From contig JAJEGN010000011.1 of assembly GCA_022819855.1 (NCBI GenBank), positions 62,001 to 126,000 on the forward strand: 64,000 nucleotides of DNA. Reading direction: 5' to 3'. The notes under the pieces were generated by a model. It had not been told where the DNA came from. It saw only the letters and a list, made by a program, of their open reading frames with translations, and searched no databases. Both the position numbers and the translations under genes were made by a program. Shown here piece by piece: positions 1-64,000 of the stretch. How positions within the stretch are numbered: position 1 is the first letter of the stretch; each line of letters begins with the position of its first letter. The stretch comes from Gammaproteobacteria bacterium. GTDB taxonomy: Bacteria; Pseudomonadota; Gammaproteobacteria; Steroidobacterales; Rariloculaceae.

Positions 1-1
1 T

Positions 2-4126
<4,125 letters not shown>

Positions 4127-4127
<1 letters not shown>

Positions 4128-4170
4128 CGCGCATCCCTGCGCGCGAGGGTCTCAAGCGACCGGTAGCGCT
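4127..4170. repeat. Half copy (copy A) of a palindromic repeat element
   Basis: The stretch from the last base of the czcA-like stop codon to about 4165 matches the right half of the elements at 30587-30661 and 60103-60212. It includes a short hairpin (GCGCGC arms 4127-4132 and 4139-4144, loop ATCCCT) and the arm ending in TCAAGCGACCGGT. The left arm is missing here. The hairpin could help terminate transcription of the efflux operon. Confidence 0.7.
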
Positions 4171-4304
4171 AATCCCCTTGACGTCTGCACGAGCGGGAAT
4201 TGGCGAAAGCTGCGGCGACTCGGGCAGACATGCGGTGAGCAGCGCATGGCGTGAGTGTGACGCAGTGGCCCATCGTAAGCAGTCGCTCCCCGGTGTGGCG
4301 GAGA

Positions 4305-5048
4305 TCAGGATCTTTTGGCGGATGACAGTTCGAAGTCGCCCCATACGCCGAAGTGATCCGGTAGATGTTTGTCAACTTCGCTGCGCCTTGGCCAGATTGC
4401 GATGTCGCCGTTCAGGACCAGATCCGGTGTATGGGCAATGTGATCTATCGCCAAGCCACGTGCAGGTGCCCCCGCAAGTACTCCCGCCGTCGCAAACGTG
4501 AATTCCTCGAAAGCGCTGCGCAACAGCGCGTAAACCCGTTTGGGCACCCATGACCTGGCAGGTCGGGGAATCCGTTGGTTGAAGTCGCCCAGGACAATGG
4601 TCGGCTCTGCGATCCGGCGGCGGTACCCCTCGCTGAATCCCGCCAACCAGCGTTCGTGGTCTTCCCATCGTTTGCGGTTTCGCTGGCCGGTTTTCACGTT
4701 GGCGTCCGCCCACGGAATACATGCGCCAATCACCACGAGCGGACCCGCGTCGGTCTGAGTGGTCCCCGTCACGAACCTTCCGCCCGGCATCTGATCCGAG
4801 CCGAACGGATCGATATCGGACCAAGGTTGCTTACTCCAAAGAAGTACTTTCCGGCGTCCTTCCACGAAGGGGTAGCCCCAGTCGCTCCCGGCGTCGACGA
4901 CGTGTCCACCTCCAGGGAGGATCTCCGCGTAGCCCTCCGTTACACAGAGGATGTCGCAGTCCGGGTGGGCCAGGGCTTCGCTGACACGGTTGCCCTTCGG
5001 GCTGCCCGGTTTCGCCCATTCCGTATTCCAGGTGCCGACGCGAACCAT
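4305..5048 (-). CDS. Endonuclease/exonuclease/phosphatase (EEP) fold hydrolase
   Basis: A 247-aa protein with the EEP (DNase I-like) signatures in order: an N-terminal GTWNTEWA strand, an early metal-binding Glu (CVTEGYAEI), the GDFNQRIPR motif, an AIDHIAHTPDL segment and a terminal LPDHFGVWGDF motif equivalent to SDH-P of the family. These fit metal-dependent phosphodiester or phosphomonoester cleavage; the substrate is unknown. There is no signal peptide, so it is probably cytoplasmic. It lies 30 bp after the 5079-5741 gene on the same strand and may be cotranscribed with it. No strong ribosome site is seen before the ATG. Confidence 0.75.
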   Translation of the reverse strand: MVRVGTWNTEWAKPGSPKGNRVSEALAHPDCDILCVTEGYAEILPGGGHVVDAGSDWGYPFVEGRRKVLLWSKQPWSDIDPFGSDQMPGGRFVTGTTQTDAGPLVVIGACIPWADANVKTGQRNRKRWEDHERWLAGFSEGYRRRIAEPTIVLGDFNQRIPRPARSWVPKRVYALLRSAFEEFTFATAGVLAGAPARGLAIDHIAHTPDLVLNGDIAIWPRRSEVDKHLPDHFGVWGDFELSSAKRS

Positions 5049-5078
5049 GGGCCGCTATGGTAACAATCGACTTCCGGC

Positions 5079-5741
5079 TCAGGTCCCCAGGCGCTTTCGA
5101 ACGAGACACGCTACTTCCCGCAGCGACATCTGAACCCATCGTCGCATCCAGCCCTGCGAAAGGTGCTGGCAATACACAGCGGGACAATCTTCAATTGTTG
5201 CACGGCCGAACGCCCTCCATCCGCGAGAGTCCTGCTCCACGTTGCGCCACCTTTCCTCCAGTCCCAACGCCAGGCTCGCCTTGGTGCCGAATACGAGCAC
5301 GGCGCGCGGGCGCATGGCTGCCAGCATTCGCCTTACCCACGCGGAGGAAAATTCCCGCCACTCCGCCCTCGGACCTGACTTCGAGGTCCACCGCCCGGAT
5401 TCGCTTGTGCGCGCCTCGGGAAAGCACGCTGCCATTGCGACGGTTCGCTCTCGCAAGACCTCGTCCAGACCGGCGTCGTCGAACTGTCGCCGCAGCGTCC
5501 GGCCGAATGCAAAGTGGTCGTCAAGGTATAGCAGGCGACCCGGCCATGTGCGCCGCGACGGGGAGTCGTCCCCGCCGCCGCCTTGAAAGGACACCAGCGC
5601 CACGTCTGGCCGTACCATCGGCGGCCCGTACATTGCCGTGACCTTGTGGTTCACCACCTCTCGCATGCGGGGATCCTCAAGGCGCTGGAAGATCTCGCAG
5701 TACATGCGGCTCGCCAGTCGCTTCAGTTCCTCCTGCTCCAT
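5079..5741 (-). CDS. Uracil-DNA-glycosylase-like superfamily protein (tentative)
   Basis: A 220-aa soluble protein. Its order of elements recalls the UDG superfamily: a YGPPMVRPDVALVSFQGGG strand-loop near residue 37, a central AMAACFPEA strand, then WVRRMLAAMRPRAVLVFGTKA, typical of the 'rP-vvv-lG-kA' core strand of such proteins, and a late H-L-x-Q-G segment. No canonical catalytic GxDPY or similar is evident, so activity is not claimed. It shares strand and close spacing with the EEP hydrolase, so a nucleic-acid or nucleotide-processing pair is possible, but this is inference. It could equally be an uncharacterised family. Confidence 0.45.
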   Translation of the reverse strand: MEQEELKRLASRMYCEIFQRLEDPRMREVVNHKVTAMYGPPMVRPDVALVSFQGGGGDDSPSRRTWPGRLLYLDDHFAFGRTLRRQFDDAGLDEVLRERTVAMAACFPEARTSESGRWTSKSGPRAEWREFSSAWVRRMLAAMRPRAVLVFGTKASLALGLEERWRNVEQDSRGWRAFGRATIEDCPAVYCQHLSQGWMRRWVQMSLREVACLVRKRLGT

Positions 5742-5776
5742 CTGCTAGTGCTGACGCGTCGCGTCCTCCAGTTGGA

Positions 5777-6085
5777 TCAACGCGGTCTTCGCTGGTAATT
5801 CAGTGACAGCACGACAGGCAAGGCAAGACCGCCGAAGAGTATCGCCGGGAACACCGCGACCGGCGCGCCGACAAGGTTAAGCGGAATCGACACGAGCGTT
5901 GCCGTGGACCAGTACAACGTTGCGATGGCCAACTTGGGGGACGCCGAGAGATACGCCACCCCCACGGGAATGGTTACGAAGCAAACGAGTACCACGGGCC
6001 AGTAGTTCACGAGAGCCGGGGGCCATGCAAGCACGGCCAGAATAAGTGCGATCCAGCACCAGGTCGCGCGACTTCCGTTTTCCAT
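5777..6085 (-). CDS. Small hypothetical membrane protein
   Basis: A 102-aa protein composed almost wholly of hydrophobic segments: approximately residues 9-24, 27-48, 52-70 and 73-93, suggesting three or four transmembrane helices, with a short basic tail (NYQRRPR). No family is recognised and no catalytic motif is seen. It is on the same strand as its neighbours, 35 bp before the 5741 start, so it may lead that small gene group. No convincing ribosome site is seen before the ATG. Confidence 0.55.
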   Translation of the reverse strand: MENGSRATWCWIALILAVLAWPPALVNYWPVVLVCFVTIPVGVAYLSASPKLAIATLYWSTATLVSIPLNLVGAPVAVFPAILFGGLALPVVLSLNYQRRPR

Positions 6086-6255
6086 GCCGGGTATTACGTC
6101 ACGTGATCGATTCGGGCTTCAGCTTCATATGTGGAGGCGTTTGGCGGCACCGGGTATCGCATAATCCTGCCGTCTTGGCGGCGTCGGCCTCGAGGTCTGC
6201 GACGAAGCATCGTTTGGTGGCTTGGCGCCCGGGCACTCCGGTTTGGTTTGGCGCG

Positions 6256-7386
6256 TTACTCCGGCGCGGTGAGCTTGAGCAGGTAGCCGTCGCCGCCGCG
6301 GCCCGGGCGTCCGTCCTCGAGCAGCCACAGCGCGCCGTCGGGTCCCTGTTCGACGGCCCGGATGCGGCGTCCCATGTCGAATCGCTGCACTTCGCGCGCC
6401 GTGTCGCCGTCGATCTCGACGCGTATGAGCGCTTCGGAGGACAGCCCGCCGATGAATGCGTTGCCCTGCCATTCGGGGAACTCGCTGCCGCTGTAGAACA
6501 TCAGGCTCGAAGGCGAGATTGCCGGGACCCAGTACTCTGCGGGAGCTGCGAATTCCGGGCGGGTGTGGTGGTCGGGGATGTCGCGGCCGTCGTAGTGATC
6601 GCCGTTGGAGACGATCGGGTAGCCGTAGTTCGCGCCACGTTCCACCAGGTTAAGTTCGTCGCCGCCGGCCGGGCCCATTTCGACGTCCCAGAGCTGGCTT
6701 GATGCATCGAACGCCAGCCCCAGGGGATTGCGGTGCCCGAGCGACCAGATTTCGGCCGTGACTCCGCCGTGTTCGGCGAACGGATTGTCGCCCGGCACGG
6801 AGCCGTCATCGTTGAGACGCACGACCTTGCCCATGGTCGATGCCATGTCCTGCGCCGGGTCGAACTTCTGCCGGTCGCCGGAGCTGATCCAGAGATAACC
6901 GTCCGGCCCGAAGGCGATCCTGTGCCCGTAGTGGCCCTGACCGGTGACCTTCGGTAGCTGGCGCCAGAGCACCTCGAAATCCGTGAGTGTGCCGCCCGTT
7001 CCCGCGAGGTCGAGTCGGGCGCGTGCCACGGCGGCGCCGGCCGTGCGCCCATCGCCGGCCTCGGCATAGCTCATGTAGAGCAGGCTGTTGGCCTCGAAGT
7101 CGGGGTGCAGCACGACATCGCCGAAACCGCCCTGGCCGCCGAAACTGACCTCGGGCACGCCGCTGATGTCGCCGACCGTGTCGTCGGAGCCGACGAGCTT
7201 GAGCGCGCCGCGGCCTTCGCTGACGAGCAGCCGGCCGTCGGGCAGAAACTCCAGTGCCCACGGAGTTGCGAACTGCCCGACGGTCGTTACGTCGAACTCG
7301 GCATGCTGTGCGTCGAGCGTACCGCCCGAACAGGCGAACAGGGTGAGTACTGACGCGCTCAGCAGTGTCTTGAGTCTTGCGGGCAT
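6256..7386 (-). CDS. PQQ-dependent sugar dehydrogenase-like lipoprotein (YliI/GdhB-type propeller)
   Basis: A secreted six-bladed propeller of the glucose/sorbosone dehydrogenase family (376 aa). The ATG at 7386 is chosen over the longer frame because a GGAGG site lies just upstream and because it gives a clean lipoprotein signal (LLSASVLTLFAC, Cys about residue 18). Family landmarks include PWALEFLPDGRLLVSEG, GGFGDVVLHPDF, YGHRIAFGPDGYLWISSGDR, SLGHRNPLGLAFD and GGDELNLVERGANYGYP. Such proteins oxidise aldoses at the periplasmic face when PQQ is present; substrate and cofactor status are unknown. A related protein lies at 53687-54979. Confidence 0.85.
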   Translation of the reverse strand: MPARLKTLLSASVLTLFACSGGTLDAQHAEFDVTTVGQFATPWALEFLPDGRLLVSEGRGALKLVGSDDTVGDISGVPEVSFGGQGGFGDVVLHPDFEANSLLYMSYAEAGDGRTAGAAVARARLDLAGTGGTLTDFEVLWRQLPKVTGQGHYGHRIAFGPDGYLWISSGDRQKFDPAQDMASTMGKVVRLNDDGSVPGDNPFAEHGGVTAEIWSLGHRNPLGLAFDASSQLWDVEMGPAGGDELNLVERGANYGYPIVSNGDHYDGRDIPDHHTRPEFAAPAEYWVPAISPSSLMFYSGSEFPEWQGNAFIGGLSSEALIRVEIDGDTAREVQRFDMGRRIRAVEQGPDGALWLLEDGRPGRGGDGYLLKLTAPE

Positions 7387-7704
7387 TCTTTGACCCTCCG
7401 GAATCATGGAACATTGGCTGCGAAACGGCGGCCATCGGCGCCGCGCCGGCAAAGTATATACGCGCAGGAGCCTGCGCCGCAGGAAGTCGTGATCCGCCGT
7501 CTTCGGCGAGGCGGTCTTCCGGCCAAAGCGGATTTGCAGCCGTGAATTCCGGTGGCGCAGGTTCCCTGGTCCGCCGGCGTCTGTTTTGACGGGCGAGTCA
7601 TGCTGAGCGACACTGCACGCACCGTGAACGGGCGACCATCATGCCCGAACCAAAATGTACGCGCGGTCCATGCTGCTCGATGAGCTGAGAGGGCATCGAA
7701 TAAA
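7387..7704. other. Intergenic region between divergent genes
   Basis: About 318 bp between the divergent dehydrogenase and sulfatase genes. No convincing ORF, RNA or strong promoter consensus was seen. It should carry both promoters. A GGAGG-type ribosome site for the minus-strand gene sits at its left edge and a GAGAGGG site for the sulfatase near its right edge. Confidence 0.5.
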
Positions 7705-9144
7705 TTGAAACTCAAGGTCATCATCGCTTCGTTCGCGCTCCTGCCGGGACTGCTCGCCGCGCAGGATGCCGAGCGTCCGGACGTGCTGTTCATCGCTGTC
7801 GACGACCTCAACGACTGGGTCGGTGCGTTCGGCGGCCATCCGCAGGCAAAGACGCCAAATATCGATCGGCTCGCAGCACGTGGAATTGCGTTTACCAACG
7901 CGCATTCGCCGTCGGTGATCTGCAATCCCTCGCGCACGGCGCTGCTGACGGGCCTCAGGCCATCGACCAGCGGCGTCTATGACAACGATCCCGACTGGCG
8001 CGAGGAAGAAGTGTTCGCCGGTCTGCCGACGCTGCCAAGGCACTTTCGCGACAACGGCTACCGGACGTTCGGGGCCGGCAAGATCTTTCACGCGCACACC
8101 TTCGGCGGTACAAGTACGTACGAGGGTCTGAACGACACGACCGCCTGGGATGCGTTCTATCCCTCGCTGACCCGGCAGTTGCCCGACGAAATCCGCCCGC
8201 CGTTCAGGCCCGCCAACGGCAATACCCTGGAATCGCCCGGCTCGCGCAACGCATTCGACTGGTCGGTCGTCGTCGCCGACGATATGGCTCTCGGCGACGG
8301 GCAGGTCACGGCATGGATCGAACGCCAGCTCACTGCCGAGACCGGCTCGCCGCGATTCATCGCCGCCGGCATCTACCGCCCGCATCTGCCCTGGTACGTT
8401 CCGCAGAAGTACTTCGACATGCACCCGCTCGAGGATATCGTGCTGCCGGAAACGATCCCTGACGATCTGGAGGACGTGCCGGAGATCGCCCGCGCCAGCT
8501 ACCTCGATTCGACCGAATGGCACGACTGGATCGAGGAATCGGGCAGGTGGGCGGAAGCCGTGCAGGCTTATCTCGCCAGTACGAGCTACGCCGACGCGAT
8601 GGTCGGGCGCCTGCTCGATGCGCTCGACAGCAGCGGCCGCGCCGGGAACACGATCATCGTGCTCTGGAGCGACCACGGCTATCACCTGGGCGAGAAGGAA
8701 CGCTGGCGCAAGATGACGCTTTGGGAAGAGTCGACCCGCGTGCCGTTGATCATCGTTGCGCCGGGCGTATCGACGCCGGGCACACGCAGCGAAGAAGCGG
8801 TGTCCCTCATGGACCTCTATCCGACGCTCGCGGAGCTTGCCGGGCTCGATAAGCCCGGCCACGTCGAGGGGCAGAGCCTCGTACCGCTGATTCGCAATCC
8901 CGGTACCGTGCGCGATGAGCCGGCGCTGACAACGTTCTTCTACAACTACCACTCGGTGCGAACCGAACGTTACCGATACACGCGTTACGCGGACGGTTCC
9001 GAAGAACTCTACGATCACGAGACCGATCCGAACGAGTGGGAAAACCTTGCGGACCGTTCACGTTACGACGAGCTCAAGGCCGAACTCGCCCGCTGGATTC
9101 CGGCGGTCAACGCCGAATCGTTGTCCGAGAGTCCCGACCCGTAG
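7705..9144 (+). CDS. Type I sulfatase, iduronate-2-sulfatase-like
   Basis: A 479-aa exported sulfatase starting at TTG, preceded by GAGAGGG about 10 nt upstream. The signal peptide is residues 1-19 or so (cut near LLAAQ). The metal site begins with VDDLND (about residue 32), and the active-site motif ICNPSRTALLTG puts the formylglycine precursor at Cys73 with Arg77 (C-x-P-S-R), so a formylglycine-generating enzyme is needed for activity. LWSDHGYHLGEK supplies the distal metal ligands. The VDDLND opening and the KTPNIDRLAARG block resemble iduronate-2-sulfatases and marine polysaccharide sulfatases. Its substrate is probably a sulfated sugar. It lies 27 bp before the hemerythrin gene. Confidence 0.9.
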   Translation: MKLKVIIASFALLPGLLAAQDAERPDVLFIAVDDLNDWVGAFGGHPQAKTPNIDRLAARGIAFTNAHSPSVICNPSRTALLTGLRPSTSGVYDNDPDWREEEVFAGLPTLPRHFRDNGYRTFGAGKIFHAHTFGGTSTYEGLNDTTAWDAFYPSLTRQLPDEIRPPFRPANGNTLESPGSRNAFDWSVVVADDMALGDGQVTAWIERQLTAETGSPRFIAAGIYRPHLPWYVPQKYFDMHPLEDIVLPETIPDDLEDVPEIARASYLDSTEWHDWIEESGRWAEAVQAYLASTSYADAMVGRLLDALDSSGRAGNTIIVLWSDHGYHLGEKERWRKMTLWEESTRVPLIIVAPGVSTPGTRSEEAVSLMDLYPTLAELAGLDKPGHVEGQSLVPLIRNPGTVRDEPALTTFFYNYHSVRTERYRYTRYADGSEELYDHETDPNEWENLADRSRYDELKAELARWIPAVNAESLSESPDP

Positions 9145-9171
9145 CCGCGGCGTTTCCCGGAGATCAGGGAC

Positions 9172-9723
9172 TTGGCAGGGATCATCGACGATCTGCACCA
9201 GGATCACCTCAATGCCGCGCGCGTACTGAAGATCGCCGAGCGAGCGCTCGTTTCAATCAAGCGGGGCGAAAGCGTGGACTTCGCCCTGCTCGAAGACGCC
9301 ATGCGCTATATCACCGGGTACTCCGACACCTGCCACCATCCGCTCGAGGATGTCGTGTTCCTTCACCTCAGGAAGCGGGCTCCGCAGATGGCGGATGAAA
9401 TCGACGCCATCGCTGCCGAACATGAATCGATCATCGCCAAGGGCAAGCGATTTCTCGATTCGGTCGTCGCTGTCGGCGAGGACGCCTTCGTGTCGAGAGA
9501 GGACCTGGTCCGGACTGGGCGCGCGTACGTCGAGACGCTGTGGAAACACATGAGTATCGAGGAAGCGAGCCTGTTCCCCGCCGCGGCAACGGTGCTCGAC
9601 CAGTCGGATTGGGACAGTGTGCGGCAACAACTCGACTACGGGCCCGATCCCCTGTTCGGCCCCGCGATCGATGAGGACTACGAACGACTCTGGAAGCTCA
9701 TTCAGCTTCACGATCCTGATTAA
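9172..9723 (+). CDS. Hemerythrin-domain protein
   Basis: A 183-aa cytoplasmic protein with a hemerythrin HHE-type four-helix bundle that should bind a di-iron centre. Ligand candidates are His12 (LHQDH), His56 and Glu59 (CHHPLED), His84 (AAEHE) and the His/Glu of LWKHMSIEEASLFP. The TTG start is preceded by GGAGATCAGGGA. Such proteins act in oxygen, NO or iron handling; the specific role is unknown. It may be cotranscribed with the sulfatase. Its C-terminal segment appears to have a degenerate duplicate just downstream. Confidence 0.85.
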   Translation: MAGIIDDLHQDHLNAARVLKIAERALVSIKRGESVDFALLEDAMRYITGYSDTCHHPLEDVVFLHLRKRAPQMADEIDAIAAEHESIIAKGKRFLDSVVAVGEDAFVSREDLVRTGRAYVETLWKHMSIEEASLFPAAATVLDQSDWDSVRQQLDYGPDPLFGPAIDEDYERLWKLIQLHDPD

Positions 9724-9761
9724 CTGGGGATGCTTGAAACGCTGAGCATGCAATAGACATA

Positions 9762-9821
9762 GCGTTCGACGAGGACCGCGAACGATTCTCGATGCTGATT
9801 CAGCGACACGATCCCGGCCAT
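9762..9821 (+). pseudogene. Degenerate duplicate of the hemerythrin C-terminus
   Basis: The frame from 9762 reads AFDEDRERFSMLIQRHDP, close to the true tail of the upstream gene (AIDEDYERLWKLIQLHDP): about 12 of 18 residues match. There is no start or upstream helix bundle, so this looks like the remnant of a tandem copy rather than a gene. Confidence 0.4.
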
Positions 9822-9857
9822 GGGCGTTCACACGCGTTCATCCTTACGCGTTTCCGT

Positions 9858-10664
9858 CTATCTCGTTTCGTCCGATGCGGCGTTCGGGTCGTTTTCCAGA
9901 GAAGGCAGGTTCGACAGTGAAATCTTCGGGAGGTGTCCGTTCGGCTTACAAGCGTGTTCCGCTACTCTGCGGACGATGAGCTTCACTGCCTGTTCGAGGA
10001 AGCGACGCTCCGGCATGCTGAAGGCATGTGCAATACCATCGGCCTTTCTCGCGTCAGGGCCGCCCTTGGTCGCTGCGAGTTCGCCGATTTTGCGGAGGAC
10101 GCTTTTGTCTATCCGGTACATCGCGGCGGCGGCAGGACGCTTTCCCGACCGTTGGCCAGTGGATGCTTCCAAGGCGGTCAGGCAGAAATTCGCCATGCTG
10201 CCGAGCGGCTCACGGCCCTTGCGATAACCCAGATACCTCTGATGCATGGTCTCGGCGTCAGCGTTCACAGCGATGTCTGACGGAGGTGGAGGATACGCGG
10301 CGACAACGAGTGTAGGTTTCGTTGAAATACCAATCTGAATCCTTGAATGCGCACTGAGCCTGACCGCTCCCGGTGCTGGTTTCAGATCGATGATGTCCGC
10401 CTTTTCAAATTCCAACCTGAAGGAGTCGGAGTTTCCTCGGCGGAGCGTGGCGTCGAATTCCCAGCGCCGGATGTAGTCCGCGATGCATCCCTTTGCCTCA
10501 TCTTCCGTGGCGTAATGTTGTTTGAACTCAAATCGAACCTTCTTGTCGTCGACTCGCAATCGGAATTTTGGTTCTTCGACTTGGAGGGGCTCAGCTTCGC
10601 TGTAGTCGATCGAGTCGCCGTGCTCTATACGATAATTCAGAGCAACTACATGCGGATCGTTCAT
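9858..10664 (-). CDS. Hypothetical protein, partner of MmeI-like R-M gene
   Basis: A 268-aa soluble protein of unrecognised family. The ATG at 10664 is chosen because the longer frame would run back into the upstream R-M coding region; this start is 13 bp after its stop at 10678, so the two genes are probably cotranscribed. The N-terminal half (residues 1-110) is rich in charged beta-strand pattern (KFRLRVDDKKVRFEFKQHY), the middle has a proline run (AYPPPPSD), and the C-terminal half is helical and basic (RRFLEQAVKLIVRRVAEHA). No catalytic motif is seen. It may be an accessory factor of the restriction system, but this rests only on position. Confidence 0.6.
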   Translation of the reverse strand: MNDPHVVALNYRIEHGDSIDYSEAEPLQVEEPKFRLRVDDKKVRFEFKQHYATEDEAKGCIADYIRRWEFDATLRRGNSDSFRLEFEKADIIDLKPAPGAVRLSAHSRIQIGISTKPTLVVAAYPPPPSDIAVNADAETMHQRYLGYRKGREPLGSMANFCLTALEASTGQRSGKRPAAAAMYRIDKSVLRKIGELAATKGGPDARKADGIAHAFSMPERRFLEQAVKLIVRRVAEHACKPNGHLPKISLSNLPSLENDPNAASDETR

Positions 10665-10677
10665 CGTTTGTTCCGGT

Positions 10678-13515
10678 TTATCGCGTTGCCTTGTCGGTTG
10701 GCTTGCCGAGTGTGCGGCGGCGACCGCGCTTCCTGGACTTGGGATGCTTCGCAAGGTCGAGCGATGCTCGCATTTTCTCGTAGAGCATAAACAAATGCTC
10801 GACCCGCTCGCGCTCGGAAGCGAATCCAGTGCGCCGATAGAGACGGTCAACCGCGCGGTCGAGCGCCCGATGCGCTCGCCGCAGGTTCGGTGGCATCAGG
10901 TCGGGATCATAGAGATTGGCGAGCGTGGCATCCGGATGGGCGGCGCGCGCGTCAAGCACAGCCTTCGCCAGCGGCTCCAACTTCGACGGATCTGCGTCCT
11001 TGGGCGGCAGCGGGAACGTGTTGTAGTTGACGCCCACCGAATACTGATAGCGGCTTTCCAGCCGACCACCGATGTAGCGCGTCCATGCCATGTGCATGGC
11101 CGAAGTCAGCACTGCGAAGTCGGCAAGCGTCGCATTCGCCAGCAGACGGAGCTTGTTGCTCGGAATCGCCGGCGGTTCCAGCCAGCCGATGGGCGCGTAC
11201 TCACGGCGTTCCGAACTGACTTCTGGAATCACCAGAAACGGTGCCGTGGGGATGACGTTGACCTGCCAGAGCGTTGGCGTGTCGGCCAACCTGAGGGTGG
11301 ACTTGCGCTTGCTTTCTTGCCGATATGCGCGGACGGAAGCGATCCGCTCTCGTACGCCGGGCAGCCGGGCCAGCACCTCGGGCGGCGCGTCGTGCAGCGC
11401 CAGTATGCAACGCTCGCCACCCTGCAAGTACTCACGCGCCCCGATAAACGGTCGGAGCCACTCAGTGGCCTCCGGTTCCGCATCCAGAAACGCTTCGCGT
11501 TCCGCCGCGTCGAAAATGTACTGCCCACCGTCGATTGGCTGTGAGCCAGTGAGAAGCCGGTCCATCCCGTTGATCGGCGCACTTTCCTCCCGCACCACCA
11601 GATGAGGATCGGAGAGCCTGCCGGCGTCGAACAGATAGGGCGACAACGCCGGATGATTGCTTTCCTCCGGCTCGCCGTTGATGTCGGGATAGCTGAACAG
11701 ACGTTTCTCCGCTCGCATGGCTTCACGCCGGTCGAGTCCGAGAATGACGACATGTACATGCGCCTTGCCGCGCGCGTCCGACCCCCACGCGAAGGTCCGA
11801 TGCGCGAACGCGATCTCAAGCTCGCAGCGTTCGAACAACACCGGCCAGAGTTGCGCAACCTGCTCGCCCTGCGTGATCGAGTTGGTCGCGACGAAACCGA
11901 TACGGGCATTGCTGCCCCTCACGTATTCCCCCGCCTTGATGAACCACGCCGCGACGTAATCGAGCGTACCGCCGCTCTTGCCCAGTGCCGCGATTCCGCG
12001 CACCTGCGCGCGTTGCGCCGCCGTCTGGTACTTCGCCCCTCCGAAGGGAGGATTGCCCAAGACGAAGGAGCAATCCTGCGACGGAAGCAACTCGGACCAG
12101 TCGGTTTCCAGCGCGTCGCCGTGGACGATGCGTGGCGACTTCTCGAGCGGGATGCGCGTATAGGTCTGACCGAACTCCTGGCTCAGCCGGTTGTTCATGA
12201 TGTGGTCCATCATCCACAGCGCGGTCTCCGCAATGCGGGAAGGGAACTCGCCAAGTTCGATGCCGTGGAACTGGTCAACGTCGACCAACGACAGCAATTC
12301 CGCCAGAGCGTCCACCTGTCGCTGCTGTTGACCCCGGTGTTCCTTCGGATGGATTCGCTTCAGCACCTCGATCTCGAGCAGACGCAACTCGCGGTAGGCG
12401 ATGATGAGGAAGTTGCCGCAGCCGCACGCGGGGTCGAAGATCGTCAGCCGTCCGAGCTTCTCCTGAAACCGCCGAAGCTCGGACAGGCGCCGCCTGTCCT
12501 TGCGCGCCTTCAACCGCTCGAATTCGGCGTGAAGGTCATCCATGAACAACGGCTCGATCACCTTCAGGATGTTCTTCTCGGTCGTGTAGTGCGCGCCCTG
12601 TGCGCGACGTTGCTTCGGGTCCATCACGGACTGGAACAGGGAACCGAAGATCGCCGGGGAGATGTTCGACCAGTTGAAATTGCAGGCATCGAGCAGCTTG
12701 GCGCGCATCGCCCCATTGAACGCCGGAATACGCAATGACCCTTCGAACAGGGAACCGTTGATGTATGGGAACCGCAGCAGGTCTTCATCGCGCGTGGCCT
12801 GGCGTTCGTCTTCGGGTGTGTCCAATACCTGAAACAACTCGATCAGGCGCGCGCCGGTGTCCGAGCCGTCCTCGGATGTGCGGGTCTCGATGAAGTCCAG
12901 GAAAATATCCCGGTCGAAGATTCCCGTGTCATCGGCGAACAGACAGAACACCACGCGCACCAGGAATCGCTCCAGGTCATGGCCCCGGTAGCCGGACTCG
13001 AACAGCGCGTCGTGCAGCCTGCCCATGAGTTCCGCGGCCTTGATGTTGACCGGATCCTGATCGCGGAAGGTGCGGCGCTGCACACCCGCAACGAAACCGA
13101 ACTTTTCGACATGCTCAGGAAAGTCCGCCAGCGAAAACTCGTGAACTGTCCGTTCGTCGAGATCGTGAAGCTCGAGCGTCTGGAAGTCGCTGACCAGGAT
13201 GTAGCCGGGGCGCTCGTGTTCCGGCAAGGCGTCAAAGTACTCGCCCGCCTGCCCGTACGCTTTCTTGAGACTTCTCCCGGCGCTCTTCTGTTCGACAATC
13301 AACTGGCCCGGCCAGAACAGATCGATGTAGCCGGAGCTATTGTCGAGCTTGGCAACGTGTTCCTCAAAGCGCGCGACGGAGCGCCGCCGGACGCCGAAGA
13401 CCTCGAAGAAGTCGTTGTAGAAGCTCTGCGTCTCGCCCTTCTCGTAGGCCGCGTCACGCCATTCTGCAGCGAACGCGGCGGCACGAACCCGAATTTCGTT
13501 CCAGGACAGGCGCAT
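10678..13515 (-). CDS. MmeI-like single-chain restriction-modification enzyme (type IIL/IIG)
   Basis: A 945-aa protein with an MmeI-family layout. The N-terminal nuclease domain has Asp65, Glu75 and Lys77 spaced as D-x9-E-x-K, the MmeI catalytic arrangement, within YIDLFWPGQLIVEQKSAG. A helical spacer follows (about 150-340). The amino-methyltransferase core has the SAM-binding motif FDPACGCGNF (about 360-369) and catalytic NPPFGG (488-493). The C-terminal third should hold the target-recognition domain. In this family one chain both cuts and methylates one strand for host protection, so no separate methylase is needed. It is followed by an unknown gene and lies near hicBA, a typical defence-type setting. 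Recognition sequence is unknown. Confidence 0.88.
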   Translation of the reverse strand: MRLSWNEIRVRAAAFAAEWRDAAYEKGETQSFYNDFFEVFGVRRRSVARFEEHVAKLDNSSGYIDLFWPGQLIVEQKSAGRSLKKAYGQAGEYFDALPEHERPGYILVSDFQTLELHDLDERTVHEFSLADFPEHVEKFGFVAGVQRRTFRDQDPVNIKAAELMGRLHDALFESGYRGHDLERFLVRVVFCLFADDTGIFDRDIFLDFIETRTSEDGSDTGARLIELFQVLDTPEDERQATRDEDLLRFPYINGSLFEGSLRIPAFNGAMRAKLLDACNFNWSNISPAIFGSLFQSVMDPKQRRAQGAHYTTEKNILKVIEPLFMDDLHAEFERLKARKDRRRLSELRRFQEKLGRLTIFDPACGCGNFLIIAYRELRLLEIEVLKRIHPKEHRGQQQRQVDALAELLSLVDVDQFHGIELGEFPSRIAETALWMMDHIMNNRLSQEFGQTYTRIPLEKSPRIVHGDALETDWSELLPSQDCSFVLGNPPFGGAKYQTAAQRAQVRGIAALGKSGGTLDYVAAWFIKAGEYVRGSNARIGFVATNSITQGEQVAQLWPVLFERCELEIAFAHRTFAWGSDARGKAHVHVVILGLDRREAMRAEKRLFSYPDINGEPEESNHPALSPYLFDAGRLSDPHLVVREESAPINGMDRLLTGSQPIDGGQYIFDAAEREAFLDAEPEATEWLRPFIGAREYLQGGERCILALHDAPPEVLARLPGVRERIASVRAYRQESKRKSTLRLADTPTLWQVNVIPTAPFLVIPEVSSERREYAPIGWLEPPAIPSNKLRLLANATLADFAVLTSAMHMAWTRYIGGRLESRYQYSVGVNYNTFPLPPKDADPSKLEPLAKAVLDARAAHPDATLANLYDPDLMPPNLRRAHRALDRAVDRLYRRTGFASERERVEHLFMLYEKMRASLDLAKHPKSRKRGRRRTLGKPTDKATR

Positions 13516-13709
13516 CGGCTGTTCAGGCTCGAGGAGTGTCGCGGGTTACGATCGCTCGATAGTTCCCGAAGATTCGAACGCCCGGCCATGACAAGCGGTC
13601 GGCCTTCAATGAGCGCCGCCGAAACTGAATTCGATGCTGACGGGGTACAAGACTGCGCATCAATCGCACAGCGCGCGCAGACCCTTGGGATCGGTCGAAA
13701 CCATCAGGC

Positions 13710-13937
13710 TCATCGGCGATGCGCGACGAACTGCTGCACGGTCAATCCGACATCGCGGGCGATACAACGCAGCAGGATCGGAGACAGGTCGCGCCCGCCG
13801 TGCACCGGTACCGTTGTCGCTCGGCCGTCCGGATGACGGAAGCGCTTGTGCGAACCGCGCTGTCGGACTTCCTCGAATCCGAGGAGCGCGAGGATGGCCA
13901 TGGCCTCTCGCGGCTTGAGGACAGGTACCTTCGGCAC
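13710..13937 (-). CDS. hicA: HicA-family mRNA interferase toxin
   Basis: A 75-aa protein with the HicA/YcfA double-stranded-RNA-binding fold: the signature GSHKRFRHPDG with catalytic His30, then TTVPVHGGRDLSPILLRCI. Such toxins cleave mRNA when released from HicB. It starts 6 bp after the hicB stop, so the order is antitoxin then toxin, which is less common than hicA first. It lies about 190 bp beyond the start of the R-M gene, on the same strand. Confidence 0.88.
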   Translation of the reverse strand: MPKVPVLKPREAMAILALLGFEEVRQRGSHKRFRHPDGRATTVPVHGGRDLSPILLRCIARDVGLTVQQFVAHRR

Positions 13938-13943
13938 GCAGTT

Positions 13944-14153
13944 TCAGGCCACCACCACGACCTGTGTGCCGACGAACTCGCCCGCCATCCGAGGCTTGCC
14001 GTCATCCAAGATCATGGAGATGACTTCCTTCAGATTGTGGTTGAGTTCCTCAAGCGATTCGCCTTGGCTGTGCGCACCGGGAAAGCCGGGTACGTAGCCG
14101 ACATAGACTCCCGTGTCGGGGCAGCGTTCTACAACGGCAGTGTAACTTTGCAT
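13944..14153 (-). CDS. hicB: HicB-family antitoxin (short form)
   Basis: A 69-aa protein with the partial RNase H-like HicB fold: YTAVVERCPDTGVYVGYVPGFPGAHSQG followed by the amphipathic helix SLEELNHNLKEVISMIL. It should bind and neutralise the HicA toxin encoded 6 bp downstream. It ends after the core and lacks the C-terminal helix-turn-helix or ribbon-helix-helix of longer HicB proteins, so it may not regulate DNA directly. Confidence 0.85.
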   Translation of the reverse strand: MQSYTAVVERCPDTGVYVGYVPGFPGAHSQGESLEELNHNLKEVISMILDDGKPRMAGEFVGTQVVVVA

Positions 14154-14492
14154 CGGCGATGGGTCCGAACTTGAGCGAGGGCGATCATTCTAACCCGGCC
14201 TGGGCCGGCAGCGCTGTTCGATTTGCGCTGGTATCGGTCCGCTGGTCTCGTCGCGCACGCTGTTATGGTGCCGCAAAAAACGGCTCGATGGCGAGGTCGG
14301 CCCGCACGGTTGGCGCAGACCATCGCCGGGCAACGCTCGGGCAAGGCGGTTTTGCCCGCCTGGTCGCGAGACAGTAAGATGGCGCTCGTCAAACCACCGT
14401 CCCGGACAACCGTGTCGAAGCACCGGGGGAACTCAAGAACATCCGGACCATGTGTAAGCTGCGTCTCGGCTTTGCGGTGCCGTTACGTTGCC
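14154..14492. other. Intergenic region between hicB and the DUF3604 gene
   Basis: About 339 bp between divergent genes. Open frames cross it, but none has a recognisable product or ribosome site. It should contain the hicBA promoter and the promoter of the DUF3604 operon. Nothing else can be supported. Confidence 0.4.
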
Positions 14493-16274
14493 ATGGCAGT
14501 GTCCACGTCCGTTGCCGCTCTCTGCAACGCAGCGTTCGTTTCCGTCGTGGCGGCTCAGCCAGTTGCGGAACGCCACGTTTTCTTCGGCGATCTGCATCTG
14601 CACACGAGCTATTCTCTCGACGCCGCGGCCGTGAAGACCGAGACCACGCCTGACGACGCGTATCGGTTCGCCAAGGGCGAGCCCGTCAGGTATTACGACA
14701 GAACCGTCGTACGCCACACGCCGCTTGATTTCCTCGCCGTGACCGACCATGCGGAATACCTCGGCAACGTTCAGCTCGCGCTGCAGGGCGAAATCGACCT
14801 GCCCGGCGACGGCTGGCAACGGCTGTTCGCGCATGACGGCGGTCCGGTCATGTTCGAGTTCATGGCCCGGGTCAACCGCGGGCTGTTTGGAGAAGACACG
14901 CCTGGGCTCTCGAATCCGGCCCTCGTCGCCGGTCACTGGCGCGACATCATCGACGCGGCGGAACGTCATTACGAACCCGGAAGATTCACGAGTTTCGTCG
15001 GATTCGAATACTCGCCGAACATTCGGGCGACCCCATCGGCCCACCTGCATCGCAACGTCATTTTTCGCGGCCCGGACTACCCGGACATGCCGTTCGCGTC
15101 GACCGATTCCCTTAATCCCGAGTCGCTTTGGGCCTATGCCGACGCCAATCGAGAACGGGGCATCGATTCGCTCATGATTCCGCACAACACCAATATCAGT
15201 TACGGGCGGGCTTTCAGCTTCGAAGACGTGGACGGTGAGCCGATCGATGCCGAATACGCTGCAACCCGGGCGCGCAATGAGCCGCTCGTCGAAATCACGC
15301 AGAACAAGGGCACGACCGAAACGCGGCCTGAAATCTCGCCCGACGACGAGTTCGCCGACTTCGAACTGATCGACGCCGGCAGGGACCAGCCGGGCGGAAG
15401 TTACGTTCGGCCCGGTCTCCTGCGCGGTCTGGAAATTGCCGAGCGAATCGGGGTCAATCCTTTCGAACAGGGTTTCATCGGGTCGACGGATTTTCATTCC
15501 GGCCTTTCGACAAGCGAAGAGGACAACTTCCCGGGCGCTTTGGGTCTCAGCGACAGTCACCGGGATCCGGTCATGATTCTGCAGGATCTTTCGCCGATCA
15601 TCGGCAGCCCGCTGGCGGCGCTCAGTGCGTCGGGTATCGCCGGTGTGTGGGCCGAAGAAAATACCCGCGAGTCGATCTTCGATGCGCTTCGGAGGCGCGA
15701 GGCGTTTGCGACGTCGGGACCGCTGATTCGGGTGCGCATGTTCGCCGGTTGGGGCGACGCCAATGAACTTGGGGACGGGCCCGACTGGGCCGATCGGGCT
15801 TACGAGTGGGGCGTCCCGATGGGGGGCGTGCTTGCCGGGCGAGAAGAACCCCGGGGGCCGGAATTCGTCGTACACGCATCGAAAGATCCGTTCTCCGGCA
15901 ACCTGGATCGGATCCAGATCGTCAAACTCTGGCGCCGTAACGGCCGCTCGTTCGAAAGGGTCTACGATGTCGCATGGTCGCCCGACCGCGCCGTCGACGA
16001 CGCAACGGGCCGCCTGGAGCCCGTCGGCAATACGGTGGATGCCGAAACTGCTACCTACGAAAATACGATCGGGGCGGCAGAGCTCTTCGGGACGTGGCGC
16101 GATCCTGACTTCGATCCGGCCGAGAGAGCGCTCTACTACGCGCGCGTGATCGAGATACCGACACCGCGCTGGGCCACGTATCTGTCGGTCGAGAGCGGCG
16201 TTCCTCTGGGTGAAAGCATCCCGGCATGGCTTCAGGAGCGAGCCTGGACGTCGCCAGTCTATTACACGCCGTAA
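14493..16274 (+). CDS. DUF3604 (PHP-like) secreted protein, full-length copy
   Basis: A roughly 593-aa exported protein of the DUF3604 family. It opens with the metal-binding motif FFGDLHLHTSYS after a signal-like segment, followed by the ADHAEYLG motif, IPHNTN at about 15179-15196 and GSTDFHSG, a set recalling PHP-type phosphoesterases. The start is uncertain: ATG 14493 gives a hydrophobic leader, while TTG 14472 would add a basic n-region. The function of the family is unknown. It heads a tightly packed operon with a shortened paralogue, a PpiC isomerase and HupE/UreJ. Comparison with the paralogue shows what the latter lost. Confidence 0.82.
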   Translation: MAVSTSVAALCNAAFVSVVAAQPVAERHVFFGDLHLHTSYSLDAAAVKTETTPDDAYRFAKGEPVRYYDRTVVRHTPLDFLAVTDHAEYLGNVQLALQGEIDLPGDGWQRLFAHDGGPVMFEFMARVNRGLFGEDTPGLSNPALVAGHWRDIIDAAERHYEPGRFTSFVGFEYSPNIRATPSAHLHRNVIFRGPDYPDMPFASTDSLNPESLWAYADANRERGIDSLMIPHNTNISYGRAFSFEDVDGEPIDAEYAATRARNEPLVEITQNKGTTETRPEISPDDEFADFELIDAGRDQPGGSYVRPGLLRGLEIAERIGVNPFEQGFIGSTDFHSGLSTSEEDNFPGALGLSDSHRDPVMILQDLSPIIGSPLAALSASGIAGVWAEENTRESIFDALRRREAFATSGPLIRVRMFAGWGDANELGDGPDWADRAYEWGVPMGGVLAGREEPRGPEFVVHASKDPFSGNLDRIQIVKLWRRNGRSFERVYDVAWSPDRAVDDATGRLEPVGNTVDAETATYENTIGAAELFGTWRDPDFDPAERALYYARVIEIPTPRWATYLSVESGVPLGESIPAWLQERAWTSPVYYTP

Positions 16275-16288
16275 GCCATGACCTGAAG

Positions 16289-17458
16289 ATGCCCAAAGAT
16301 GCTGTCGCCGCAACGGTCGGCCGTCTGAATGCGCCGCGTAATCCTGTCGGCGCAATGCTCGTCGGTCTGAAGACGCTGCAGATCGCAGCCGTCGCGGCGG
16401 CCGCTGCCCCGAAGACGCCGCGAAACGCGGTCGCCACAGCGGTTGTTTGCCTGCTTGCGGCTTGCGGACAGGGACGAGACGCCTTCGAGGACGGCAACGA
16501 TCAGTCCCCGGCTGCCGGGCTTGCCGATGAAGTCAATGCTGCGGCGATGCCCGAACAGGCAGAGGATCGGGTCATCCTCTGGGGCGACACCCATCTGCAT
16601 ACCCTGAACTCCACCGACGCTTACGAAAGCGGTGTGGCCAACGCGGATATCGACACGGCGTTTCGCTATGCGAAGGGTTTCCCGGTCGTTCATCCGCGCA
16701 CCGGTCTCAGGATCCGGATCGACGAGCCGCTCGATTTCCTTGTCGTTGCGGATCATGCGGAAATGCTCGGCATGTTCCCGCGGCTTCGGGACCGCGATCC
16801 CGACGTGCTTGCAACTGCGGGCGGACAGGAGCTGTTGGCGCTCTTTGAGGAGGGAGCGGACACGGCTTTCGGCGCTCTCGTCAGGCTGGCGGTGGACCCG
16901 ACGGACAGCGCCATTGCCGACGACTTGAACGCGCCGTCGATACGGCAGACGAGCTGGGATGCTCAGGTCGATGCCGCGGAGCGCCACAGCGACCCCGGGA
17001 CCTTCACGGCGCTCAACGGCTGGGAGTGGAGTTCGACCCCGGGCGGTCTGAATCTGCACCGGGTGGTCTTCACGCCAGCCGATGCCGATACGGCCAGGCA
17101 GTTCCTGCCGTTCAGCAATTTCGACAGCATCGACCCGGAAGACCTGTGGGCGTATCTGCGTGACGTACGCGAGCGCACGGGCGCCGACGGCAACCTCGAG
17201 CCGGTTGGCGACACCGTCGACCCGGCAACGTCACGGTACACGAACACCATCGGTGCGGCGGAACTCGCGGCGCATTGGCGCGACCCTGAGTTCGATCCGG
17301 CGGCAGCGGCGTTCTACTACGTTCGCGTGCTCGAGATCCCGACGCCGCACCACCACGTCTCCGAAGCGCTGGCGCTTGGACTGGATCCGGCGGCGCTGGA
17401 CTTCGCGACAACGATCCAGGAACGCGCGTTTTCGTCTCCCGTATGGTATTCGCCGTGA
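16289..17458 (+). CDS. DUF3604 paralogue with large internal in-frame deletion
   Basis: Second DUF3604 copy, about 389 aa from ATG 16289. It has the opening WGDTHLHTLNS and VADHAEMLG motifs and the closing YTNTIGAAELAAHWRDPEFDP to IPTPHH block, but it jumps from LWAYLRDVRERTGAD directly to GNLEPVGDTVD near 17190. The full copy has about 280 more residues there, including the IPHNTN and GSTDFHSG motifs. The reading frame is kept, so a shortened protein may be made, but core metal-site elements are gone. The N-terminus is alanine-rich with an apparent lipobox (VCLLAAC); the exact start is uncertain. Its stop overlaps the next start by one base (TGATG). Confidence 0.78.
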   Translation: MPKDAVAATVGRLNAPRNPVGAMLVGLKTLQIAAVAAAAAPKTPRNAVATAVVCLLAACGQGRDAFEDGNDQSPAAGLADEVNAAAMPEQAEDRVILWGDTHLHTLNSTDAYESGVANADIDTAFRYAKGFPVVHPRTGLRIRIDEPLDFLVVADHAEMLGMFPRLRDRDPDVLATAGGQELLALFEEGADTAFGALVRLAVDPTDSAIADDLNAPSIRQTSWDAQVDAAERHSDPGTFTALNGWEWSSTPGGLNLHRVVFTPADADTARQFLPFSNFDSIDPEDLWAYLRDVRERTGADGNLEPVGDTVDPATSRYTNTIGAAELAAHWRDPEFDPAAAAFYYVRVLEIPTPHHHVSEALALGLDPAALDFATTIQERAFSSPVWYSP

Positions 17459-18330
17459 TGCTGCGCAAGTTCATCAGTGAGCCGTTGACCCACTTCCTGC
17501 TGGCCGGGGCGTTACTCTTCGTCATTGTTTCGCTGTCGCAGGGGCTCCGTGACGACGATCGCACGATCACAGTCACCGAGGACGATCTCCTGGAATACTT
17601 GCAGGGCCGCGCGCAGGTTTACGATGAAGAGACGTTCGCCGAACTCGTCGATTCGATGTCCGCGGACGAGCGCCAGGCGCTGATTCTGGACGTTGCGAGC
17701 CAGGAAGCCCTCTACCGCGAAGGTCTGGCCATCAGCCTGCCGGATGTCGACCCGCTGGTACGTCTTCGCACGGTTCAGCAGATGCGCCTGTTGCTGATGG
17801 AGGAGGCGGCCGCAAACGTCTCGGTTGGCGATCGGGACATTGAACGTCATTACGATGAACATCGTGACGACTACCGCGTGCCGCCGCGGATCACGTTCAC
17901 CCACGTGTTCGTCAACGCGAGAGAGGGCGCCGATCGGAATACGGCGAGGGCGCGAGCATTGCTCGGTGAACTGCGCGCCAGCGACGTTCCGGCCACGCAA
18001 AGCGGCCGGCATGGCGACCGCTTCCTGTATCAGCGCAACTATGCCGACGTGAGCGATCGGCAGGTGCGATCGCATTTCGGCGACGGTTTCGCAGCCGAGG
18101 TGTTCGAACTGGCTCCCGGCGAGTGGAGCGATCCTCTGGCTTCCGATCACGGCTGGCACCTGGTTTTCGTCACCAGGAAAGCGGGAGCGCGCCTACCCGA
18201 GCTTGCGGAGATCGCCGAACGCGTGCGCGACGACGCGCTGGCGGCGAAACGCGAAGCCGCAGCGCGTGAAGCGCTCGAGTCGTTGCTGGATGAGTACGAA
18301 GTCGTTGTCGCCGTTGACGCGTCGCAATGA
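17458..18330 (+). CDS. Membrane-anchored PpiC-type peptidyl-prolyl isomerase
   Basis: A 290-aa parvulin-like protein. One N-terminal membrane segment (HFLLAGALLFVIVSL) anchors it, and the rest should face the periplasm. The helical region (about 30-130) is followed by a parvulin domain beginning PPRITFTHVFVN, with GEWSDPLASDHGWHLVFV near its end. It probably assists folding of exported or membrane proteins, perhaps its DUF3604 and HupE neighbours. The ATG at 17458 shares one base with the upstream stop, and its own stop overlaps the HupE start by 4 bp (ATGA), so the genes are translationally coupled. Confidence 0.82.
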   Translation: MLRKFISEPLTHFLLAGALLFVIVSLSQGLRDDDRTITVTEDDLLEYLQGRAQVYDEETFAELVDSMSADERQALILDVASQEALYREGLAISLPDVDPLVRLRTVQQMRLLLMEEAAANVSVGDRDIERHYDEHRDDYRVPPRITFTHVFVNAREGADRNTARARALLGELRASDVPATQSGRHGDRFLYQRNYADVSDRQVRSHFGDGFAAEVFELAPGEWSDPLASDHGWHLVFVTRKAGARLPELAEIAERVRDDALAAKREAAAREALESLLDEYEVVVAVDASQ

Positions 18331-19316
18331 TGGCCGGTCGCGTTCTCGCCCTGATCCTGTGCCTGTTGGTGTCGATCTCCGTGCGCGCGGACGACAGCCG
18401 CCCTTTGACGGTGATCATCGCGGCGCAGGGCGATGGCGTTTATCGCACGACCTGGAAACTGCCGGTCAACATAGAGCCCCGGCACCTGCCGCAACTCGTC
18501 GCGCCGGTCGGCTGCGAGATCGCCGGCGACCGCAGGTCGTGGTCCGATGCCCTTGGGTATTGGGCCGAAGAACAATGGCGCTGCGAGAACGGTCTGTCCG
18601 GCGCCGCCGTCGCGATCGATTACCCGTTCGCGAACCCGAACCTGGCGACGATTGCCCGCGTCAGATCGGAGGACAACGCCGAAAGGACGCTGTTCGCCCC
18701 GCCGCGGGAATCGCGACTGCTGATTCCGTCGGACAACCGCGGCGGCAACATCTTCGCCGACTTTCTGGTGCTCGGTTTCGAGCACATCTGGAAGGGGCTG
18801 GACCACCTTCTGTTCGTTGGCGGACTGATCTTCATTGCGCGAACCCGACGCGCGGTGATTACGACCATCACCGGGTTCACGATCGCCCACTCGATCACGC
18901 TGGCGCTTTCGGCGCTCGACATGGTCCGGCTGCCGATCGCTGCGATCGAGAGCGCCATCGCGTTGAGCATAGTTTTTCTCGCGATCGAGATCGTGAAGGG
19001 TCCGCGCGATACGCTGACCTGGCGGCGGCCGCTCGTCGTGTCCGGCAGCTTCGGTCTCTTGCACGGTTTCGGATTTGCCGCCGTGTTGCGCGAGATCGGT
19101 TTGCCTCAGGCGGGACTGGTGCAAGGCCTTTTCGCGTTCAATGTCGGCATTGAACTGGGCCAGATCCTGTTCGCGGCAGTCCTGATATCGATTCTCGCCG
19201 CGATGCGGCGCATCCCGCTCGGCCGCCTCCGAGTCGATTTCGCACAGCGCCTCGCCGGCTACTCCATTGGCGTAACATCGAGTTTCTGGCTGATCACGAG
19301 AGTGCTCGCGGCGTGA
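18327..19316 (+). CDS. HupE/UreJ family membrane protein
   Basis: A 329-aa protein with a signal peptide (LALILCLLVSISVRA), a periplasmic N-terminal domain of about 130 residues and a C-terminal multi-pass HupE/UreJ domain. Family landmarks are GFEHIWKGLDHLLFVGGL, TGFTIAHSITLALSAL, GSFGLLHGFGFA and FAFNVGIELGQI, with histidines positioned to bind a metal. Relatives are thought to transport nickel or cobalt, but the long-form relatives found next to DUF3604 and PpiC genes have no known substrate. It is the last gene of the coupled operon. Confidence 0.85.
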   Translation: MMAGRVLALILCLLVSISVRADDSRPLTVIIAAQGDGVYRTTWKLPVNIEPRHLPQLVAPVGCEIAGDRRSWSDALGYWAEEQWRCENGLSGAAVAIDYPFANPNLATIARVRSEDNAERTLFAPPRESRLLIPSDNRGGNIFADFLVLGFEHIWKGLDHLLFVGGLIFIARTRRAVITTITGFTIAHSITLALSALDMVRLPIAAIESAIALSIVFLAIEIVKGPRDTLTWRRPLVVSGSFGLLHGFGFAAVLREIGLPQAGLVQGLFAFNVGIELGQILFAAVLISILAAMRRIPLGRLRVDFAQRLAGYSIGVTSSFWLITRVLAA

Positions 19317-19395
19317 GGAGAACCAGTCGGTATTGACGATCCGGTGCGCCGTCTCGGCAATCTTTCCGGGATTTCGGGCTAAACTCGCGAGAGCG

Positions 19396-20427
19396 ATGAC
19401 AGAAGCGCGTATGAGAAACGACACTCCATGGGTCCTGGCGGTCCTGCTGCTCGGCGCGACAGCGAGCGCCCACCACAGCGATGCCGCGCTCGACATGAAT
19501 GCTCAGGTCAGCTTCCAGGGCACGGTCAGCGAATACAGCATGCGGAATCCGCACAGCTACTTCACGGTCGACGTGACGGGCGACGACGGTGCGGCAGTGA
19601 CCTGGACCGTGCAGATGGCCTCCGCGATCTCGATCCGGCGCAGCGGTTGGACGCCCGACTCGCTGCTTGTCGGCGACGAGGTCAGCGTCGCGGTGCGTCC
19701 GGCCCGGGACGGTCGATCCTACGGCCTGCTCGTGGCCATAGAGAAGGACGGCTTGCCGATCTCGAACGAACGCGTGTCGGGACGTGTATCGGTGAGCACG
19801 ACGACGATCGAGGGCCGCTGGTTCATCGACCGCGACAGCCTCGGCGACGACTATCCCGGCGGCCTGGATCAGCTCATGGCGCGTGACCTCACGTTGACGG
19901 AAGCCGGCCGCGCGGCGCAGGCCGCATTCGATCAGAATGCAGACGACAACCCCGAGCTTGCGTGCCTGTCGAAACCGACGCCGGGCGGACTCGTTTATAC
20001 CGACCTCTATCCCATGGAGATCGAATTCCTCGATGGAGGCGAGATCATCGTGATCCGCAGCCAGTATTTCGATCAGGAGCGGGCCGTTTACATGGACGGA
20101 CGGCCGCACCCGTCGGACGAGCGGATGTATGAGGGCCATTCGATCGGCTGGTGGGAGGACGATGTGCTCGTCGTCGACACGGCGAATTTCACCGACAATC
20201 GCTCGCCCTACCAGAACGGCATACCCTCGGGCGCGCAGAAGCACGTCGTCGAGCGCTATAGGCTCCACTCCGACGGCACGCGCCTGCGCGTCGAGTTCAC
20301 GCTCGAGGACCCCGAGTACATCGTCGGCTCCATGACGCACGTGCGCGACCTTGTGTATTCACCGGATATGGACATGACGCCTTTCAACTGCGACCTGGAA
20401 ACGACACGGCGGTTCGTGCCGAGGTAG
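19396..20427 (+). CDS. Secreted DUF6152-type protein with C-terminal extension
   Basis: A 343-aa exported protein. After the signal peptide comes AHHSDAALDMNAQVSFQGTV and the block RNPHSYFTVDV, the signature of the DUF6152 beta-barrel family, also seen in the smaller protein at 32294. A second domain of about 200 residues follows, with GLVYTDLYPMEIEF, MYEGHSIGWWEDDVLVVDTANF and a terminal DVLV-type fold found in other secreted proteins of marine bacteria. Function is unknown. The ATG at 19396 is chosen over the TTG at 19333 because it gives a better signal peptide; 19411 is also possible. Confidence 0.7.
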   Translation: MTEARMRNDTPWVLAVLLLGATASAHHSDAALDMNAQVSFQGTVSEYSMRNPHSYFTVDVTGDDGAAVTWTVQMASAISIRRSGWTPDSLLVGDEVSVAVRPARDGRSYGLLVAIEKDGLPISNERVSGRVSVSTTTIEGRWFIDRDSLGDDYPGGLDQLMARDLTLTEAGRAAQAAFDQNADDNPELACLSKPTPGGLVYTDLYPMEIEFLDGGEIIVIRSQYFDQERAVYMDGRPHPSDERMYEGHSIGWWEDDVLVVDTANFTDNRSPYQNGIPSGAQKHVVERYRLHSDGTRLRVEFTLEDPEYIVGSMTHVRDLVYSPDMDMTPFNCDLETTRRFVPR

Positions 20428-20518
20428 CGTATCCGTTCCGGATCGCCTGCAACGTCTGCGAACGGGAAAGAACGACGGGTACAATCGCCTGGCCGCTCGC
20501 AAGTTTGAGGAGACAACC

Positions 20519-20872
20519 ATGGAACTGGCCGACCGCCAATGCGTACCCTGTCGAGGAGGTGTCCCGCCGATGGCTTCGGAGGACGCCGAAGCTCTGCTCG
20601 CGGAACTTGGCGGAGGCTGGACGCTGAACTCCGACGGCCATCTCGAACGCGCGTATCCGTTCGGGAATTTCGTTGCGGCGATGGACTTCGCGAACCGGGT
20701 GACGGACATCGCCGAAGAGCAGGCCCATCATCCCGACCTGTACGTCCGTTGGGGCCAGTGCACCGTCGAGATATGGACCCACAAGATCAGCGGCCTGACC
20801 GAGAGCGACTTCTACCTGGCCGCGAAGATCGACCGCGCGTGGGCGCAGGGGCTCGGGGAACAAACCGGGTGA
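20519..20872 (+). CDS. phhB: 4a-hydroxytetrahydrobiopterin dehydratase (PCD/DCoH)
   Basis: A 117-aa cytoplasmic enzyme that dehydrates 4a-hydroxytetrahydropterin to recycle the cofactor of aromatic amino acid hydroxylases, or acts in related pterin pathways. The family signature is intact: EEQAHHPDL (His70, His71) with WTHKISGLTESDF (His88) and the closing AAKIDRA. The ATG is preceded by GAGGAGACAACC. No hydroxylase gene is next to it, so the partner must be elsewhere. The extended N-terminus (LADRQCVPCRGG) is typical of proteobacterial PhhB. Confidence 0.92.
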   Translation: MELADRQCVPCRGGVPPMASEDAEALLAELGGGWTLNSDGHLERAYPFGNFVAAMDFANRVTDIAEEQAHHPDLYVRWGQCTVEIWTHKISGLTESDFYLAAKIDRAWAQGLGEQTG

Positions 20873-20901
20873 CGAGTACCCGGCTCGTTAGCGGTGCGCC
20901 G

Positions 20902-21046
20902 GGCGTGCGGGTGCGTACTATCCGTTCGACCTAAATCTCACCGCGCCGTCCATGGCGCGGCTCGAATCGGCGGCGCGTCGCTCTGCGCCATCCCTGGCCC
21001 GCTCCTCGCCGACGACGCTCGAACGGATAGTACGCACCCACACGCC
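20902..21046. repeat. Palindromic element with 28-bp terminal inverted repeats
   Basis: Arms 20902-20929 and 21019-21046 are inverted copies with 27 of 28 matching positions; the shared core reads GCGTACTATCCGTTCGA. The 89-bp interior holds a smaller hairpin (CCGCGCC at 20941-20947 with GGCGCGG at 20954-20960). It lies between the converging phhB and lctP genes, so it could act as a two-way terminator or be a non-coding mobile (MITE-like) element. No ORF is inside. Confidence 0.8.
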
Positions 21047-21051
21047 TACCG

Positions 21052-22659
21052 TTACAGATACGCGTAGATCGCCGTCAATCCGCCGATCACGCTCGCCAGG
21101 AAGATGCTGTGCCTGAACGTGAAGCGGAATAGCTGACCTTCCTGGCTGCGCGCCATTCCGGTGGCGGCCACGGCGACCGCGAGACTCTGCAGGCTGATCA
21201 TCTTGCCCATCACGCCGCCGGCGGAGTTCGCCGACGCCATGATCGCCGGGTCAAGGCCGAGTTCTCTGGCTGTGACGACCTGCAGGTTGCCGAAGAGCGC
21301 ATTGGCCGAAGTGTCGCTGCCCGTCAGGAACACGCCGAGCCAGCCGAGCATCGCGCTGAAGTACGGGAAGAGGGCGCCTGTCGCGGCGAAGGCGAGGCCG
21401 AGCGTGACTGTTGCGCCCGAGTAGTTCATCAGGAAGGCGAGACCGAGCACGGAGGCGATCGTCAGCAGCGAAAAGAACAGTTGCTGGACGACGGCGCCGA
21501 GCAGCTTGATGTACGTTAGCACGGGCATGCGCAGCAACAGGGCCGCGGCCATGGTCGCAAACGCGCAGGCCGTGCCGGCGGCGGAGAGCCAGTTCAGGTT
21601 GTAGACGGCCGCGTAGGGCGCGGGCGATTCGACGACCGGCTGCACGCGTTCGACGATGTTGTGCAGTCCCGGCCATTCGATCGCGATGGACACGGTGTTC
21701 AGCACGCGCGTTCCCCAGCCGCTGCCCCAGAGCAGCACGAAGAACACGAGGAACAGGTACGGCGACCAGGCGAGCAGCGTCGGGCCGAGACCGTGCTTCC
21801 TGACGGTCGTCACGACCTCGGAATCGCCCTCGAGATGGAACTCGTCGGACGGTTGCCAGAACTTGAACAGAACGACGAGGGCGACGATCGCGGTCAAGGC
21901 CGCGACGATATCGACGAGTTCCGGGCCGAAGGTGCTTGAGATGAACAGTTGCATCGAGGCGAAAGCGACGCCGCAGACGATGGCCGCGGGCAGCACGCCG
22001 TTCAATGCCCGAAAGCCGCCCATGACCCAGACCAGGTACCCGGGGATGAATACGGAGATCGGCGCACAGATTCTGCCGACCCAGGTGCTCAGGAGCGCTT
22101 CGTCGAGGCCCGTGATGCCCGCAAGGGTAATGACGGGAATGCCGATAGAACCGAATGCGACCGGCGCGGTATTTGCCAGCAGACAGATGCCTGCGGCGAA
22201 GAACGGCGAGAACCCGAGCCCCGTCAGCATGGCTGCCGCGACGGCAACGGGCGTGCCGAAGCCCGCGCCGCCCTCGATGAACGCCCCGAAAGCGAACGCG
22301 ATGAGCATGGCCTGCAGGCGCCGGTCGTGAGTAAGCCCGCCGATCGAGTCCTTGATGATCTCGAAATTGCCCGTCTCGAGCGTGATCCGGTAAAGCACGA
22401 TCGCCCAGTAGACGATCCAGCCGATAGGGAAAAGGCCAAAAGCCGCGCCATACAAGGTTGAGCTGACCGCGAGCGAGCCTGGCATGCCGTATACGCCGAC
22501 CGAGACGACCGCGGCAGCGGCCAGACCCGAGAGCGCCGCAATCCAGGCGGGTCGGCGCAGGACGCCGATCAGAAGCAACAGGACGAATATCGGCAGGGCC
22601 GCGGCCAGCGCCGACCAGGCAAGGCTATCCGCTATCGGTAGGTACTCCTGCTGCCACAT
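21052..22659 (-). CDS. L-lactate permease family transporter
   Basis: A 535-aa inner-membrane carrier of the LctP/LldP family with about 13 hydrophobic segments and the family blocks GAFIEGGAGFGTPVAVAAAML, LLANTAPVAFGSIGIPV and GSDTSANALFGNLQ. It should take up L-lactate or a related hydroxy acid with protons. The ATG is preceded by AGGGAGATCC. No lactate dehydrogenase gene is adjacent, so its substrate is inferred from the family only. It is followed by the converging phhB gene across the palindromic element. Confidence 0.9.
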   Translation of the reverse strand: MWQQEYLPIADSLAWSALAAALPIFVLLLLIGVLRRPAWIAALSGLAAAAVVSVGVYGMPGSLAVSSTLYGAAFGLFPIGWIVYWAIVLYRITLETGNFEIIKDSIGGLTHDRRLQAMLIAFAFGAFIEGGAGFGTPVAVAAAMLTGLGFSPFFAAGICLLANTAPVAFGSIGIPVITLAGITGLDEALLSTWVGRICAPISVFIPGYLVWVMGGFRALNGVLPAAIVCGVAFASMQLFISSTFGPELVDIVAALTAIVALVVLFKFWQPSDEFHLEGDSEVVTTVRKHGLGPTLLAWSPYLFLVFFVLLWGSGWGTRVLNTVSIAIEWPGLHNIVERVQPVVESPAPYAAVYNLNWLSAAGTACAFATMAAALLLRMPVLTYIKLLGAVVQQLFFSLLTIASVLGLAFLMNYSGATVTLGLAFAATGALFPYFSAMLGWLGVFLTGSDTSANALFGNLQVVTARELGLDPAIMASANSAGGVMGKMISLQSLAVAVAATGMARSQEGQLFRFTFRHSIFLASVIGGLTAIYAYL

Positions 22660-22725
22660 GTGGGGATCTCCCTGAGACTTGTTATTGGCGTGGAAACGGC
22701 GGCCGGCGCGGTTGCGCCCGCCCGG

Positions 22726-23373
22726 TCAGAACAAACTGCTGTAGTCGATCACTTCCTCGAAGTAGCCCGTGACGGTCAGCGTCACCGTGACCGGATATTC
22801 GTTGTAGTTGAGCCAGTACCAGCCATGCTCTCCGGCGAATGGGGCGACGAGGGAACCGTTGTCGCCGCTGCCTTCCTGGTGTTCCCTGTACCGGACCCAG
22901 AAGTCGGGGCTGACCTCGGGATCATGCCCGTGGAAATCCGAATAGACCGTGCCGCGGTCGACCTGCCAGGTGAAGAGGATCACTTTGCCCGTGTCGAGTA
23001 CGGTTTTGAGCTCGGTTTCGCGCTCAGCCTCGATCGTAATCTGGAACGTCTCCGTGCGCGCGGATTCGCCGGCATTCTGGTAGATCGACGGGTTCGGCAG
23101 CGGAACGGGTTGGCCGAAGTCGGGAATCTCCGCCTCGAACACGGTCTCGTTGCCGCCCGTAACGTCGACGATCTCGAGCGTTCGCGTCGGTTCCTGGCCG
23201 AGTTCCAGAAAGCCGGTTACGCGCCCGATGCCCGTCGGATCGACGCCGTACTCGGCGGGCAGGATGACGGTGATTAGGACGACGATTGCGACGGCAGCGG
23301 CGGCCGCTGCGCTTTGCGCGATGCGCTTGCCCGGCGGCGGCTCGAAATCGGGGGGCGACGACGGTTCTGACAT
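22726..23373 (-). CDS. Membrane-anchored hypothetical protein
   Basis: A 215-aa protein. The ATG at 23373 is chosen because upstream codons of the longer frame look non-coding. After a proline-rich cytoplasmic tip there is one membrane segment (AAAAVAIVVLITVILPAEYG), then a periplasmic part with ITIEAERETELKTVLDTG, FTWQVDRGTVYSDFHGH and GEHGWYWLNYNEYPVTVTL. The ILPAEYGVDPTGIGR junction and GWYW block match the proteins annotated in many proteobacteria as transmembrane anchor proteins, often found near HupE-type genes. Function is unknown. Confidence 0.65.
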   Translation of the reverse strand: MSEPSSPPDFEPPPGKRIAQSAAAAAAVAIVVLITVILPAEYGVDPTGIGRVTGFLELGQEPTRTLEIVDVTGGNETVFEAEIPDFGQPVPLPNPSIYQNAGESARTETFQITIEAERETELKTVLDTGKVILFTWQVDRGTVYSDFHGHDPEVSPDFWVRYREHQEGSGDNGSLVAPFAGEHGWYWLNYNEYPVTVTLTVTGYFEEVIDYSSLF

Positions 23374-23577
23374 GTGGCTTTGACCTTGCTGGACTGCGGC
23401 ACAGTTTACACGGCAACGCTGTTCGGAACGAGCAGACTCTTCCTTGCCGAATGCGTCCGGGAGTCCGTGGTAAGCGCTCCGCCGAGAGTTGGCGGTAGAC
23501 CGTCTCGCCGAAGCCGGCTGATGGGCGGGAAGACCGCCGCGCCGTCTCGGTGCGACCCCAGGCACCGCAAAGGGTCG

Positions 23578-24303
23578 CTACAGCCCCAGAGCCGCGACCA
23601 CGATGCCTGCCAGCACGGCGCCGGTGATCGGCCCGACGACGGGAACCGCAGCATACTCCCATCCCGAACTGCCCTTGCCTGCGATCGGCAGCAGCGCGTG
23701 AGCGATGCGCGGCCCGAGATCGCGTGCGGGGTTGATCGCATAGCCCGTCGGTCCACCGAGCGAGAGCCCGATGCCCCAGACCAGGAGTCCGACGAGGATG
23801 GGGCCGATGCCCGGTTCCAGTCCGCCCGGAGCGAGGTTCTCGGAGAACATCGCGGCCGCGACGAAGACGAGCACGAACGTACCGATGATTTCGCTTGCGA
23901 GGTTCGACGGCAGGTGTTTGACCGCCGGCGACGTGCAGAAGCAGGCGCGCTTGGCCGCGGGGTCTTCGGTCAACGCCCAGTGCGGCAGGTAGTGCAGCCA
24001 GACGATCGTCGCACCGAGCGCCGCGCCGAGCATCTGGCCCGCGATGTAGATCGCCGCTTGGCTCCAGTCCCCCGTGTAGACGGCGACCCCGATCGTGACG
24101 GCCGGGTTGATGTGGCCGTTGCTGCCGACCGCGAGCGCGACGATGACGCCGGAAACGACGGCGAATCCCCACGCGGTCGTTATGGCAATCCAGCCCGCGC
24201 CTTCTCCGTACGACCCCTTGAGCAGGACGCCGGCGACGACGCCGTTGCCGAGCAGCAGCAGGGTCATCGTGCCGAGCAGCTCGCCGAGAAATACGCTGGA
24301 CAT
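23578..24303 (-). CDS. glpF: Glycerol uptake facilitator (aquaglyceroporin)
   Basis: A 241-aa MIP-family channel with six membrane segments and both NPA boxes: GHINPAVTIG (Asn66) and INPARDLGPR (Asn191, Arg194). Asp195 after the second box is the usual mark of glycerol facilitators rather than strict water channels. The ATG at 24303 is preceded by GGAGGTTGACG, which decides the start over the long upstream frame. It lies 55 bp after glpK on the same strand, giving a glpK-glpF operon for glycerol uptake and trapping. Confidence 0.92.
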   Translation of the reverse strand: MSSVFLGELLGTMTLLLLGNGVVAGVLLKGSYGEGAGWIAITTAWGFAVVSGVIVALAVGSNGHINPAVTIGVAVYTGDWSQAAIYIAGQMLGAALGATIVWLHYLPHWALTEDPAAKRACFCTSPAVKHLPSNLASEIIGTFVLVFVAAAMFSENLAPGGLEPGIGPILVGLLVWGIGLSLGGPTGYAINPARDLGPRIAHALLPIAGKGSSGWEYAAVPVVGPITGAVLAGIVVAALGL

Positions 24304-24358
24304 CGTCAACCTCCGGGTGATTTGAGCAGCGCGCGCGTCATCCCGTACTTCCCGGCGA

Positions 24359-25867
24359 CTACGCGTCAGCCGACGTCCAGTCGAAGGACCGCGTGACGGC
24401 CTTCCGCCAGGACCGGTAGAGGCGGGCGCGATCGGGTTCAGCCATGGAAGGCTCGAACTGGCGGTCGAGCGCCCAGTTGCGCCTGAGGTCTTCGAGATCG
24501 GTCCAGTAGCCGACGGCGAGGCCAGCCGCGTAGGCGGCGCCGAGCGCGGTCGTCTCGGCGACCTTGGGTCGCAGGACCGGAGCGTCGAGAATGTCCGACT
24601 GAAACTGCATGAGCAGCTCGTTGGCCACCATGCCGCCGTCGGCGCGCAGCGCCTTGACGGCAATGCCCGAATCGCGCTCCATCGCGTCGAGCACTTCGCG
24701 GGTCTGGTAGGCCGTCGCCTCGAGTGCCGCGCGCGCGAGATGATGCCGGTTGGCATAGCGCGTGAGGCCGACGATGCAGCCGCGCGCACTCGCTTTCCAG
24801 TACGGAGCGTAGAGTCCGGAGAACGCCGGCACGAAATAGACGTCGCCGTTGTCGTCGACTTCGCGCGCCAGTGCCTCGATTTCGGCGCTGTTCTCGATGA
24901 GGCTGAGATTGTCGCGCAGCCATTGAACCAGCGCGCCGGTTATCGCGATGGAACCTTCGAGCGCGTAACAGGGCGCTTCCTCGCCGAGCTTGTAGGCGAG
25001 GGTCGTCAGGAGACCTGCGGTCGACGGCACGGCTTCGGTGCCCGTGTTCATGAGCACGAAGCAGCCGGTCCCGTAGGTGTTCTTCGCTTCACCGGGTTCG
25101 AAGCAGGCCTGACCGACCAGGGCGGCCTGCTGGTCGCCGAGGATGCCGGCGATACGCGTATCGGCGAGCGCCCGGACCGCCGCCGAGCCGTAGACTTCGC
25201 TCGAGGGCGCGATCCTCGGCAACACGGATCGCGGAACGTCGAATGCTGCGAGCAGTTCGTCGTCCCAGTCGAGTGTCGCGAGGTTCATGAGTTGCGTGCG
25301 GCTCGCGTTCGTGACGTCGGTCAGGTGCAAGCCGTTCGATGTCCCGCCCGTCAGGTTCCAGACGAGCCACGAGTCGACGGTTCCGAAGAGCACTTCGCCC
25401 GCGTCGGCCCTGGCGCGCGCGCCGGGCACGTTGTCGAGCAGCCACTTGAGCTTGAGTCCGCTGAAGTAGCTTGCGAGCGGCAGACCGGTGGCTGCGCGAA
25501 ACCGGTCCTGGCCGCCGTCGCGGGCAAGCGCCGCAACGAGATCGTCGACGCGCGTGTCCTGCCAGACGAGCGCATTGTGCAGCGGCTTGCCGCTTGCGCG
25601 GTCCCAGAGCACCGTCGTCTCGCGCTGGTTCGTGATGCCGACCGCAGCGAGCTCGTGCGCTGCGAGCCCGGCTTGCGTCAGTGCGGTCGCGATGACCTCC
25701 TCGGTATTGCGCCAGATCTCGCCGGGATCGTGCTCCACCCAGCCGGGCTTCGGAAAGATCTGTTCATGCGCCTTGCGCGCTTCGACGATGACGTTGCCGG
25801 CCTGATCGAAGACGATGAAGCGCGTGCTCGTCGTGCCCTGATCGATGGCCCCGACATAATCGGCCAT
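24359..25867 (-). CDS. glpK: Glycerol kinase
   Basis: A 502-aa FGGY kinase, the usual GlpK length. It opens with [16 protein letters not shown] (phosphate loop), then [14 protein letters not shown] and the FGGY signatures [14 protein letters not shown] and [19 protein letters not shown] near the C-terminus. It converts glycerol and ATP to sn-glycerol 3-phosphate. It is followed by glpF. No glycerol-3-phosphate dehydrogenase gene is in the immediate vicinity. Confidence 0.96.
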
Positions 25868-25906
25868 GGTGTGCTCGCTGTTCCCGAGTGCGGCTGCTTC
25901 GCGCAG

Positions 25907-26677
25907 CTACTGCGGCGGAGCGGGCGGCCGCGGCCGCCCGTAGTGGTCCATCCGGCCGGATACGGGATTCGGATAGTGGAACGGCGGCACGAACGCGGCG
26001 GGGTAGGGGTCGTAGGGCACCGACTGCGGCCCGTCCGGCGGCAGCCGATCGAACGGCGCGAAGATGCCGGAGGAGCGGTTCGCCCAGCCGTCTTCGTAGA
26101 CTGTGTAGAACGTCTGGTAGCCGTGCAGGTAGTCGATCTTCCAGACGCCGTCCTCCTTCACGAACTCGTTCTCGTAGATGCCCGCGCCCCACTGGGAATT
26201 CGTTTCGTGGATGCCGAACATCACGAACAGGCGCGATCTGACGCTGGCGGACTGGCCGTCGTCGGCGACATGCACGACCGGCTGAAGGTGCATGTGATTG
26301 AACAGTCTGCCCTCCGCCGGCCCGACCGGGCTCAGGTTGTGCATGTACTCGCGCACGCGTTCATGCCCGTAGAACACGCCGCGGCCGAGAATCTCGACGA
26401 TGCCTTCCTGTGCGAAAAGGTCCGCGACATCGTCGTGCATCGACTTGTCGACGTAGTGTCCGTAGACGCCGGACAGGTTTTCCAGTGCCTCGACGTCGCG
26501 CAGGCGCTCCACCTCCCGCTCGGCAGCTGCCACTGCCTGTTCAAGCCCGGCGATCGCTGAGTCGAGTGCCGCATCGTCGGGGCTTGTCGTTGCGGGCGGC
26601 TCCGGCGCCTGCGAGCAGGCCGCGAGGAGCGCGGCCAGGCCGGCGCAGAGGATCGGACGGATGCTTTCGTTACGCAT
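25907..26677 (-). CDS. SnoaL/NTF2-like lipoprotein, paralogue 3 of tandem triplet
   Basis: A 256-aa predicted lipoprotein (lipobox GLAALLAAC, Cys about residue 21). An N-terminal coiled coil (residues 38-62, AIAGLEQAVAAAEREVERL) precedes an NTF2/SnoaL-type cone domain with YGHYVDKSMHDDVADLF, GVFYGHERVREYMH, NHMHLQPVVHVADDG and ENEFVKEDGVWKIDYL. The tail PFHYPNPVSGR is shared with its two upstream relatives. The fold supports small-molecule lyases, isomerases or binding proteins; the substrate is unknown. It is 11 bp after the middle paralogue. Confidence 0.75.
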   Translation of the reverse strand: MRNESIRPILCAGLAALLAACSQAPEPPATTSPDDAALDSAIAGLEQAVAAAEREVERLRDVEALENLSGVYGHYVDKSMHDDVADLFAQEGIVEILGRGVFYGHERVREYMHNLSPVGPAEGRLFNHMHLQPVVHVADDGQSASVRSRLFVMFGIHETNSQWGAGIYENEFVKEDGVWKIDYLHGYQTFYTVYEDGWANRSSGIFAPFDRLPPDGPQSVPYDPYPAAFVPPFHYPNPVSGRMDHYGRPRPPAPPQ

Positions 26678-26688
26678 GGTTCGCTCCT

Positions 26689-27483
26689 TCAGTCGCCGGT
26701 CACGGGATTCGGATAGTGAAACGGCGGAACGAAGACGCCCGGATACGGCGCGTAGTCCACGCTCGGCGGTTCGTCCGGTTCGACTCCGCGGCCCATCGAG
26801 TGGGCGAGCACGTCGGCTTCGTCGACGTTGAGCCAGCCGCCTTCGTACGGCGCGACAAAGGTCGCAAACCAGTGCAGCCTGCTGATCTTCCAGACACCGT
26901 CTTCCTTGACGTACTCGTTCTCGTACGGCCCCTCGCCCCAGTTGCCTCCGGAGCCCGCGCCATGGATGCCGGTCAGGATCAGCGCCCGCCAGCGCCCCCG
27001 GGCCGACAGGCCGTCGTCGGCAAGCGTCAGCACGGGTTGAAGCTGCATGTGGTTGAACAGCACGCCTTCGAGCGGCCCCTCCTGGCCGCCGCTGAGGCTG
27101 TAGAGGTATTCGCGGATGCTGTCCTTGCCCACGTAGACGCCGCTTGGACCGATCTCCATCGTGGCGTCGTCCGTGAAGAGGTCGAGAACGTGCTCCCAGA
27201 GCATCTTGTCGACGTAGTAGCCGTAGCTGCGCTGCAGGATCTCGATCTCGTTGATGTCGTTGACGCGCGACGCGCGTGCGTTGAGCCCGTCGAGCCTGGC
27301 CTGCGCGGCGGCGATCCTTGCTGCGGCGTCGCCGGGGTCCTGAGCGTATGCCGCGCCCCCGGTTGCGAGCACGCAGATTGCCAGGAACAACGGCGTGCAG
27401 GGAAAGGCGCGCTGCGGTTCGCCGCGTAGAGCGTGTCTCGCAAGTCGAATTGCGCCGGGCAATCCCGCGATGCGGCTATTCAT
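26689..27483 (-). CDS. SnoaL/NTF2-like secreted protein, paralogue 2 of tandem triplet
   Basis: A 264-aa exported protein with signal peptide (LFLAICVLATGGAAYAQ after a basic region), a short coiled coil (ARIAAAQARLDGLNARA), then the NTF2-like domain with YGYYVDKMLWEHVLDLF, GVYVGKDSIREYLY, NHMQLQPVLTLADDG and ENEYVKEDGVWKISRL and the shared PFHYPNPVTG end. The ATG at 27483 overlaps the end of the upstream paralogue by 8 bp (ATGAATAG), so the genes are translationally coupled. Function is unknown. Confidence 0.75.
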   Translation of the reverse strand: MNSRIAGLPGAIRLARHALRGEPQRAFPCTPLFLAICVLATGGAAYAQDPGDAAARIAAAQARLDGLNARASRVNDINEIEILQRSYGYYVDKMLWEHVLDLFTDDATMEIGPSGVYVGKDSIREYLYSLSGGQEGPLEGVLFNHMQLQPVLTLADDGLSARGRWRALILTGIHGAGSGGNWGEGPYENEYVKEDGVWKISRLHWFATFVAPYEGGWLNVDEADVLAHSMGRGVEPDEPPSVDYAPYPGVFVPPFHYPNPVTGD

Positions 27484-28213
27484 TGCAGACGCCCTCCTCG
27501 CAGCGGCCCGAGACGGGGTTCGCGTAGTGGTAGGGCGGCAGGTATGCACCAGGAAGGGACTCGTACTCCACGGAAGGCGGCAAATCGGGCGGGAACTCTT
27601 CAAGGACCCCGCCCAACGGTCCCGGCGCCAGGTGCCAGCCCGGGTCGTACGGGGCGGTCAGCGTCTGGAACCAGCGAATCCGGTGGAACTTCCACACGCC
27701 GTCTTCCTTGATGTAGTCGTTCTCGTATGGCCCCTCGAGCCAGTCTGCCGTCTCGCCGTGCTCGCCGGTCTGGATCAGCGCGCGCCAACGGCCCTTTGCC
27801 GTCTGGCCGTCCGCGGCGACATTGACGACGCCCTGCATGATGATGTGGTTGTACAGTTGTCCTTCTTCGAGGCCTTCGCCGACGAGGTGCCCGAGATACT
27901 CGCCGATGCGGTCCTTGCCGATGTAGACCCCGCCGCCGGCGTACTCGACGGAAGTCTCCGGGTGATCGGCGAACAGCTTGGCGAGCTCGCCGCTGAGTTT
28001 CTTGTCGAGATAGTAGCCATAGGCGCGCTGCAGGCGCTTGATCGCCTTGGTGTCTTCCAGGAGCCGGATTTCGCTTTCAAGCTCCGTGAGCCGGGACTCG
28101 AGCGCAGCGAGTCTCGCGATCCGCTCGTCGCTGTCCTGCGCCAGCGCGTTCGCGGCAAGCAATGCCGGCAGTACGGCAAGCGGCAGGATGCGCATGTGTG
28201 TTTTCGACGGCAT
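27476..28213 (-). CDS. SnoaL/NTF2-like secreted protein, paralogue 1 of tandem triplet
   Basis: A 245-aa exported protein (signal LPLAVLPALLAANALAQ) with a coiled coil (ARLAALESRLTELESEIRLL) and NTF2-like domain: YGYYLDKKLSGELAKLF, GVYIGKDRIGEYL, NHIIMQGVVNVAADG, ENDYIKEDGVWKFHRI and PYHYANPVSGR. It is the first gene of the triplet. The tail differs from its relatives in ending with a Cys-containing segment (CEEGVCNE). The three copies diverge enough to suggest separate roles or substrates. Confidence 0.75.
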   Translation of the reverse strand: MPSKTHMRILPLAVLPALLAANALAQDSDERIARLAALESRLTELESEIRLLEDTKAIKRLQRAYGYYLDKKLSGELAKLFADHPETSVEYAGGGVYIGKDRIGEYLGHLVGEGLEEGQLYNHIIMQGVVNVAADGQTAKGRWRALIQTGEHGETADWLEGPYENDYIKEDGVWKFHRIRWFQTLTAPYDPGWHLAPGPLGGVLEEFPPDLPPSVEYESLPGAYLPPYHYANPVSGRCEEGVCNE

Positions 28214-28465
28214 GGTCTGGAATGGCCCCCGCGTTTGTTTTCTGCTCCCTGGACGCGCTGTCGGTATCGGTATTACGGAGCGTTATAGTTTCCGTAGACC
28301 GGCCAACTCGGTGACCGGCCCGGTTCGGCGCCTAATATCGAGCAATTCGGCAGGGAACGCAACGCGACGACGCCATGCGTCGGCGCAACCGCCGCCCGGA
28401 CGCTGGAGCGGCCCGCCTGTCCCGGTTCCCGCGTGCTTCCTGTGCGGTGCGGCTGTCCGGCTCGG

Positions 28466-28624
28466 CTAGTCGTCACCGCCGATAAACTCGGGCAGGTGCC
28501 GAAGTTCGTCAAGCGTACCCCGGGCCTCTTCGGGCATGGCCGCAAGCACTTCGCGGCGGTAGCCGCCCGAGCCGTCGCCGAGCTGTGCGATCGCGGCCAA
28601 TTCGTAATGCTCGGCCACCAGCAT
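28466..28624 (-). CDS. Possible small hypothetical protein
   Basis: A 52-codon frame reading MLVAEHYELAAIAQLGDG and then an acidic helical stretch ending LPEFIGGDD. Base composition by codon position looks coding. The frame continues upstream without a clear start towards the DUF427 stop, so the true N-terminus may be longer with an unusual start, or this may be the tail of a decayed gene. No family is recognised. Confidence 0.35.
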   Translation of the reverse strand: MLVAEHYELAAIAQLGDGSGGYRREVLAAMPEEARGTLDELRHLPEFIGGDD

Positions 28625-28692
28625 CGCGAAGTACGGCGAAGGGAGCGAGCCCGCGCTGCAGTCGTATCGGCAGTCACCCTGGCGGCGGACAG

Positions 28693-28995
28693 TTATGACT
28701 CCTCGCTCACGGTGACGGCGTCCGGGTAGAACGCGAGATAGCCCGCGATCGCTGCCACGGCCGCGTAGGGCGTCTCGTAGCTCCAGACGCTGTTCTCGGC
28801 CACCCGGCCGCCGGCCCCGATCGTGAAGTAGGCCGCATCACCCTTGTAAGGGCAATACGTGGAATGGCTGCTGCGCTCGAGCAGGCTCATGTCCACGTCG
28901 TCGCGGGGAAGGTAATTGACTCCTGGATACGTCGCTTCGGTCAGTTTCAGAGCGCGGACGGTGTCGCCGACCGTGTGTCCGTTGAACGTGACCAC
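28693..28995 (-). CDS. DUF427 family protein
   Basis: A roughly 100-aa cytoplasmic protein with the DUF427 signatures VNYLPRDDVDMSLLERS, TYCPYKGDAAYF and VWSYETPYAAVAAIAGYLAFYP. The only standard start is the GTG at 28995, but the same frame upstream reads IKVPGADNPISIAANPRRV, which is the conserved N-terminus of the family. That extension reaches an ATC codon at 29052 preceded by AAGGGACGGGG, with no ATG, GTG or TTG. The real start may therefore be ATC at 29052 or the original start may be lost. Function is unknown. Confidence 0.75.
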   Translation of the reverse strand: MVTFNGHTVGDTVRALKLTEATYPGVNYLPRDDVDMSLLERSSHSTYCPYKGDAAYFTIGAGGRVAENSVWSYETPYAAVAAIAGYLAFYPDAVTVSEES

Positions 28996-29069
28996 GACGC
29001 GCCGCGGATTCGCGGCGATCGAGATCGGATTATCGGCTCCCGGAACCTTGATGGCGGAATCCCCGTCCC

Positions 29070-30548
29070 TTATTCGGAGCGCATGAGGGAGCGGAGCAGG
29101 GCGGCCGTGTCCTCGCGAACGACCCCTTCCTGGCCCGAGAAACCGAAGCCGCCGGCGAGCCCGAGGGCCGTGTCGAGCGGCGTGAAGCCGTTGTTGTCCG
29201 CGGCGCGGGGATCCGCGCCGCGGGCGGCGAGCGCGGCGATCACCTCGTCGTAACCCTGCATCGCTGCACCGTGCAGGGGCGTGCGGCCGCGCGAATCCGC
29301 TGCGTTGATGTCGAGGCCGAGCGCCAGCAGGATGTCGATTGCTTCAATGGCTTGCGCTTCGGTCTTGTAGCGGCCGGTCGTGTCCTGTTCCGCGGTACCG
29401 ACGCCCGCCGCGAGCATCAGTGCATCGACGCCGCGGTTTGTGGTGAGGGTCGGATCGGCGCCGTACTCGAGCAGCAACTGCATCGCGGGGATGTCGCCTG
29501 CCTTGGCGGCGCGCATGAGCGGGGTCGTGCCGGCGCCAAGCACCGTGTCGTTGCCGCGGTCGAGCTTGGCCCGGTAGGGCGCTTGCCGTTCGAGCTGGAC
29601 GTTCGGGTCGGCGCCGCGTTCGAGCAGCATGCGCATGACATCGAGCGCAGTGTGCTCGTTGTCGATGACTTCCGGCGCCGGACGGTTCGACTTCGGCATC
29701 GTGTTGAAATCGGCGGCGGCGTAGAGGGCGCTTCGGCCCGTGTAATCGACGAGCTGCGGGTCGGTCCCGGCTGCGACGAGCGCCGCGGCGGTGTCGTAGT
29801 GGCCGTTGATCAGTGCCGAGACGACCGGACTGATCCCGTCCGGCGTCGTCATGTCGACATCGGCGCCGCGCTCGACGAGCACGCCGACGCACTCCACGCA
29901 TCCTTCGCGGGCGGCGAACAGCAGCGGTGTCATGCCGCCCGGCGGCAGCCACTTCGCGCGCGGCTCGGCGGTGCGCTGCCGTTCCCATTCGACGGTGTTC
30001 GAGACGGCGTTGACGGCGGCTCCGGCCTCGATCAGCGCCGCGATCATCGCCGGATGGCCCTGTGCCGCCGCCCACATGAGCGCCGTCTGGCCGTGCCAGC
30101 CTTCGCGGGCGTCCACTTCGGCGCCGGCCTCGATGAGGACGGTGGCAGCTTCCACATTGCCCGTCCGCGCGGCCGTCATGAGCACGGTCTCGCCTTCGCT
30201 GCCGACTTCGTTGGCCCGGGCGCCCGCGTCGAGCAGCCGCTCGATCATGCGCGCACTGCCGTTGACGGCCGCGAGATGGAGCGGCGTCACGCCGTAACGG
30301 TTTGCGACCGTGGCGTCGGCGCCGGCCCGGATGAGCTCGGCAGCGAGATCGACATCGTTGTTCTGCACGGCCCAGTGCAGTGCCGTGGTGCCGTCGGTTT
30401 CGGCGACGTTCGGATCGGCCTGCTCGGCGAGCAGCGCGAGTGCCGCGGACAGGTTGCCCGACTTGACCGCGGTGACGACTGAATCCGCTTGCGCTAACGC
30501 TGCGGCGCTGATGATCAACGTAGCTGTTGCTGCACAAACTCTTCGCAT
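29070..30548 (-). CDS. Secreted ankyrin-repeat protein
   Basis: A 492-aa exported protein. The ATG at 30548 gives a signal peptide (CAATATLIISAAALAQ); the longer frame runs into the repeat element and is rejected. It then has about 11 ankyrin repeats with typical TALHWAVQNNDVDLAAELI, TPLHLAAVNG and TALMWAAAQGHPAMIAALI units. Ankyrin arrays bind proteins; secreted ones of this type commonly occur beside DUF1552 and DUF1592 genes in environmental bacteria, and a DUF1552 gene is just upstream on the same strand. Confidence 0.85.
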   Translation of the reverse strand: MRRVCAATATLIISAAALAQADSVVTAVKSGNLSAALALLAEQADPNVAETDGTTALHWAVQNNDVDLAAELIRAGADATVANRYGVTPLHLAAVNGSARMIERLLDAGARANEVGSEGETVLMTAARTGNVEAATVLIEAGAEVDAREGWHGQTALMWAAAQGHPAMIAALIEAGAAVNAVSNTVEWERQRTAEPRAKWLPPGGMTPLLFAAREGCVECVGVLVERGADVDMTTPDGISPVVSALINGHYDTAAALVAAGTDPQLVDYTGRSALYAAADFNTMPKSNRPAPEVIDNEHTALDVMRMLLERGADPNVQLERQAPYRAKLDRGNDTVLGAGTTPLMRAAKAGDIPAMQLLLEYGADPTLTTNRGVDALMLAAGVGTAEQDTTGRYKTEAQAIEAIDILLALGLDINAADSRGRTPLHGAAMQGYDEVIAALAARGADPRAADNNGFTPLDTALGLAGGFGFSGQEGVVREDTAALLRSLMRSE

Positions 30549-30586
30549 GAGACAAGAAGCCAGGGTCACTTTCCGGGGAGGCGCGC

Positions 30587-30661
30587 TACCGGTCGCTTGA
30601 GACACGCGGTGAATACGTCCCTGTATGCTCCGCGCGCGCATCCCTGCGGGCGAGGGTCTCA
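30587..30661. repeat. Palindromic repeat element, copy B (right arm truncated)
   Basis: It begins ACCGGTCGCTTGAGACACGC and shares the interior (GTGAATACGTCCCTGTA, then GCGCGCATCCCTGCG) with copy C at 60103-60212, ending GAGGGTCTCA. The outer part of the right arm is absent: the sequence departs directly after TCTCA. It lies between the ankyrin start and the DUF1552 stop. Confidence 0.75.
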
Positions 30662-30666
30662 GGAGG

Positions 30667-31992
30667 CTAGACACTCATTTCGGCGATCGTGCCCGTGCTG
30701 TCGCCGAGGCTGTCGATCGGCACGTTCGAGTTGTGGAGCATGCTCAGCAACAGGTTGGTCATCGGCGTGTGGTCGATGCACCTGATGTGCTGCCCGCCGT
30801 TCAGGCGGTGCGAGCCGCCGACGACGACGTTCGGCAGCGGGAAGTGATCGTGAGCATTGCTGTTGCTCATGTTGCTGCCGTAGAGGATCAGGGAATTGTC
30901 GAGCAGCGAGCCGTCGCCGTCGGGGATCGCGTCGAGCTTGTCGAGGAATCTCGCGAAGAGCCCCACGTGATATCTCTGGATGTGCGCGTTCATTTCCATC
31001 TTCTCGGCGCGGTTCTGATGGTGGGAGACCGCGTGATGGCCTTCGCTGACGCCGACCTGCGTATAGGTTCGGTTGCTGAGCTCACGCGCCAGCATGAACG
31101 TGAAGACTCGGGTGATGTCCGCCTGCCAGGCGAGCGCGAGCAGGTCGAACATCATGTCGACATGGTCTTCGTACTCGAACGGGATGCCGGGCGGCGCTTC
31201 GGGGATGACGAGGTCGCTGTTGGCCTCGATCTGCGCGTCGGCGCGCTCGAGTCGCCGTTCGATTTCCCGGACCGCCTCGAGATAAAGTTCGAGCGTCTGG
31301 CGGTCGTGCGCGCCCAGCGCGCTCTGCAGCGACTTTGCCTGCCGGCCCAGTGCGTCGAGGATGCTGCTGTCCTCGCGGGCGCGCGCGAGCCTCGCCTCGA
31401 CGCTGCCGCCCTGGCCGAACATGCGTTCGAAGACCTTGCGCGGATTGATCTCCATCGGCATCGGCGTCGTGGGCGTTCGCCACGACAGCGTATTCATGTA
31501 GATGCAGCCGTAGTCGCGGTCACAGGCCCCGATGAGCCCGGAATGATCCTCGGTGGCCAGCTCCATCGACGGCAGCATCGTGTCGCCGCCGATCGCGGCC
31601 GCGGCGATCTGATCGGCCGTGACGCCCGCATAAGCGTCGACACCCTGTGTTGGCTTGGGCCGTACGCCGCTCAGCCATGTCGTCGGGCTCAGCGAATGTA
31701 CTGCCGTCGAGTCGGCGGCGCGATGGTGCAGCCCGCTGACGACATTGAGGCGCTCGCGGTAGGGCGCGAGCGGTTCCAGGGTGGTCTTGAACGTGAAGCC
31801 CCTGCCGTCCTCGTCGGGCGTCCAGTGGTCCATGATCGCGCCGTGCGGCACGTAGACGAAACCGAGCCGTTGCGTTGACGCGCCCGATTGCGCGAAAGCC
31901 GGAACCATCGCATCGAGCAGCGGCAACGCGAGGGAGGCTCCGAGACCGCGTAGAACGGTACGGCGCGGCAAGTGTTTCTGCGTGATGAACAT
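30667..31992 (-). CDS. Tat-exported DUF1552 protein
   Basis: A 441-aa protein with a twin-arginine leader (RRTVLRGLGASLALPLLDA) and the DUF1552 core: VYVPHGAIMDHWTP, GLHHRAADSTAVHS, EGHHAVSHHQNRAEKM and SNMSNSNAHDHFPLP, with many conserved histidines that suggest metal binding. In most genomes a DUF1592 (cytochrome-like) protein is encoded beside it, but none is found here. Function of the family is unknown. Confidence 0.85.
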   Translation of the reverse strand: MFITQKHLPRRTVLRGLGASLALPLLDAMVPAFAQSGASTQRLGFVYVPHGAIMDHWTPDEDGRGFTFKTTLEPLAPYRERLNVVSGLHHRAADSTAVHSLSPTTWLSGVRPKPTQGVDAYAGVTADQIAAAAIGGDTMLPSMELATEDHSGLIGACDRDYGCIYMNTLSWRTPTTPMPMEINPRKVFERMFGQGGSVEARLARAREDSSILDALGRQAKSLQSALGAHDRQTLELYLEAVREIERRLERADAQIEANSDLVIPEAPPGIPFEYEDHVDMMFDLLALAWQADITRVFTFMLARELSNRTYTQVGVSEGHHAVSHHQNRAEKMEMNAHIQRYHVGLFARFLDKLDAIPDGDGSLLDNSLILYGSNMSNSNAHDHFPLPNVVVGGSHRLNGGQHIRCIDHTPMTNLLLSMLHNSNVPIDSLGDSTGTIAEMSV

Positions 31993-32293
31993 GCGTGTTT
32001 CCGTCCGCCCGCTTGCCAGGTTCGCGCTCGCGACAGGATGGAACCCGGACTGTCAACAAGCACTTGAAAGCAATGCGAATTAAATCAAATACGGCGATCG
32101 GCGGCAATGCTCGGGCGCTACTGCAGAGGTTTTCCGATGCGGCGATCGCACACGGCGGGATGCGCCATCGTCATGCCGTTGGCGTTTCGGCAGCGGCGGC
32201 TTATCATCGGGTTGCGGTCGGAGCAGCGTCGGCGTTCGTTGCGCGATGGGGGCTGGCCGCGGCATCGGTGGTGATCGGGGAGTCGGAAGGACA
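31993..32293. other. Intergenic region between divergent genes
   Basis: About 300 bp between the DUF1552 gene (leftward) and a DUF6152 gene (rightward). It includes an AT-richer patch near 32070-32090. No ORF with a recognisable product is seen. A ribosome site GGAAGGACA precedes the rightward gene. Confidence 0.4.
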
Positions 32294-32659
32294 ATGAGAA
32301 AGCTGATCCGCATATTCGTCTGTTGCGCGTTCGCAGCGTTGACGATGCAGGCCTGGGCGCACCACTCGGCCGCCCAGTTCGACTTCGGACAACGCGTGCC
32401 TGTCGCCGGGACGGTCAAGCTCATCGAAGTGCGCAACCCGCACATCAAGCTGATTCTCGACGTGAGCGACGATGCCGGTCAGACACGCGAAATCGAATAC
32501 GAAGGCCACAGCCGCAACAATGTGTTTCGCCGCGGCTGGCGGCCGAATTCGGTCGGCGTCGGCGACGAGATCACGATCGAGATCGCGCCGCTGCGCGACG
32601 GCAGCGACGACGGCGGCTATATCACCGGGTTCAGGCTCGCCGACGGCTCGGAATTCTGA
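32294..32659 (+). CDS. Small secreted DUF6152 protein
   Basis: A 121-aa exported protein: signal peptide (IRIFVCCAFAALTMQAWA), then HHSAAQFDFGQRVPVAGTV, the RNPHIKLILDV block and GVGDEITIEIAPLRDG. The ATG is chosen because GGAAGG lies just upstream. It matches the N-terminal domain of the protein at 19396-20427, here as a stand-alone domain. Function is unknown. It is 91 bp before the LVIVD-type gene and probably cotranscribed. Confidence 0.8.
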   Translation: MRKLIRIFVCCAFAALTMQAWAHHSAAQFDFGQRVPVAGTVKLIEVRNPHIKLILDVSDDAGQTREIEYEGHSRNNVFRRGWRPNSVGVGDEITIEIAPLRDGSDDGGYITGFRLADGSEF

Positions 32660-32750
32660 AGCGCAAACGAGCCTGGGCCCCTGCACAGAGTGCGGGAAGG
32701 CTGTGGCCTGTATCGCTGCGTTCGAGTTCGATCGTCTGAGGAGTAACGTG

Positions 32751-34712
32751 ATGCGATTCAGGGCTACAGCGCTCGTTGCAATGTTCTTCGTTGCCGGGAC
32801 ATCGAGCATTCCGGCAGCCGCTCAAGTGGATCGGGACGATCCGGAACTCGGCCCAGACGGGGCGCCGCTGTGCACCGATCCCGCGCTCGCCGAACCCGTC
32901 GCTTGCGTGCCGATCACCCACGACACCTTCGACATCCCGTTCGCGCTGATGCCGGGTGGGCGTGTCGATGCGGAAGGCAATCTGGATCCCGCTTCATCTC
33001 CAGAGGATGCTCACGCGGGCGCGTTCGTCGCGGCCGAGGAACTCGGTCTTTTCGGCAATTTCGAGTGGCTGCACTGGCTGCCGACCGTGCCGTCCGTCAG
33101 GGATCCGGAGACGGGCGAATGGTCGGGCGGAGATCTCGACGGGTTTCCGACGGGCTGGGGTTCGACCGGGCTCGGCATCGCCGGCGACTGCCTCTACTGG
33201 GGACGAAGCAACTCGACGAACACGACGGGACCCGGAGTGACCCGGGACGTCAGGATTTTCCGCATCCAGGAGGACCCGGAGAACGATCCGCCGGTCGAAA
33301 TCGGCACGATGCCGCAGTTAACCACGCCCGATGGTGAAACGGCCGTGCGCGACCGTGAACTGCGTCCCTACAACTACACATCGACCGACGGCGCCGAGCG
33401 CATGCTCATGGTGCGCGCCGCCGCCACTGGAACGGGCGGCGACGTCATTACCTATACGCTGGACCCCGAATCCTGCCTGCCGATCGATGACGGCGCCACG
33501 GCAGCCGGCGTGCTGGCCCACGAGTTCTATCTCTGGCACGACCCCGACAACCCGAACCGCTTCGTCGTGGCGTCGCAGACCTATGGCTCGCAGCCGGAGG
33601 ACCTCATCTTCACGGCCATCACGGACGAGAGCACGGGGGAGGTCCTCGAAGAGCCCTTGTTCCTCGCGTCGTTCACGCTCGAAGAGATCGGCGGTCCGGT
33701 CCGCGACGAAGTTCCGGACGAAACGGGGCTGTATTCCGACGGCCGCTTCCTGGACTACAGCCACCTGACCGACCAGCGGGGCCGCCCGGGTGCGTCGCAG
33801 CGCACCCAGGGCAACGACCTGCACTCGGGCACGCTGTCCGACGACGGCGAGCGCTTCTACGCCGGTGGCGGCACGGCCGGCGTCTACATCCTCAATACCG
33901 AATTCATCGCCAACCGAACGAATGAAGAGCTCGCGTCCGGCGGGGTCTGCAATCGCGCATCGACGAACGTCTGGGTGGACGGCGAGATCGGCGGGCTGGT
34001 CGATGTCACGAAGCTGCCGGAAGTCGCGAACGATTGTGCGCACCCGGTGCTGAACTCCGACCCCGCGGTCCTTGCGATGCTTGCATCGGACATCTCCGCC
34101 GAGATGAAGCTCGTGCACTACACGCGGCTCGAAGCGCGCTCGCGCTTCGACTTCGCGCCGCCGTTCGTGGCTTCCGTCGGCGTGCACAGCGCGATTCCGG
34201 TGCCGAACCGGCCGTCGCAGTCGCGCGGCAACGAGGCGGGGAGGCCGGCCTTCGTGGTAATCACCGAGGAATGGCCGTTCGGTCCCTGCCCGGAGCGAAG
34301 TTTCAGGATCATCGACGTGCGTTCGGAAATCAGCCCGATGATGATCGGTGCGCATGCGATGTCGGACAGCCTCATCGAGAATTGCCTCGCTCAGCCGGTC
34401 CCGCCGGGCTCGGCGATCCGGCCGATGATGCACGCGCACAATCCGACCGTGCTCGAGAACCTCGTGTTCGTGAACTGGCTCGGCCACGGCATCCGCGCGA
34501 TCGACATTTCCAACCCGTTCAACCCGAGGGAGGTCGGGCACGCGAGACCGGTTCCATGGGGCGACATCATGACCTACCCCGACTTCCACAATGGCCTGAT
34601 GTACGTCGGCGACAACCATACGGGGCTGCACGTGCTCAGGTACACCGGTCCACGAGCCGACGAAGTGCCGCAGGATGTCATCTGGTCCTCAAACCGCACG
34701 AGCCCGCACTGA
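32751..34712 (+). CDS. Secreted LVIVD-repeat beta-propeller protein
   Basis: A 653-aa exported protein (signal RFRATALVAMFFVAGTSSIPAAAQ). It contains repeated propeller-like strands, for example AGVYILNTEFIANRTNEEL, FRIIDVRSEISPMMIG, HGIRAIDISNPFNPREVG and TGLHVLRYTG; the IDISNP-type unit is the LVIVD repeat. The ATG at 32751 follows GAGGAGTAACGTG; the long upstream frame is a read-through shadow. Such proteins are extracellular and of unknown activity. It is followed by a DUF305 gene. Confidence 0.78.
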   Translation: MRFRATALVAMFFVAGTSSIPAAAQVDRDDPELGPDGAPLCTDPALAEPVACVPITHDTFDIPFALMPGGRVDAEGNLDPASSPEDAHAGAFVAAEELGLFGNFEWLHWLPTVPSVRDPETGEWSGGDLDGFPTGWGSTGLGIAGDCLYWGRSNSTNTTGPGVTRDVRIFRIQEDPENDPPVEIGTMPQLTTPDGETAVRDRELRPYNYTSTDGAERMLMVRAAATGTGGDVITYTLDPESCLPIDDGATAAGVLAHEFYLWHDPDNPNRFVVASQTYGSQPEDLIFTAITDESTGEVLEEPLFLASFTLEEIGGPVRDEVPDETGLYSDGRFLDYSHLTDQRGRPGASQRTQGNDLHSGTLSDDGERFYAGGGTAGVYILNTEFIANRTNEELASGGVCNRASTNVWVDGEIGGLVDVTKLPEVANDCAHPVLNSDPAVLAMLASDISAEMKLVHYTRLEARSRFDFAPPFVASVGVHSAIPVPNRPSQSRGNEAGRPAFVVITEEWPFGPCPERSFRIIDVRSEISPMMIGAHAMSDSLIENCLAQPVPPGSAIRPMMHAHNPTVLENLVFVNWLGHGIRAIDISNPFNPREVGHARPVPWGDIMTYPDFHNGLMYVGDNHTGLHVLRYTGPRADEVPQDVIWSSNRTSPH

Positions 34713-34776
34713 CCGGCTGGCGGAAAAAACCGAGGCCCGACATGGGTTCGATACGGGCGGTTGGTGGCGGCGACCA

Positions 34777-35442
34777 GTGAAAATCGCGCATTGGCACGTT
34801 TGCCCCTGCCGTGAAAGGCGATCGATACCCGCTTTGCTGGCTGCGGGGGCACTGGTCACGGGATTGGCGGCCTCCGGCGCCTCTTCCCAGCCTGCCAGCA
34901 TTCCTGACCCGTCTGCCGCAGCGGTCGTTGAACCGCTGTTCAATACCGCTGACCTGACCTTCCTGCAACACATGATCGTGCACCACGAGCAGGCCGTCGC
35001 GATGTCGCTGCTCGTGCCGGAGCGCTCCGGCCGGCCGGAATTCCACCGATTCGCGGACTACGTCAGGCGGGCGCAGACCGCGGAAATCGGCATGATGCAG
35101 GCGCTGCTCGATCTCGCCGCCGAACGCGGCCTGGAACTGCCCGAACAGCACCTGCACGACGATCCGCCGATGGCGGGAATGCTGTCGTCGGCCCGGATGG
35201 CCGCGCTAGCCGAGGCGAGCGGCGCCGAATTCGAACGGCTCTGGCTCGAAGGGATGATCTTTCACCATCAGGGCGCCATCGACATGTCGCACGCCCAGCA
35301 GCGCCAGCAACTGGCCAATGGACGCCGCCCCTACAACCTCGGTGTACTGGTCGAGGAAATCATCGTCGAGCAGCGCGCCGAGATCGCGACGATGCGCCAG
35401 TGGCTGGATGCCTGGGGCCCCGAGGAGCCGGACCGCGATTGA
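34777..35442 (+). CDS. Secreted DUF305 (ferritin-like) protein
   Basis: A 221-aa exported protein of the DUF305 family with two matching helical blocks: FLQHMIVHHEQAVAMS and LWLEGMIFHHQGAIDMSH, each with the family's paired histidines and methionines, suited to metal binding, often copper-linked. The GTG at 34777 gives a basic n-region and a hydrophobic segment (IPALLAAGALVTGLAASGASS). It is the last gene before the polysaccharide locus and is probably cotranscribed with the LVIVD gene. Confidence 0.82.
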   Translation: MKIAHWHVCPCRERRSIPALLAAGALVTGLAASGASSQPASIPDPSAAAVVEPLFNTADLTFLQHMIVHHEQAVAMSLLVPERSGRPEFHRFADYVRRAQTAEIGMMQALLDLAAERGLELPEQHLHDDPPMAGMLSSARMAALAEASGAEFERLWLEGMIFHHQGAIDMSHAQQRQQLANGRRPYNLGVLVEEIIVEQRAEIATMRQWLDAWGPEEPDRD

Positions 35443-35489
35443 TCCGAATCGTTCCGGGACCGATTCACCTGACAAGCTGAAAAAAGGTG

Positions 35490-35517
35490 TTGACGAAACC
35501 CTGAAAGGCGGTATATT
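35490..35517 (+). promoter_or_regulatory. Sigma70-type promoter of the TonB receptor gene
   Basis: TTGACG at 35490-35495 and TATATT at 35512-35517 with a 16-bp spacer make a near-consensus promoter about 110 bp upstream of the receptor start. The LacI-type operator lies just downstream. Confidence 0.75.
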
Positions 35518-35524
35518 CTGAAAA

Positions 35525-35538
35525 TGTAACCGCTTACA
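35525..35538. promoter_or_regulatory. LacI-family operator
   Basis: TGTAACCGCTTACA: inverted half-sites TGTAA and TTACA around a CCGC centre containing the CG step usual for LacI-family sites. It sits about 8 bp after the -10 box, over the expected transcription start, so bound repressor would block initiation. A 13-of-14 match lies in front of the lacI gene at 43673. Confidence 0.75.
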
Positions 35539-35628
35539 TAAATGCTCGCCGCCCTGGTGTGGGAACGACAAGCGCTGACCCTTCGCGGTGCAAGGGCTGC
35601 GGCACGGGACGATGGAGGAGAGAAAAAG

Positions 35629-38577
35629 GTGGCTGTCAGTACGCTGAAAAGGACGCCGCTCGCCGCGGCAGTCTCGCTGGCCATGACCGGCGGTGCGGCA
35701 TACGCACAAGAGGGGGCGCAAACGATCGAGGAGGTCGTTGTCGTCGGTATCCGCCAGAGCCTGATGGAATCGATGGACATCAAGCGCGACGCGGACGGCG
35801 TCGTCGATGCCATCAGTGCTGAGGATATTGGCGACTTTCCGGACAGCAATCTCGCCGAATCGCTGCAGCGAATCACCGGCGTTTCGATCGACCGCGAGCG
35901 GGGCGAGGGCGCGCGAGTCACGGTTCGCGGTTTCGGGCCGGATTTCAACCTCGTCCTGTTGAACGGGCGCCAGATGCCGACATCAAGCGGACTCGGACGC
36001 TCGTTCGATTTCGGCGATCTTGCTTCGGAAGGCATCGCGGCGGTGGAAGTCTACAAGAGCGGCCAGGCCAACGTGCCCACCGGTGGTATCGGTTCCACGC
36101 TGCAGATCCGTACCACCCGTCCGTTGGAAAGCCCCGGCGTGAACTTCACCGCGGCCGTGAGCGGATTGAGCGACGAATCGACGGCAACGGGCGATTCGTT
36201 TACGCCTGAAGTGTCGGCGCTGTTCTCCAATACCTTCGCCGACGACCGCGTCGGCATCGCGCTGAGCGCCGTGCGGCAGGACCGGAACAACGGCGTCAAC
36301 ACCGCTAGCGTCGGCGGTTGGCGCACCTTCCCGGGTGAAACGGACAACTGCTGGTGCGGCATCGGTCCGTCGGAGTGGGGCGGCATTCCTCCGCATACGG
36401 ATCCCAATCAGCAGAACCGCCCCGGAGAAGGCGACTTTTATTCGGTGCCCCAGAACATCGGCTACGAACTGGCGGAATTCGACCGCGTTCGTACGAACGG
36501 CCAGCTTACACTGCAGTTTCAGGCAACCGATACGCTGCGTGCGACGCTCGACTACACGTATTCGGAACTCGAGCTGACAAGGACTTACAGCAACCTCTCG
36601 GCGTGGTTCAACTTCGGCGCCCAGGAAACGCTCTGGACGGACGGCCCCCAGGCGACCCCGCTGGTTTACACCGAGAACCTGGGTGGTTCGGACTACTCCA
36701 TGGCCGGCGGCGAGGACGCCTGGCGAACGGAGAACGAGTCGACGGGACTGAACCTGCTCTGGGATGTTACCGACCGGCTGTTCCTGGAGTTCGATTACCA
36801 CGACTCAGGTGCGAAACGCGCTCCGAACAGCCCGTTCGGCGATTCCTCCCTCCTTTCAACTGCAGCGTTTACGCGCGACAGGACGACCGGCTACTTCGGC
36901 AACGAACTGCCCATCCTCGAGCTCACGCTGGCGAACTCGTTGACGCCGGACGACATGATCGTCACCGGCAGCGTCTTTACCAACAATCTGTCGCAAATGG
37001 ACATCGACCAGACCCGATTGTCCGGGTCGTTCGACTTCGATGTCGATTTCGTCGAGAGCATCGACTTCGGCGTCCAGCTCACCGAGGTCAACAACCGCTC
37101 CGCGGGCTCGGTCGTGCAGCGCGACGCCTGGGGCGGCGTGACCCAGCGCGGTGCGATCGCGGACCTGTTGCAGCCCGCTTCGGCCGCGTCCGCATTCACC
37201 GAGATTCCCGGCGGCAACGACCCGCGCCGGCAAGTCGACTACTTCGTGTTCGACATGTCCGACGTGATCGCGAGAACCGAAGCATTGATGGCGTCGGGCG
37301 ATGCGGACATCTTCATGCTCAGCGACATGGGCGATTGCGGCACGGGACTTTGCCCGTCCAGCCGCTTCACCTCCGACCGGCGCACGCAGGAGGACTCCAT
37401 TGCGGCGTACTTCCAGATCAACATGGCGACGCAACTCGGCAGGATGCCGGTCGACATGCGGCTGGGCGTGCGCTACGAGCAGACCGACGTGTCCTCCCAG
37501 GCGCTGTCGCCGGCCTACACGCAGATCAACTGGGTTGCCGGCAACGAACTGAACGCCGTGCAGGGCGCTCCCGATTTCACGTCGCTCGAGGGCGACTACG
37601 ATCTCGTGCTGCCGAACTTCGACTTCAGGATCGACCTGTCGGACGATCTGGTTGGCCGTTTCTCGGTGAGCGAGACCGTGACACGCCCCAACTACGGCGA
37701 CATTCAGGGCGGCCAGACCATCAACTCGCTGCTGCGCATCGATGGAGGCACCGGCAACCGCGGAAATCCGGCGCTGCTGCCGTTCGAATCGGCGAACATC
37801 GACCTGTCGATCGAGTACTACTATGCCGACGCGAGCTATGCGGCGCTGGGCTACTTCAACAAGGACGTGGAGAACTTCATCGGCACGTCATCGCTCATCG
37901 AAGAAACGTTCGGGCTGGCGCATCCGGCACTCGGCCCGCTGGGCGCCGAAGCGCGGGCAGCCACGGGCAGTTCCGACGGCGGGACGTTGTACTCGTGGAT
38001 CCTCGCGAACCGGCCCGACGCGGAAGGCGTGGATGCGGCGAACGGCATCATTTCCGGTGTAGCGGGACGCGACCCGGCTGCCCCCTTCAATCTCACCATT
38101 CCGGTCAACATCGAAAAGGCGACGATGAAGGGCTGGGAAGCCGTTGTACAGCACAGCTTCGGCGACACGGGATTCGGCCTGATCGCGAATGCCACGATCG
38201 TCGATGCCGACGTCGGCTACAACAACTTCAGTCTGGCCCAGCAGTTCGTTCTTACCGGTCTTAGCGATTCGGCCAACCTCGTCGCCTATTACGACCGGGA
38301 CGGAATTGGAGTCCGCCTGGCCTGGAACTGGCGGGACGCATTCCTGGCGGGTACCGGCCAGAACAACGTGGGCGCGGGTCCCCCCACGCACATCGGCGAG
38401 TATCAGCAGCTCGACCTCAGCGCGAGTTACTGGATCAACGACAACATGCAGGTGTACCTCGACGCGCTGAACCTGACCGACGAGACGACCCATGTTTACG
38501 GTCGGCACGAGTTCCAGACGCTCTTCGCCGCCCAGTTCGGTCCGCGCTACAACATCGGCTTCCGATACAAGCTTTAG
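35629..38577 (+). CDS. TonB-dependent outer-membrane receptor of carbohydrate type
   Basis: A 982-aa receptor. The GTG at 35629 follows GGAGGAGAGAAAAAG and gives a signal peptide (TPLAAAVSLAMTGGAAYAQ). A TonB box-like EEVVVVGIR follows, then the plug domain (ISAEDIGDFPDSNLAESLQRITGVS, VRGFGPDFNLVLLNGRQ) and a 22-strand-type barrel ending in YNIGFRYKL. The size and plug style match the TonB-Xanth-Caul group that imports oligosaccharides. Its promoter has a LacI-type operator and it is followed by a hairpin and the halogenase operon. The substrate, by context, is a beta-glucan or xylan fragment (inference). Confidence 0.92.
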   Translation: MAVSTLKRTPLAAAVSLAMTGGAAYAQEGAQTIEEVVVVGIRQSLMESMDIKRDADGVVDAISAEDIGDFPDSNLAESLQRITGVSIDRERGEGARVTVRGFGPDFNLVLLNGRQMPTSSGLGRSFDFGDLASEGIAAVEVYKSGQANVPTGGIGSTLQIRTTRPLESPGVNFTAAVSGLSDESTATGDSFTPEVSALFSNTFADDRVGIALSAVRQDRNNGVNTASVGGWRTFPGETDNCWCGIGPSEWGGIPPHTDPNQQNRPGEGDFYSVPQNIGYELAEFDRVRTNGQLTLQFQATDTLRATLDYTYSELELTRTYSNLSAWFNFGAQETLWTDGPQATPLVYTENLGGSDYSMAGGEDAWRTENESTGLNLLWDVTDRLFLEFDYHDSGAKRAPNSPFGDSSLLSTAAFTRDRTTGYFGNELPILELTLANSLTPDDMIVTGSVFTNNLSQMDIDQTRLSGSFDFDVDFVESIDFGVQLTEVNNRSAGSVVQRDAWGGVTQRGAIADLLQPASAASAFTEIPGGNDPRRQVDYFVFDMSDVIARTEALMASGDADIFMLSDMGDCGTGLCPSSRFTSDRRTQEDSIAAYFQINMATQLGRMPVDMRLGVRYEQTDVSSQALSPAYTQINWVAGNELNAVQGAPDFTSLEGDYDLVLPNFDFRIDLSDDLVGRFSVSETVTRPNYGDIQGGQTINSLLRIDGGTGNRGNPALLPFESANIDLSIEYYYADASYAALGYFNKDVENFIGTSSLIEETFGLAHPALGPLGAEARAATGSSDGGTLYSWILANRPDAEGVDAANGIISGVAGRDPAAPFNLTIPVNIEKATMKGWEAVVQHSFGDTGFGLIANATIVDADVGYNNFSLAQQFVLTGLSDSANLVAYYDRDGIGVRLAWNWRDAFLAGTGQNNVGAGPPTHIGEYQQLDLSASYWINDNMQVYLDALNLTDETTHVYGRHEFQTLFAAQFGPRYNIGFRYKL

Positions 38578-38589
38578 ACCGTAACCAGC

Positions 38590-38615
38590 CGAGGCTGCCG
38601 TTCCGGGCAGCCTCG
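38590..38615 (+). terminator. Stem-loop after the TonB receptor gene
   Basis: A perfect 10-bp GC-rich stem (CGAGGCTGCC at 38590-38599 with GGCAGCCTCG at 38606-38615) and 6-nt loop lies 12 bp after the receptor stop. It is followed by only a short T-rich tract, so it may attenuate or stabilise the transcript rather than end it fully. Confidence 0.55.
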
Positions 38616-38692
38616 CTTGGTATCATCGCCGCGCGTCAGTGTCGCAGGGCGGTTGGTTGACTCGAGCCGCGCAGGAACAAGCCGGTGGGTCG

Positions 38693-40282
38693 ATGGATCA
38701 GCCGATTCGAAAAGTCGTGATCGTCGGCGGCGGTGCGGCTGGCTGGATTACCGCCTGCGTCGTAGCGGCCGAATCCCTCGGGCGCGATGCCGAACCGCTG
38801 CAGGTCGTGCTCGTGGAGTCTCCCGATGTCCCCATCATCGGTGTCGGGGAAGGCACCTGGCCATCGATGCGCATGACGCTTCAGCGCATTGGGCTGTCCG
38901 AAGACGATTTCGTGCGCGAATGCGACGCGAGCTTCAAGCAGGGTACGCGTTTTCGAGACTGGTCCGGCCGCCCCGAAACGAGTCAATACATCCACCCGTT
39001 CAGCTTTCCGGTGGACTACGCCGAGCTCAATCCGGCGCGGTTCTGGCTGGCCCATGGCGGCCGATCGGCGTTCGCCGATCTCGTCACGCCCCAGGCAAGC
39101 GTGATCGAGCGGGATCTTGCGCCCAAGCAGGTCGACGCACCGCAATACGCCTTCTCCGTCAACTACGGTTATCACCTCGACGCGAACAGCTTCGCCGGAT
39201 TGCTGCGACGGCACGGGGTGCAGAAGCTCGGCGTGCGCTACGTTCGCGGCAATTGCGAGCGCATCGATTCACACCCGGACGGAGATATCGCCGCCATGGC
39301 GCTCGATACCGGAGAGATCGTGGCAGGCGATCTGTTCGTCGATTGCACCGGACACAGGGCACTATTGATCGGCAGCCACTACGGAAGTCGTTTCCATTCG
39401 GTCAAGGACATGCTTTTCAATGATCGCGCGATCGCCGTGCAGGTACCCTACGCGGGTCCCGACGACCCGATCGCGTCCGTGACCCTGTCGACGGCGCAGC
39501 CCCACGGCTGGATCTGGGACATAGGACTCGGAAGCCGACGCGGGCTCGGCTATGTCCACTCGAGTTCCCATACCGACGAAGACAGCGCCTTGTCTAGCCT
39601 TGAACGCTATGTCGACAGTACTTCACCCGGCGTCGACCGCGACCGGTTGAACTACCGGACCATACGTTTCGAGCCGGGTTACCGCGAGAAGCTCTGGATA
39701 CGGAACTGTGTTGCCGTAGGTCTGTCGGCCGGCTTTATCGAACCCCTTGAAGCCTCCGCACTCGTGCTGGTGGAGCAATCCGCGGCGATCATCGGCGAGC
39801 AGATGCCTCGCGACCGCGCGATCATGGACACCGTGGCGGACCGGTTCAACGGGAAGATGAGCTACCATTGGGCGCGCATCGTCGAGTTCCTCAAGTTGCA
39901 CTACGCGACGAGCGTGCGCGAGGACAGCGATTACTGGACGGACAACCGCGAGCAGACTTCCTGGCCCGACAGCCTGCGCCGGAAAATGATCCTGTGGCAG
40001 CAGCAGCCGCCCTGGCACGACGACGCGCCGCGTCTCGATGAACTCTTTCCTTCCGCGAGCTATCAGTACGTGCTGTACGGAATGGGTTTCCGACCGCGCT
40101 ACCTGTCCGCAGACAAGACACGCCGCGATCCGAAAGTCAGGCGGGCGGATGAGGTTTTTCACGGTAACCGGATCAAGGCGCAGCAAATGACCCGCCTGCT
40201 GCCGTCGACTCGAGCACTGGTCAGCGCCATCGCTCACCGGGCAACTGCACAGGCTTGCGATGACCCAATACGCGCTTCTTAA
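38693..40282 (+). CDS. Tryptophan-halogenase-family flavoprotein A
   Basis: A 529-aa FAD-dependent protein of the Trp-halogenase family. It has the FAD-binding VIVGGGAAGW (residues 10-18), GVGEGTWPSM, the residue equivalent to the catalytic PrnA Lys79 (Lys82 in ASFKQGTRF) and Glu353 in FIEPLEAS, equivalent to the active-site Glu. The motif GWxWxIP typical of these halogenases is changed to GWIWDIG (residues 272-278). ATG 38693 follows GGTGGG. Family members beside TonB receptors have no proven substrate; tryptophan itself is unlikely. It overlaps sapC by 23 bp. Confidence 0.85.
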   Translation: MDQPIRKVVIVGGGAAGWITACVVAAESLGRDAEPLQVVLVESPDVPIIGVGEGTWPSMRMTLQRIGLSEDDFVRECDASFKQGTRFRDWSGRPETSQYIHPFSFPVDYAELNPARFWLAHGGRSAFADLVTPQASVIERDLAPKQVDAPQYAFSVNYGYHLDANSFAGLLRRHGVQKLGVRYVRGNCERIDSHPDGDIAAMALDTGEIVAGDLFVDCTGHRALLIGSHYGSRFHSVKDMLFNDRAIAVQVPYAGPDDPIASVTLSTAQPHGWIWDIGLGSRRGLGYVHSSSHTDEDSALSSLERYVDSTSPGVDRDRLNYRTIRFEPGYREKLWIRNCVAVGLSAGFIEPLEASALVLVEQSAAIIGEQMPRDRAIMDTVADRFNGKMSYHWARIVEFLKLHYATSVREDSDYWTDNREQTSWPDSLRRKMILWQQQPPWHDDAPRLDELFPSASYQYVLYGMGFRPRYLSADKTRRDPKVRRADEVFHGNRIKAQQMTRLLPSTRALVSAIAHRATAQACDDPIRAS

Positions 40283-41009
40283 CAACGTCGATCACGCCGA
40301 GACCCGTGTCATTACCGAGCGGTCCGCCCGGTACGGTGACGACAGGATGCAGGCGCTCGTATTTCCCTTCGAATTCAGGAACGTACAGGCCTGTTATCCA
40401 ATACTCTTTCAGCAGGACGGCACAGGAAGCTTCTACCCGCTGGCGCTCTTCGGGTTTGAGGAGAAGGAGAACCTGTTCCTCGACGAATCCGGCTGGCAGG
40501 CGCCCTACATTCCCGCGATGGTGCGCCGCGAGCCGTTCCTGATCGGGTTTCAGGACTCCAAAGCCCAGGGCGAAACCGAACGAACGCGGGTGCTTTCACT
40601 GGACATGGATCATCCACGGGTCAACACCGAACACGGCGAGTCCTTGTTTCAGCCGCTTGGCGGGCGAACGCCATTCCTCGAGGGCGTCGCCGATCTGCTG
40701 GAGACGATTTACGCTGGAATCGACCACAACCGCTTGTTCGTGGCCGCCCTGCAGGAACACGAACTGCTCGAGGCGATGACGCTCGAAATCGAATTGAAGG
40801 ACGGATCGCGCAACCAGCTCATCGGTTTTCATTGTCTTGCGGAGGAAAAGATCCAGGCGCTTTCGGCAGAGGTGCTCGGGGAGCTGAACGAGCGCGGCTA
40901 TCTCATGCCGATGTTCATGGTACTGGCTTCCATGGGGAACATTCAGCGCCTCGTGGAACTGAAGAACAGGACACTCGACGACGCCGGCAGGATCGAACCC
41001 GATGTCTGA
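40260..41009 (+). CDS. SapC family protein
   Basis: A 249-aa soluble protein of the SapC family, with QALVFPFEFRNVQACYPILFQ, the FYPLALFGFEEKENLFLDE block, YIPAMVRREPFLIGFQD and a C-terminal MFMVLASMGNIQRLVELKNR. The family takes its name from a surface-layer-linked gene, but its biochemical role is not established. It overlaps both neighbours (23 bp before, 8 bp after), so the four-gene block is translationally coupled, and its constant position between halogenase-like and cupin-like genes suggests a shared process. Confidence 0.85.
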   Translation: MTQYALLNNVDHAETRVITERSARYGDDRMQALVFPFEFRNVQACYPILFQQDGTGSFYPLALFGFEEKENLFLDESGWQAPYIPAMVRREPFLIGFQDSKAQGETERTRVLSLDMDHPRVNTEHGESLFQPLGGRTPFLEGVADLLETIYAGIDHNRLFVAALQEHELLEAMTLEIELKDGSRNQLIGFHCLAEEKIQALSAEVLGELNERGYLMPMFMVLASMGNIQRLVELKNRTLDDAGRIEPDV

Positions 41010-42009
41010 ACCGTCGCCCATGAAAACGCTGCAGTGTGCGGACGGAACCATACCGGAACGGGTGTACGACGCTGCCGAACCGGTGCGGCTGAAAGGACTG
41101 GTAAGCGACTGGCCGGCGGTCAGGCAATGCAGCAAGTCCATCGCGGATGCCGCCCGCTACCTCTCACGCTTCTGGCGCGAAGATCCTTTGACCGTGTATG
41201 CGGGCGACTCCTCGATCAACGGCCGAATCTTCTACAACAGCGACTTCACCGGCTTCAACTTCATCAGCGGAAAAGCCACCTTGCCGCAGGTGCTCGACAA
41301 GCTCGCCGAGTCCGGCAGGGAGGATCGACTGACCACGCTGTACGTGGGGTCGACCCCGGTAGACAAGTGGCTGCCGGGCTTTCGGGCGCAAAACGACATC
41401 GAATTGCCGACCGGCGACGCTTTGGCGAGTTTCTGGCTCGGCAATCAGACCAGGGTGTCGGCCCACTACGATTTCCCCGACAACGTTGCCTGTGTCGTGG
41501 CCGGCGAACGGCGATTCACGCTCTTCCCGCCCGAACAGATCGACAACCTGTATGTCGGACCCGTCGACAGGACGCCGTCGGGCCAGGCGATCAGCCTCGT
41601 CGACGTGTCCGAGCCTGACCTGGATCGTTTCCCGAAGTACGCCGAAGCCGTCAAACACGCGAAGTCGGCCGTGCTCGGGCCCGGCGACGCCATCTTCATT
41701 CCGAGCATGTGGTGGCACCACGTGGAATCGAGAGATCCGTTCAATCTCCTCATCAACTACTGGTGGTGTACGTCGCCGGATTTCATGGGTTCGCCGGGCA
41801 CCGCGCTGATGCACGCGATTCTTGCGCTGCGGGATCTGCCGCCGCGGCAGCGGCGCATCTGGCAAGGCGTGTTCGATCACTATGTGTTCGACGCCGATGC
41901 GTCCGTTTACGAACACATCCCCGAGGCGGGCAGGGGCTGTCTGGCGCCGCTCGATGAAACGAAGGCGAAGCAGTTGCACGCCGATCTGCTGAACAGGTTG
42001 AACCGCTAG
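41002..42009 (+). CDS. Cupin-8/JmjC-like oxygenase-fold protein
   Basis: A 335-aa soluble protein with the cupin-like JmjC fold of Fe(II)/2-oxoglutarate hydroxylases. The metal ligands are visible as H-x-D in SAHYDFPDN (His155, Asp157) and the distal His in SMWWHHVES (His239 or 240); GERRFTLFPP and GDAIFIPSMWWH are typical family strands. It could hydroxylate a protein or small substrate. The start overlaps the sapC stop by 8 bp (ATGTCTGA) and it precedes the second halogenase by 12 bp. Confidence 0.85.
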   Translation: MSEPSPMKTLQCADGTIPERVYDAAEPVRLKGLVSDWPAVRQCSKSIADAARYLSRFWREDPLTVYAGDSSINGRIFYNSDFTGFNFISGKATLPQVLDKLAESGREDRLTTLYVGSTPVDKWLPGFRAQNDIELPTGDALASFWLGNQTRVSAHYDFPDNVACVVAGERRFTLFPPEQIDNLYVGPVDRTPSGQAISLVDVSEPDLDRFPKYAEAVKHAKSAVLGPGDAIFIPSMWWHHVESRDPFNLLINYWWCTSPDFMGSPGTALMHAILALRDLPPRQRRIWQGVFDHYVFDADASVYEHIPEAGRGCLAPLDETKAKQLHADLLNRLNR

Positions 42010-42021
42010 CGGACCCCGTCG

Positions 42022-43512
42022 GTGCAGCATCGCAAGATACACAAGGTTGTCATCGCCGGAGGCGGCACCGCGGGCTGGATGGCCGCCGCCGCATTGGCGC
42101 GCTTGTTGGGCAAGACCCTGGACATCACCCTGGTCGAATCGGCGGAGATCGGTACGGTCGGCGTCGGCGAGGCCACGATACCCACCCTGCTCACGTTTCA
42201 CGAACTGATCAAGGTCAAGGAGCAGGACTTCGTCAAGGCGACCCGGGGAACGTTCAAACTCGGCATCAAGTTCGAAAGCTGGCGCGATGTGGGCGAAGAC
42301 TACATCCACTCGTTCGGCTGGACGGGCAGGGATAGCTGGGCGGCGGGCTTCCAGCACTTCTGGCTCAAGGGCCTCAAGATGGGGATCAGCCGCGAGTTCG
42401 GCGAATACTGCAACGAATGGGCTGCCGCCGTGCAGAATCGATTCGCCGTGTTGCCAAGCCAGGGCCTGAACTACGCGTACCACATAGACGCATCGCTCTA
42501 CGCACGATTCCTGCAGGGCATCGCCGAGGAATTCGGCGCCGTGCGCCAGGAAGGCAAGATCGATTTCGTCGAACAGGATCCCGACAGCGGCTACATCACG
42601 GCGCTCCGCCTGCAGTCGGGGCAGGTGATCGAGGGCGACCTCTTCATCGACTGCACGGGTTTTCGCGGGATACTGATCGAGCAAACGCTGAATGCGGGCT
42701 ACGACGACTGGACCCACTGGCTGCCCTGTGACAGCGCGGTTGCCGTACAGACCGCGTCCGTGGACGAGCCGATCCCGTACACGCGTTCCATCGCGCGCGA
42801 AGCCGGATGGCAATGGCGCATCCCCCTGCAACACCGGGTCGGCAACGGGATCGTGTTCAGCAGCAGACACTGGAGCGCCGACGAAGCACAGGCGCATCTG
42901 CTCGACAACATCGAAGGCGAGGTGCTCACCGAACCCAGGGTGATCCGCTTCAATGCCGGCCAGAGACGCAGGCACTGGTACAAGAACTGCGTCGCCATGG
43001 GACTGTCATCCGGATTCATCGAGCCGCTCGAATCGACGAGCATCCACCTGATCCAGCGCAGCATCATCCGCCTGATGCAGATGTTCCCCTACGACGGCAT
43101 TCGCCAGCCGGACGTTGACGAGTTCAACAACCAGATGAAATTCGAAATCGACAACGTGCGCGATTTCATCATCCTGCACTACCACGTGACCAACCGCACG
43201 GATACGCGATTCTGGCGCCATTGCCGGGTCATGGACATTCCCGATTCCCTGAGACACCGCATCGAGCTGTTCAAGCAGGCGGGGCGCGTCTTCAAGGTGC
43301 CGACGGAACTCTTCGGCGAAAACTCGTGGATTCAGGTCATGCTCGGCCAGGGACTCCTGCCCGAGCAATATCACCCGATCGTGAACATGATGAGCGACGA
43401 GGAGCTGAACAGGTTTCTGACCGGCATACACGCCTCGGTCGCGAAGATGGTCGACCAGCTTCCGACTCACCAGCGGTTTATCGATCACTATTGCAAGGCG
43501 CCGTCGGCCTGA
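42022..43512 (+). CDS. Tryptophan-halogenase-family flavoprotein B
   Basis: A 496-aa FAD-dependent Trp-halogenase-family protein starting at GTG. FAD motif VIAGGGTAGWM, GVGEATIPTL, Lys79 (in TRGTFKLGIKF, at the same number as the PrnA catalytic lysine), the intact GWQWRIP motif (262-268) and FIEPLEST with Glu337 and Ser338 are all present, so the full halogenase active-site set is kept, unlike copy A. The natural substrate is unknown; it could be a glycan-linked aromatic or a protein. It is the last gene of the coupled block and is followed by the lacI promoter. Confidence 0.88.
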   Translation: MQHRKIHKVVIAGGGTAGWMAAAALARLLGKTLDITLVESAEIGTVGVGEATIPTLLTFHELIKVKEQDFVKATRGTFKLGIKFESWRDVGEDYIHSFGWTGRDSWAAGFQHFWLKGLKMGISREFGEYCNEWAAAVQNRFAVLPSQGLNYAYHIDASLYARFLQGIAEEFGAVRQEGKIDFVEQDPDSGYITALRLQSGQVIEGDLFIDCTGFRGILIEQTLNAGYDDWTHWLPCDSAVAVQTASVDEPIPYTRSIAREAGWQWRIPLQHRVGNGIVFSSRHWSADEAQAHLLDNIEGEVLTEPRVIRFNAGQRRRHWYKNCVAMGLSSGFIEPLESTSIHLIQRSIIRLMQMFPYDGIRQPDVDEFNNQMKFEIDNVRDFIILHYHVTNRTDTRFWRHCRVMDIPDSLRHRIELFKQAGRVFKVPTELFGENSWIQVMLGQGLLPEQYHPIVNMMSDEELNRFLTGIHASVAKMVDQLPTHQRFIDHYCKAPSA

Positions 43513-43643
43513 CGCGCTGGCCGGGGCGCGTGAACCGGCAATCGGCCACCCGCCACGTCCTGTAGTCGCACTGCCAACCGCGCTCATCGTGTCGAGCGGT
43601 ACGGCGAACGCCTGACCGGGAGCGGAACTTCAGGCACGGCACC

Positions 43644-43673
43644 TTGCGAGACGAAACGCCGTGCGAGTATGAT
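43644..43673 (+). promoter_or_regulatory. Sigma70-type promoter of the lacI gene
   Basis: TTGCGA at 43644-43649 and TATGAT at 43668-43673 with an 18-bp spacer. The LacI-type operator begins at the last base of the -10 box, which indicates autoregulation. Confidence 0.6.
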
Positions 43674-43686
43674 GTAACCGCTTTCA
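43673..43686. promoter_or_regulatory. LacI-family operator before lacI
   Basis: TGTAACCGCTTTCA differs at one position of 14 from the site in front of the TonB receptor (35525-35538). It overlaps the end of the -10 box and is about 85 bp upstream of the lacI start, so the regulator probably represses itself and the receptor together. Confidence 0.65.
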
Positions 43687-43770
43687 CAGCATGGATACGC
43701 GACGGTACGAAAGTTCCTGGCTGCCGAATCGGATCCCGCCTGTCGGGCATCGAGATTGCGGATACGCGGT

Positions 43771-44775
43771 ATGGCAACGATATATGAAGTATCCAAACTG
43801 GTCGGTGTATCGGTAGCCACGGTTTCCCGGGTTATCAACGGCAGCACTCGCGTCAGCGACAAGACCCGGCAGAAGGTGCTTTCCGCGATGCAGGCGCTGG
43901 ACTACAAGCCGAACCCGATCGCCCAGTCGCTGGCAACGAACAGGTCCGATTGCGTGGGCGTGCTGGTACCGGAGGTTCACGGACCGGTTTTCGGGGCCAT
44001 GTTGAGCGGAATCGAGGCGGAACTCAGAGACGCGGGCAAGTTCACCATCTTCGCGACCGGACACAACCTCGAAGCCAAGGAGCGCGAGGCGATCCGATTC
44101 CTCAACACCCGCAACTGCGACGCGCTGATCATGCACGTCGAAGCGCTGGCCGACGCGTCCATCCATCGGCAGGCGCACAACGGTCCACCCATCCTGATCA
44201 TGAATCGCGTCGTTTCGGGACTCGAAGATCGCTGCATCAGTCTCGACAACGAGCACGGCGGATACATCGCAACGAACATGCTGCTCGAGATGGGGCACCG
44301 CGAAATCGCCTACATTTCCGGCCCGCTCGCCTGGGGGGACGCGAGCGACAGGCTCGCCGGACACCGGCGGGCGCTCGAGGAACACGGTCTGGAGCTCGAC
44401 GAACGCCTCGTCATCGAGAGCAACTTCCACGAGGTCGGCGGCAGCGAGGCCATGGAGGAACTGCTGCGTCGGGAACTCCCGTTTTCCGCCGTCGTCTGCG
44501 CCAACGACGAGATGGCGGCCGGTGCGATGGATACCTTGCGCGCACGCGGCACAAGCATTCCCGACGAGGTCTCGCTCGTCGGGTTCGATAACGCTCCGCT
44601 CAGCCGCTACCTGTATCCCAAACTCTCGACCGTCAATTATCCGATTACCGAGATGGGGCGCATGGCGGCGCACTGGGTGTTGGAGAACGTATACGGACAA
44701 AGCGGAACGGCCATCCAGCATGTCTTCAAGCCCTCGTTGGTGATGCGGGCATCGGCGGGCCGGAGCCCGAACTAG
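43771..44775 (+). CDS. LacI-family transcriptional regulator of the polysaccharide locus
   Basis: A 334-aa repressor. The ATG at 43771 is preferred to the TTG at 43756 because the helix-turn-helix then starts at the N-terminus: TIYEVSKLVGVSVATVSRVINGS, followed by the hinge helix region NPIAQSLATNRS. The C-terminal sugar-binding domain has VGVLVPEVHGPVFGAM, ISGPLAWGDASDRLAGHRRAL and CANDEMAAGAMDTLRARG. It likely binds the sites at 35525 and 43673, and releases on binding an oligosaccharide. It lies 2 bp before the GH3 gene, so it is probably cotranscribed with the catabolic genes. Confidence 0.93.
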   Translation: MATIYEVSKLVGVSVATVSRVINGSTRVSDKTRQKVLSAMQALDYKPNPIAQSLATNRSDCVGVLVPEVHGPVFGAMLSGIEAELRDAGKFTIFATGHNLEAKEREAIRFLNTRNCDALIMHVEALADASIHRQAHNGPPILIMNRVVSGLEDRCISLDNEHGGYIATNMLLEMGHREIAYISGPLAWGDASDRLAGHRRALEEHGLELDERLVIESNFHEVGGSEAMEELLRRELPFSAVVCANDEMAAGAMDTLRARGTSIPDEVSLVGFDNAPLSRYLYPKLSTVNYPITEMGRMAAHWVLENVYGQSGTAIQHVFKPSLVMRASAGRSPN

Positions 44776-44777
44776 CG

Positions 44778-47078
44778 ATGCGCCGGGATCGCCATGCTGA
44801 CACTTCGGCGCGCAAACTGGCCGCGGTCCTTTTGGTGGGTATTTTTTGTATGAACGTATCTCTGACTGCAGTACGCGCAGACACGACATCCGCGGATGAA
44901 GCGATCGAGGCAAGGGTTGTCGAACTGATCGGGCAGATGACACTGCGGGAGAAAATCGGCCAGATGGTTCAGATCACGGCTCCGGGCGGTGTTCCGGAGG
45001 ATCTGCGCAATGCGGTCGCGGCGGGTGAGATCGGCTCGATTCTCAACGTGGTCGATGTCGATACGGCCAACGAGCTGCAGCGAATCGCCGCAGAGCAGAG
45101 TCGCCTCGGCATTCCCCTTCTGCTGGCCCGCGACGTCATCCACGGGTTCAACACCGTACTGCCCATACCCCTGGGTCAGGCTGCCACCTGGAATCCGGAA
45201 CTCGTCGAACGCGGTGCGCGAGTCGCCGCGCTCGAAGCGGCCACGGTCGGCGTCAACTGGACGTTCGCGCCGATGATCGACATTACGCGCGATCCGCGCT
45301 GGGGGCGGATTGCCGAGAGTTTCGGCGAGGATCCTTACCTTACGGGCCAACTCGCGGTCGCCATGGTCGACGGTTTCCAGGGCGATGATCTCGCCGCGAT
45401 CGGGACCATCGCCGCCTGCGTCAAGCACTTCGCCGGATACGGGGCGAGCGAGGCCGGGCGCGACTACAACACGACCAACATCCCCGAGAACGAACTGCGC
45501 AACGTCTACCTGCCGCCCTTCAAGGCCACGGTCGATGCCGGCGTCGTGAGCCTCATGGCTTCGTTCAGCGACATTGACGGTGTCCCCGCAAGCGGCAACC
45601 GTTTCCTGATGCAGGACATCCTGCGCGACGAATGGGGATTCGACGGCCTCGTCGTCAGCGACTGGGTATCGATCGAGCAGTTGATCGACCACGGCTTCGC
45701 CGCAGACCTCCGCGAGGCTGCGTTCAAGGCGGCCGACGCCGGTATCAACATGGAGATGGTCAGCCGGGCCTATGCCGATCACTTGGCGGAACTGGTCCAG
45801 GAAGGCCAGATCAGCGTCGAGCGGATCGACGAGCTCGTCGCCGGGATACTGCGCACGAAACTGGGCCTCGGCCTGTTCGAAAACCCCTTTACCGATCCTG
45901 CCGAGCTGCCGGAAATCGCCAATTCCGATCATCTCGCGGTCGCCCGCGAGGCGGCGCTGCAAAGCCTGGTGCTGCTGCGCAACGAGGGCGGCGCGCTGCC
46001 GCTCGATGCGGATGCGCTCGATACGGTCGCCGTCATCGGTCCCATGGCCGACGATCCCTACGAGCAACTTGGAACCTGGATATTCGACGGCGATCCGTCA
46101 CTGAGCGTAACGCCCCTGCAGGCGATACGGGACATCGTCGGTGAGCGGGTCGAGATTCGCCATGTACGCGCGCTCGAGACCACTCGCAGCCGCGGTACCG
46201 AAGGTTTCGCCGAAGCCATGGAAGCCGCGGCCGAAGCCGATGCGGTCATTCTATTGCTGGGCGAAGAGTCGATTCTCTCCGGCGAGGCGCACTCCCGCGC
46301 AAATATCGACTTGCCGGGCAGCCAGGTCGAACTCGTGCACAGGCTGCGCGAATCCGGCAAACCGGTCATCGCCGTCATCCTGGCCGGCCGCCCGCTGACC
46401 GTTCAGAACATTCTCGAGCAGGTCGACGCTCTCCTGTTTGCCTGGCATCCGGGCACGATGGGTGGTCCGGCGATCGCCGACGTGCTGTTCGGGGTCGAGT
46501 CGCCGTCGGGCAAGCTACCCGTGACGTTTCCGAAGATGGTCGGCCAGATACCGATCTACTATGCGCAAAAGAACACCGGCAAGCCGGCGACGCCCGAGAC
46601 CTACGTGCACCTGGACGACCTGCCCGTGCGGGCTGTCCAATCGGCGCACGGGATGACGTCGCATCACCTTGACGCCGGATACACGCCGTTGTTCCCGTTC
46701 GGATTCGGCCTGTCCTACGCGCAATTCTCCTATTCGGACATCGGCGTGAGCGCCGATGTGATCGCCATGGACGAGACGCTGACCGTGACGGCCGTCGTGA
46801 GCAACGACGGGGATGTGGCGGCGGACGAGGTCGTGCAACTGTACGTGCGTGACCTCGTCGGCGATGTCACGCGGCCGGTGCGGGAACTCAAGGACTTCCG
46901 GCGAGTGCGTGTGAATCCCGGCGAGAGCCGCACGGTTGCGTTCGAACTGGACGCGGCCGATCTCGCGTTTTACGGCCAGGACATGACGCTGATCACGGAA
47001 CCGGGGCAGTTCCACGTTTGGGTCGGCGGGAGTTCCGACACGGATCTCGGGGCGGAATTCACCCTTGCCGGCGACTAG
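44778..47078 (+). CDS. GH3 beta-glucosidase
   Basis: A 766-aa exported GH3 enzyme, BglX-like. After the signal region it shows REKIGQMVQIT, RDPRWGRIAESFGEDPYL, VKHFAGYG and the nucleophile motif GLVVSDW with Asp295, then the alpha/beta sandwich domain (ILLLGEESILSGEAHSR, with the likely acid/base Glu in this block) and a fibronectin III-like C-terminal domain (VSNDGDVAADEVVQLYVRD). It should release glucose from beta-glucan oligosaccharides in the periplasm. It is the first enzyme gene behind lacI. Confidence 0.93.
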   Translation: MRRDRHADTSARKLAAVLLVGIFCMNVSLTAVRADTTSADEAIEARVVELIGQMTLREKIGQMVQITAPGGVPEDLRNAVAAGEIGSILNVVDVDTANELQRIAAEQSRLGIPLLLARDVIHGFNTVLPIPLGQAATWNPELVERGARVAALEAATVGVNWTFAPMIDITRDPRWGRIAESFGEDPYLTGQLAVAMVDGFQGDDLAAIGTIAACVKHFAGYGASEAGRDYNTTNIPENELRNVYLPPFKATVDAGVVSLMASFSDIDGVPASGNRFLMQDILRDEWGFDGLVVSDWVSIEQLIDHGFAADLREAAFKAADAGINMEMVSRAYADHLAELVQEGQISVERIDELVAGILRTKLGLGLFENPFTDPAELPEIANSDHLAVAREAALQSLVLLRNEGGALPLDADALDTVAVIGPMADDPYEQLGTWIFDGDPSLSVTPLQAIRDIVGERVEIRHVRALETTRSRGTEGFAEAMEAAAEADAVILLLGEESILSGEAHSRANIDLPGSQVELVHRLRESGKPVIAVILAGRPLTVQNILEQVDALLFAWHPGTMGGPAIADVLFGVESPSGKLPVTFPKMVGQIPIYYAQKNTGKPATPETYVHLDDLPVRAVQSAHGMTSHHLDAGYTPLFPFGFGLSYAQFSYSDIGVSADVIAMDETLTVTAVVSNDGDVAADEVVQLYVRDLVGDVTRPVRELKDFRRVRVNPGESRTVAFELDAADLAFYGQDMTLITEPGQFHVWVGGSSDTDLGAEFTLAGD

Positions 47079-47085
47079 CCGGCAA
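47065..47085 (+). other. Stem-loop over the GH3 stop codon
   Basis: TTGCCGGC at 47065-47072 pairs fully with GCCGGCAA at 47078-47085 around a 5-nt loop. It spans the GH3 stop codon (TAG 47076-47078). No T-tract follows, so it may tune expression of the downstream MFS gene rather than end transcription. Confidence 0.4.
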
Positions 47086-47151
47086 CTTCCGTTGCGCGGC
47101 CGGAGCGTCCCGGTGTCGGCGCCCTGCAGCCGAAACCCGGACAGCTAGCCC

Positions 47152-48723
47152 ATGAGGGGCGACAGCGCACAGGTCCGCTATACCGTCATGGTCGCGCTGA
47201 TCGTGGCGCTCGGCGGATTTCTGATGGGATTCGACGCTTCGGTCATTTCCGGAGTGGTTTCGTTCATCGGGCCGGAGTTCGACCTTACGCCGATCCAGCT
47301 CGGCTGGTCGGTGGCTTCGCTGACACTGACGGCGACGCTGGCCATGATGGCAGCGGGGCCGCTCAGCGACCGGCTCGGCCGCAAACCGGTCCTGAGGATT
47401 GCCGCGGCGCTGTTCGCGGTTTCCGCTCTCGCCTCGGCCCTGGCGCCGGATTTCATCTCGCTCGTCGCCGCGAGGATGCTCGGCGGTTTCGGTGTCGGCG
47501 CGGCGCTGATCGTCGCCCCGATGTACATCGCCGAGATTGCGCCGGCGGATATCCGCGGCCGCATGGTCTCCTTCAACCAGCTCAACATCGTCATCGGCAT
47601 CTCGGCCGCGTTCTTCAGCAATTACCTGATACTGCGGCTCGGCAGCTCGGACCTGGCCTGGGCTCAGGCACTGATGTTCTCGGAATGGAACTGGCGCTGG
47701 ATGCTCGGCGTCGAGGCGATACCGGCGATCATTTACTTCATTGCGCTGTTCGAGGTTCCCGAGAGTCCGCGGTGGCTCGTCATGCATGACAGGGACGATG
47801 AGGCACTCAGGATCATGGAGCGGGTCAGCGATTCCAGGGAGGCTCGCGCCGGACTGCGGGCTGTGCACGATTCCCTCGGGGCGGAAGCGAGCGAGGCGAA
47901 AGCCGGCTTCAGGGAGTTGCTCCGTCCGGCGTTACGGTTCGTGCTCGCGATCGGCCTTTCAGTCGCGATCCTTCAGCAGATCACGGGCATCAACTCCGTG
48001 TTCTTCTACGCGCCGATGATCTTCGAGCAGTCCGGTATAGGAACCGACGCATCGTTCCTCCAGGCCGTTCTCGTCGGTCTCGTGAACCTTGTCTTCACAG
48101 TGCTTGCGATCCTGATGATCGACCGCCTGGGCAGACGGCCGTTGCTGATCAGCGGGCTGACAGGCATCGCCGTGTGCATGCTGCTGCTCGCTTACGGATT
48201 CGGTTCGGCAAGCTACAGGCTGAACGACCAGGCCGTGGCGTCCTTGCCCGAGACTCTGGAACGCGAATCCTTCGCTCAGTTGACGGATGAGACGTATGAC
48301 AGCGACGTGGCTTTCCGGCAGGCCGTCGTGGATGCCGTGGGGCTGGAAGCGTACGAGGAACATCGCTCGGAACTCACAAGTGCCGCGATCAGCATGAACC
48401 CGACACTGATCCTTGCGGGAATTCTCGGATTCGTTGCAAGTTTTGCAATATCGCTCGGACCGGTCATGTGGGTCCTGTTCTCGGAGCTCTTTCCCAACCG
48501 CGTGCGCGGACTGGCCATTTCCTTCGTGGGTCTTGTGAATTCGGCGGTGAGCTTCGGCGTGCAGCTCGTGTTTCCGTGGGAACTCGAGACGCTCGGCAGC
48601 TCGCTCACGTTTCTGATCTACGCCATTTTCGCGATGATCGGGCTTGCGATCGTCATACGGCTCGTGCCCGAGACCAAGGGGCGAAGTCTCGAGGAACTGC
48701 AGGCCGAACTCGTCAACGCATAG
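47152..48723 (+). CDS. MFS sugar-porter family transporter
   Basis: A 523-aa inner-membrane carrier with 12 predicted membrane segments and the sugar-porter signatures: GFDASVISGV in TM1, DRLGRKPVLR after TM2, VPESPRWLV at the end of the first half, DRLGRRPLL in the second and VPETKGRSLEELQ at the C-terminus. A longer than usual loop (residues 375-400, SLPETLERESFAQLTDE) lies between TM9 and TM10. It should import the monosaccharide or short oligosaccharide freed by the periplasmic hydrolases. It lies between the GH3 and GH-A clan genes. Confidence 0.92.
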   Translation: MRGDSAQVRYTVMVALIVALGGFLMGFDASVISGVVSFIGPEFDLTPIQLGWSVASLTLTATLAMMAAGPLSDRLGRKPVLRIAAALFAVSALASALAPDFISLVAARMLGGFGVGAALIVAPMYIAEIAPADIRGRMVSFNQLNIVIGISAAFFSNYLILRLGSSDLAWAQALMFSEWNWRWMLGVEAIPAIIYFIALFEVPESPRWLVMHDRDDEALRIMERVSDSREARAGLRAVHDSLGAEASEAKAGFRELLRPALRFVLAIGLSVAILQQITGINSVFFYAPMIFEQSGIGTDASFLQAVLVGLVNLVFTVLAILMIDRLGRRPLLISGLTGIAVCMLLLAYGFGSASYRLNDQAVASLPETLERESFAQLTDETYDSDVAFRQAVVDAVGLEAYEEHRSELTSAAISMNPTLILAGILGFVASFAISLGPVMWVLFSELFPNRVRGLAISFVGLVNSAVSFGVQLVFPWELETLGSSLTFLIYAIFAMIGLAIVIRLVPETKGRSLEELQAELVNA

Positions 48724-48739
48724 GATGGAGGCGTCAAAT

Positions 48740-50110
48740 ATGCTCTCGCCAGGAATTGCTGCAGCTCTGACCGTGTTCGGGCTGACGCTCGCGTGTCAGC
48801 CGCTGGCGGCCCAGGTGGGGGACTCCGCGGCACAACAGTCCGCCTCAGGCGATCGGCGCGCGAGCGGCGACGTGCCTGCGGCGGGTGGCGCGATCCCCGT
48901 GGAGATCGTCCAACGCGATGGCCGCTACGTGCTCCTGCGCGGCGGGCAACCCTATGCGATCCGCGGCGCGGGCATCGAGTCGGCCGATGTCGGCAACTTC
49001 GCCGCCCACGGCGGGAATTCGCTTCGCACCTGGCGCACGGACAGCCGATTCGCTACCGCGCAGGAAGTTCTCGACGATGCCGCCCGGCATGGCGTGACGG
49101 TCGTCATGTGCATCGAGATCGGCCGCGAGCGGCTCGGTTTCGACTACAACGACGAGCAGGCCGTCGCGGAACAGCTTCAGTACGCGCGCGGCGAAGTGCT
49201 CAAGTACAAGGATCATCCGGCTCTGCTGGCCTGGATGGTCGGCAACGAAGCCAACCTGTTTTTCGAGAATCCCCGGGTCTTCGACGCGATCAACGACATC
49301 GCGACGATGATTCACGAAGTGGACGGCCGGCATCCGGTGACGACGGCCCTGGCCGGGTTCAGCCCGGAACTGGCCGGACTCATCGAGGCGCGCGCCCCGG
49401 ACCTCGATTTCGTCAGCATTCAGATGTATGGCGATATCGTCCGCCTGCCCGCCATCCTCGAGGCCAGCAACTGGGAGGCGCCGATCTTCGTCACCGAGTG
49501 GGGCGCCATCGGCCATTGGGAAGTCCCGCTGACGAGCTGGGGCGCTCCGATCGAACAGACGAGCAGCGAGAAAGCCGCCAATTATCTGCGCAGTTACGAG
49601 ATCGCGATCGAGTCCAATCCGGAGCAGATCATCGGTTCCTACGTATTCCTCTGGGGCCAGAAGCAGGAGCGCACACCGACCTGGTACGGGCTGTTTCTCG
49701 AGGACGGCGCCGAAACCGAGCCGGTCGACGTGATGCATTACATCTGGAACGGCGCCTGGCCCGCGAACCGGTCTCCGGGCGTCGAGGAAGTGCTCCTGGA
49801 TGCACGTAGCGCCCACGACGATGTAATCCTCGCTGCGGGCGCCGAATACGCTGCATCGATCCGTGCGGTCGATCCTGACGGGGATGCGCTCGAGTACCGC
49901 TGGGAGATCATGCGCGAGAGCGAGGCGACGCAGGAGGGGGGCGATCTGGAAGAAGTGCCGGAACGGATCGAAGGCCGGATCGACGATCCCGGACGCGACC
50001 GTATCCGCGTCACCGCGCCGACCGAGCCCGGCGCCTACCGCCTGTTCGCCTACGTCTTCGACAGCCGCGGCAAGGCCGGTCACGCGAACATTCCGTTCCT
50101 CGTCGAGTGA
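48740..50110 (+). CDS. GH-A clan TIM-barrel glycoside hydrolase (GH2-C/GH5-like) with C-terminal beta domain
   Basis: A 456-aa exported protein. The ATG at 48740 is chosen because GGAGG lies 8 nt upstream. The TIM barrel has NSLRTWRTDSRF, then the acid/base Glu170 in WMVGNEANLFF (GH-A N-E pair) and the nucleophile Glu253 in FVTEWGAIGHWEV, 83 residues later. The last 80 or so residues form a beta-sandwich (AVDPDGDALEYRWEIM, AYRLFAYVFDSRG) of cadherin- or PKD-like look. A retaining beta-glycosidase on glucan or mannan is likely; the exact GH family is not resolved. Confidence 0.78.
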   Translation: MLSPGIAAALTVFGLTLACQPLAAQVGDSAAQQSASGDRRASGDVPAAGGAIPVEIVQRDGRYVLLRGGQPYAIRGAGIESADVGNFAAHGGNSLRTWRTDSRFATAQEVLDDAARHGVTVVMCIEIGRERLGFDYNDEQAVAEQLQYARGEVLKYKDHPALLAWMVGNEANLFFENPRVFDAINDIATMIHEVDGRHPVTTALAGFSPELAGLIEARAPDLDFVSIQMYGDIVRLPAILEASNWEAPIFVTEWGAIGHWEVPLTSWGAPIEQTSSEKAANYLRSYEIAIESNPEQIIGSYVFLWGQKQERTPTWYGLFLEDGAETEPVDVMHYIWNGAWPANRSPGVEEVLLDARSAHDDVILAAGAEYAASIRAVDPDGDALEYRWEIMRESEATQEGGDLEEVPERIEGRIDDPGRDRIRVTAPTEPGAYRLFAYVFDSRGKAGHANIPFLVE

Positions 50111-50151
50111 CGGCAGGCGGGCAGCGTCAGCCGCTTTGACGACGGAAGTCC

Positions 50152-51771
50152 GTGGCCTCGAACAGTCCCCGAAACGCGCGCATCCGCAACCCGATCCTCC
50201 CGGGATTCAATCCGGATCCGTCGATTTGCCGGGTCGGCGACGACTACTACATTGCGACTTCTACGTTCGAGTGGTACCCGGGCGTGCGAATCCATCACTC
50301 GCGCGACTTGCGCACCTGGCGGTTGGCAGGCCGTCCGCTGGATCGGCCTGAATTGCTGAACCTGATCGGCAACCCGGATTCCTGCGGCGTGTGGGCGCCA
50401 TGCCTGAGCCATTGCGACGGCTTGTTCCATCTGGCGTACACGGATGTCAAGCGCTTCAACGGCAACTTCAAGGACACACACAACTACCTGACGACGTGCG
50501 ACGCCATTGACGGGGTCTGGTCCGATCCGGTCTTGCTGAATTCCAGCGGTTTCGATCCGTCGATTTTCCATGACGACGGTGGCCGCAAGTGGTGCCTCAA
50601 CGTGGTCTGGGATCATCGTCCCGATCGCAATCGCTTCGGGGGGATCGCATTGCAGGAGTATTCGCCCGAAGAGCGACGTCTTGTCGGCAGGCGCAAGTAC
50701 ATATTCCGCGGCACCGAACTCGGCTGCACCGAGGGTCCGCACCTCTACAGGCGCAACGGTTACTACTACCTGATAACGGCAGAGGGCGGTACCGGGTACG
50801 GGCACGCCGTGACCGTGGCGAGGTCGCGGTCGATTCAGGGGCCATACGAAGCGGACCCCTCGGGACCGCTCCTGACCAGCCGGAACGATCCCGACTGGCC
50901 GCTTCAGCGCGCCGGTCACGCGGATCTCGCGGAGACGCCGTCGGGCGAACTGTTCATGGTGCATCTCGCGAGCCGGCCGCTGCCGGGCACAAGGCGCAGT
51001 CCGCTCGGTCGCGAAACCGCCCTGCAGAACATCGACTACACCGATGACGGCTGGTTCCGGCTGCCCGGAAAGACAGTGGTTCCGCAGCTCAAAGCCGAAC
51101 CTCCGAACCTGTCAGACACTGAATCTCCAGATCGGCTCGAGCACGACGACTTCGACGACGCCCGGCTCCATCCCGATTACCAATGGCTGCGCACGCCCTG
51201 GCCGGAAGAGTTCATGAGTCTGAGCGAGCGTCCGGGATACTTGCGCCTCTACGGCATGGAGTCGCCCGGAAGCCTGTATCGCCAGGCGCTCGTTGCACGC
51301 CGACTGAGTTCGTTCGAGTGCGAGGCGACGACCTGCGTCGAGTTTCAGCCCGCCAACTTTCAGCAGTTGGCCGGCCTGATCGTCTACTACAACTCGAGCA
51401 AGTTTCACTACCTGTACATTTCCACTGCGGAAGGCATCGGCCGCCACGCCGGCATCATGAGCTGCGAGGCCGAACCGTCGCTCGACGTCGTATTTCCGCT
51501 CCGCGAGAATCCTGTAAGTCTGCCGGACTCCGGAACGGTGTTCCTCCGTGCCGTTGTCGATGGCGCCAGCCTTGCATTCTCGTGGTCGCTGGACGCAGAC
51601 ACCTGGTTCGGAATCGATCGCACGCTGGACATGACGTTGCTGTCCGACGAGTCGGGCGACGGCCGGCGCATCGACTTCACGGGCACGTTTGTCGGGCTCT
51701 GCTGCAATGACGTGTCAGGGGCGCGTATCCACGCTGACTTCGATTTTTTCTGTCTGCGAGAGGAAGTGTGA
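50152..51771 (+). CDS. GH43 beta-xylosidase-like enzyme
   Basis: A 539-aa protein without a clear signal peptide, so probably cytoplasmic or atypically exported, starting at GTG. It has the GH43 five-bladed propeller catalytic set: Asp22 (NPDPSI), Asp135 (SSGFDPSIF) and Glu194 (GCTEGPHLY), and a C-terminal beta-sandwich (AEPPNLSDTESPDRL onward, ANFQQLAGLIVYYNSSKFHYLYI) typical of the beta-xylosidase XynB subgroup (GH43_11 type). It would hydrolyse xylo-oligosaccharides or arabinosides. Its stop overlaps the GH16 start by 4 bp (GTGA). Confidence 0.9.
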   Translation: MASNSPRNARIRNPILPGFNPDPSICRVGDDYYIATSTFEWYPGVRIHHSRDLRTWRLAGRPLDRPELLNLIGNPDSCGVWAPCLSHCDGLFHLAYTDVKRFNGNFKDTHNYLTTCDAIDGVWSDPVLLNSSGFDPSIFHDDGGRKWCLNVVWDHRPDRNRFGGIALQEYSPEERRLVGRRKYIFRGTELGCTEGPHLYRRNGYYYLITAEGGTGYGHAVTVARSRSIQGPYEADPSGPLLTSRNDPDWPLQRAGHADLAETPSGELFMVHLASRPLPGTRRSPLGRETALQNIDYTDDGWFRLPGKTVVPQLKAEPPNLSDTESPDRLEHDDFDDARLHPDYQWLRTPWPEEFMSLSERPGYLRLYGMESPGSLYRQALVARRLSSFECEATTCVEFQPANFQQLAGLIVYYNSSKFHYLYISTAEGIGRHAGIMSCEAEPSLDVVFPLRENPVSLPDSGTVFLRAVVDGASLAFSWSLDADTWFGIDRTLDMTLLSDESGDGRRIDFTGTFVGLCCNDVSGARIHADFDFFCLREEV

Positions 51772-52751
51772 ACTCGGCCGCTTCGACCGTTCCGCGTGGT
51801 TTCAAGGCTATGACGGCAGCATGGCCGTCAAGGGCCAGGCTCTGGTCCTTGCTCACCTGTTTAGCGGTTTCGGCCTGCGGCGGCTCCGGATCTTCGGATG
51901 TCGCCCAACAGTCGGCGGCGGTTCCCGAGCCTTCCAACGTCAACATCGTCAATCCCTCGCTGACGGTCGCGGACAATGCGCCGGTAACACCGGGCGGTGC
52001 GCGTAACCTGGTCTGGAGCGATGAATTCGACGCTGCGCAGCTCGATCCGGCGACCTGGTTCTTCGAAACCGGCAATGGCAGCCAGTACGGCATCCCTGGC
52101 TGGGGCAACAACGAATTGCAGTGGTACCTGCCGGACAGCGCCCGCACGAGCGGCGGGCTGTTGATCATCACGGCACGTCGGCAGGAGCAGGGCGATTACG
52201 ACTACACGTCCGCGCGGATCAACACCCGCGACCGCTTCGCGCTTCGCTACGGCCGTATCGAGGCGCGAATCCGGTTGCCGGGCGGGCAGGGCCTGTGGCC
52301 TGCGTTCTGGTTGCTGCCCCAGGAAGATACCTATGGAACCTGGGCTGCGTCGGGCGAAATCGACATCATGGAAGCGATCAATCTCGGCGGCAGCGGCGGC
52401 AATTCGGTACTGGGTACGATTCACTACGGCGGCATGTCGCCGAACAACGTATTCAGCAGTAACGAGTATCTCGTTCCGGGCAGCGCGACTGCCGAGTTTC
52501 GCGACTACGCCGTCGAATGGGGTCCCGGCGAAATCCGCTGGTACGTGGATGACGTCCTGTATGCGGTGGAGAGCTACTGGTTCACCGAAACGGCGGACTA
52601 TCCTGCGCCGTTCGATCGACCCTTCTACCTGATTTTCAATGTCGCGGTAGGCGGAAATCTTCCGGGCGACCCGGACTCGGCAACACGATTCCCCGTTTCG
52701 ATGGAGGTCGACTATGTGCGGGTCTATTCCGGAGAAACTCGGGACGAGTAG
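51768..52751 (+). CDS. GH16 laminarinase-like lipoprotein
   Basis: A 327-aa predicted lipoprotein. The GTG at 51768 overlaps the GH43 stop and follows GAGAGGAAGT; ATG 51810 is an alternative. Lipobox CLAVSAC puts the lipid on Cys37. The GH16 jelly-roll shows LVWSDEFDAAQLDPATW, GRIEARIRLPGGQGLWPAFWLLP and the catalytic SGEIDIMEA with Glu197, Asp199 and Glu202 (ExDxxE with a bulge, as in laminarinases). It should cut beta-1,3-glucan at the cell surface or in the periplasm and is the last gene of the locus. Confidence 0.93.
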   Translation: MNSAASTVPRGFKAMTAAWPSRARLWSLLTCLAVSACGGSGSSDVAQQSAAVPEPSNVNIVNPSLTVADNAPVTPGGARNLVWSDEFDAAQLDPATWFFETGNGSQYGIPGWGNNELQWYLPDSARTSGGLLIITARRQEQGDYDYTSARINTRDRFALRYGRIEARIRLPGGQGLWPAFWLLPQEDTYGTWAASGEIDIMEAINLGGSGGNSVLGTIHYGGMSPNNVFSSNEYLVPGSATAEFRDYAVEWGPGEIRWYVDDVLYAVESYWFTETADYPAPFDRPFYLIFNVAVGGNLPGDPDSATRFPVSMEVDYVRVYSGETRDE

Positions 52752-52884
52752 CGCGGCAATACGAAACCTGACAAATATAAACAGCTATATATCAATAATA
52801 TAAGATACTTTTTTAATAAATAACTTTAATGAAGGGCCGCGACGTTCGAATCGCAGTCTTCGCTCCGCTGGCGCGACCGGATGG
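52752..52884. other. AT-rich convergent intergenic region
   Basis: Between converging GH16 and carboxymuconolactone decarboxylase genes. About 60 bp at 52770-52832 is almost all A and T (for example CTTTTTTAATAAATAAC), unlike the GC-rich surroundings. No ORF is seen. It may serve as a terminator region. Confidence 0.5.
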
Positions 52885-53532
52885 CTAAGGCAGCGGCTCG
52901 AGTTCCGGCTCGACGCCTTCGGGCAACGGATATTCGTCGACATTGAGCACCATCGACACGAAGCTGTAGTAGCCCACCGTACCGACCAGATCGATGACGC
53001 CGCGTTCGCCGAGCGCTTCGATGGCCGCTTCGAAGGTCGCGTCGCTGACGCGATGGTTCGCGAACAGCTCGTTGCAGAATTCGTAGACCACCTGTTCGTC
53101 CGGCTGCATGGACTCGGGCCGCATGCCCGCCGCGACGGCATCGACGATGGCGGGATCGAGACCGGCCGCCAATGCCGCGTTCTTGTGGGCATACCATTCG
53201 AAATGCGCCGTCCAGTGGCGTGCCGTCATGATGATCGCGAGTTCTCGCAGCGTTGCAGGCAAGGACGAGCCGAACCTGACGTAGGCCCCGAGGGCCTGCG
53301 CGAGATCGCCCATCTCGGGGCTGCGCAGCAGCGCGTTGAACGGCCCGCCCATGGCGTTTCTCGGACCGGCGAAAATGTTCTCGGTCATGGTCTTCTGGGC
53401 GGGGGTCATGGCCTCGTAGGTCAATGGCGAAAAACGGTTGCCGACGAGGTCGAGATTTGCGAAATCCGGCTCCTGAGCGGTCGCGGAAGCCGCGATACCC
53501 AGCACCGCCGCGAAGAGTATCGGTCGTCGCAT
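52885..53532 (-). CDS. Secreted carboxymuconolactone decarboxylase-family protein
   Basis: A 215-aa exported protein (signal RPILFAAVLGIAASATAQ) of the CMD/AhpD-like superfamily, with GGPFNALLRSPEMGDLAQALG, RELAIIMTARHWTAHFEWYAH and a helical C-terminal half. The CxxC pair of AhpD is absent, so it is not an alkylhydroperoxidase of that type. Substrate is unknown. The ATG at 53532 is chosen because it gives the signal peptide and lies after AAGGGAA. It is divergent from the sugar dehydrogenase-like gene. Confidence 0.8.
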   Translation of the reverse strand: MRRPILFAAVLGIAASATAQEPDFANLDLVGNRFSPLTYEAMTPAQKTMTENIFAGPRNAMGGPFNALLRSPEMGDLAQALGAYVRFGSSLPATLRELAIIMTARHWTAHFEWYAHKNAALAAGLDPAIVDAVAAGMRPESMQPDEQVVYEFCNELFANHRVSDATFEAAIEALGERGVIDLVGTVGYYSFVSMVLNVDEYPLPEGVEPELEPLP

Positions 53533-53686
53533 GGCTGGTTCCCTTGTGTTACGGGCGATCCGGCGATGATAGTCAATCGTTCGCGGCATGACGATGGCGT
53601 CGGAGCCATCGGATAGAATCGCCGGCATCCTGCATCGTTGCGGCATGGAGCGTGGCGCCGCGTCCATGCCTGAACGGAGAAAGACC

Positions 53687-54979
53687 ATGAAACCTGACCG
53701 AGCGATCCTGATGGCAGCCGGCGCTGCTGTTGCAGCCGTGCTTGCGGCCGCCGCGCCGGCTCACGCCCAGTTGCGCGAACCGACGCCGGCCTTTGTCGGC
53801 CAGACCGAGGCTCCACCGCCCGAGACGCCGTCACGTTTCCGAGTCGAGACGATTACCGAGGATCTCACGAGCCCGTGGGCACTCGCGTTTCTGCCAAATG
53901 GCGACTTTCTGGTCACCGAACGGCTCGGTACCATGCGCACGGTAACTCCCGGCGGCGATATTTCCGCTCCGATCGAGAACGTGCCGCCCGTCAAGGTCGT
54001 TGCCGCGCAAAGCCTGCACGATGTCGTGCTCGATCCGGATTTCGAGCGCAACCGACTCCTCTATTTCACGTACTTCGCGCCGGCAGAGGGTGAGGAGCCC
54101 GGGGAGTGGCCGGCCGATCACTTCTACACGGAGGTCTGGTCGAAGCCGCTGGCCGAGCGTCGGCTCATGGATCTCGGTACCGAGCGGGTAGGGCGTGCGC
54201 GGCTGTCTGCCGATAACCGGCGGCTCGAGGACGTCACGGTCCTGTACGAGGGACGCGCGGAACGACGGATCGTCTTCGCTCCCGACGGCACGATGTTCGT
54301 CACTGGCGCGGATGCCTTTCGGTTCTACGACACCGATCTCGACGGAATGGAGCACGACTTCACCGACAATCCCGACATCCGCCGCAATTTTTCCGGTCGC
54401 GTAATCCGCATCAATCCGGACGGGACGCTGCCCGCCGACAATCCCTGGCTGCATCGGGCAACCGTGGCGGGCGAGACGTACGCCCATGGGTTCAAGGACC
54501 CGGAAGGAGCGGCGATCCACCCGCAGACGGGCGACCTGTGGGTCATCGATCACGGGCCGCAGGGCGGCGACGAGATCAATATCGTGCGTCCGGGACGAGA
54601 TTACGGCTGGCCGAACGTCTCGTACGGCGTGCAATACGATGACAGGCAGGAGGGCGGGCGGACCAACGTGCCCGTTGGCAACGGTCTGACTTCGATGCCG
54701 GGCGTCGAGGAGCCGATCTACTTCTGGGTTCCCTCGATCGCACCGTCAGGCTTGGCCTTCTATACGGGGGACCTGTTTCCGGAGTGGCAGGGGAATCTCT
54801 TCATCGGCGCGATGGCCGGCATGCACCTCGTCAGACTCGTGCTCGACGGTCCCAACGTCGTCGCCGAGGAGCAACTGCTTGCCGAACTGGAATCGCGCAT
54901 TCGCGAGGTCAGGACGGGGCCGGACGGCGCGCTCTATCTCTTTGCGGGCGACTCCTTGCGCCGGCTCGTGCCAGAGTAG
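53687..54979 (+). CDS. PQQ-dependent sugar dehydrogenase-like protein, second copy
   Basis: A 430-aa exported protein of the glucose/sorbosone dehydrogenase propeller family (signal LMAAGAAVAAVLAAAAPAHAQ). Landmarks are SPWALAFLPNGDFLVTERLG, HDVVLDPDFERNRLLYFTY, YAHGFKDPEGAAIHPQTGDLW, DHGPQGGDEINIV and PGRDYGWPNVSYG. The ATG follows GGAGAAAGACC. It resembles the protein at 6256-7386 but has a PEGAA change where that copy has HRNPLGLA, so substrate or cofactor use may differ. Confidence 0.87.
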   Translation: MKPDRAILMAAGAAVAAVLAAAAPAHAQLREPTPAFVGQTEAPPPETPSRFRVETITEDLTSPWALAFLPNGDFLVTERLGTMRTVTPGGDISAPIENVPPVKVVAAQSLHDVVLDPDFERNRLLYFTYFAPAEGEEPGEWPADHFYTEVWSKPLAERRLMDLGTERVGRARLSADNRRLEDVTVLYEGRAERRIVFAPDGTMFVTGADAFRFYDTDLDGMEHDFTDNPDIRRNFSGRVIRINPDGTLPADNPWLHRATVAGETYAHGFKDPEGAAIHPQTGDLWVIDHGPQGGDEINIVRPGRDYGWPNVSYGVQYDDRQEGGRTNVPVGNGLTSMPGVEEPIYFWVPSIAPSGLAFYTGDLFPEWQGNLFIGAMAGMHLVRLVLDGPNVVAEEQLLAELESRIREVRTGPDGALYLFAGDSLRRLVPE

Positions 54980-55045
54980 CCGGCCAGCGCCACGCATCGT
55001 GTGTAACCGTGTTGCCCTCGCGCGGCGTGGCCTTGCCTCGATTCT

Positions 55046-55759
55046 TCACGGTGGATGGATCAACTCTCCGTGCGGATTCCAGCGTTCTGCAAAGTTCTCG
55101 AGACGCCTTACCAGTTGCTGATTGCCGTTGACAACGAAAAATGTCCGATTGCTCCATCGTCGCCAGTAATACGCGTAAACGCTGCCGGGCAATTGGCGCT
55201 GCCAGCGATCAATCTCTGCACGATGCCCGCCTTTGCGCCGGGTGTTGTGATGGTAGACCACGATGGGGCGCCCCATCGACAGCGCTCGCACTTCTTCTTC
55301 GGGAATGCTCTTGCCGCTTCGCTTGACGGTCGGCCGAAAGCGGTTGTTCGGGAGCAGGCCGTTGTCGGGGTCCGCGAAGATCATGTCGCACCCATCGAGA
55401 CGTTTTTGCACGGAATTGAACCAATCGCGCCTCCAAGACGGACGGTGCCGCCAGGGAACCACCGTCATGTCAAGGCGCTGGTCTGCGAACACCGCGTTGC
55501 GCAAAACGGTTTCTGCCTGAATCTTGGCAACGGATCGATGTCCCGACTCCACGATCCGCCGCAAAGTGTCGAACAGTCCTGCGTCGAGCCAGCGCCAATC
55601 CAAAGGCCGATCCAGATACTGAACGTGGCGCCCATCCGTTGATTTTTCCTCGTCCGGGTGCAAGTACCACGCAACGCCGAGCCGCATCTCGCTCGACAAC
55701 GCTCTCAGCAAGGCGTACTTCACATAGTCCCCAATGTCCCCTGCGTAGCGATCCTGCAA
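55046..55759 (-). CDS. Hypothetical protein of the DPDNGL family
   Basis: A 237-aa soluble protein. The start is taken as TTG 55759, giving MQDRYAGDIGDYVKYALLRAL, the usual N-terminus of this widespread unnamed family, with AGGGAAAGGACC upstream; the long frame to 56212 is out-of-frame shadow of the neighbour. The conserved core is LGVAWYLHPDEE, CDMIFADPDNGLLP and IVVYHHNTRRKG. The DPDNG motif recalls the DPPY catalytic loop of some methyltransferases, but no SAM motif is certain. Function is unknown. It follows the gene at 55881 on the same strand, with 121 bp between them. Confidence 0.6.
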   Translation of the reverse strand: MQDRYAGDIGDYVKYALLRALSSEMRLGVAWYLHPDEEKSTDGRHVQYLDRPLDWRWLDAGLFDTLRRIVESGHRSVAKIQAETVLRNAVFADQRLDMTVVPWRHRPSWRRDWFNSVQKRLDGCDMIFADPDNGLLPNNRFRPTVKRSGKSIPEEEVRALSMGRPIVVYHHNTRRKGGHRAEIDRWQRQLPGSVYAYYWRRWSNRTFFVVNGNQQLVRRLENFAERWNPHGELIHPP

Positions 55760-55880
55760 ATTGTGGTCCTTTCCCTCGGTGCTCCAGTCCGGTCTTCCTG
55801 CGTCGACACATTGAGCCGCGCCAGCCTGGCACGACTTCGGCTGCATGCCGACGAGTCGGAATGCAACCGAATGCCGGAGC

Positions 55881-57071
55881 TTATCTTTCCGGTTCCAACA
55901 GGAGATCGTCGGTGTAGTACGCTCGCGGCTCGCCTTCGCCCTTTCGGTCGCGGTAGTAGATGATCGATTGTTGACGGGCCTCTTCGCGCAGCGAAGCAAT
56001 GGTTTCTGACCAGTTTCCGACGACATCCAGCACTTGCGCCAGTCGGCCTTCGAGAATCTCTCTCGCGTTTTCGGCGGCGCCGGCCAGCGCCTTGCCGTGC
56101 CCCCACTTTTGTTGCCACCAGGCCATCTCGTCGAGAGAGTCTTGCAGCGCTTGCAGGTACTGCGCCAGCCAATTCTCCCCAGCGAGTTTGTCGGTACCGC
56201 TGCGGAACGCACGGATGCTCTCGTGTAGCCCCTCGATCCTTCGGTCCAGGTCAGCGGGATTCTCCTGTACCGCGAGCTTTAGGCGCAGACCGTCGACATG
56301 GATCCCGGCCACGCTCGAAAGCGCATACAGATGCAGTTCGACCGGCAGCATACCCATTTCCATTTCCACCGACGCCCCGCTCGCCCTGGCGTCTGTTCGG
56401 GGCACGGACGCGTCAACTGCCAGGGAATGTTCGTACCGCGCCACGCTCAGGTCTCTTTCGACCAGCGCCAGACGGATTTTCATTTCGTCCGTGAATCGCT
56501 GGCTTTCGTGGAATTCCTGCGAAAGGTCCCGAAGGCGTGCAACGGCACTGAGCACCCGGGCGTAGTCCTCCATGACATCCTTCTTCAACAGGTATCCGAT
56601 CGCTTCGGTCAAACTGTCCAGCGACTTCTGCAGCCGGTCGACCCGGACGGCCATCATCGTGGAAGACACCGTCATGAAGATCGCCAACGGCGCGACCACG
56701 GGCAGGATCGCCGTGCTGGCAGCCACGAACGGCGCCTGGGCCACGATGCCGCCGGATCCCATGACCGCAGAACCGACACCGCCCCCGATGGTCATCAACG
56801 TGGAGGGGTTTGCAGTCGCCAGGAAAACGTTTCCAGCCGCCAACGAGGAAGCGGCGACCGATCCCGCGCCCAGCAGCGGCAGGCATGAAGGACTCAAGGC
56901 GCTGCCGGATCTGAATGGCATCCCGTAGGCCCTGAGGTTGTTATCGATCACATTGCGCACGTCGCGGCTGGCGGCGCTGCCCAGGTCGACAATTCCGAGT
57001 CTTTCGTCTCCGTCCTCCACTATCCAGCCTTGGGGATGCTTCGGCCGACGCTGCCAGAAATTCCACCGCAC
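55881..57071 (-). CDS. Large hypothetical protein with hydrophobic middle and coiled coils
   Basis: A 396-aa protein of unrecognised family. Residues 56-142 are glycine/alanine-rich and hydrophobic (LLGAGSVAASSLAAGNVFLA, GGGVGSAVMGSGGIV, AILPVVAPLAIFMTV), suggesting membrane insertion, followed by long helical, coiled-coil-like regions (RVDRLQKSLDSLTEAIGYLL and beyond). The layout is like pore-forming or membrane-acting toxin and defence proteins, but nothing proves that role. A 7-bp inverted repeat (57086-57092 with 57100-57106) lies 15 bp before its start. It heads a possible two-gene unit with the DPDNGL gene. Confidence 0.6.
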   Translation of the reverse strand: MRWNFWQRRPKHPQGWIVEDGDERLGIVDLGSAASRDVRNVIDNNLRAYGMPFRSGSALSPSCLPLLGAGSVAASSLAAGNVFLATANPSTLMTIGGGVGSAVMGSGGIVAQAPFVAASTAILPVVAPLAIFMTVSSTMMAVRVDRLQKSLDSLTEAIGYLLKKDVMEDYARVLSAVARLRDLSQEFHESQRFTDEMKIRLALVERDLSVARYEHSLAVDASVPRTDARASGASVEMEMGMLPVELHLYALSSVAGIHVDGLRLKLAVQENPADLDRRIEGLHESIRAFRSGTDKLAGENWLAQYLQALQDSLDEMAWWQQKWGHGKALAGAAENAREILEGRLAQVLDVVGNWSETIASLREEARQQSIIYYRDRKGEGEPRAYYTDDLLLEPER

Positions 57072-57085
57072 AAGTCAATCTTCAA

Positions 57086-57106
57086 TGTGACGAAAGTGCC
57101 GTCACA
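57086..57106. promoter_or_regulatory. Inverted repeat upstream of the 57071 start
   Basis: TGTGACG (57086-57092) and CGTCACA (57100-57106) are perfect 7-bp inverted repeats with a 7-nt spacer, 15 bp before the start of the unknown gene. It could be an operator or a 5'-UTR hairpin. Confidence 0.4.
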
Positions 57107-57362
57107 CTAACAGCAAGGTCTCGGAAGCTCCATACGGATACAGTACCGTCGCCGTGACTACCTGAACTGACATCCCGCCCGGCGCCGGGTTACGAATCCC
57201 TCAGCATTTGGTCTCGCCGCAGCCAGCCCATAAACGTTAGAACGCACGAAGAACCGGAGCTTGGTCGACACCGCGCACTATCGGTCCTGAAGACCGAGTC
57301 GCGTCGCGTTGACCACGCAACAAAGTGGAACGCGAATGTACGTGCCCGGAGGGCGACGCCGG

Positions 57363-57776
57363 TCAGCGCGCGGCATCAACCACTGTAGCGTGCCCAGTTT
57401 CGCCGTAAGCGATTATCGCTGCGTCAGCCGACACCAGCGGCGCGCTCCAGTGACGGGCCGTCGCGACGATCAGGCGGTCCGCAGGGTCGGCTTGAAAGGT
57501 ACCTGGTAGCCTTACGCTGTCCACCGCAACGCGTGGCTCTATCGGCAGCAGCCTGATACCGGGCTGCGCGAGCGCGGCTTCGATCCATTCGAAAGCCTCC
57601 CGTCCCAACCGTAAACGGCCTTTGTCCACCAACAAGGCGATTTCCCAAGGCGTGATCGCCGATACTCCAAGGGCATCATCGCGTGAGGCATCGACAATGA
57701 CTTGCCGCGCTTCAGGTCCCAGTTTCGGATCATTCTCCATTGCCCATATCAACGCATGGGTATCCAGGACGATCAC
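57363..57776 (-). CDS. PIN-domain toxin (VapC family)
   Basis: A 137-aa PIN ribonuclease. The GTG at 57776 is chosen because it overlaps the antitoxin stop by 4 bp (GTGA). The acidic metal-site residues are visible: Asp in VIVLDTHALIWAM, Glu in TPWEIALLV, Asp in DPADRLIVATA and a late Asp in VSADAAI. It should cleave RNA when not held by the Phd-type protein encoded just upstream. Confidence 0.88.
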   Translation of the reverse strand: MIVLDTHALIWAMENDPKLGPEARQVIVDASRDDALGVSAITPWEIALLVDKGRLRLGREAFEWIEAALAQPGIRLLPIEPRVAVDSVRLPGTFQADPADRLIVATARHWSAPLVSADAAIIAYGETGHATVVDAAR

Positions 57777-58015
57777 CGGAAAGCAGCCCAATCGGCCGGA
57801 TCAGCGGCGGGTAGAAACGGATCGTCGTAAGCCAATACAGAGCCCTGCAACGCACCCAGAATCGAAGTTCGGTCAACCGCGTCAGACACAGGCGAAAGCA
57901 CGGCTACCGCCCGGCCTCGCTTGGTGATGGTTACCGGCTCGCCGTTTTCGCGCATGTCGTTGATCAGCCGCAGGCACTTGGCCTTGAACTCTGCGGCGCC
58001 CACAATTTTTGTCAC
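57773..58015 (-). CDS. Phd/YefM-type antitoxin
   Basis: An 80-aa protein starting at GTG 58015 with the Phd/YefM fold: KIVGAAEFKAKCLRLINDM, then EPVTITKRGRAVAVLSP. The N-terminal part binds DNA and the tail should bind the PIN toxin. A palindromic operator lies 20 bp upstream, so it probably autoregulates the pair. Confidence 0.87.
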   Translation of the reverse strand: MTKIVGAAEFKAKCLRLINDMRENGEPVTITKRGRAVAVLSPVSDAVDRTSILGALQGSVLAYDDPFLPAADPADWAAFR

Positions 58016-58034
58016 GAATCCTGTCCTGTCTGAT

Positions 58035-58055
58035 ATGTACACCTTAAGTGTACAT
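58035..58055. promoter_or_regulatory. Palindromic operator of the antitoxin-toxin pair
   Basis: Perfect 8-bp inverted arms ATGTACAC (58035-58042) and GTGTACAT (58048-58055) with a 5-bp centre (CTTAA), 20 bp before the antitoxin GTG. This fits a Phd-type dimer binding site for autoregulation. Confidence 0.7.
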
Positions 58056-58155
58056 GTGTTCCGATGAGTTTGCATGCCCGTCGTACACGGGGCTTGTACA
58101 ATCGGATCGGAGACGGTCATCCGGGACCAGGCTCGAAGATCAACGGGCGAGAACC

Positions 58156-58389
58156 ATGAAAGTTTCGATCACCTATTGCGTCGCTTGAAGCTACCTGCCG
58201 AAGGCCTCCGGTCTGGCGGCCGAAATCAGCGACAAGCTCGGCTTCGATGTCGAACTCGAAAAGGGCCATCGCGGCATTTTCGACGTCGTTGCTGACGGCG
58301 AGGTCGTGTTTTCGAAGCATGACGCAGGAAGGTTTCCGGATCACCCGGAAGTCATCGATGCGCTGCGCGCCCTGACCGAGCGCGGCTAA
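58156..58389 (+). CDS. Rdx/SelW-like selenoprotein with in-frame UGA
   Basis: A 77-codon gene from ATG 58156 to TAA 58387-58389 with one in-frame TGA at 58186-58188 (residue 11). Read with selenocysteine (U), the protein begins MKVSITYCVAUSYLPKASG, so Cys8 and Sec11 form the CxxU redox motif of the SelW/Rdx thioredoxin-like family. The rest (AAEISDKLGFDVELEKG, then GIFDVVADGEVVFSKH, RFPDHPEVIDAL) is a standard Rdx C-terminal half, so coding pressure continues past the TGA. A SECIS-like hairpin lies 14 nt after it. It is probably a small redox protein. It converges with the ABC permease gene. A nonsense mutation is the alternative but is disfavoured by the intact downstream frame. Confidence 0.85.
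58203..58221 (+). promoter_or_regulatory. Bacterial SECIS-like hairpin
   Basis: GGCC pairs with GGCC and, across one U-C mismatch, CC pairs with GG, leaving a GGUCU apical loop (58210-58214). The loop equals the GGUCU of the E. coli fdhF SECIS, where it contacts SelB. It begins 14 nt after the UGA, with the loop G about 21 nt after it, about one codon further than in fdhF. The upper stem is short (2 bp), so the element is somewhat divergent. Confidence 0.65.
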
Positions 58390-58414
58390 GCGCCGCGTGG
58401 CGGCAGCCGAACCC

Positions 58415-59281
58415 TCAGCTTGCCATGCCCCAGCGTTGCACGGTCTTCGCTTCGATCGTCTTGAAGACGACGTTCTCGACGAAGAGACCGAACAGGATTA
58501 CCGTCAACAGGCCCGCGAAGACCTCCGGAATCAGGAGCTGGTTCTTGTTCTCGAACACGTACCAGCCGAGTCCCCCGGAGCCCGAGCTCACGCCGAAGAC
58601 GAGTTCGGCCGCGATCAGCGTGCGCCAGGCGAAGGCCCAGCCGACCTTGAGTCCCGTCAGAATGCTCGGAAAGGCGCCCGGAATCAGTATCCGGACGATG
58701 TAGCCCGTGCTCGACAGGCCATAGTTGCGACCGACCATCTTCAGCGTCGGGCTCAGCGCGCGGAAGCCCGAAAACGTGTTGAGCGCCACGGCCCAGAGCA
58801 CGGCATGGATCAGCACGAAGATCACGCTGGCATCGCCGAGCCCGAACCAGATCAGCGCGAGCGGCAACAGGGCGATCGACGGCAGTGGATTGAACATCGC
58901 GGTCAGCGTTTGCAGCAGATCCGCGCCGATGCGGCTCACGCTCGCGAACGCCGTCAACAGGCCCGCGATCGCAAGACCCGCGAGATAGCCCTTGATCAAC
59001 AGTGAGAGCGTATAGGCTGCGGCTTCGGGCAGTTCGAGCGATACGATGGCCGACACCAGGGCCGCAAGCGTATCGGTGAATGTCGGGAACAGCAGCGGGT
59101 TGCCGAGCGCCCGCGCATAGACTTCCCAGATCAGCGCGAGCACGACGAGCAGCACCGTCTTGCGGATCGCGCCGTTGTCGTAGACTTTCTGCCAGGCCGT
59201 CAGCGGCCTCTCGACGACGTCAATCTCGGTTCCGGCGATGTCGTGAAAGACATCCGGACGATCTATCGATGTGCTAACCAT
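58415..59281 (-). CDS. ABC transporter permease (NrtB/SsuC/TauC type)
   Basis: A 288-aa inner-membrane permease with about six membrane segments and the coupling-helix region ALSPTLKMVGRNYGLSS (EAA-like loop). The ATG at 59281 overlaps the end of the ATPase gene by 8 bp (ATGGTTAG). It works with the ATP-binding and substrate-binding proteins upstream. Family members import nitrate, sulfonates, taurine or thiamine precursors; the substrate here is unknown. Confidence 0.9.
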   Translation of the reverse strand: MVSTSIDRPDVFHDIAGTEIDVVERPLTAWQKVYDNGAIRKTVLLVVLALIWEVYARALGNPLLFPTFTDTLAALVSAIVSLELPEAAAYTLSLLIKGYLAGLAIAGLLTAFASVSRIGADLLQTLTAMFNPLPSIALLPLALIWFGLGDASVIFVLIHAVLWAVALNTFSGFRALSPTLKMVGRNYGLSSTGYIVRILIPGAFPSILTGLKVGWAFAWRTLIAAELVFGVSSGSGGLGWYVFENKNQLLIPEVFAGLLTVILFGLFVENVVFKTIEAKTVQRWGMAS

Positions 59282-60068
59282 TTTCGGGTTCCCCCTGTTG
59301 CACGATGCGGTCGAACAGCATCTCCTGAATCCGGTCCGACAACGGCTTGCCCTCCGCATCGACCTCGTCGATGCCCGGACAGTTGATCTCGGCCTTGGCC
59401 TGACCGGGATGGGCGCTGAGCAGCAGAACGCGGTTGCCGATTCGAATCGCCTCGGGTATCGAGTGGGTGACGAAGAGCACCGTGAAGCGTGTCTCTTCCC
59501 ACAATTGCAGCAGTTCTTCCTGCATTCTCTCGCGCGTGAGTGCGTCGAGCGCCGCAAACGGCTCGTCCATGAGCAGGATGTCCGGTTCGCTCGCCATGGC
59601 CCGTGCGATCGCGACGCGTTGCTTCATGCCGCCGGACAGCGTATGCGGATAGTTCGCGGCGAATTTCGTGAGCCCGACCTTGTCGATGTAGTGCATCGCC
59701 CTGTCCTCGGCTTCGCGCCGCTTGAGCTTGCCGCTCGCGGTCAGCGCAAAGCAGATATTGTCGCGCACGGTTTTCCATGGCAGCAGTTGATCGAATTCCT
59801 GAAACACAAAGGCCCGGTCCGGACCGGGCTCGACGATTCGGGTGCCGTTGAGCAGCATTTCACCTTCGACGGGGTGCATATAGCCGCCGACGGCCTTCAG
59901 AATCGTCGACTTGCCGCAGCCCGACGGACCGAGCAGTACGAAGCGGTCCGATTCCAGCACGTCGAAGCTCACGCGGTAGGTCGCCGTGATGAGGTGGTCC
60001 TTCGTGTGGTAGCGCAGCGTGACGCCGCGCACCGACAGCAAGGGCTCGGTGGCGGATGTCGCGTTCAC
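59274..60068 (-). CDS. ABC transporter ATP-binding protein (NrtD/SsuB/TauB type)
   Basis: A 264-aa ATPase with Walker A GPSGCGKST (about 47-55), Q-loop (VFQEFDQLLPW), signature LSGGMKQR, Walker B ILLMDEP and switch His (FVTHSIPEA). The GTG at 60068 is chosen because the longer frame reads through the repeat element at 60103-60212. It energises the neighbouring permease. It is separated from the binding-protein gene by about 230 bp that includes the repeat. Confidence 0.93.
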   Translation of the reverse strand: MNATSATEPLLSVRGVTLRYHTKDHLITATYRVSFDVLESDRFVLLGPSGCGKSTILKAVGGYMHPVEGEMLLNGTRIVEPGPDRAFVFQEFDQLLPWKTVRDNICFALTASGKLKRREAEDRAMHYIDKVGLTKFAANYPHTLSGGMKQRVAIARAMASEPDILLMDEPFAALDALTRERMQEELLQLWEETRFTVLFVTHSIPEAIRIGNRVLLLSAHPGQAKAEINCPGIDEVDAEGKPLSDRIQEMLFDRIVQQGEPENG

Positions 60069-60102
60069 GGTGCTCGTCCGTTGAGCCTGGTCGCGGTGTT
60101 GC

Positions 60103-60212
60103 GGAGAGACGCACAACCGGTCGCTTGAGACACGCTGTGAATACGTCCCTGTACGCTCCGCGCGCGCGTCCCTGCGCGCGAGGGTCTCAAGCGACCGGTT
60201 GTGCATCTCTCC
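60103..60212. repeat. Palindromic repeat element, copy C (complete)
   Basis: Terminal arms 60103-60130 and 60185-60212 match as inverted repeats at 27 of 28 positions (core CAACCGGTCGCTTGAGA). The 54-bp interior includes a short GCGCGC hairpin and is shared with copies A (4127-4170) and B (30587-30661). It lies inside the ABC operon, between the binding-protein and ATPase genes, and could form a strong hairpin in the transcript. Confidence 0.85.
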
Positions 60213-60300
60213 TTGAGTTTGCGGCAGGCCGGAAGCAGCCATGAGGGCGCGGACGAATGGCTGGCGAAGGCATGACCGGCGACTCGGTGAGACATGCGGG

Positions 60301-61320
60301 CTAACCGCCGGGAACGTCGTGTATCTCGGGAAAGAACAGGTCGCGCCAGGAGTCCGGCAGATTGGCGATCGAGCCGATTTCGTGCATGAACTCGGCGTAC
60401 CGCATGACGTTCTCGGGCGTCGTCGTGAAGCGGATGTCGGGATCGCCGAGCACCTCGACGAGGCCGGCGCGATCGAAACCGCCGCCGCCGTCGGCAGCGA
60501 TCAGCACGTCCGCCGCCGCGCCGAGATCGGCGCGGATCATCTCGTTCGCTTCCGTGAGCGCGGCGAGCACGGCGGCGTAGAGCGTGGGGTTCTCGTCGTG
60601 AAAACGCGTGGTCGTCGACATCATCGTGAACGTCGTCGCGCCGCCCATGACGTCATCGGTCGTCATGATGGTCCGTATCGAAGGGTCCTCGCGTTCGCGG
60701 TGATGGAACGGGGGCGAGGTGTAATGGGCGTTGATTTCGCTCGTCCCGGACAGCAGGGCGACGACGCCGTCGGGATGCGTCATGGTCACCGTGTAGCGGT
60801 CGAAGCGATAGGCTTCCTCGGCGCCGTAATGCTCAGTCGCATACATCTGCATGATGATCGCGGGAATCGAGACCTTGATCGCGGTCACGGCGATCTTGTC
60901 CGAGTCGGTGACGTCGTCGAGCGATCGCAGGTGCTCGGCATGCGTGTTGAGGTACATCGGCAGCGAAGTCATCGCCGCCACGCCTTTCACCGCGGCGGAA
61001 TCGCGCGTGCGGTCCCAAAGCGTCAGGAATCCGGGCGGTCCCGCGGCGATGAAGTCGACGGAGCCCGAGAGCAGCGCATCGTTCATTACGGCCGGGCCGC
61101 CGATGTCGATCCAGCGGACCGTGACGTCCGGCAGACCGGCTGCGCTCGCATGTTTCTCGATGAGCCCATGTTCGCGCATCATCAGCAATGGCAGGAACCC
61201 GACGCCGCCGGCGCCGGTCGGTATCCTGAGTTCGTTCGGTGCGCCCCCGCCGCCGCAGCCGGCAACTACGGTAGCCGCGGCCGCAGCGACCAGCAGTGTC
61301 CGCAATGCGCATCGCGACAT
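60301..61320 (-). CDS. ABC transporter substrate-binding lipoprotein (NMT1/THI5-like)
   Basis: A 339-aa predicted lipoprotein (lipobox TVVAGC, Cys22). The ATG at 61320 is chosen because TGAGGTG lies just upstream. The NMT1-like periplasmic fold shows NELRIPTGAGGVGFLPLLMM, DIGGPAVMNDALLSGSVDFIAAG and a second lobe with ALLSGTSEINAHYTSPPF. It should capture the substrate of the transporter. It lies 10 bp after the MmgE/PrpD gene, which suggests that the imported compound is handled by that enzyme. Confidence 0.88.
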   Translation of the reverse strand: MSRCALRTLLVAAAAATVVAGCGGGGAPNELRIPTGAGGVGFLPLLMMREHGLIEKHASAAGLPDVTVRWIDIGGPAVMNDALLSGSVDFIAAGPPGFLTLWDRTRDSAAVKGVAAMTSLPMYLNTHAEHLRSLDDVTDSDKIAVTAIKVSIPAIIMQMYATEHYGAEEAYRFDRYTVTMTHPDGVVALLSGTSEINAHYTSPPFHHREREDPSIRTIMTTDDVMGGATTFTMMSTTTRFHDENPTLYAAVLAALTEANEMIRADLGAAADVLIAADGGGGFDRAGLVEVLGDPDIRFTTTPENVMRYAEFMHEIGSIANLPDSWRDLFFPEIHDVPGG

Positions 61321-61330
61321 GGTGAACACC

Positions 61331-62701
61331 TCAGGACGCCAGTGCAGTCGCTACCGGGGTGGTTGCGCCCGGCACGGTTGCACGGGCCAGCTCGCCCGCA
61401 TCGTCGAGCGAGTCAATCTGCCAGCATTGCTCGATCAACGCCTCGACCTGCGCGGCCGGCAGCGCGAGCACGGCCTGGTCGCGGAACTTCTCCTCGAGTT
61501 GCTCGTCGCTGAGCGGCCGGTGGACGTTGCCGAGCGATTGCTCGACGAAGAGCGACAGCGTTTCGCCGCTCGCGAGTTCGACCTCGATGCCGACCTGGTC
61601 TTCGGTGACCGATTCGTCGGCAGTGGCGGTGGTGAGCTCTCGAATCCTTGCAAGCACCGGATCGGCAACCGCTTCTGCGGTGAACTCCTGCAGCCCCCCC
61701 TTGCCGCGCACGAGTCCGATCGCCGCGGCGTGATAGATCGAGTACTTGCTCTGCAGGGCCCGGCGCAGGTCGCGCTTGTTGCAGAGATCGAGGACGAGCG
61801 GCGCGACGCGGAGCCTGACGGCAACGATCGCATCAGGATCGGGCCGGTACCTGCGATGCAGTTGGCTGCAACCGTCGATCGCCGGGTGCACCACGAGGCC
61901 GGCGGCATAAGGCTTGTAAGCGTTGTCGCTCAGGCTGAAATCTACGCCGAGCCCAGCCGGGATAACGGAAAGATCGTATTCGGCAGCCGTAACGGCGGCA
62001 AACCCGCGCGGACCTTCGAGCGCCCGTTCTCCGGCCGTGAAGTCGGCCCGAGCGAGGAGGGCTGCAGTGTAGCCGTTCTGCGCGGCGCGTCCCGGTTGGA
62101 AGGACTTTGCCATTGAACCGAACATCTCACGGATTCCGGCGGACTGTGTCGCCGCGAGGCCGAAGGCCCAGACCATCTGGCGCGTGGAGAGGCCGAACAG
62201 CTTGGCCGTCGCTGCCGCGGCGCCGAACACGCCGGCCGTCGAGGTGATGTGCCAGCCGGCCTCGTAGTGGGCAGGATAGACGGCGTCGCCGATCCGGGAC
62301 TCGACCTCGAAGCCGAGGATGAATGCGTGCAGGAAGTCGCGGCCCGACACGGGATGGGCGCTCGCATGGGCAAAAAGCACGGACGCCACCGGAACGCTCG
62401 GGTGGATGTAGTTCTTGGGGGTCGTGTCGTCGTACTCGTGCACGTGCGAACCGATGCCGTTGAGCAGCGCCGCATGCAGGGGATCGAAGCGCTCGCGTCG
62501 ACCGAGCACGGTGGCCATCCGCTCACCCGAGAACGGCGCAAGCGTGTCGATCGCGACATCGAGGGCGGGTTCAATGCTGCCGCTGACGGCGCAGCCGAGG
62601 TAGTTCAGGATCGCCCGCTTCGCTTCCTGCCAGATCGGCGCGGGGATGGCCGAGCCGTCGTCGTTGACGACGTAGTCAGCCAGGGTTTGTGTCGCGGACA
62701 T
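61331..62701 (-). CDS. MmgE/PrpD family protein
   Basis: A 456-aa protein of the MmgE/PrpD (2-methylcitrate dehydratase, cis-aconitate decarboxylase-type) family. Landmarks are AKRAILNYLGCAVSG, NGIGSHVHEYDDTTPKNYIHPSVPV with the conserved Asp-Asp, GWHITSTAGVFGAAAA, SMAKSFQPGRAAQNG and KPYAAGLVVHPAIDG. Family members act on small polycarboxylates. It starts the operon with the ABC transporter, so it probably processes the imported compound; its actual substrate is unknown, and methylcitrate-cycle partners are not adjacent. Confidence 0.9.
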   Translation of the reverse strand: MSATQTLADYVVNDDGSAIPAPIWQEAKRAILNYLGCAVSGSIEPALDVAIDTLAPFSGERMATVLGRRERFDPLHAALLNGIGSHVHEYDDTTPKNYIHPSVPVASVLFAHASAHPVSGRDFLHAFILGFEVESRIGDAVYPAHYEAGWHITSTAGVFGAAAATAKLFGLSTRQMVWAFGLAATQSAGIREMFGSMAKSFQPGRAAQNGYTAALLARADFTAGERALEGPRGFAAVTAAEYDLSVIPAGLGVDFSLSDNAYKPYAAGLVVHPAIDGCSQLHRRYRPDPDAIVAVRLRVAPLVLDLCNKRDLRRALQSKYSIYHAAAIGLVRGKGGLQEFTAEAVADPVLARIRELTTATADESVTEDQVGIEVELASGETLSLFVEQSLGNVHRPLSDEQLEEKFRDQAVLALPAAQVEALIEQCWQIDSLDDAGELARATVPGATTPVATALAS

Positions 62702-62851
62702 CGCTGCGGCGCCAAGCTAGCTCGGAAGCGGCTCCGGGATTCCCGGATCCGTGACGTTTGGTGTTTCGATCACGACAGGCGCCCGTGCAGGATGCCGGGA
62801 AGCATCGACCGTGTAATGAACAGGAGCCATGGTTCGCGGATCATAGCGCGT

Positions 62852-63931
62852 TCAGCCGCCTCCTGCCGATTCGATGCCGGACTCGGCGAACGCGAGATCG
62901 AGCTTCCCGATGGCGTCCTCGACCGTAATGAGATCCATTGCGGCGGGATTCCTCACGCGCCGGCCGAACCGGACCTCATCGGCAGACACGCCGAATGCCT
63001 GGCGCACTGCGTCGGGATATCTGTCGGCAACCAGGTGTTGGCTCAGGTAGGGTCCCGTACGCAGGCGGTTTGACGTGGCATAGAGCCCGACCACGGGCGT
63101 CCCGACCGCCGTCGCCATGTGGGCGGGACCCGAGTCCGGGCAGACGACCGCGGCGGCGCGTTCCAGTATGGCCAGCAACTGTTTGAGGCTTGTCCTGCCG
63201 ATCAGGGTTTCCGGTGTACAGGCCGCTTTCCGGGCAATCTTCTCGGCGTAACTTCGTTCCAGTTCGGTCGAGCCGCCGGTAAGCAGTATCTGTGCGCCGT
63301 ATCGGGAATGGGCGTGGTCAGCGACCGCCGCGTAACGGTCGGCGCGCCAATCGCGGTAGTTGCGTACGCGCTGTCCGGAGCAGGGGCTGATCACGAGCGT
63401 CGGCACGGCCGCATCGACGACCCGATTGGCGAAATCGCGGTCGGCTGCGTCGATCGGAATGTCCCAGCGCAACTCGCCGCGCTCGATGCCGAGCGCCTCG
63501 GCGAACTCGAACAGGCCATCCATGACGTGCTGTCGCGAGCGAGCCGGGATACGCCGGTTGCAGAAGAGGTGCTGATAGTCCCGGGCCCGCGCGCGGTCGA
63601 AGCCAAGGCGGACCGGCGACCTTACGACGAGGCTAGCGAGATTCGCCCGCATCGAGGCATGCATGTGCAGCAGCACCGGGTAGCTGTACCGGTCGAGAGC
63701 CTTGCGCAGGCGGGAGTAGGCGGACGGGCCCCGGCTCTTGTCGAAAACGGCAAAGCGGACGCCTTCGAGGCCGCGCAGCAACTCGTGTTCGACCCGGCCG
63801 ATGATCCAGGTGATTTCCGTGTCCGGCCAGGCCCGCTGAATGGCCCGTACGACAGGCACCGTATGGCAGGTATCGCCGATCGCCGACAGGCGGAGGATGC
63901 ACAGATGCGAAGGCGCTATATCCGGGATCAA
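62852..63931 (-). CDS. GT9 family glycosyltransferase (ADP-heptose:LPS heptosyltransferase-like)
   Basis: A 359-aa cytoplasmic or peripheral glycosyltransferase of family 9. It has the N-terminal CILRLSAIGDTCHTVPVVRAIQ, the PVRLGFDRARARDYQHLFCN block, a second Rossmann half (TLVISPCSGQRVRNYRDW) and the donor-site motif VCPDSGPAHMATAVGTPVVGLYA. It likely adds a heptose or related sugar to the lipopolysaccharide core. It precedes the MmgE/PrpD operon on the same strand by 150 bp. Confidence 0.9.
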   Translation of the reverse strand: MIPDIAPSHLCILRLSAIGDTCHTVPVVRAIQRAWPDTEITWIIGRVEHELLRGLEGVRFAVFDKSRGPSAYSRLRKALDRYSYPVLLHMHASMRANLASLVVRSPVRLGFDRARARDYQHLFCNRRIPARSRQHVMDGLFEFAEALGIERGELRWDIPIDAADRDFANRVVDAAVPTLVISPCSGQRVRNYRDWRADRYAAVADHAHSRYGAQILLTGGSTELERSYAEKIARKAACTPETLIGRTSLKQLLAILERAAAVVCPDSGPAHMATAVGTPVVGLYATSNRLRTGPYLSQHLVADRYPDAVRQAFGVSADEVRFGRRVRNPAAMDLITVEDAIGKLDLAFAESGIESAGGG

Positions 63932-64000
63932 TGAAACGGCCAGCGTTCTGTCAGGCTCCGGTTATGTTACCCGCGAAAGCAGCCATCCGCCCGCGCCGCA

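Follow-up and report, generated by a model that had tools for sequence, protein, structure and literature searches.

SelW-like selenoproteins have long been recognised in bacteria from sequence surveys. The Sargasso Sea survey of 2005 counted them among its most abundant families (PMC1088965), and the Global Ocean Sampling (GOS) study of 2008 did likewise, with 427 genes (PMC2398784), while a survey of 2006 considered that the form with selenocysteine (Sec) was probably the original one (PMC1794560). In a review of 2026, the bacterial SELENOW-like proteins (PF10262, CxxU) are classed as predicted with high confidence, but not experimentally validated (PMC13188914). The locus described here, which we refer to as selW, belongs to the same family as the proteins covered by these four studies and resembles them in its CxxU motif, where the second redox residue is a predicted Sec, and in a SECIS element that follows directly after the UGA. 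In organisms that use Sec, the Sec form of these proteins predominates. No difference in architecture was found; the one new aspect is the organism, from a gammaproteobacterial MAG lineage. The selW gene is thus a genuine new member of a bacterial family that has been known for twenty years, and the existence of such proteins is not news.

The gene lies on the forward strand of the 64,000-nucleotide stretch of DNA that was analysed (the window; Table 1). An initial annotation had proposed an unannotated SelW/Rdx-like selenoprotein at this site, its in-frame UGA followed by a SECIS-like hairpin, and family assignment, conservation of the UGA, Sec machinery and a covarying hairpin all agree with it. 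Its coordinates were also correct: the frame runs for 77 residues from the ATG at 58156 to the TAA at 58387-58389, and is interrupted solely by the TGA at codon 11. With TGA read as Sec (U), the product is MKVSITYCVAUSYLPKASGLAAEISDKLGFDVELEKGHRGIFDVVADGEVVFSKHDAGRFPDHPEVIDALRALTERG. Standard gene callers were expected to stop at the TGA and, indeed, the list of open reading frames under translation table 11 holds nothing of at least 50 aa in the selW frame; the gene is probably missed by such programs. No strong Shine-Dalgarno-like sequence was found upstream of the ATG.

Table 1. Positions of the selW gene, its recoding elements and the sel genes (window coordinates, except for entries on contig C16 of the window's own genome, G000)
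Feature	Position	Strand	Evidence and remarks
selW-like CDS, 77 aa, predicted Sec at residue 11, TAA stop	58156..58389	+	translation with TGA=U; PF10262 E=3.9e-17; TIGR02174 47.3 bits, cut-off 34.2
CVAU (CxxU) redox motif, residues 8-11	58177..58188	+	residues 8 and 11 do not vary (C/U) among 24 aligned homologues
UGA codon, predicted to be read as selenocysteine	58186..58188	+	TGA in 34/34 distinct close homologues covering the position; Cys in a single, more distant relative from the same order
Putative bacterial SECIS hairpin GGCC-U-CC-GGUCU-GG-C-GGCC	58203..58221	+	6 bp and a U/C mismatch; a G-U can close the loop; covariation, synonymous constraint, E = -9.1 kcal/mol
Apical loop GGUCU	58210..58214	+	G 58211 invariant in the alignment; fits the N1-G-[G/U]-N-N2 bSECIS loop pattern
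selA	G000:C16:80322-81680		559 bits
selB	G000:C16:78332-80203		311 bits
selC (tRNA-Sec)	G000:C16:78010-78098		77 bits; independently called by ARAGORN as tRNA-SeC, anticodon TCA
selD	G000:C16:72959-73873		

The assignment to the SelW/Rdx family, which had been made from the CVAU (CxxU) motif, was borne out by profile searches with the 77-aa translation. With the TGA read through, the product scored 62.6 bits against Pfam Rdx (PF10262; cut-off 22.6) and also exceeded the curated cut-off of NCBIfam TIGR02174 (CXXU_selWTH); against the narrower equivalog NF041051 (SelTWH_Campy) it reached 80.4, just under the cut-off of 88, and is not filed there. An AlphaFold2 model built from 24 homologues (mean pLDDT 87.5) showed a small alpha/beta fold in which CVAU directly follows the first strand (residues 2-8), the N-terminal position expected of the CxxU/CxxC motif in SelW/Rdx proteins. 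When the model was compared to known structures with Foldseek, the best matches were the SelW-related proteins 2fa8, 2obk, 2oka, 2ojl, 3dex and 2p0g (TM 0.85-0.91), followed by human MIEN1 and mouse SelW (2npb, TM 0.74), and then by thioredoxins. The product is thus predicted to adopt the thioredoxin-like SelW fold (TM 0.87-0.91 for 2fa8, 2obk and 2oka). These six best matches are Rdx/SelW-related proteins of the Cys type which, together with a Cys homologue from the same order as the window's genome (L057), carry Cys instead of Sec and are 20-35% identical to the selW product; where this was checked (L057), CxxC stands in place of CxxU.

Conservation of the UGA was followed across homologues. 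A scan of the genome contigs yielded 26 relatives of selW, and the 24 that cover the position all have TGA at the same codon; in the other two, the match starts at residue 9 or the gene is cut by a contig end. The TGA-bearing relatives span Gamma-, Beta- and Deltaproteobacteria, Acidobacteria, Myxococcota, Planctomycetota and Actinomycetota. Within the same order, an Rdx gene was found in 12 of 58 genomes. In 11 of these it has a single in-frame TGA and in the twelfth it has Cys (YCTRC); this more distant Cys homologue, L057, comes from a genome without selA. Homologues with Cys or Sec at codon 11 had been named as supporting evidence, and any other residue as evidence against; the distinct close homologues that cover the codon all carry TGA (34 of 34), the only non-Sec residue found was Cys, and no residue other than these two was seen. 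Plasmid records gave only matches of 32-37% identity, in which residue 11 was not read, and no homologue was found in the phage records.

The sequence downstream of the UGA also behaves as coding sequence. Compared to two congeners, dN/dS in this part of the gene was 0.05/0.21 and 0.11/0.61; a ratio near 0.2 in close relatives points to purifying selection on the downstream half. The frameshifts in related strains that had been named as evidence against a selenoprotein were not seen, the frame being kept in close relatives. These values bear directly on the suggestion that the locus is a decaying Rdx pseudogene, in which a Cys codon TGC changed to TGA and the downstream frame is a remnant. A single-base change would indeed suffice to produce the stop, and gene callers end the gene at this point, but a remnant is difficult to reconcile with purifying selection after the TGA, with the same TGA across several phyla, with a hairpin that covaries and with intact sel machinery; on sequence grounds the conservation has already refuted this explanation, to which we attach next to no probability. 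It is just as improbable that a suppressor or an altered genetic code makes the UGA specify Trp or some other residue instead of Sec. The frame is also open under TGA=W, but 5 of 10 neighbouring genes in the window end at TGA as a normal stop, and the position holds Cys, not Trp, in the non-Sec relative as well as in the best-matching solved relative for which individual residues were displayed. Moreover, the genome has a bona fide tRNA-Sec together with SelB, and such a reading would leave the conserved hairpin unexplained. Reading of the internal UGA as selenocysteine is almost certainly what the comparative sequence data reflect.

The hairpin had been described as starting 14 nt after the UGA and as carrying a GGUCU apical loop, and both its position and its loop were confirmed, the loop starting 21 nt after the UGA. 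The published bSECIS model calls for a loop of 3-9 nt with a G in its first two positions, a stem of 4-16 bp, a distance of 16-37 nt between the UGA and the loop and an energy of at most -7.5 kcal/mol (PMC13188914), with a loop of pattern N1-G-[G/U]-N-N2 (PMC13188914, Fig 2). The selW hairpin agrees with these values, with a loop of 5 nt, 6 bp with one mismatch, a distance of 21 nt and an energy of -9.1 kcal/mol as calculated with a simple model without bulges.

The apical loop had also been likened to that of the E. coli fdhF SECIS, and the GGTCT motif was found in the fdhF sequence that we retrieved; it is common to both elements and lies 21 nt from the U of the UGA in fdhF and 24 nt in selW. 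The E. coli fdhF SECIS has a bulged U, in place of which the selW hairpin has a 1x1 U/C mismatch, and the apical part is more stable in selW (-9.1 versus -2.0 kcal/mol, both from the same simple model that disallows bulges). The fdhF protein itself is unrelated to the selW product.

Among 1568 other TGAs on both strands of the window, 63 (4.0%) precede a hairpin at least as stable and with a similar loop, and 16% are followed by one that satisfies minimal bacterial SECIS criteria. The hairpin alone is therefore weak evidence, and it is homology and covariation that carry the case for selW. Folding of the 45-nt single sequence gave no better energy than shuffled sequences (z = -0.26) and offers an alternative pairing (AGGCC/GGUCU); the structure was resolved by the alignment only. 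An Rfam search of the region returned no relevant family.

Evolutionary evidence for the hairpin was obtained from 33 homologues aligned without gaps, the most divergent one (L030), which does not fit the hairpin, being left out. In this alignment 90.6% of the cells form a standard pair, and four pairs show two-sided changes. The covariation score was 0.307 as compared to 0.143 in shuffles, none of 500 of which reached it, and to at most 0.106 in controls in which the structure was slid along the alignment; these slid controls pair in 25-50%. Since the structure was drawn from the same sequences, the pairing counts lean towards it, but the silent exchanges at third positions are independent of that. 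The pair at alignment columns 21-33 joins two third codon positions and appears as C-G, G-C and U-A, an exchange that coding constraint does not explain. Codons +6 to +10 after the UGA were much less diverse at their third positions than expected (z -5.1 to -9.2), whereas no codon elsewhere in the gene had a z below -3.6; the five most constrained synonymous codons are exactly those of the hairpin. At codon +8, serine is encoded by AGT in 17 of 17 cases, a codon used for 7 of the 103 serines in the rest of these genes, and glycine by GGT in 15 of 15 (21 of 189 elsewhere); the T of these codons corresponds to the conserved U in the apical loop. Covariation and synonymous constraint together set the hairpin apart from chance. 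It is conserved by compensatory change across the 33 homologues, as is expected of a bSECIS, and the SECIS element of the initial annotation can be described as a covarying and synonymously constrained hairpin. The excluded homologue, from an Actinomycetota MAG and the most divergent of those with TGA (L030:3031-3078), shows no matching hairpin at the shared position, and its SECIS may be located at another site or differ in shape.

These data also weigh on the idea that the hairpin is merely GC-rich coding sequence for a conserved A-S/A-G/S-L-A-A helix, and that recoding proceeds via something else. SECIS-like hairpins do follow 4-16% of TGAs in this GC-rich window, the fold z-score is unremarkable, and the hairpin sequence codes for a conserved segment of helix 1. 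Such a constraint on the protein, however, does not account for synonymous third positions fixed exactly at codons +6 to +10, for silent compensatory changes, or for a spacing and loop that fit the published bSECIS model, and we regard this explanation as very unlikely, if slightly less so than a pseudogene or a changed code. We favor, with high confidence and from comparative sequence data, a selW-like selenoprotein of the Rdx family whose 77 residues would be completed by SECIS-dependent decoding of the UGA as Sec. SelB with GTP and Sec-tRNA(Sec) would bind the hairpin just after the UGA, and codon 11 (58186) would be decoded as Sec instead of terminating translation. The product would be a small thioredoxin-like protein in which, judging from the chemistry of the family, Cys8-x-x-Sec11 would cycle between a reduced thiol/selenol and a selenenylsulfide; its family likewise suggests that it may act as a thiol/selenol oxidoreductase.

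Absence of sel genes from the same genome had been put forward as an observation that would speak against a selenoprotein. The genome of the window (3.73 Mb, 97.7% complete) carries selA, selB, selC and selD, all on one contig and within 9 kb (G000:C16:72959-81680). SelD makes up the C-terminal portion of a 751-aa protein (L058:2735-4990, on the same contig) whose N-terminal part resembles, by eye, an FAD/NAD(P)-dependent oxidoreductase; it reads without an in-frame stop and is therefore not a Sec-type SelD. Across the 58 genomes of the order, selA was present in 9 of 11 genomes with the TGA form of selW and in 5 of 47 without it (Fisher p = 8.5e-6, a value inflated by shared ancestry); within the family alone the figures were 9 of 11 and 5 of 11, which is not significant (one-sided hypergeometric about 0.09, calculated by hand). 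Co-occurrence is thus supporting rather than decisive. The two TGA-form genomes without a selA match, G004 (88% complete) and G018 (76% complete), presumably lack it because their assemblies are incomplete. In five genomes of the same family (G005, G008, G009, G010 and G011) selA is present and no SelW-like gene was found.

An ABC-transporter permease gene is convergent to selW, and the ABC transporter arrangement is kept in two congeners. The genes upstream differ: a PIN-domain toxin and a Phd/YefM-type antitoxin (57363-58120, reverse strand) lie directly upstream of selW in the window, in divergent orientation; the congener G001 lacks this pair here and has a metallo-beta-lactamase-fold-like and an NmrA-like gene instead (assigned by eye). 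Thus, selW is not in a conserved operon, and we rejected the gene neighbourhood as a guide to its function.

The selenoproteome of the same genome was sampled by family, and at least three more candidate selenoprotein genes were identified. Two are peroxiredoxin-like (PF00578, E = 6.5e-21 and 7.3e-20) with an in-frame TGA in UPFC, which makes them candidate UxxC selenoproteins (L091, TGA at 1618, on G000:C10; L092, TGA at 1531, on G000:C9). The third is deiodinase-like (L101, TGA at 860, G000:C22:12860; PF00837, E = 1e-30), with an in-frame TGA in SFTUPPF; both congeners have a gene that is 96% or 86% identical and likewise contains one in-frame TGA, and this deiodinase-like family is also known from bacteria. 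A covariance model of the selW hairpin run against the genome recovered only the selW locus and one match with E = 2.9, so these candidates do not share the selW SECIS sequence. Searches of the genome for a Sec-type FdhA/formate dehydrogenase gave nothing over the cut-off, the weak matches having no in-frame stop, and no TGA-bearing member of the CMD/AhpD family was found.

The annotation of selW is correct and useful, though no surprise, and since ordinary gene callers miss or shorten such genes, the record should be corrected. The clean covarying SECIS set, drawn from many phyla, offers a ready test case for the bacterial SELENOW-like proteins. We tentatively suggest that this lineage might have no Sec-type formate dehydrogenase and yet keep the full Sec machinery to make a few redox selenoproteins (the SelW-like protein, the two UPFC peroxiredoxin-like proteins and the deiodinase-like one), a possibility to which we give somewhat less than even weight; if true, the lineage would be a convenient model for the function of bacterial SelW.
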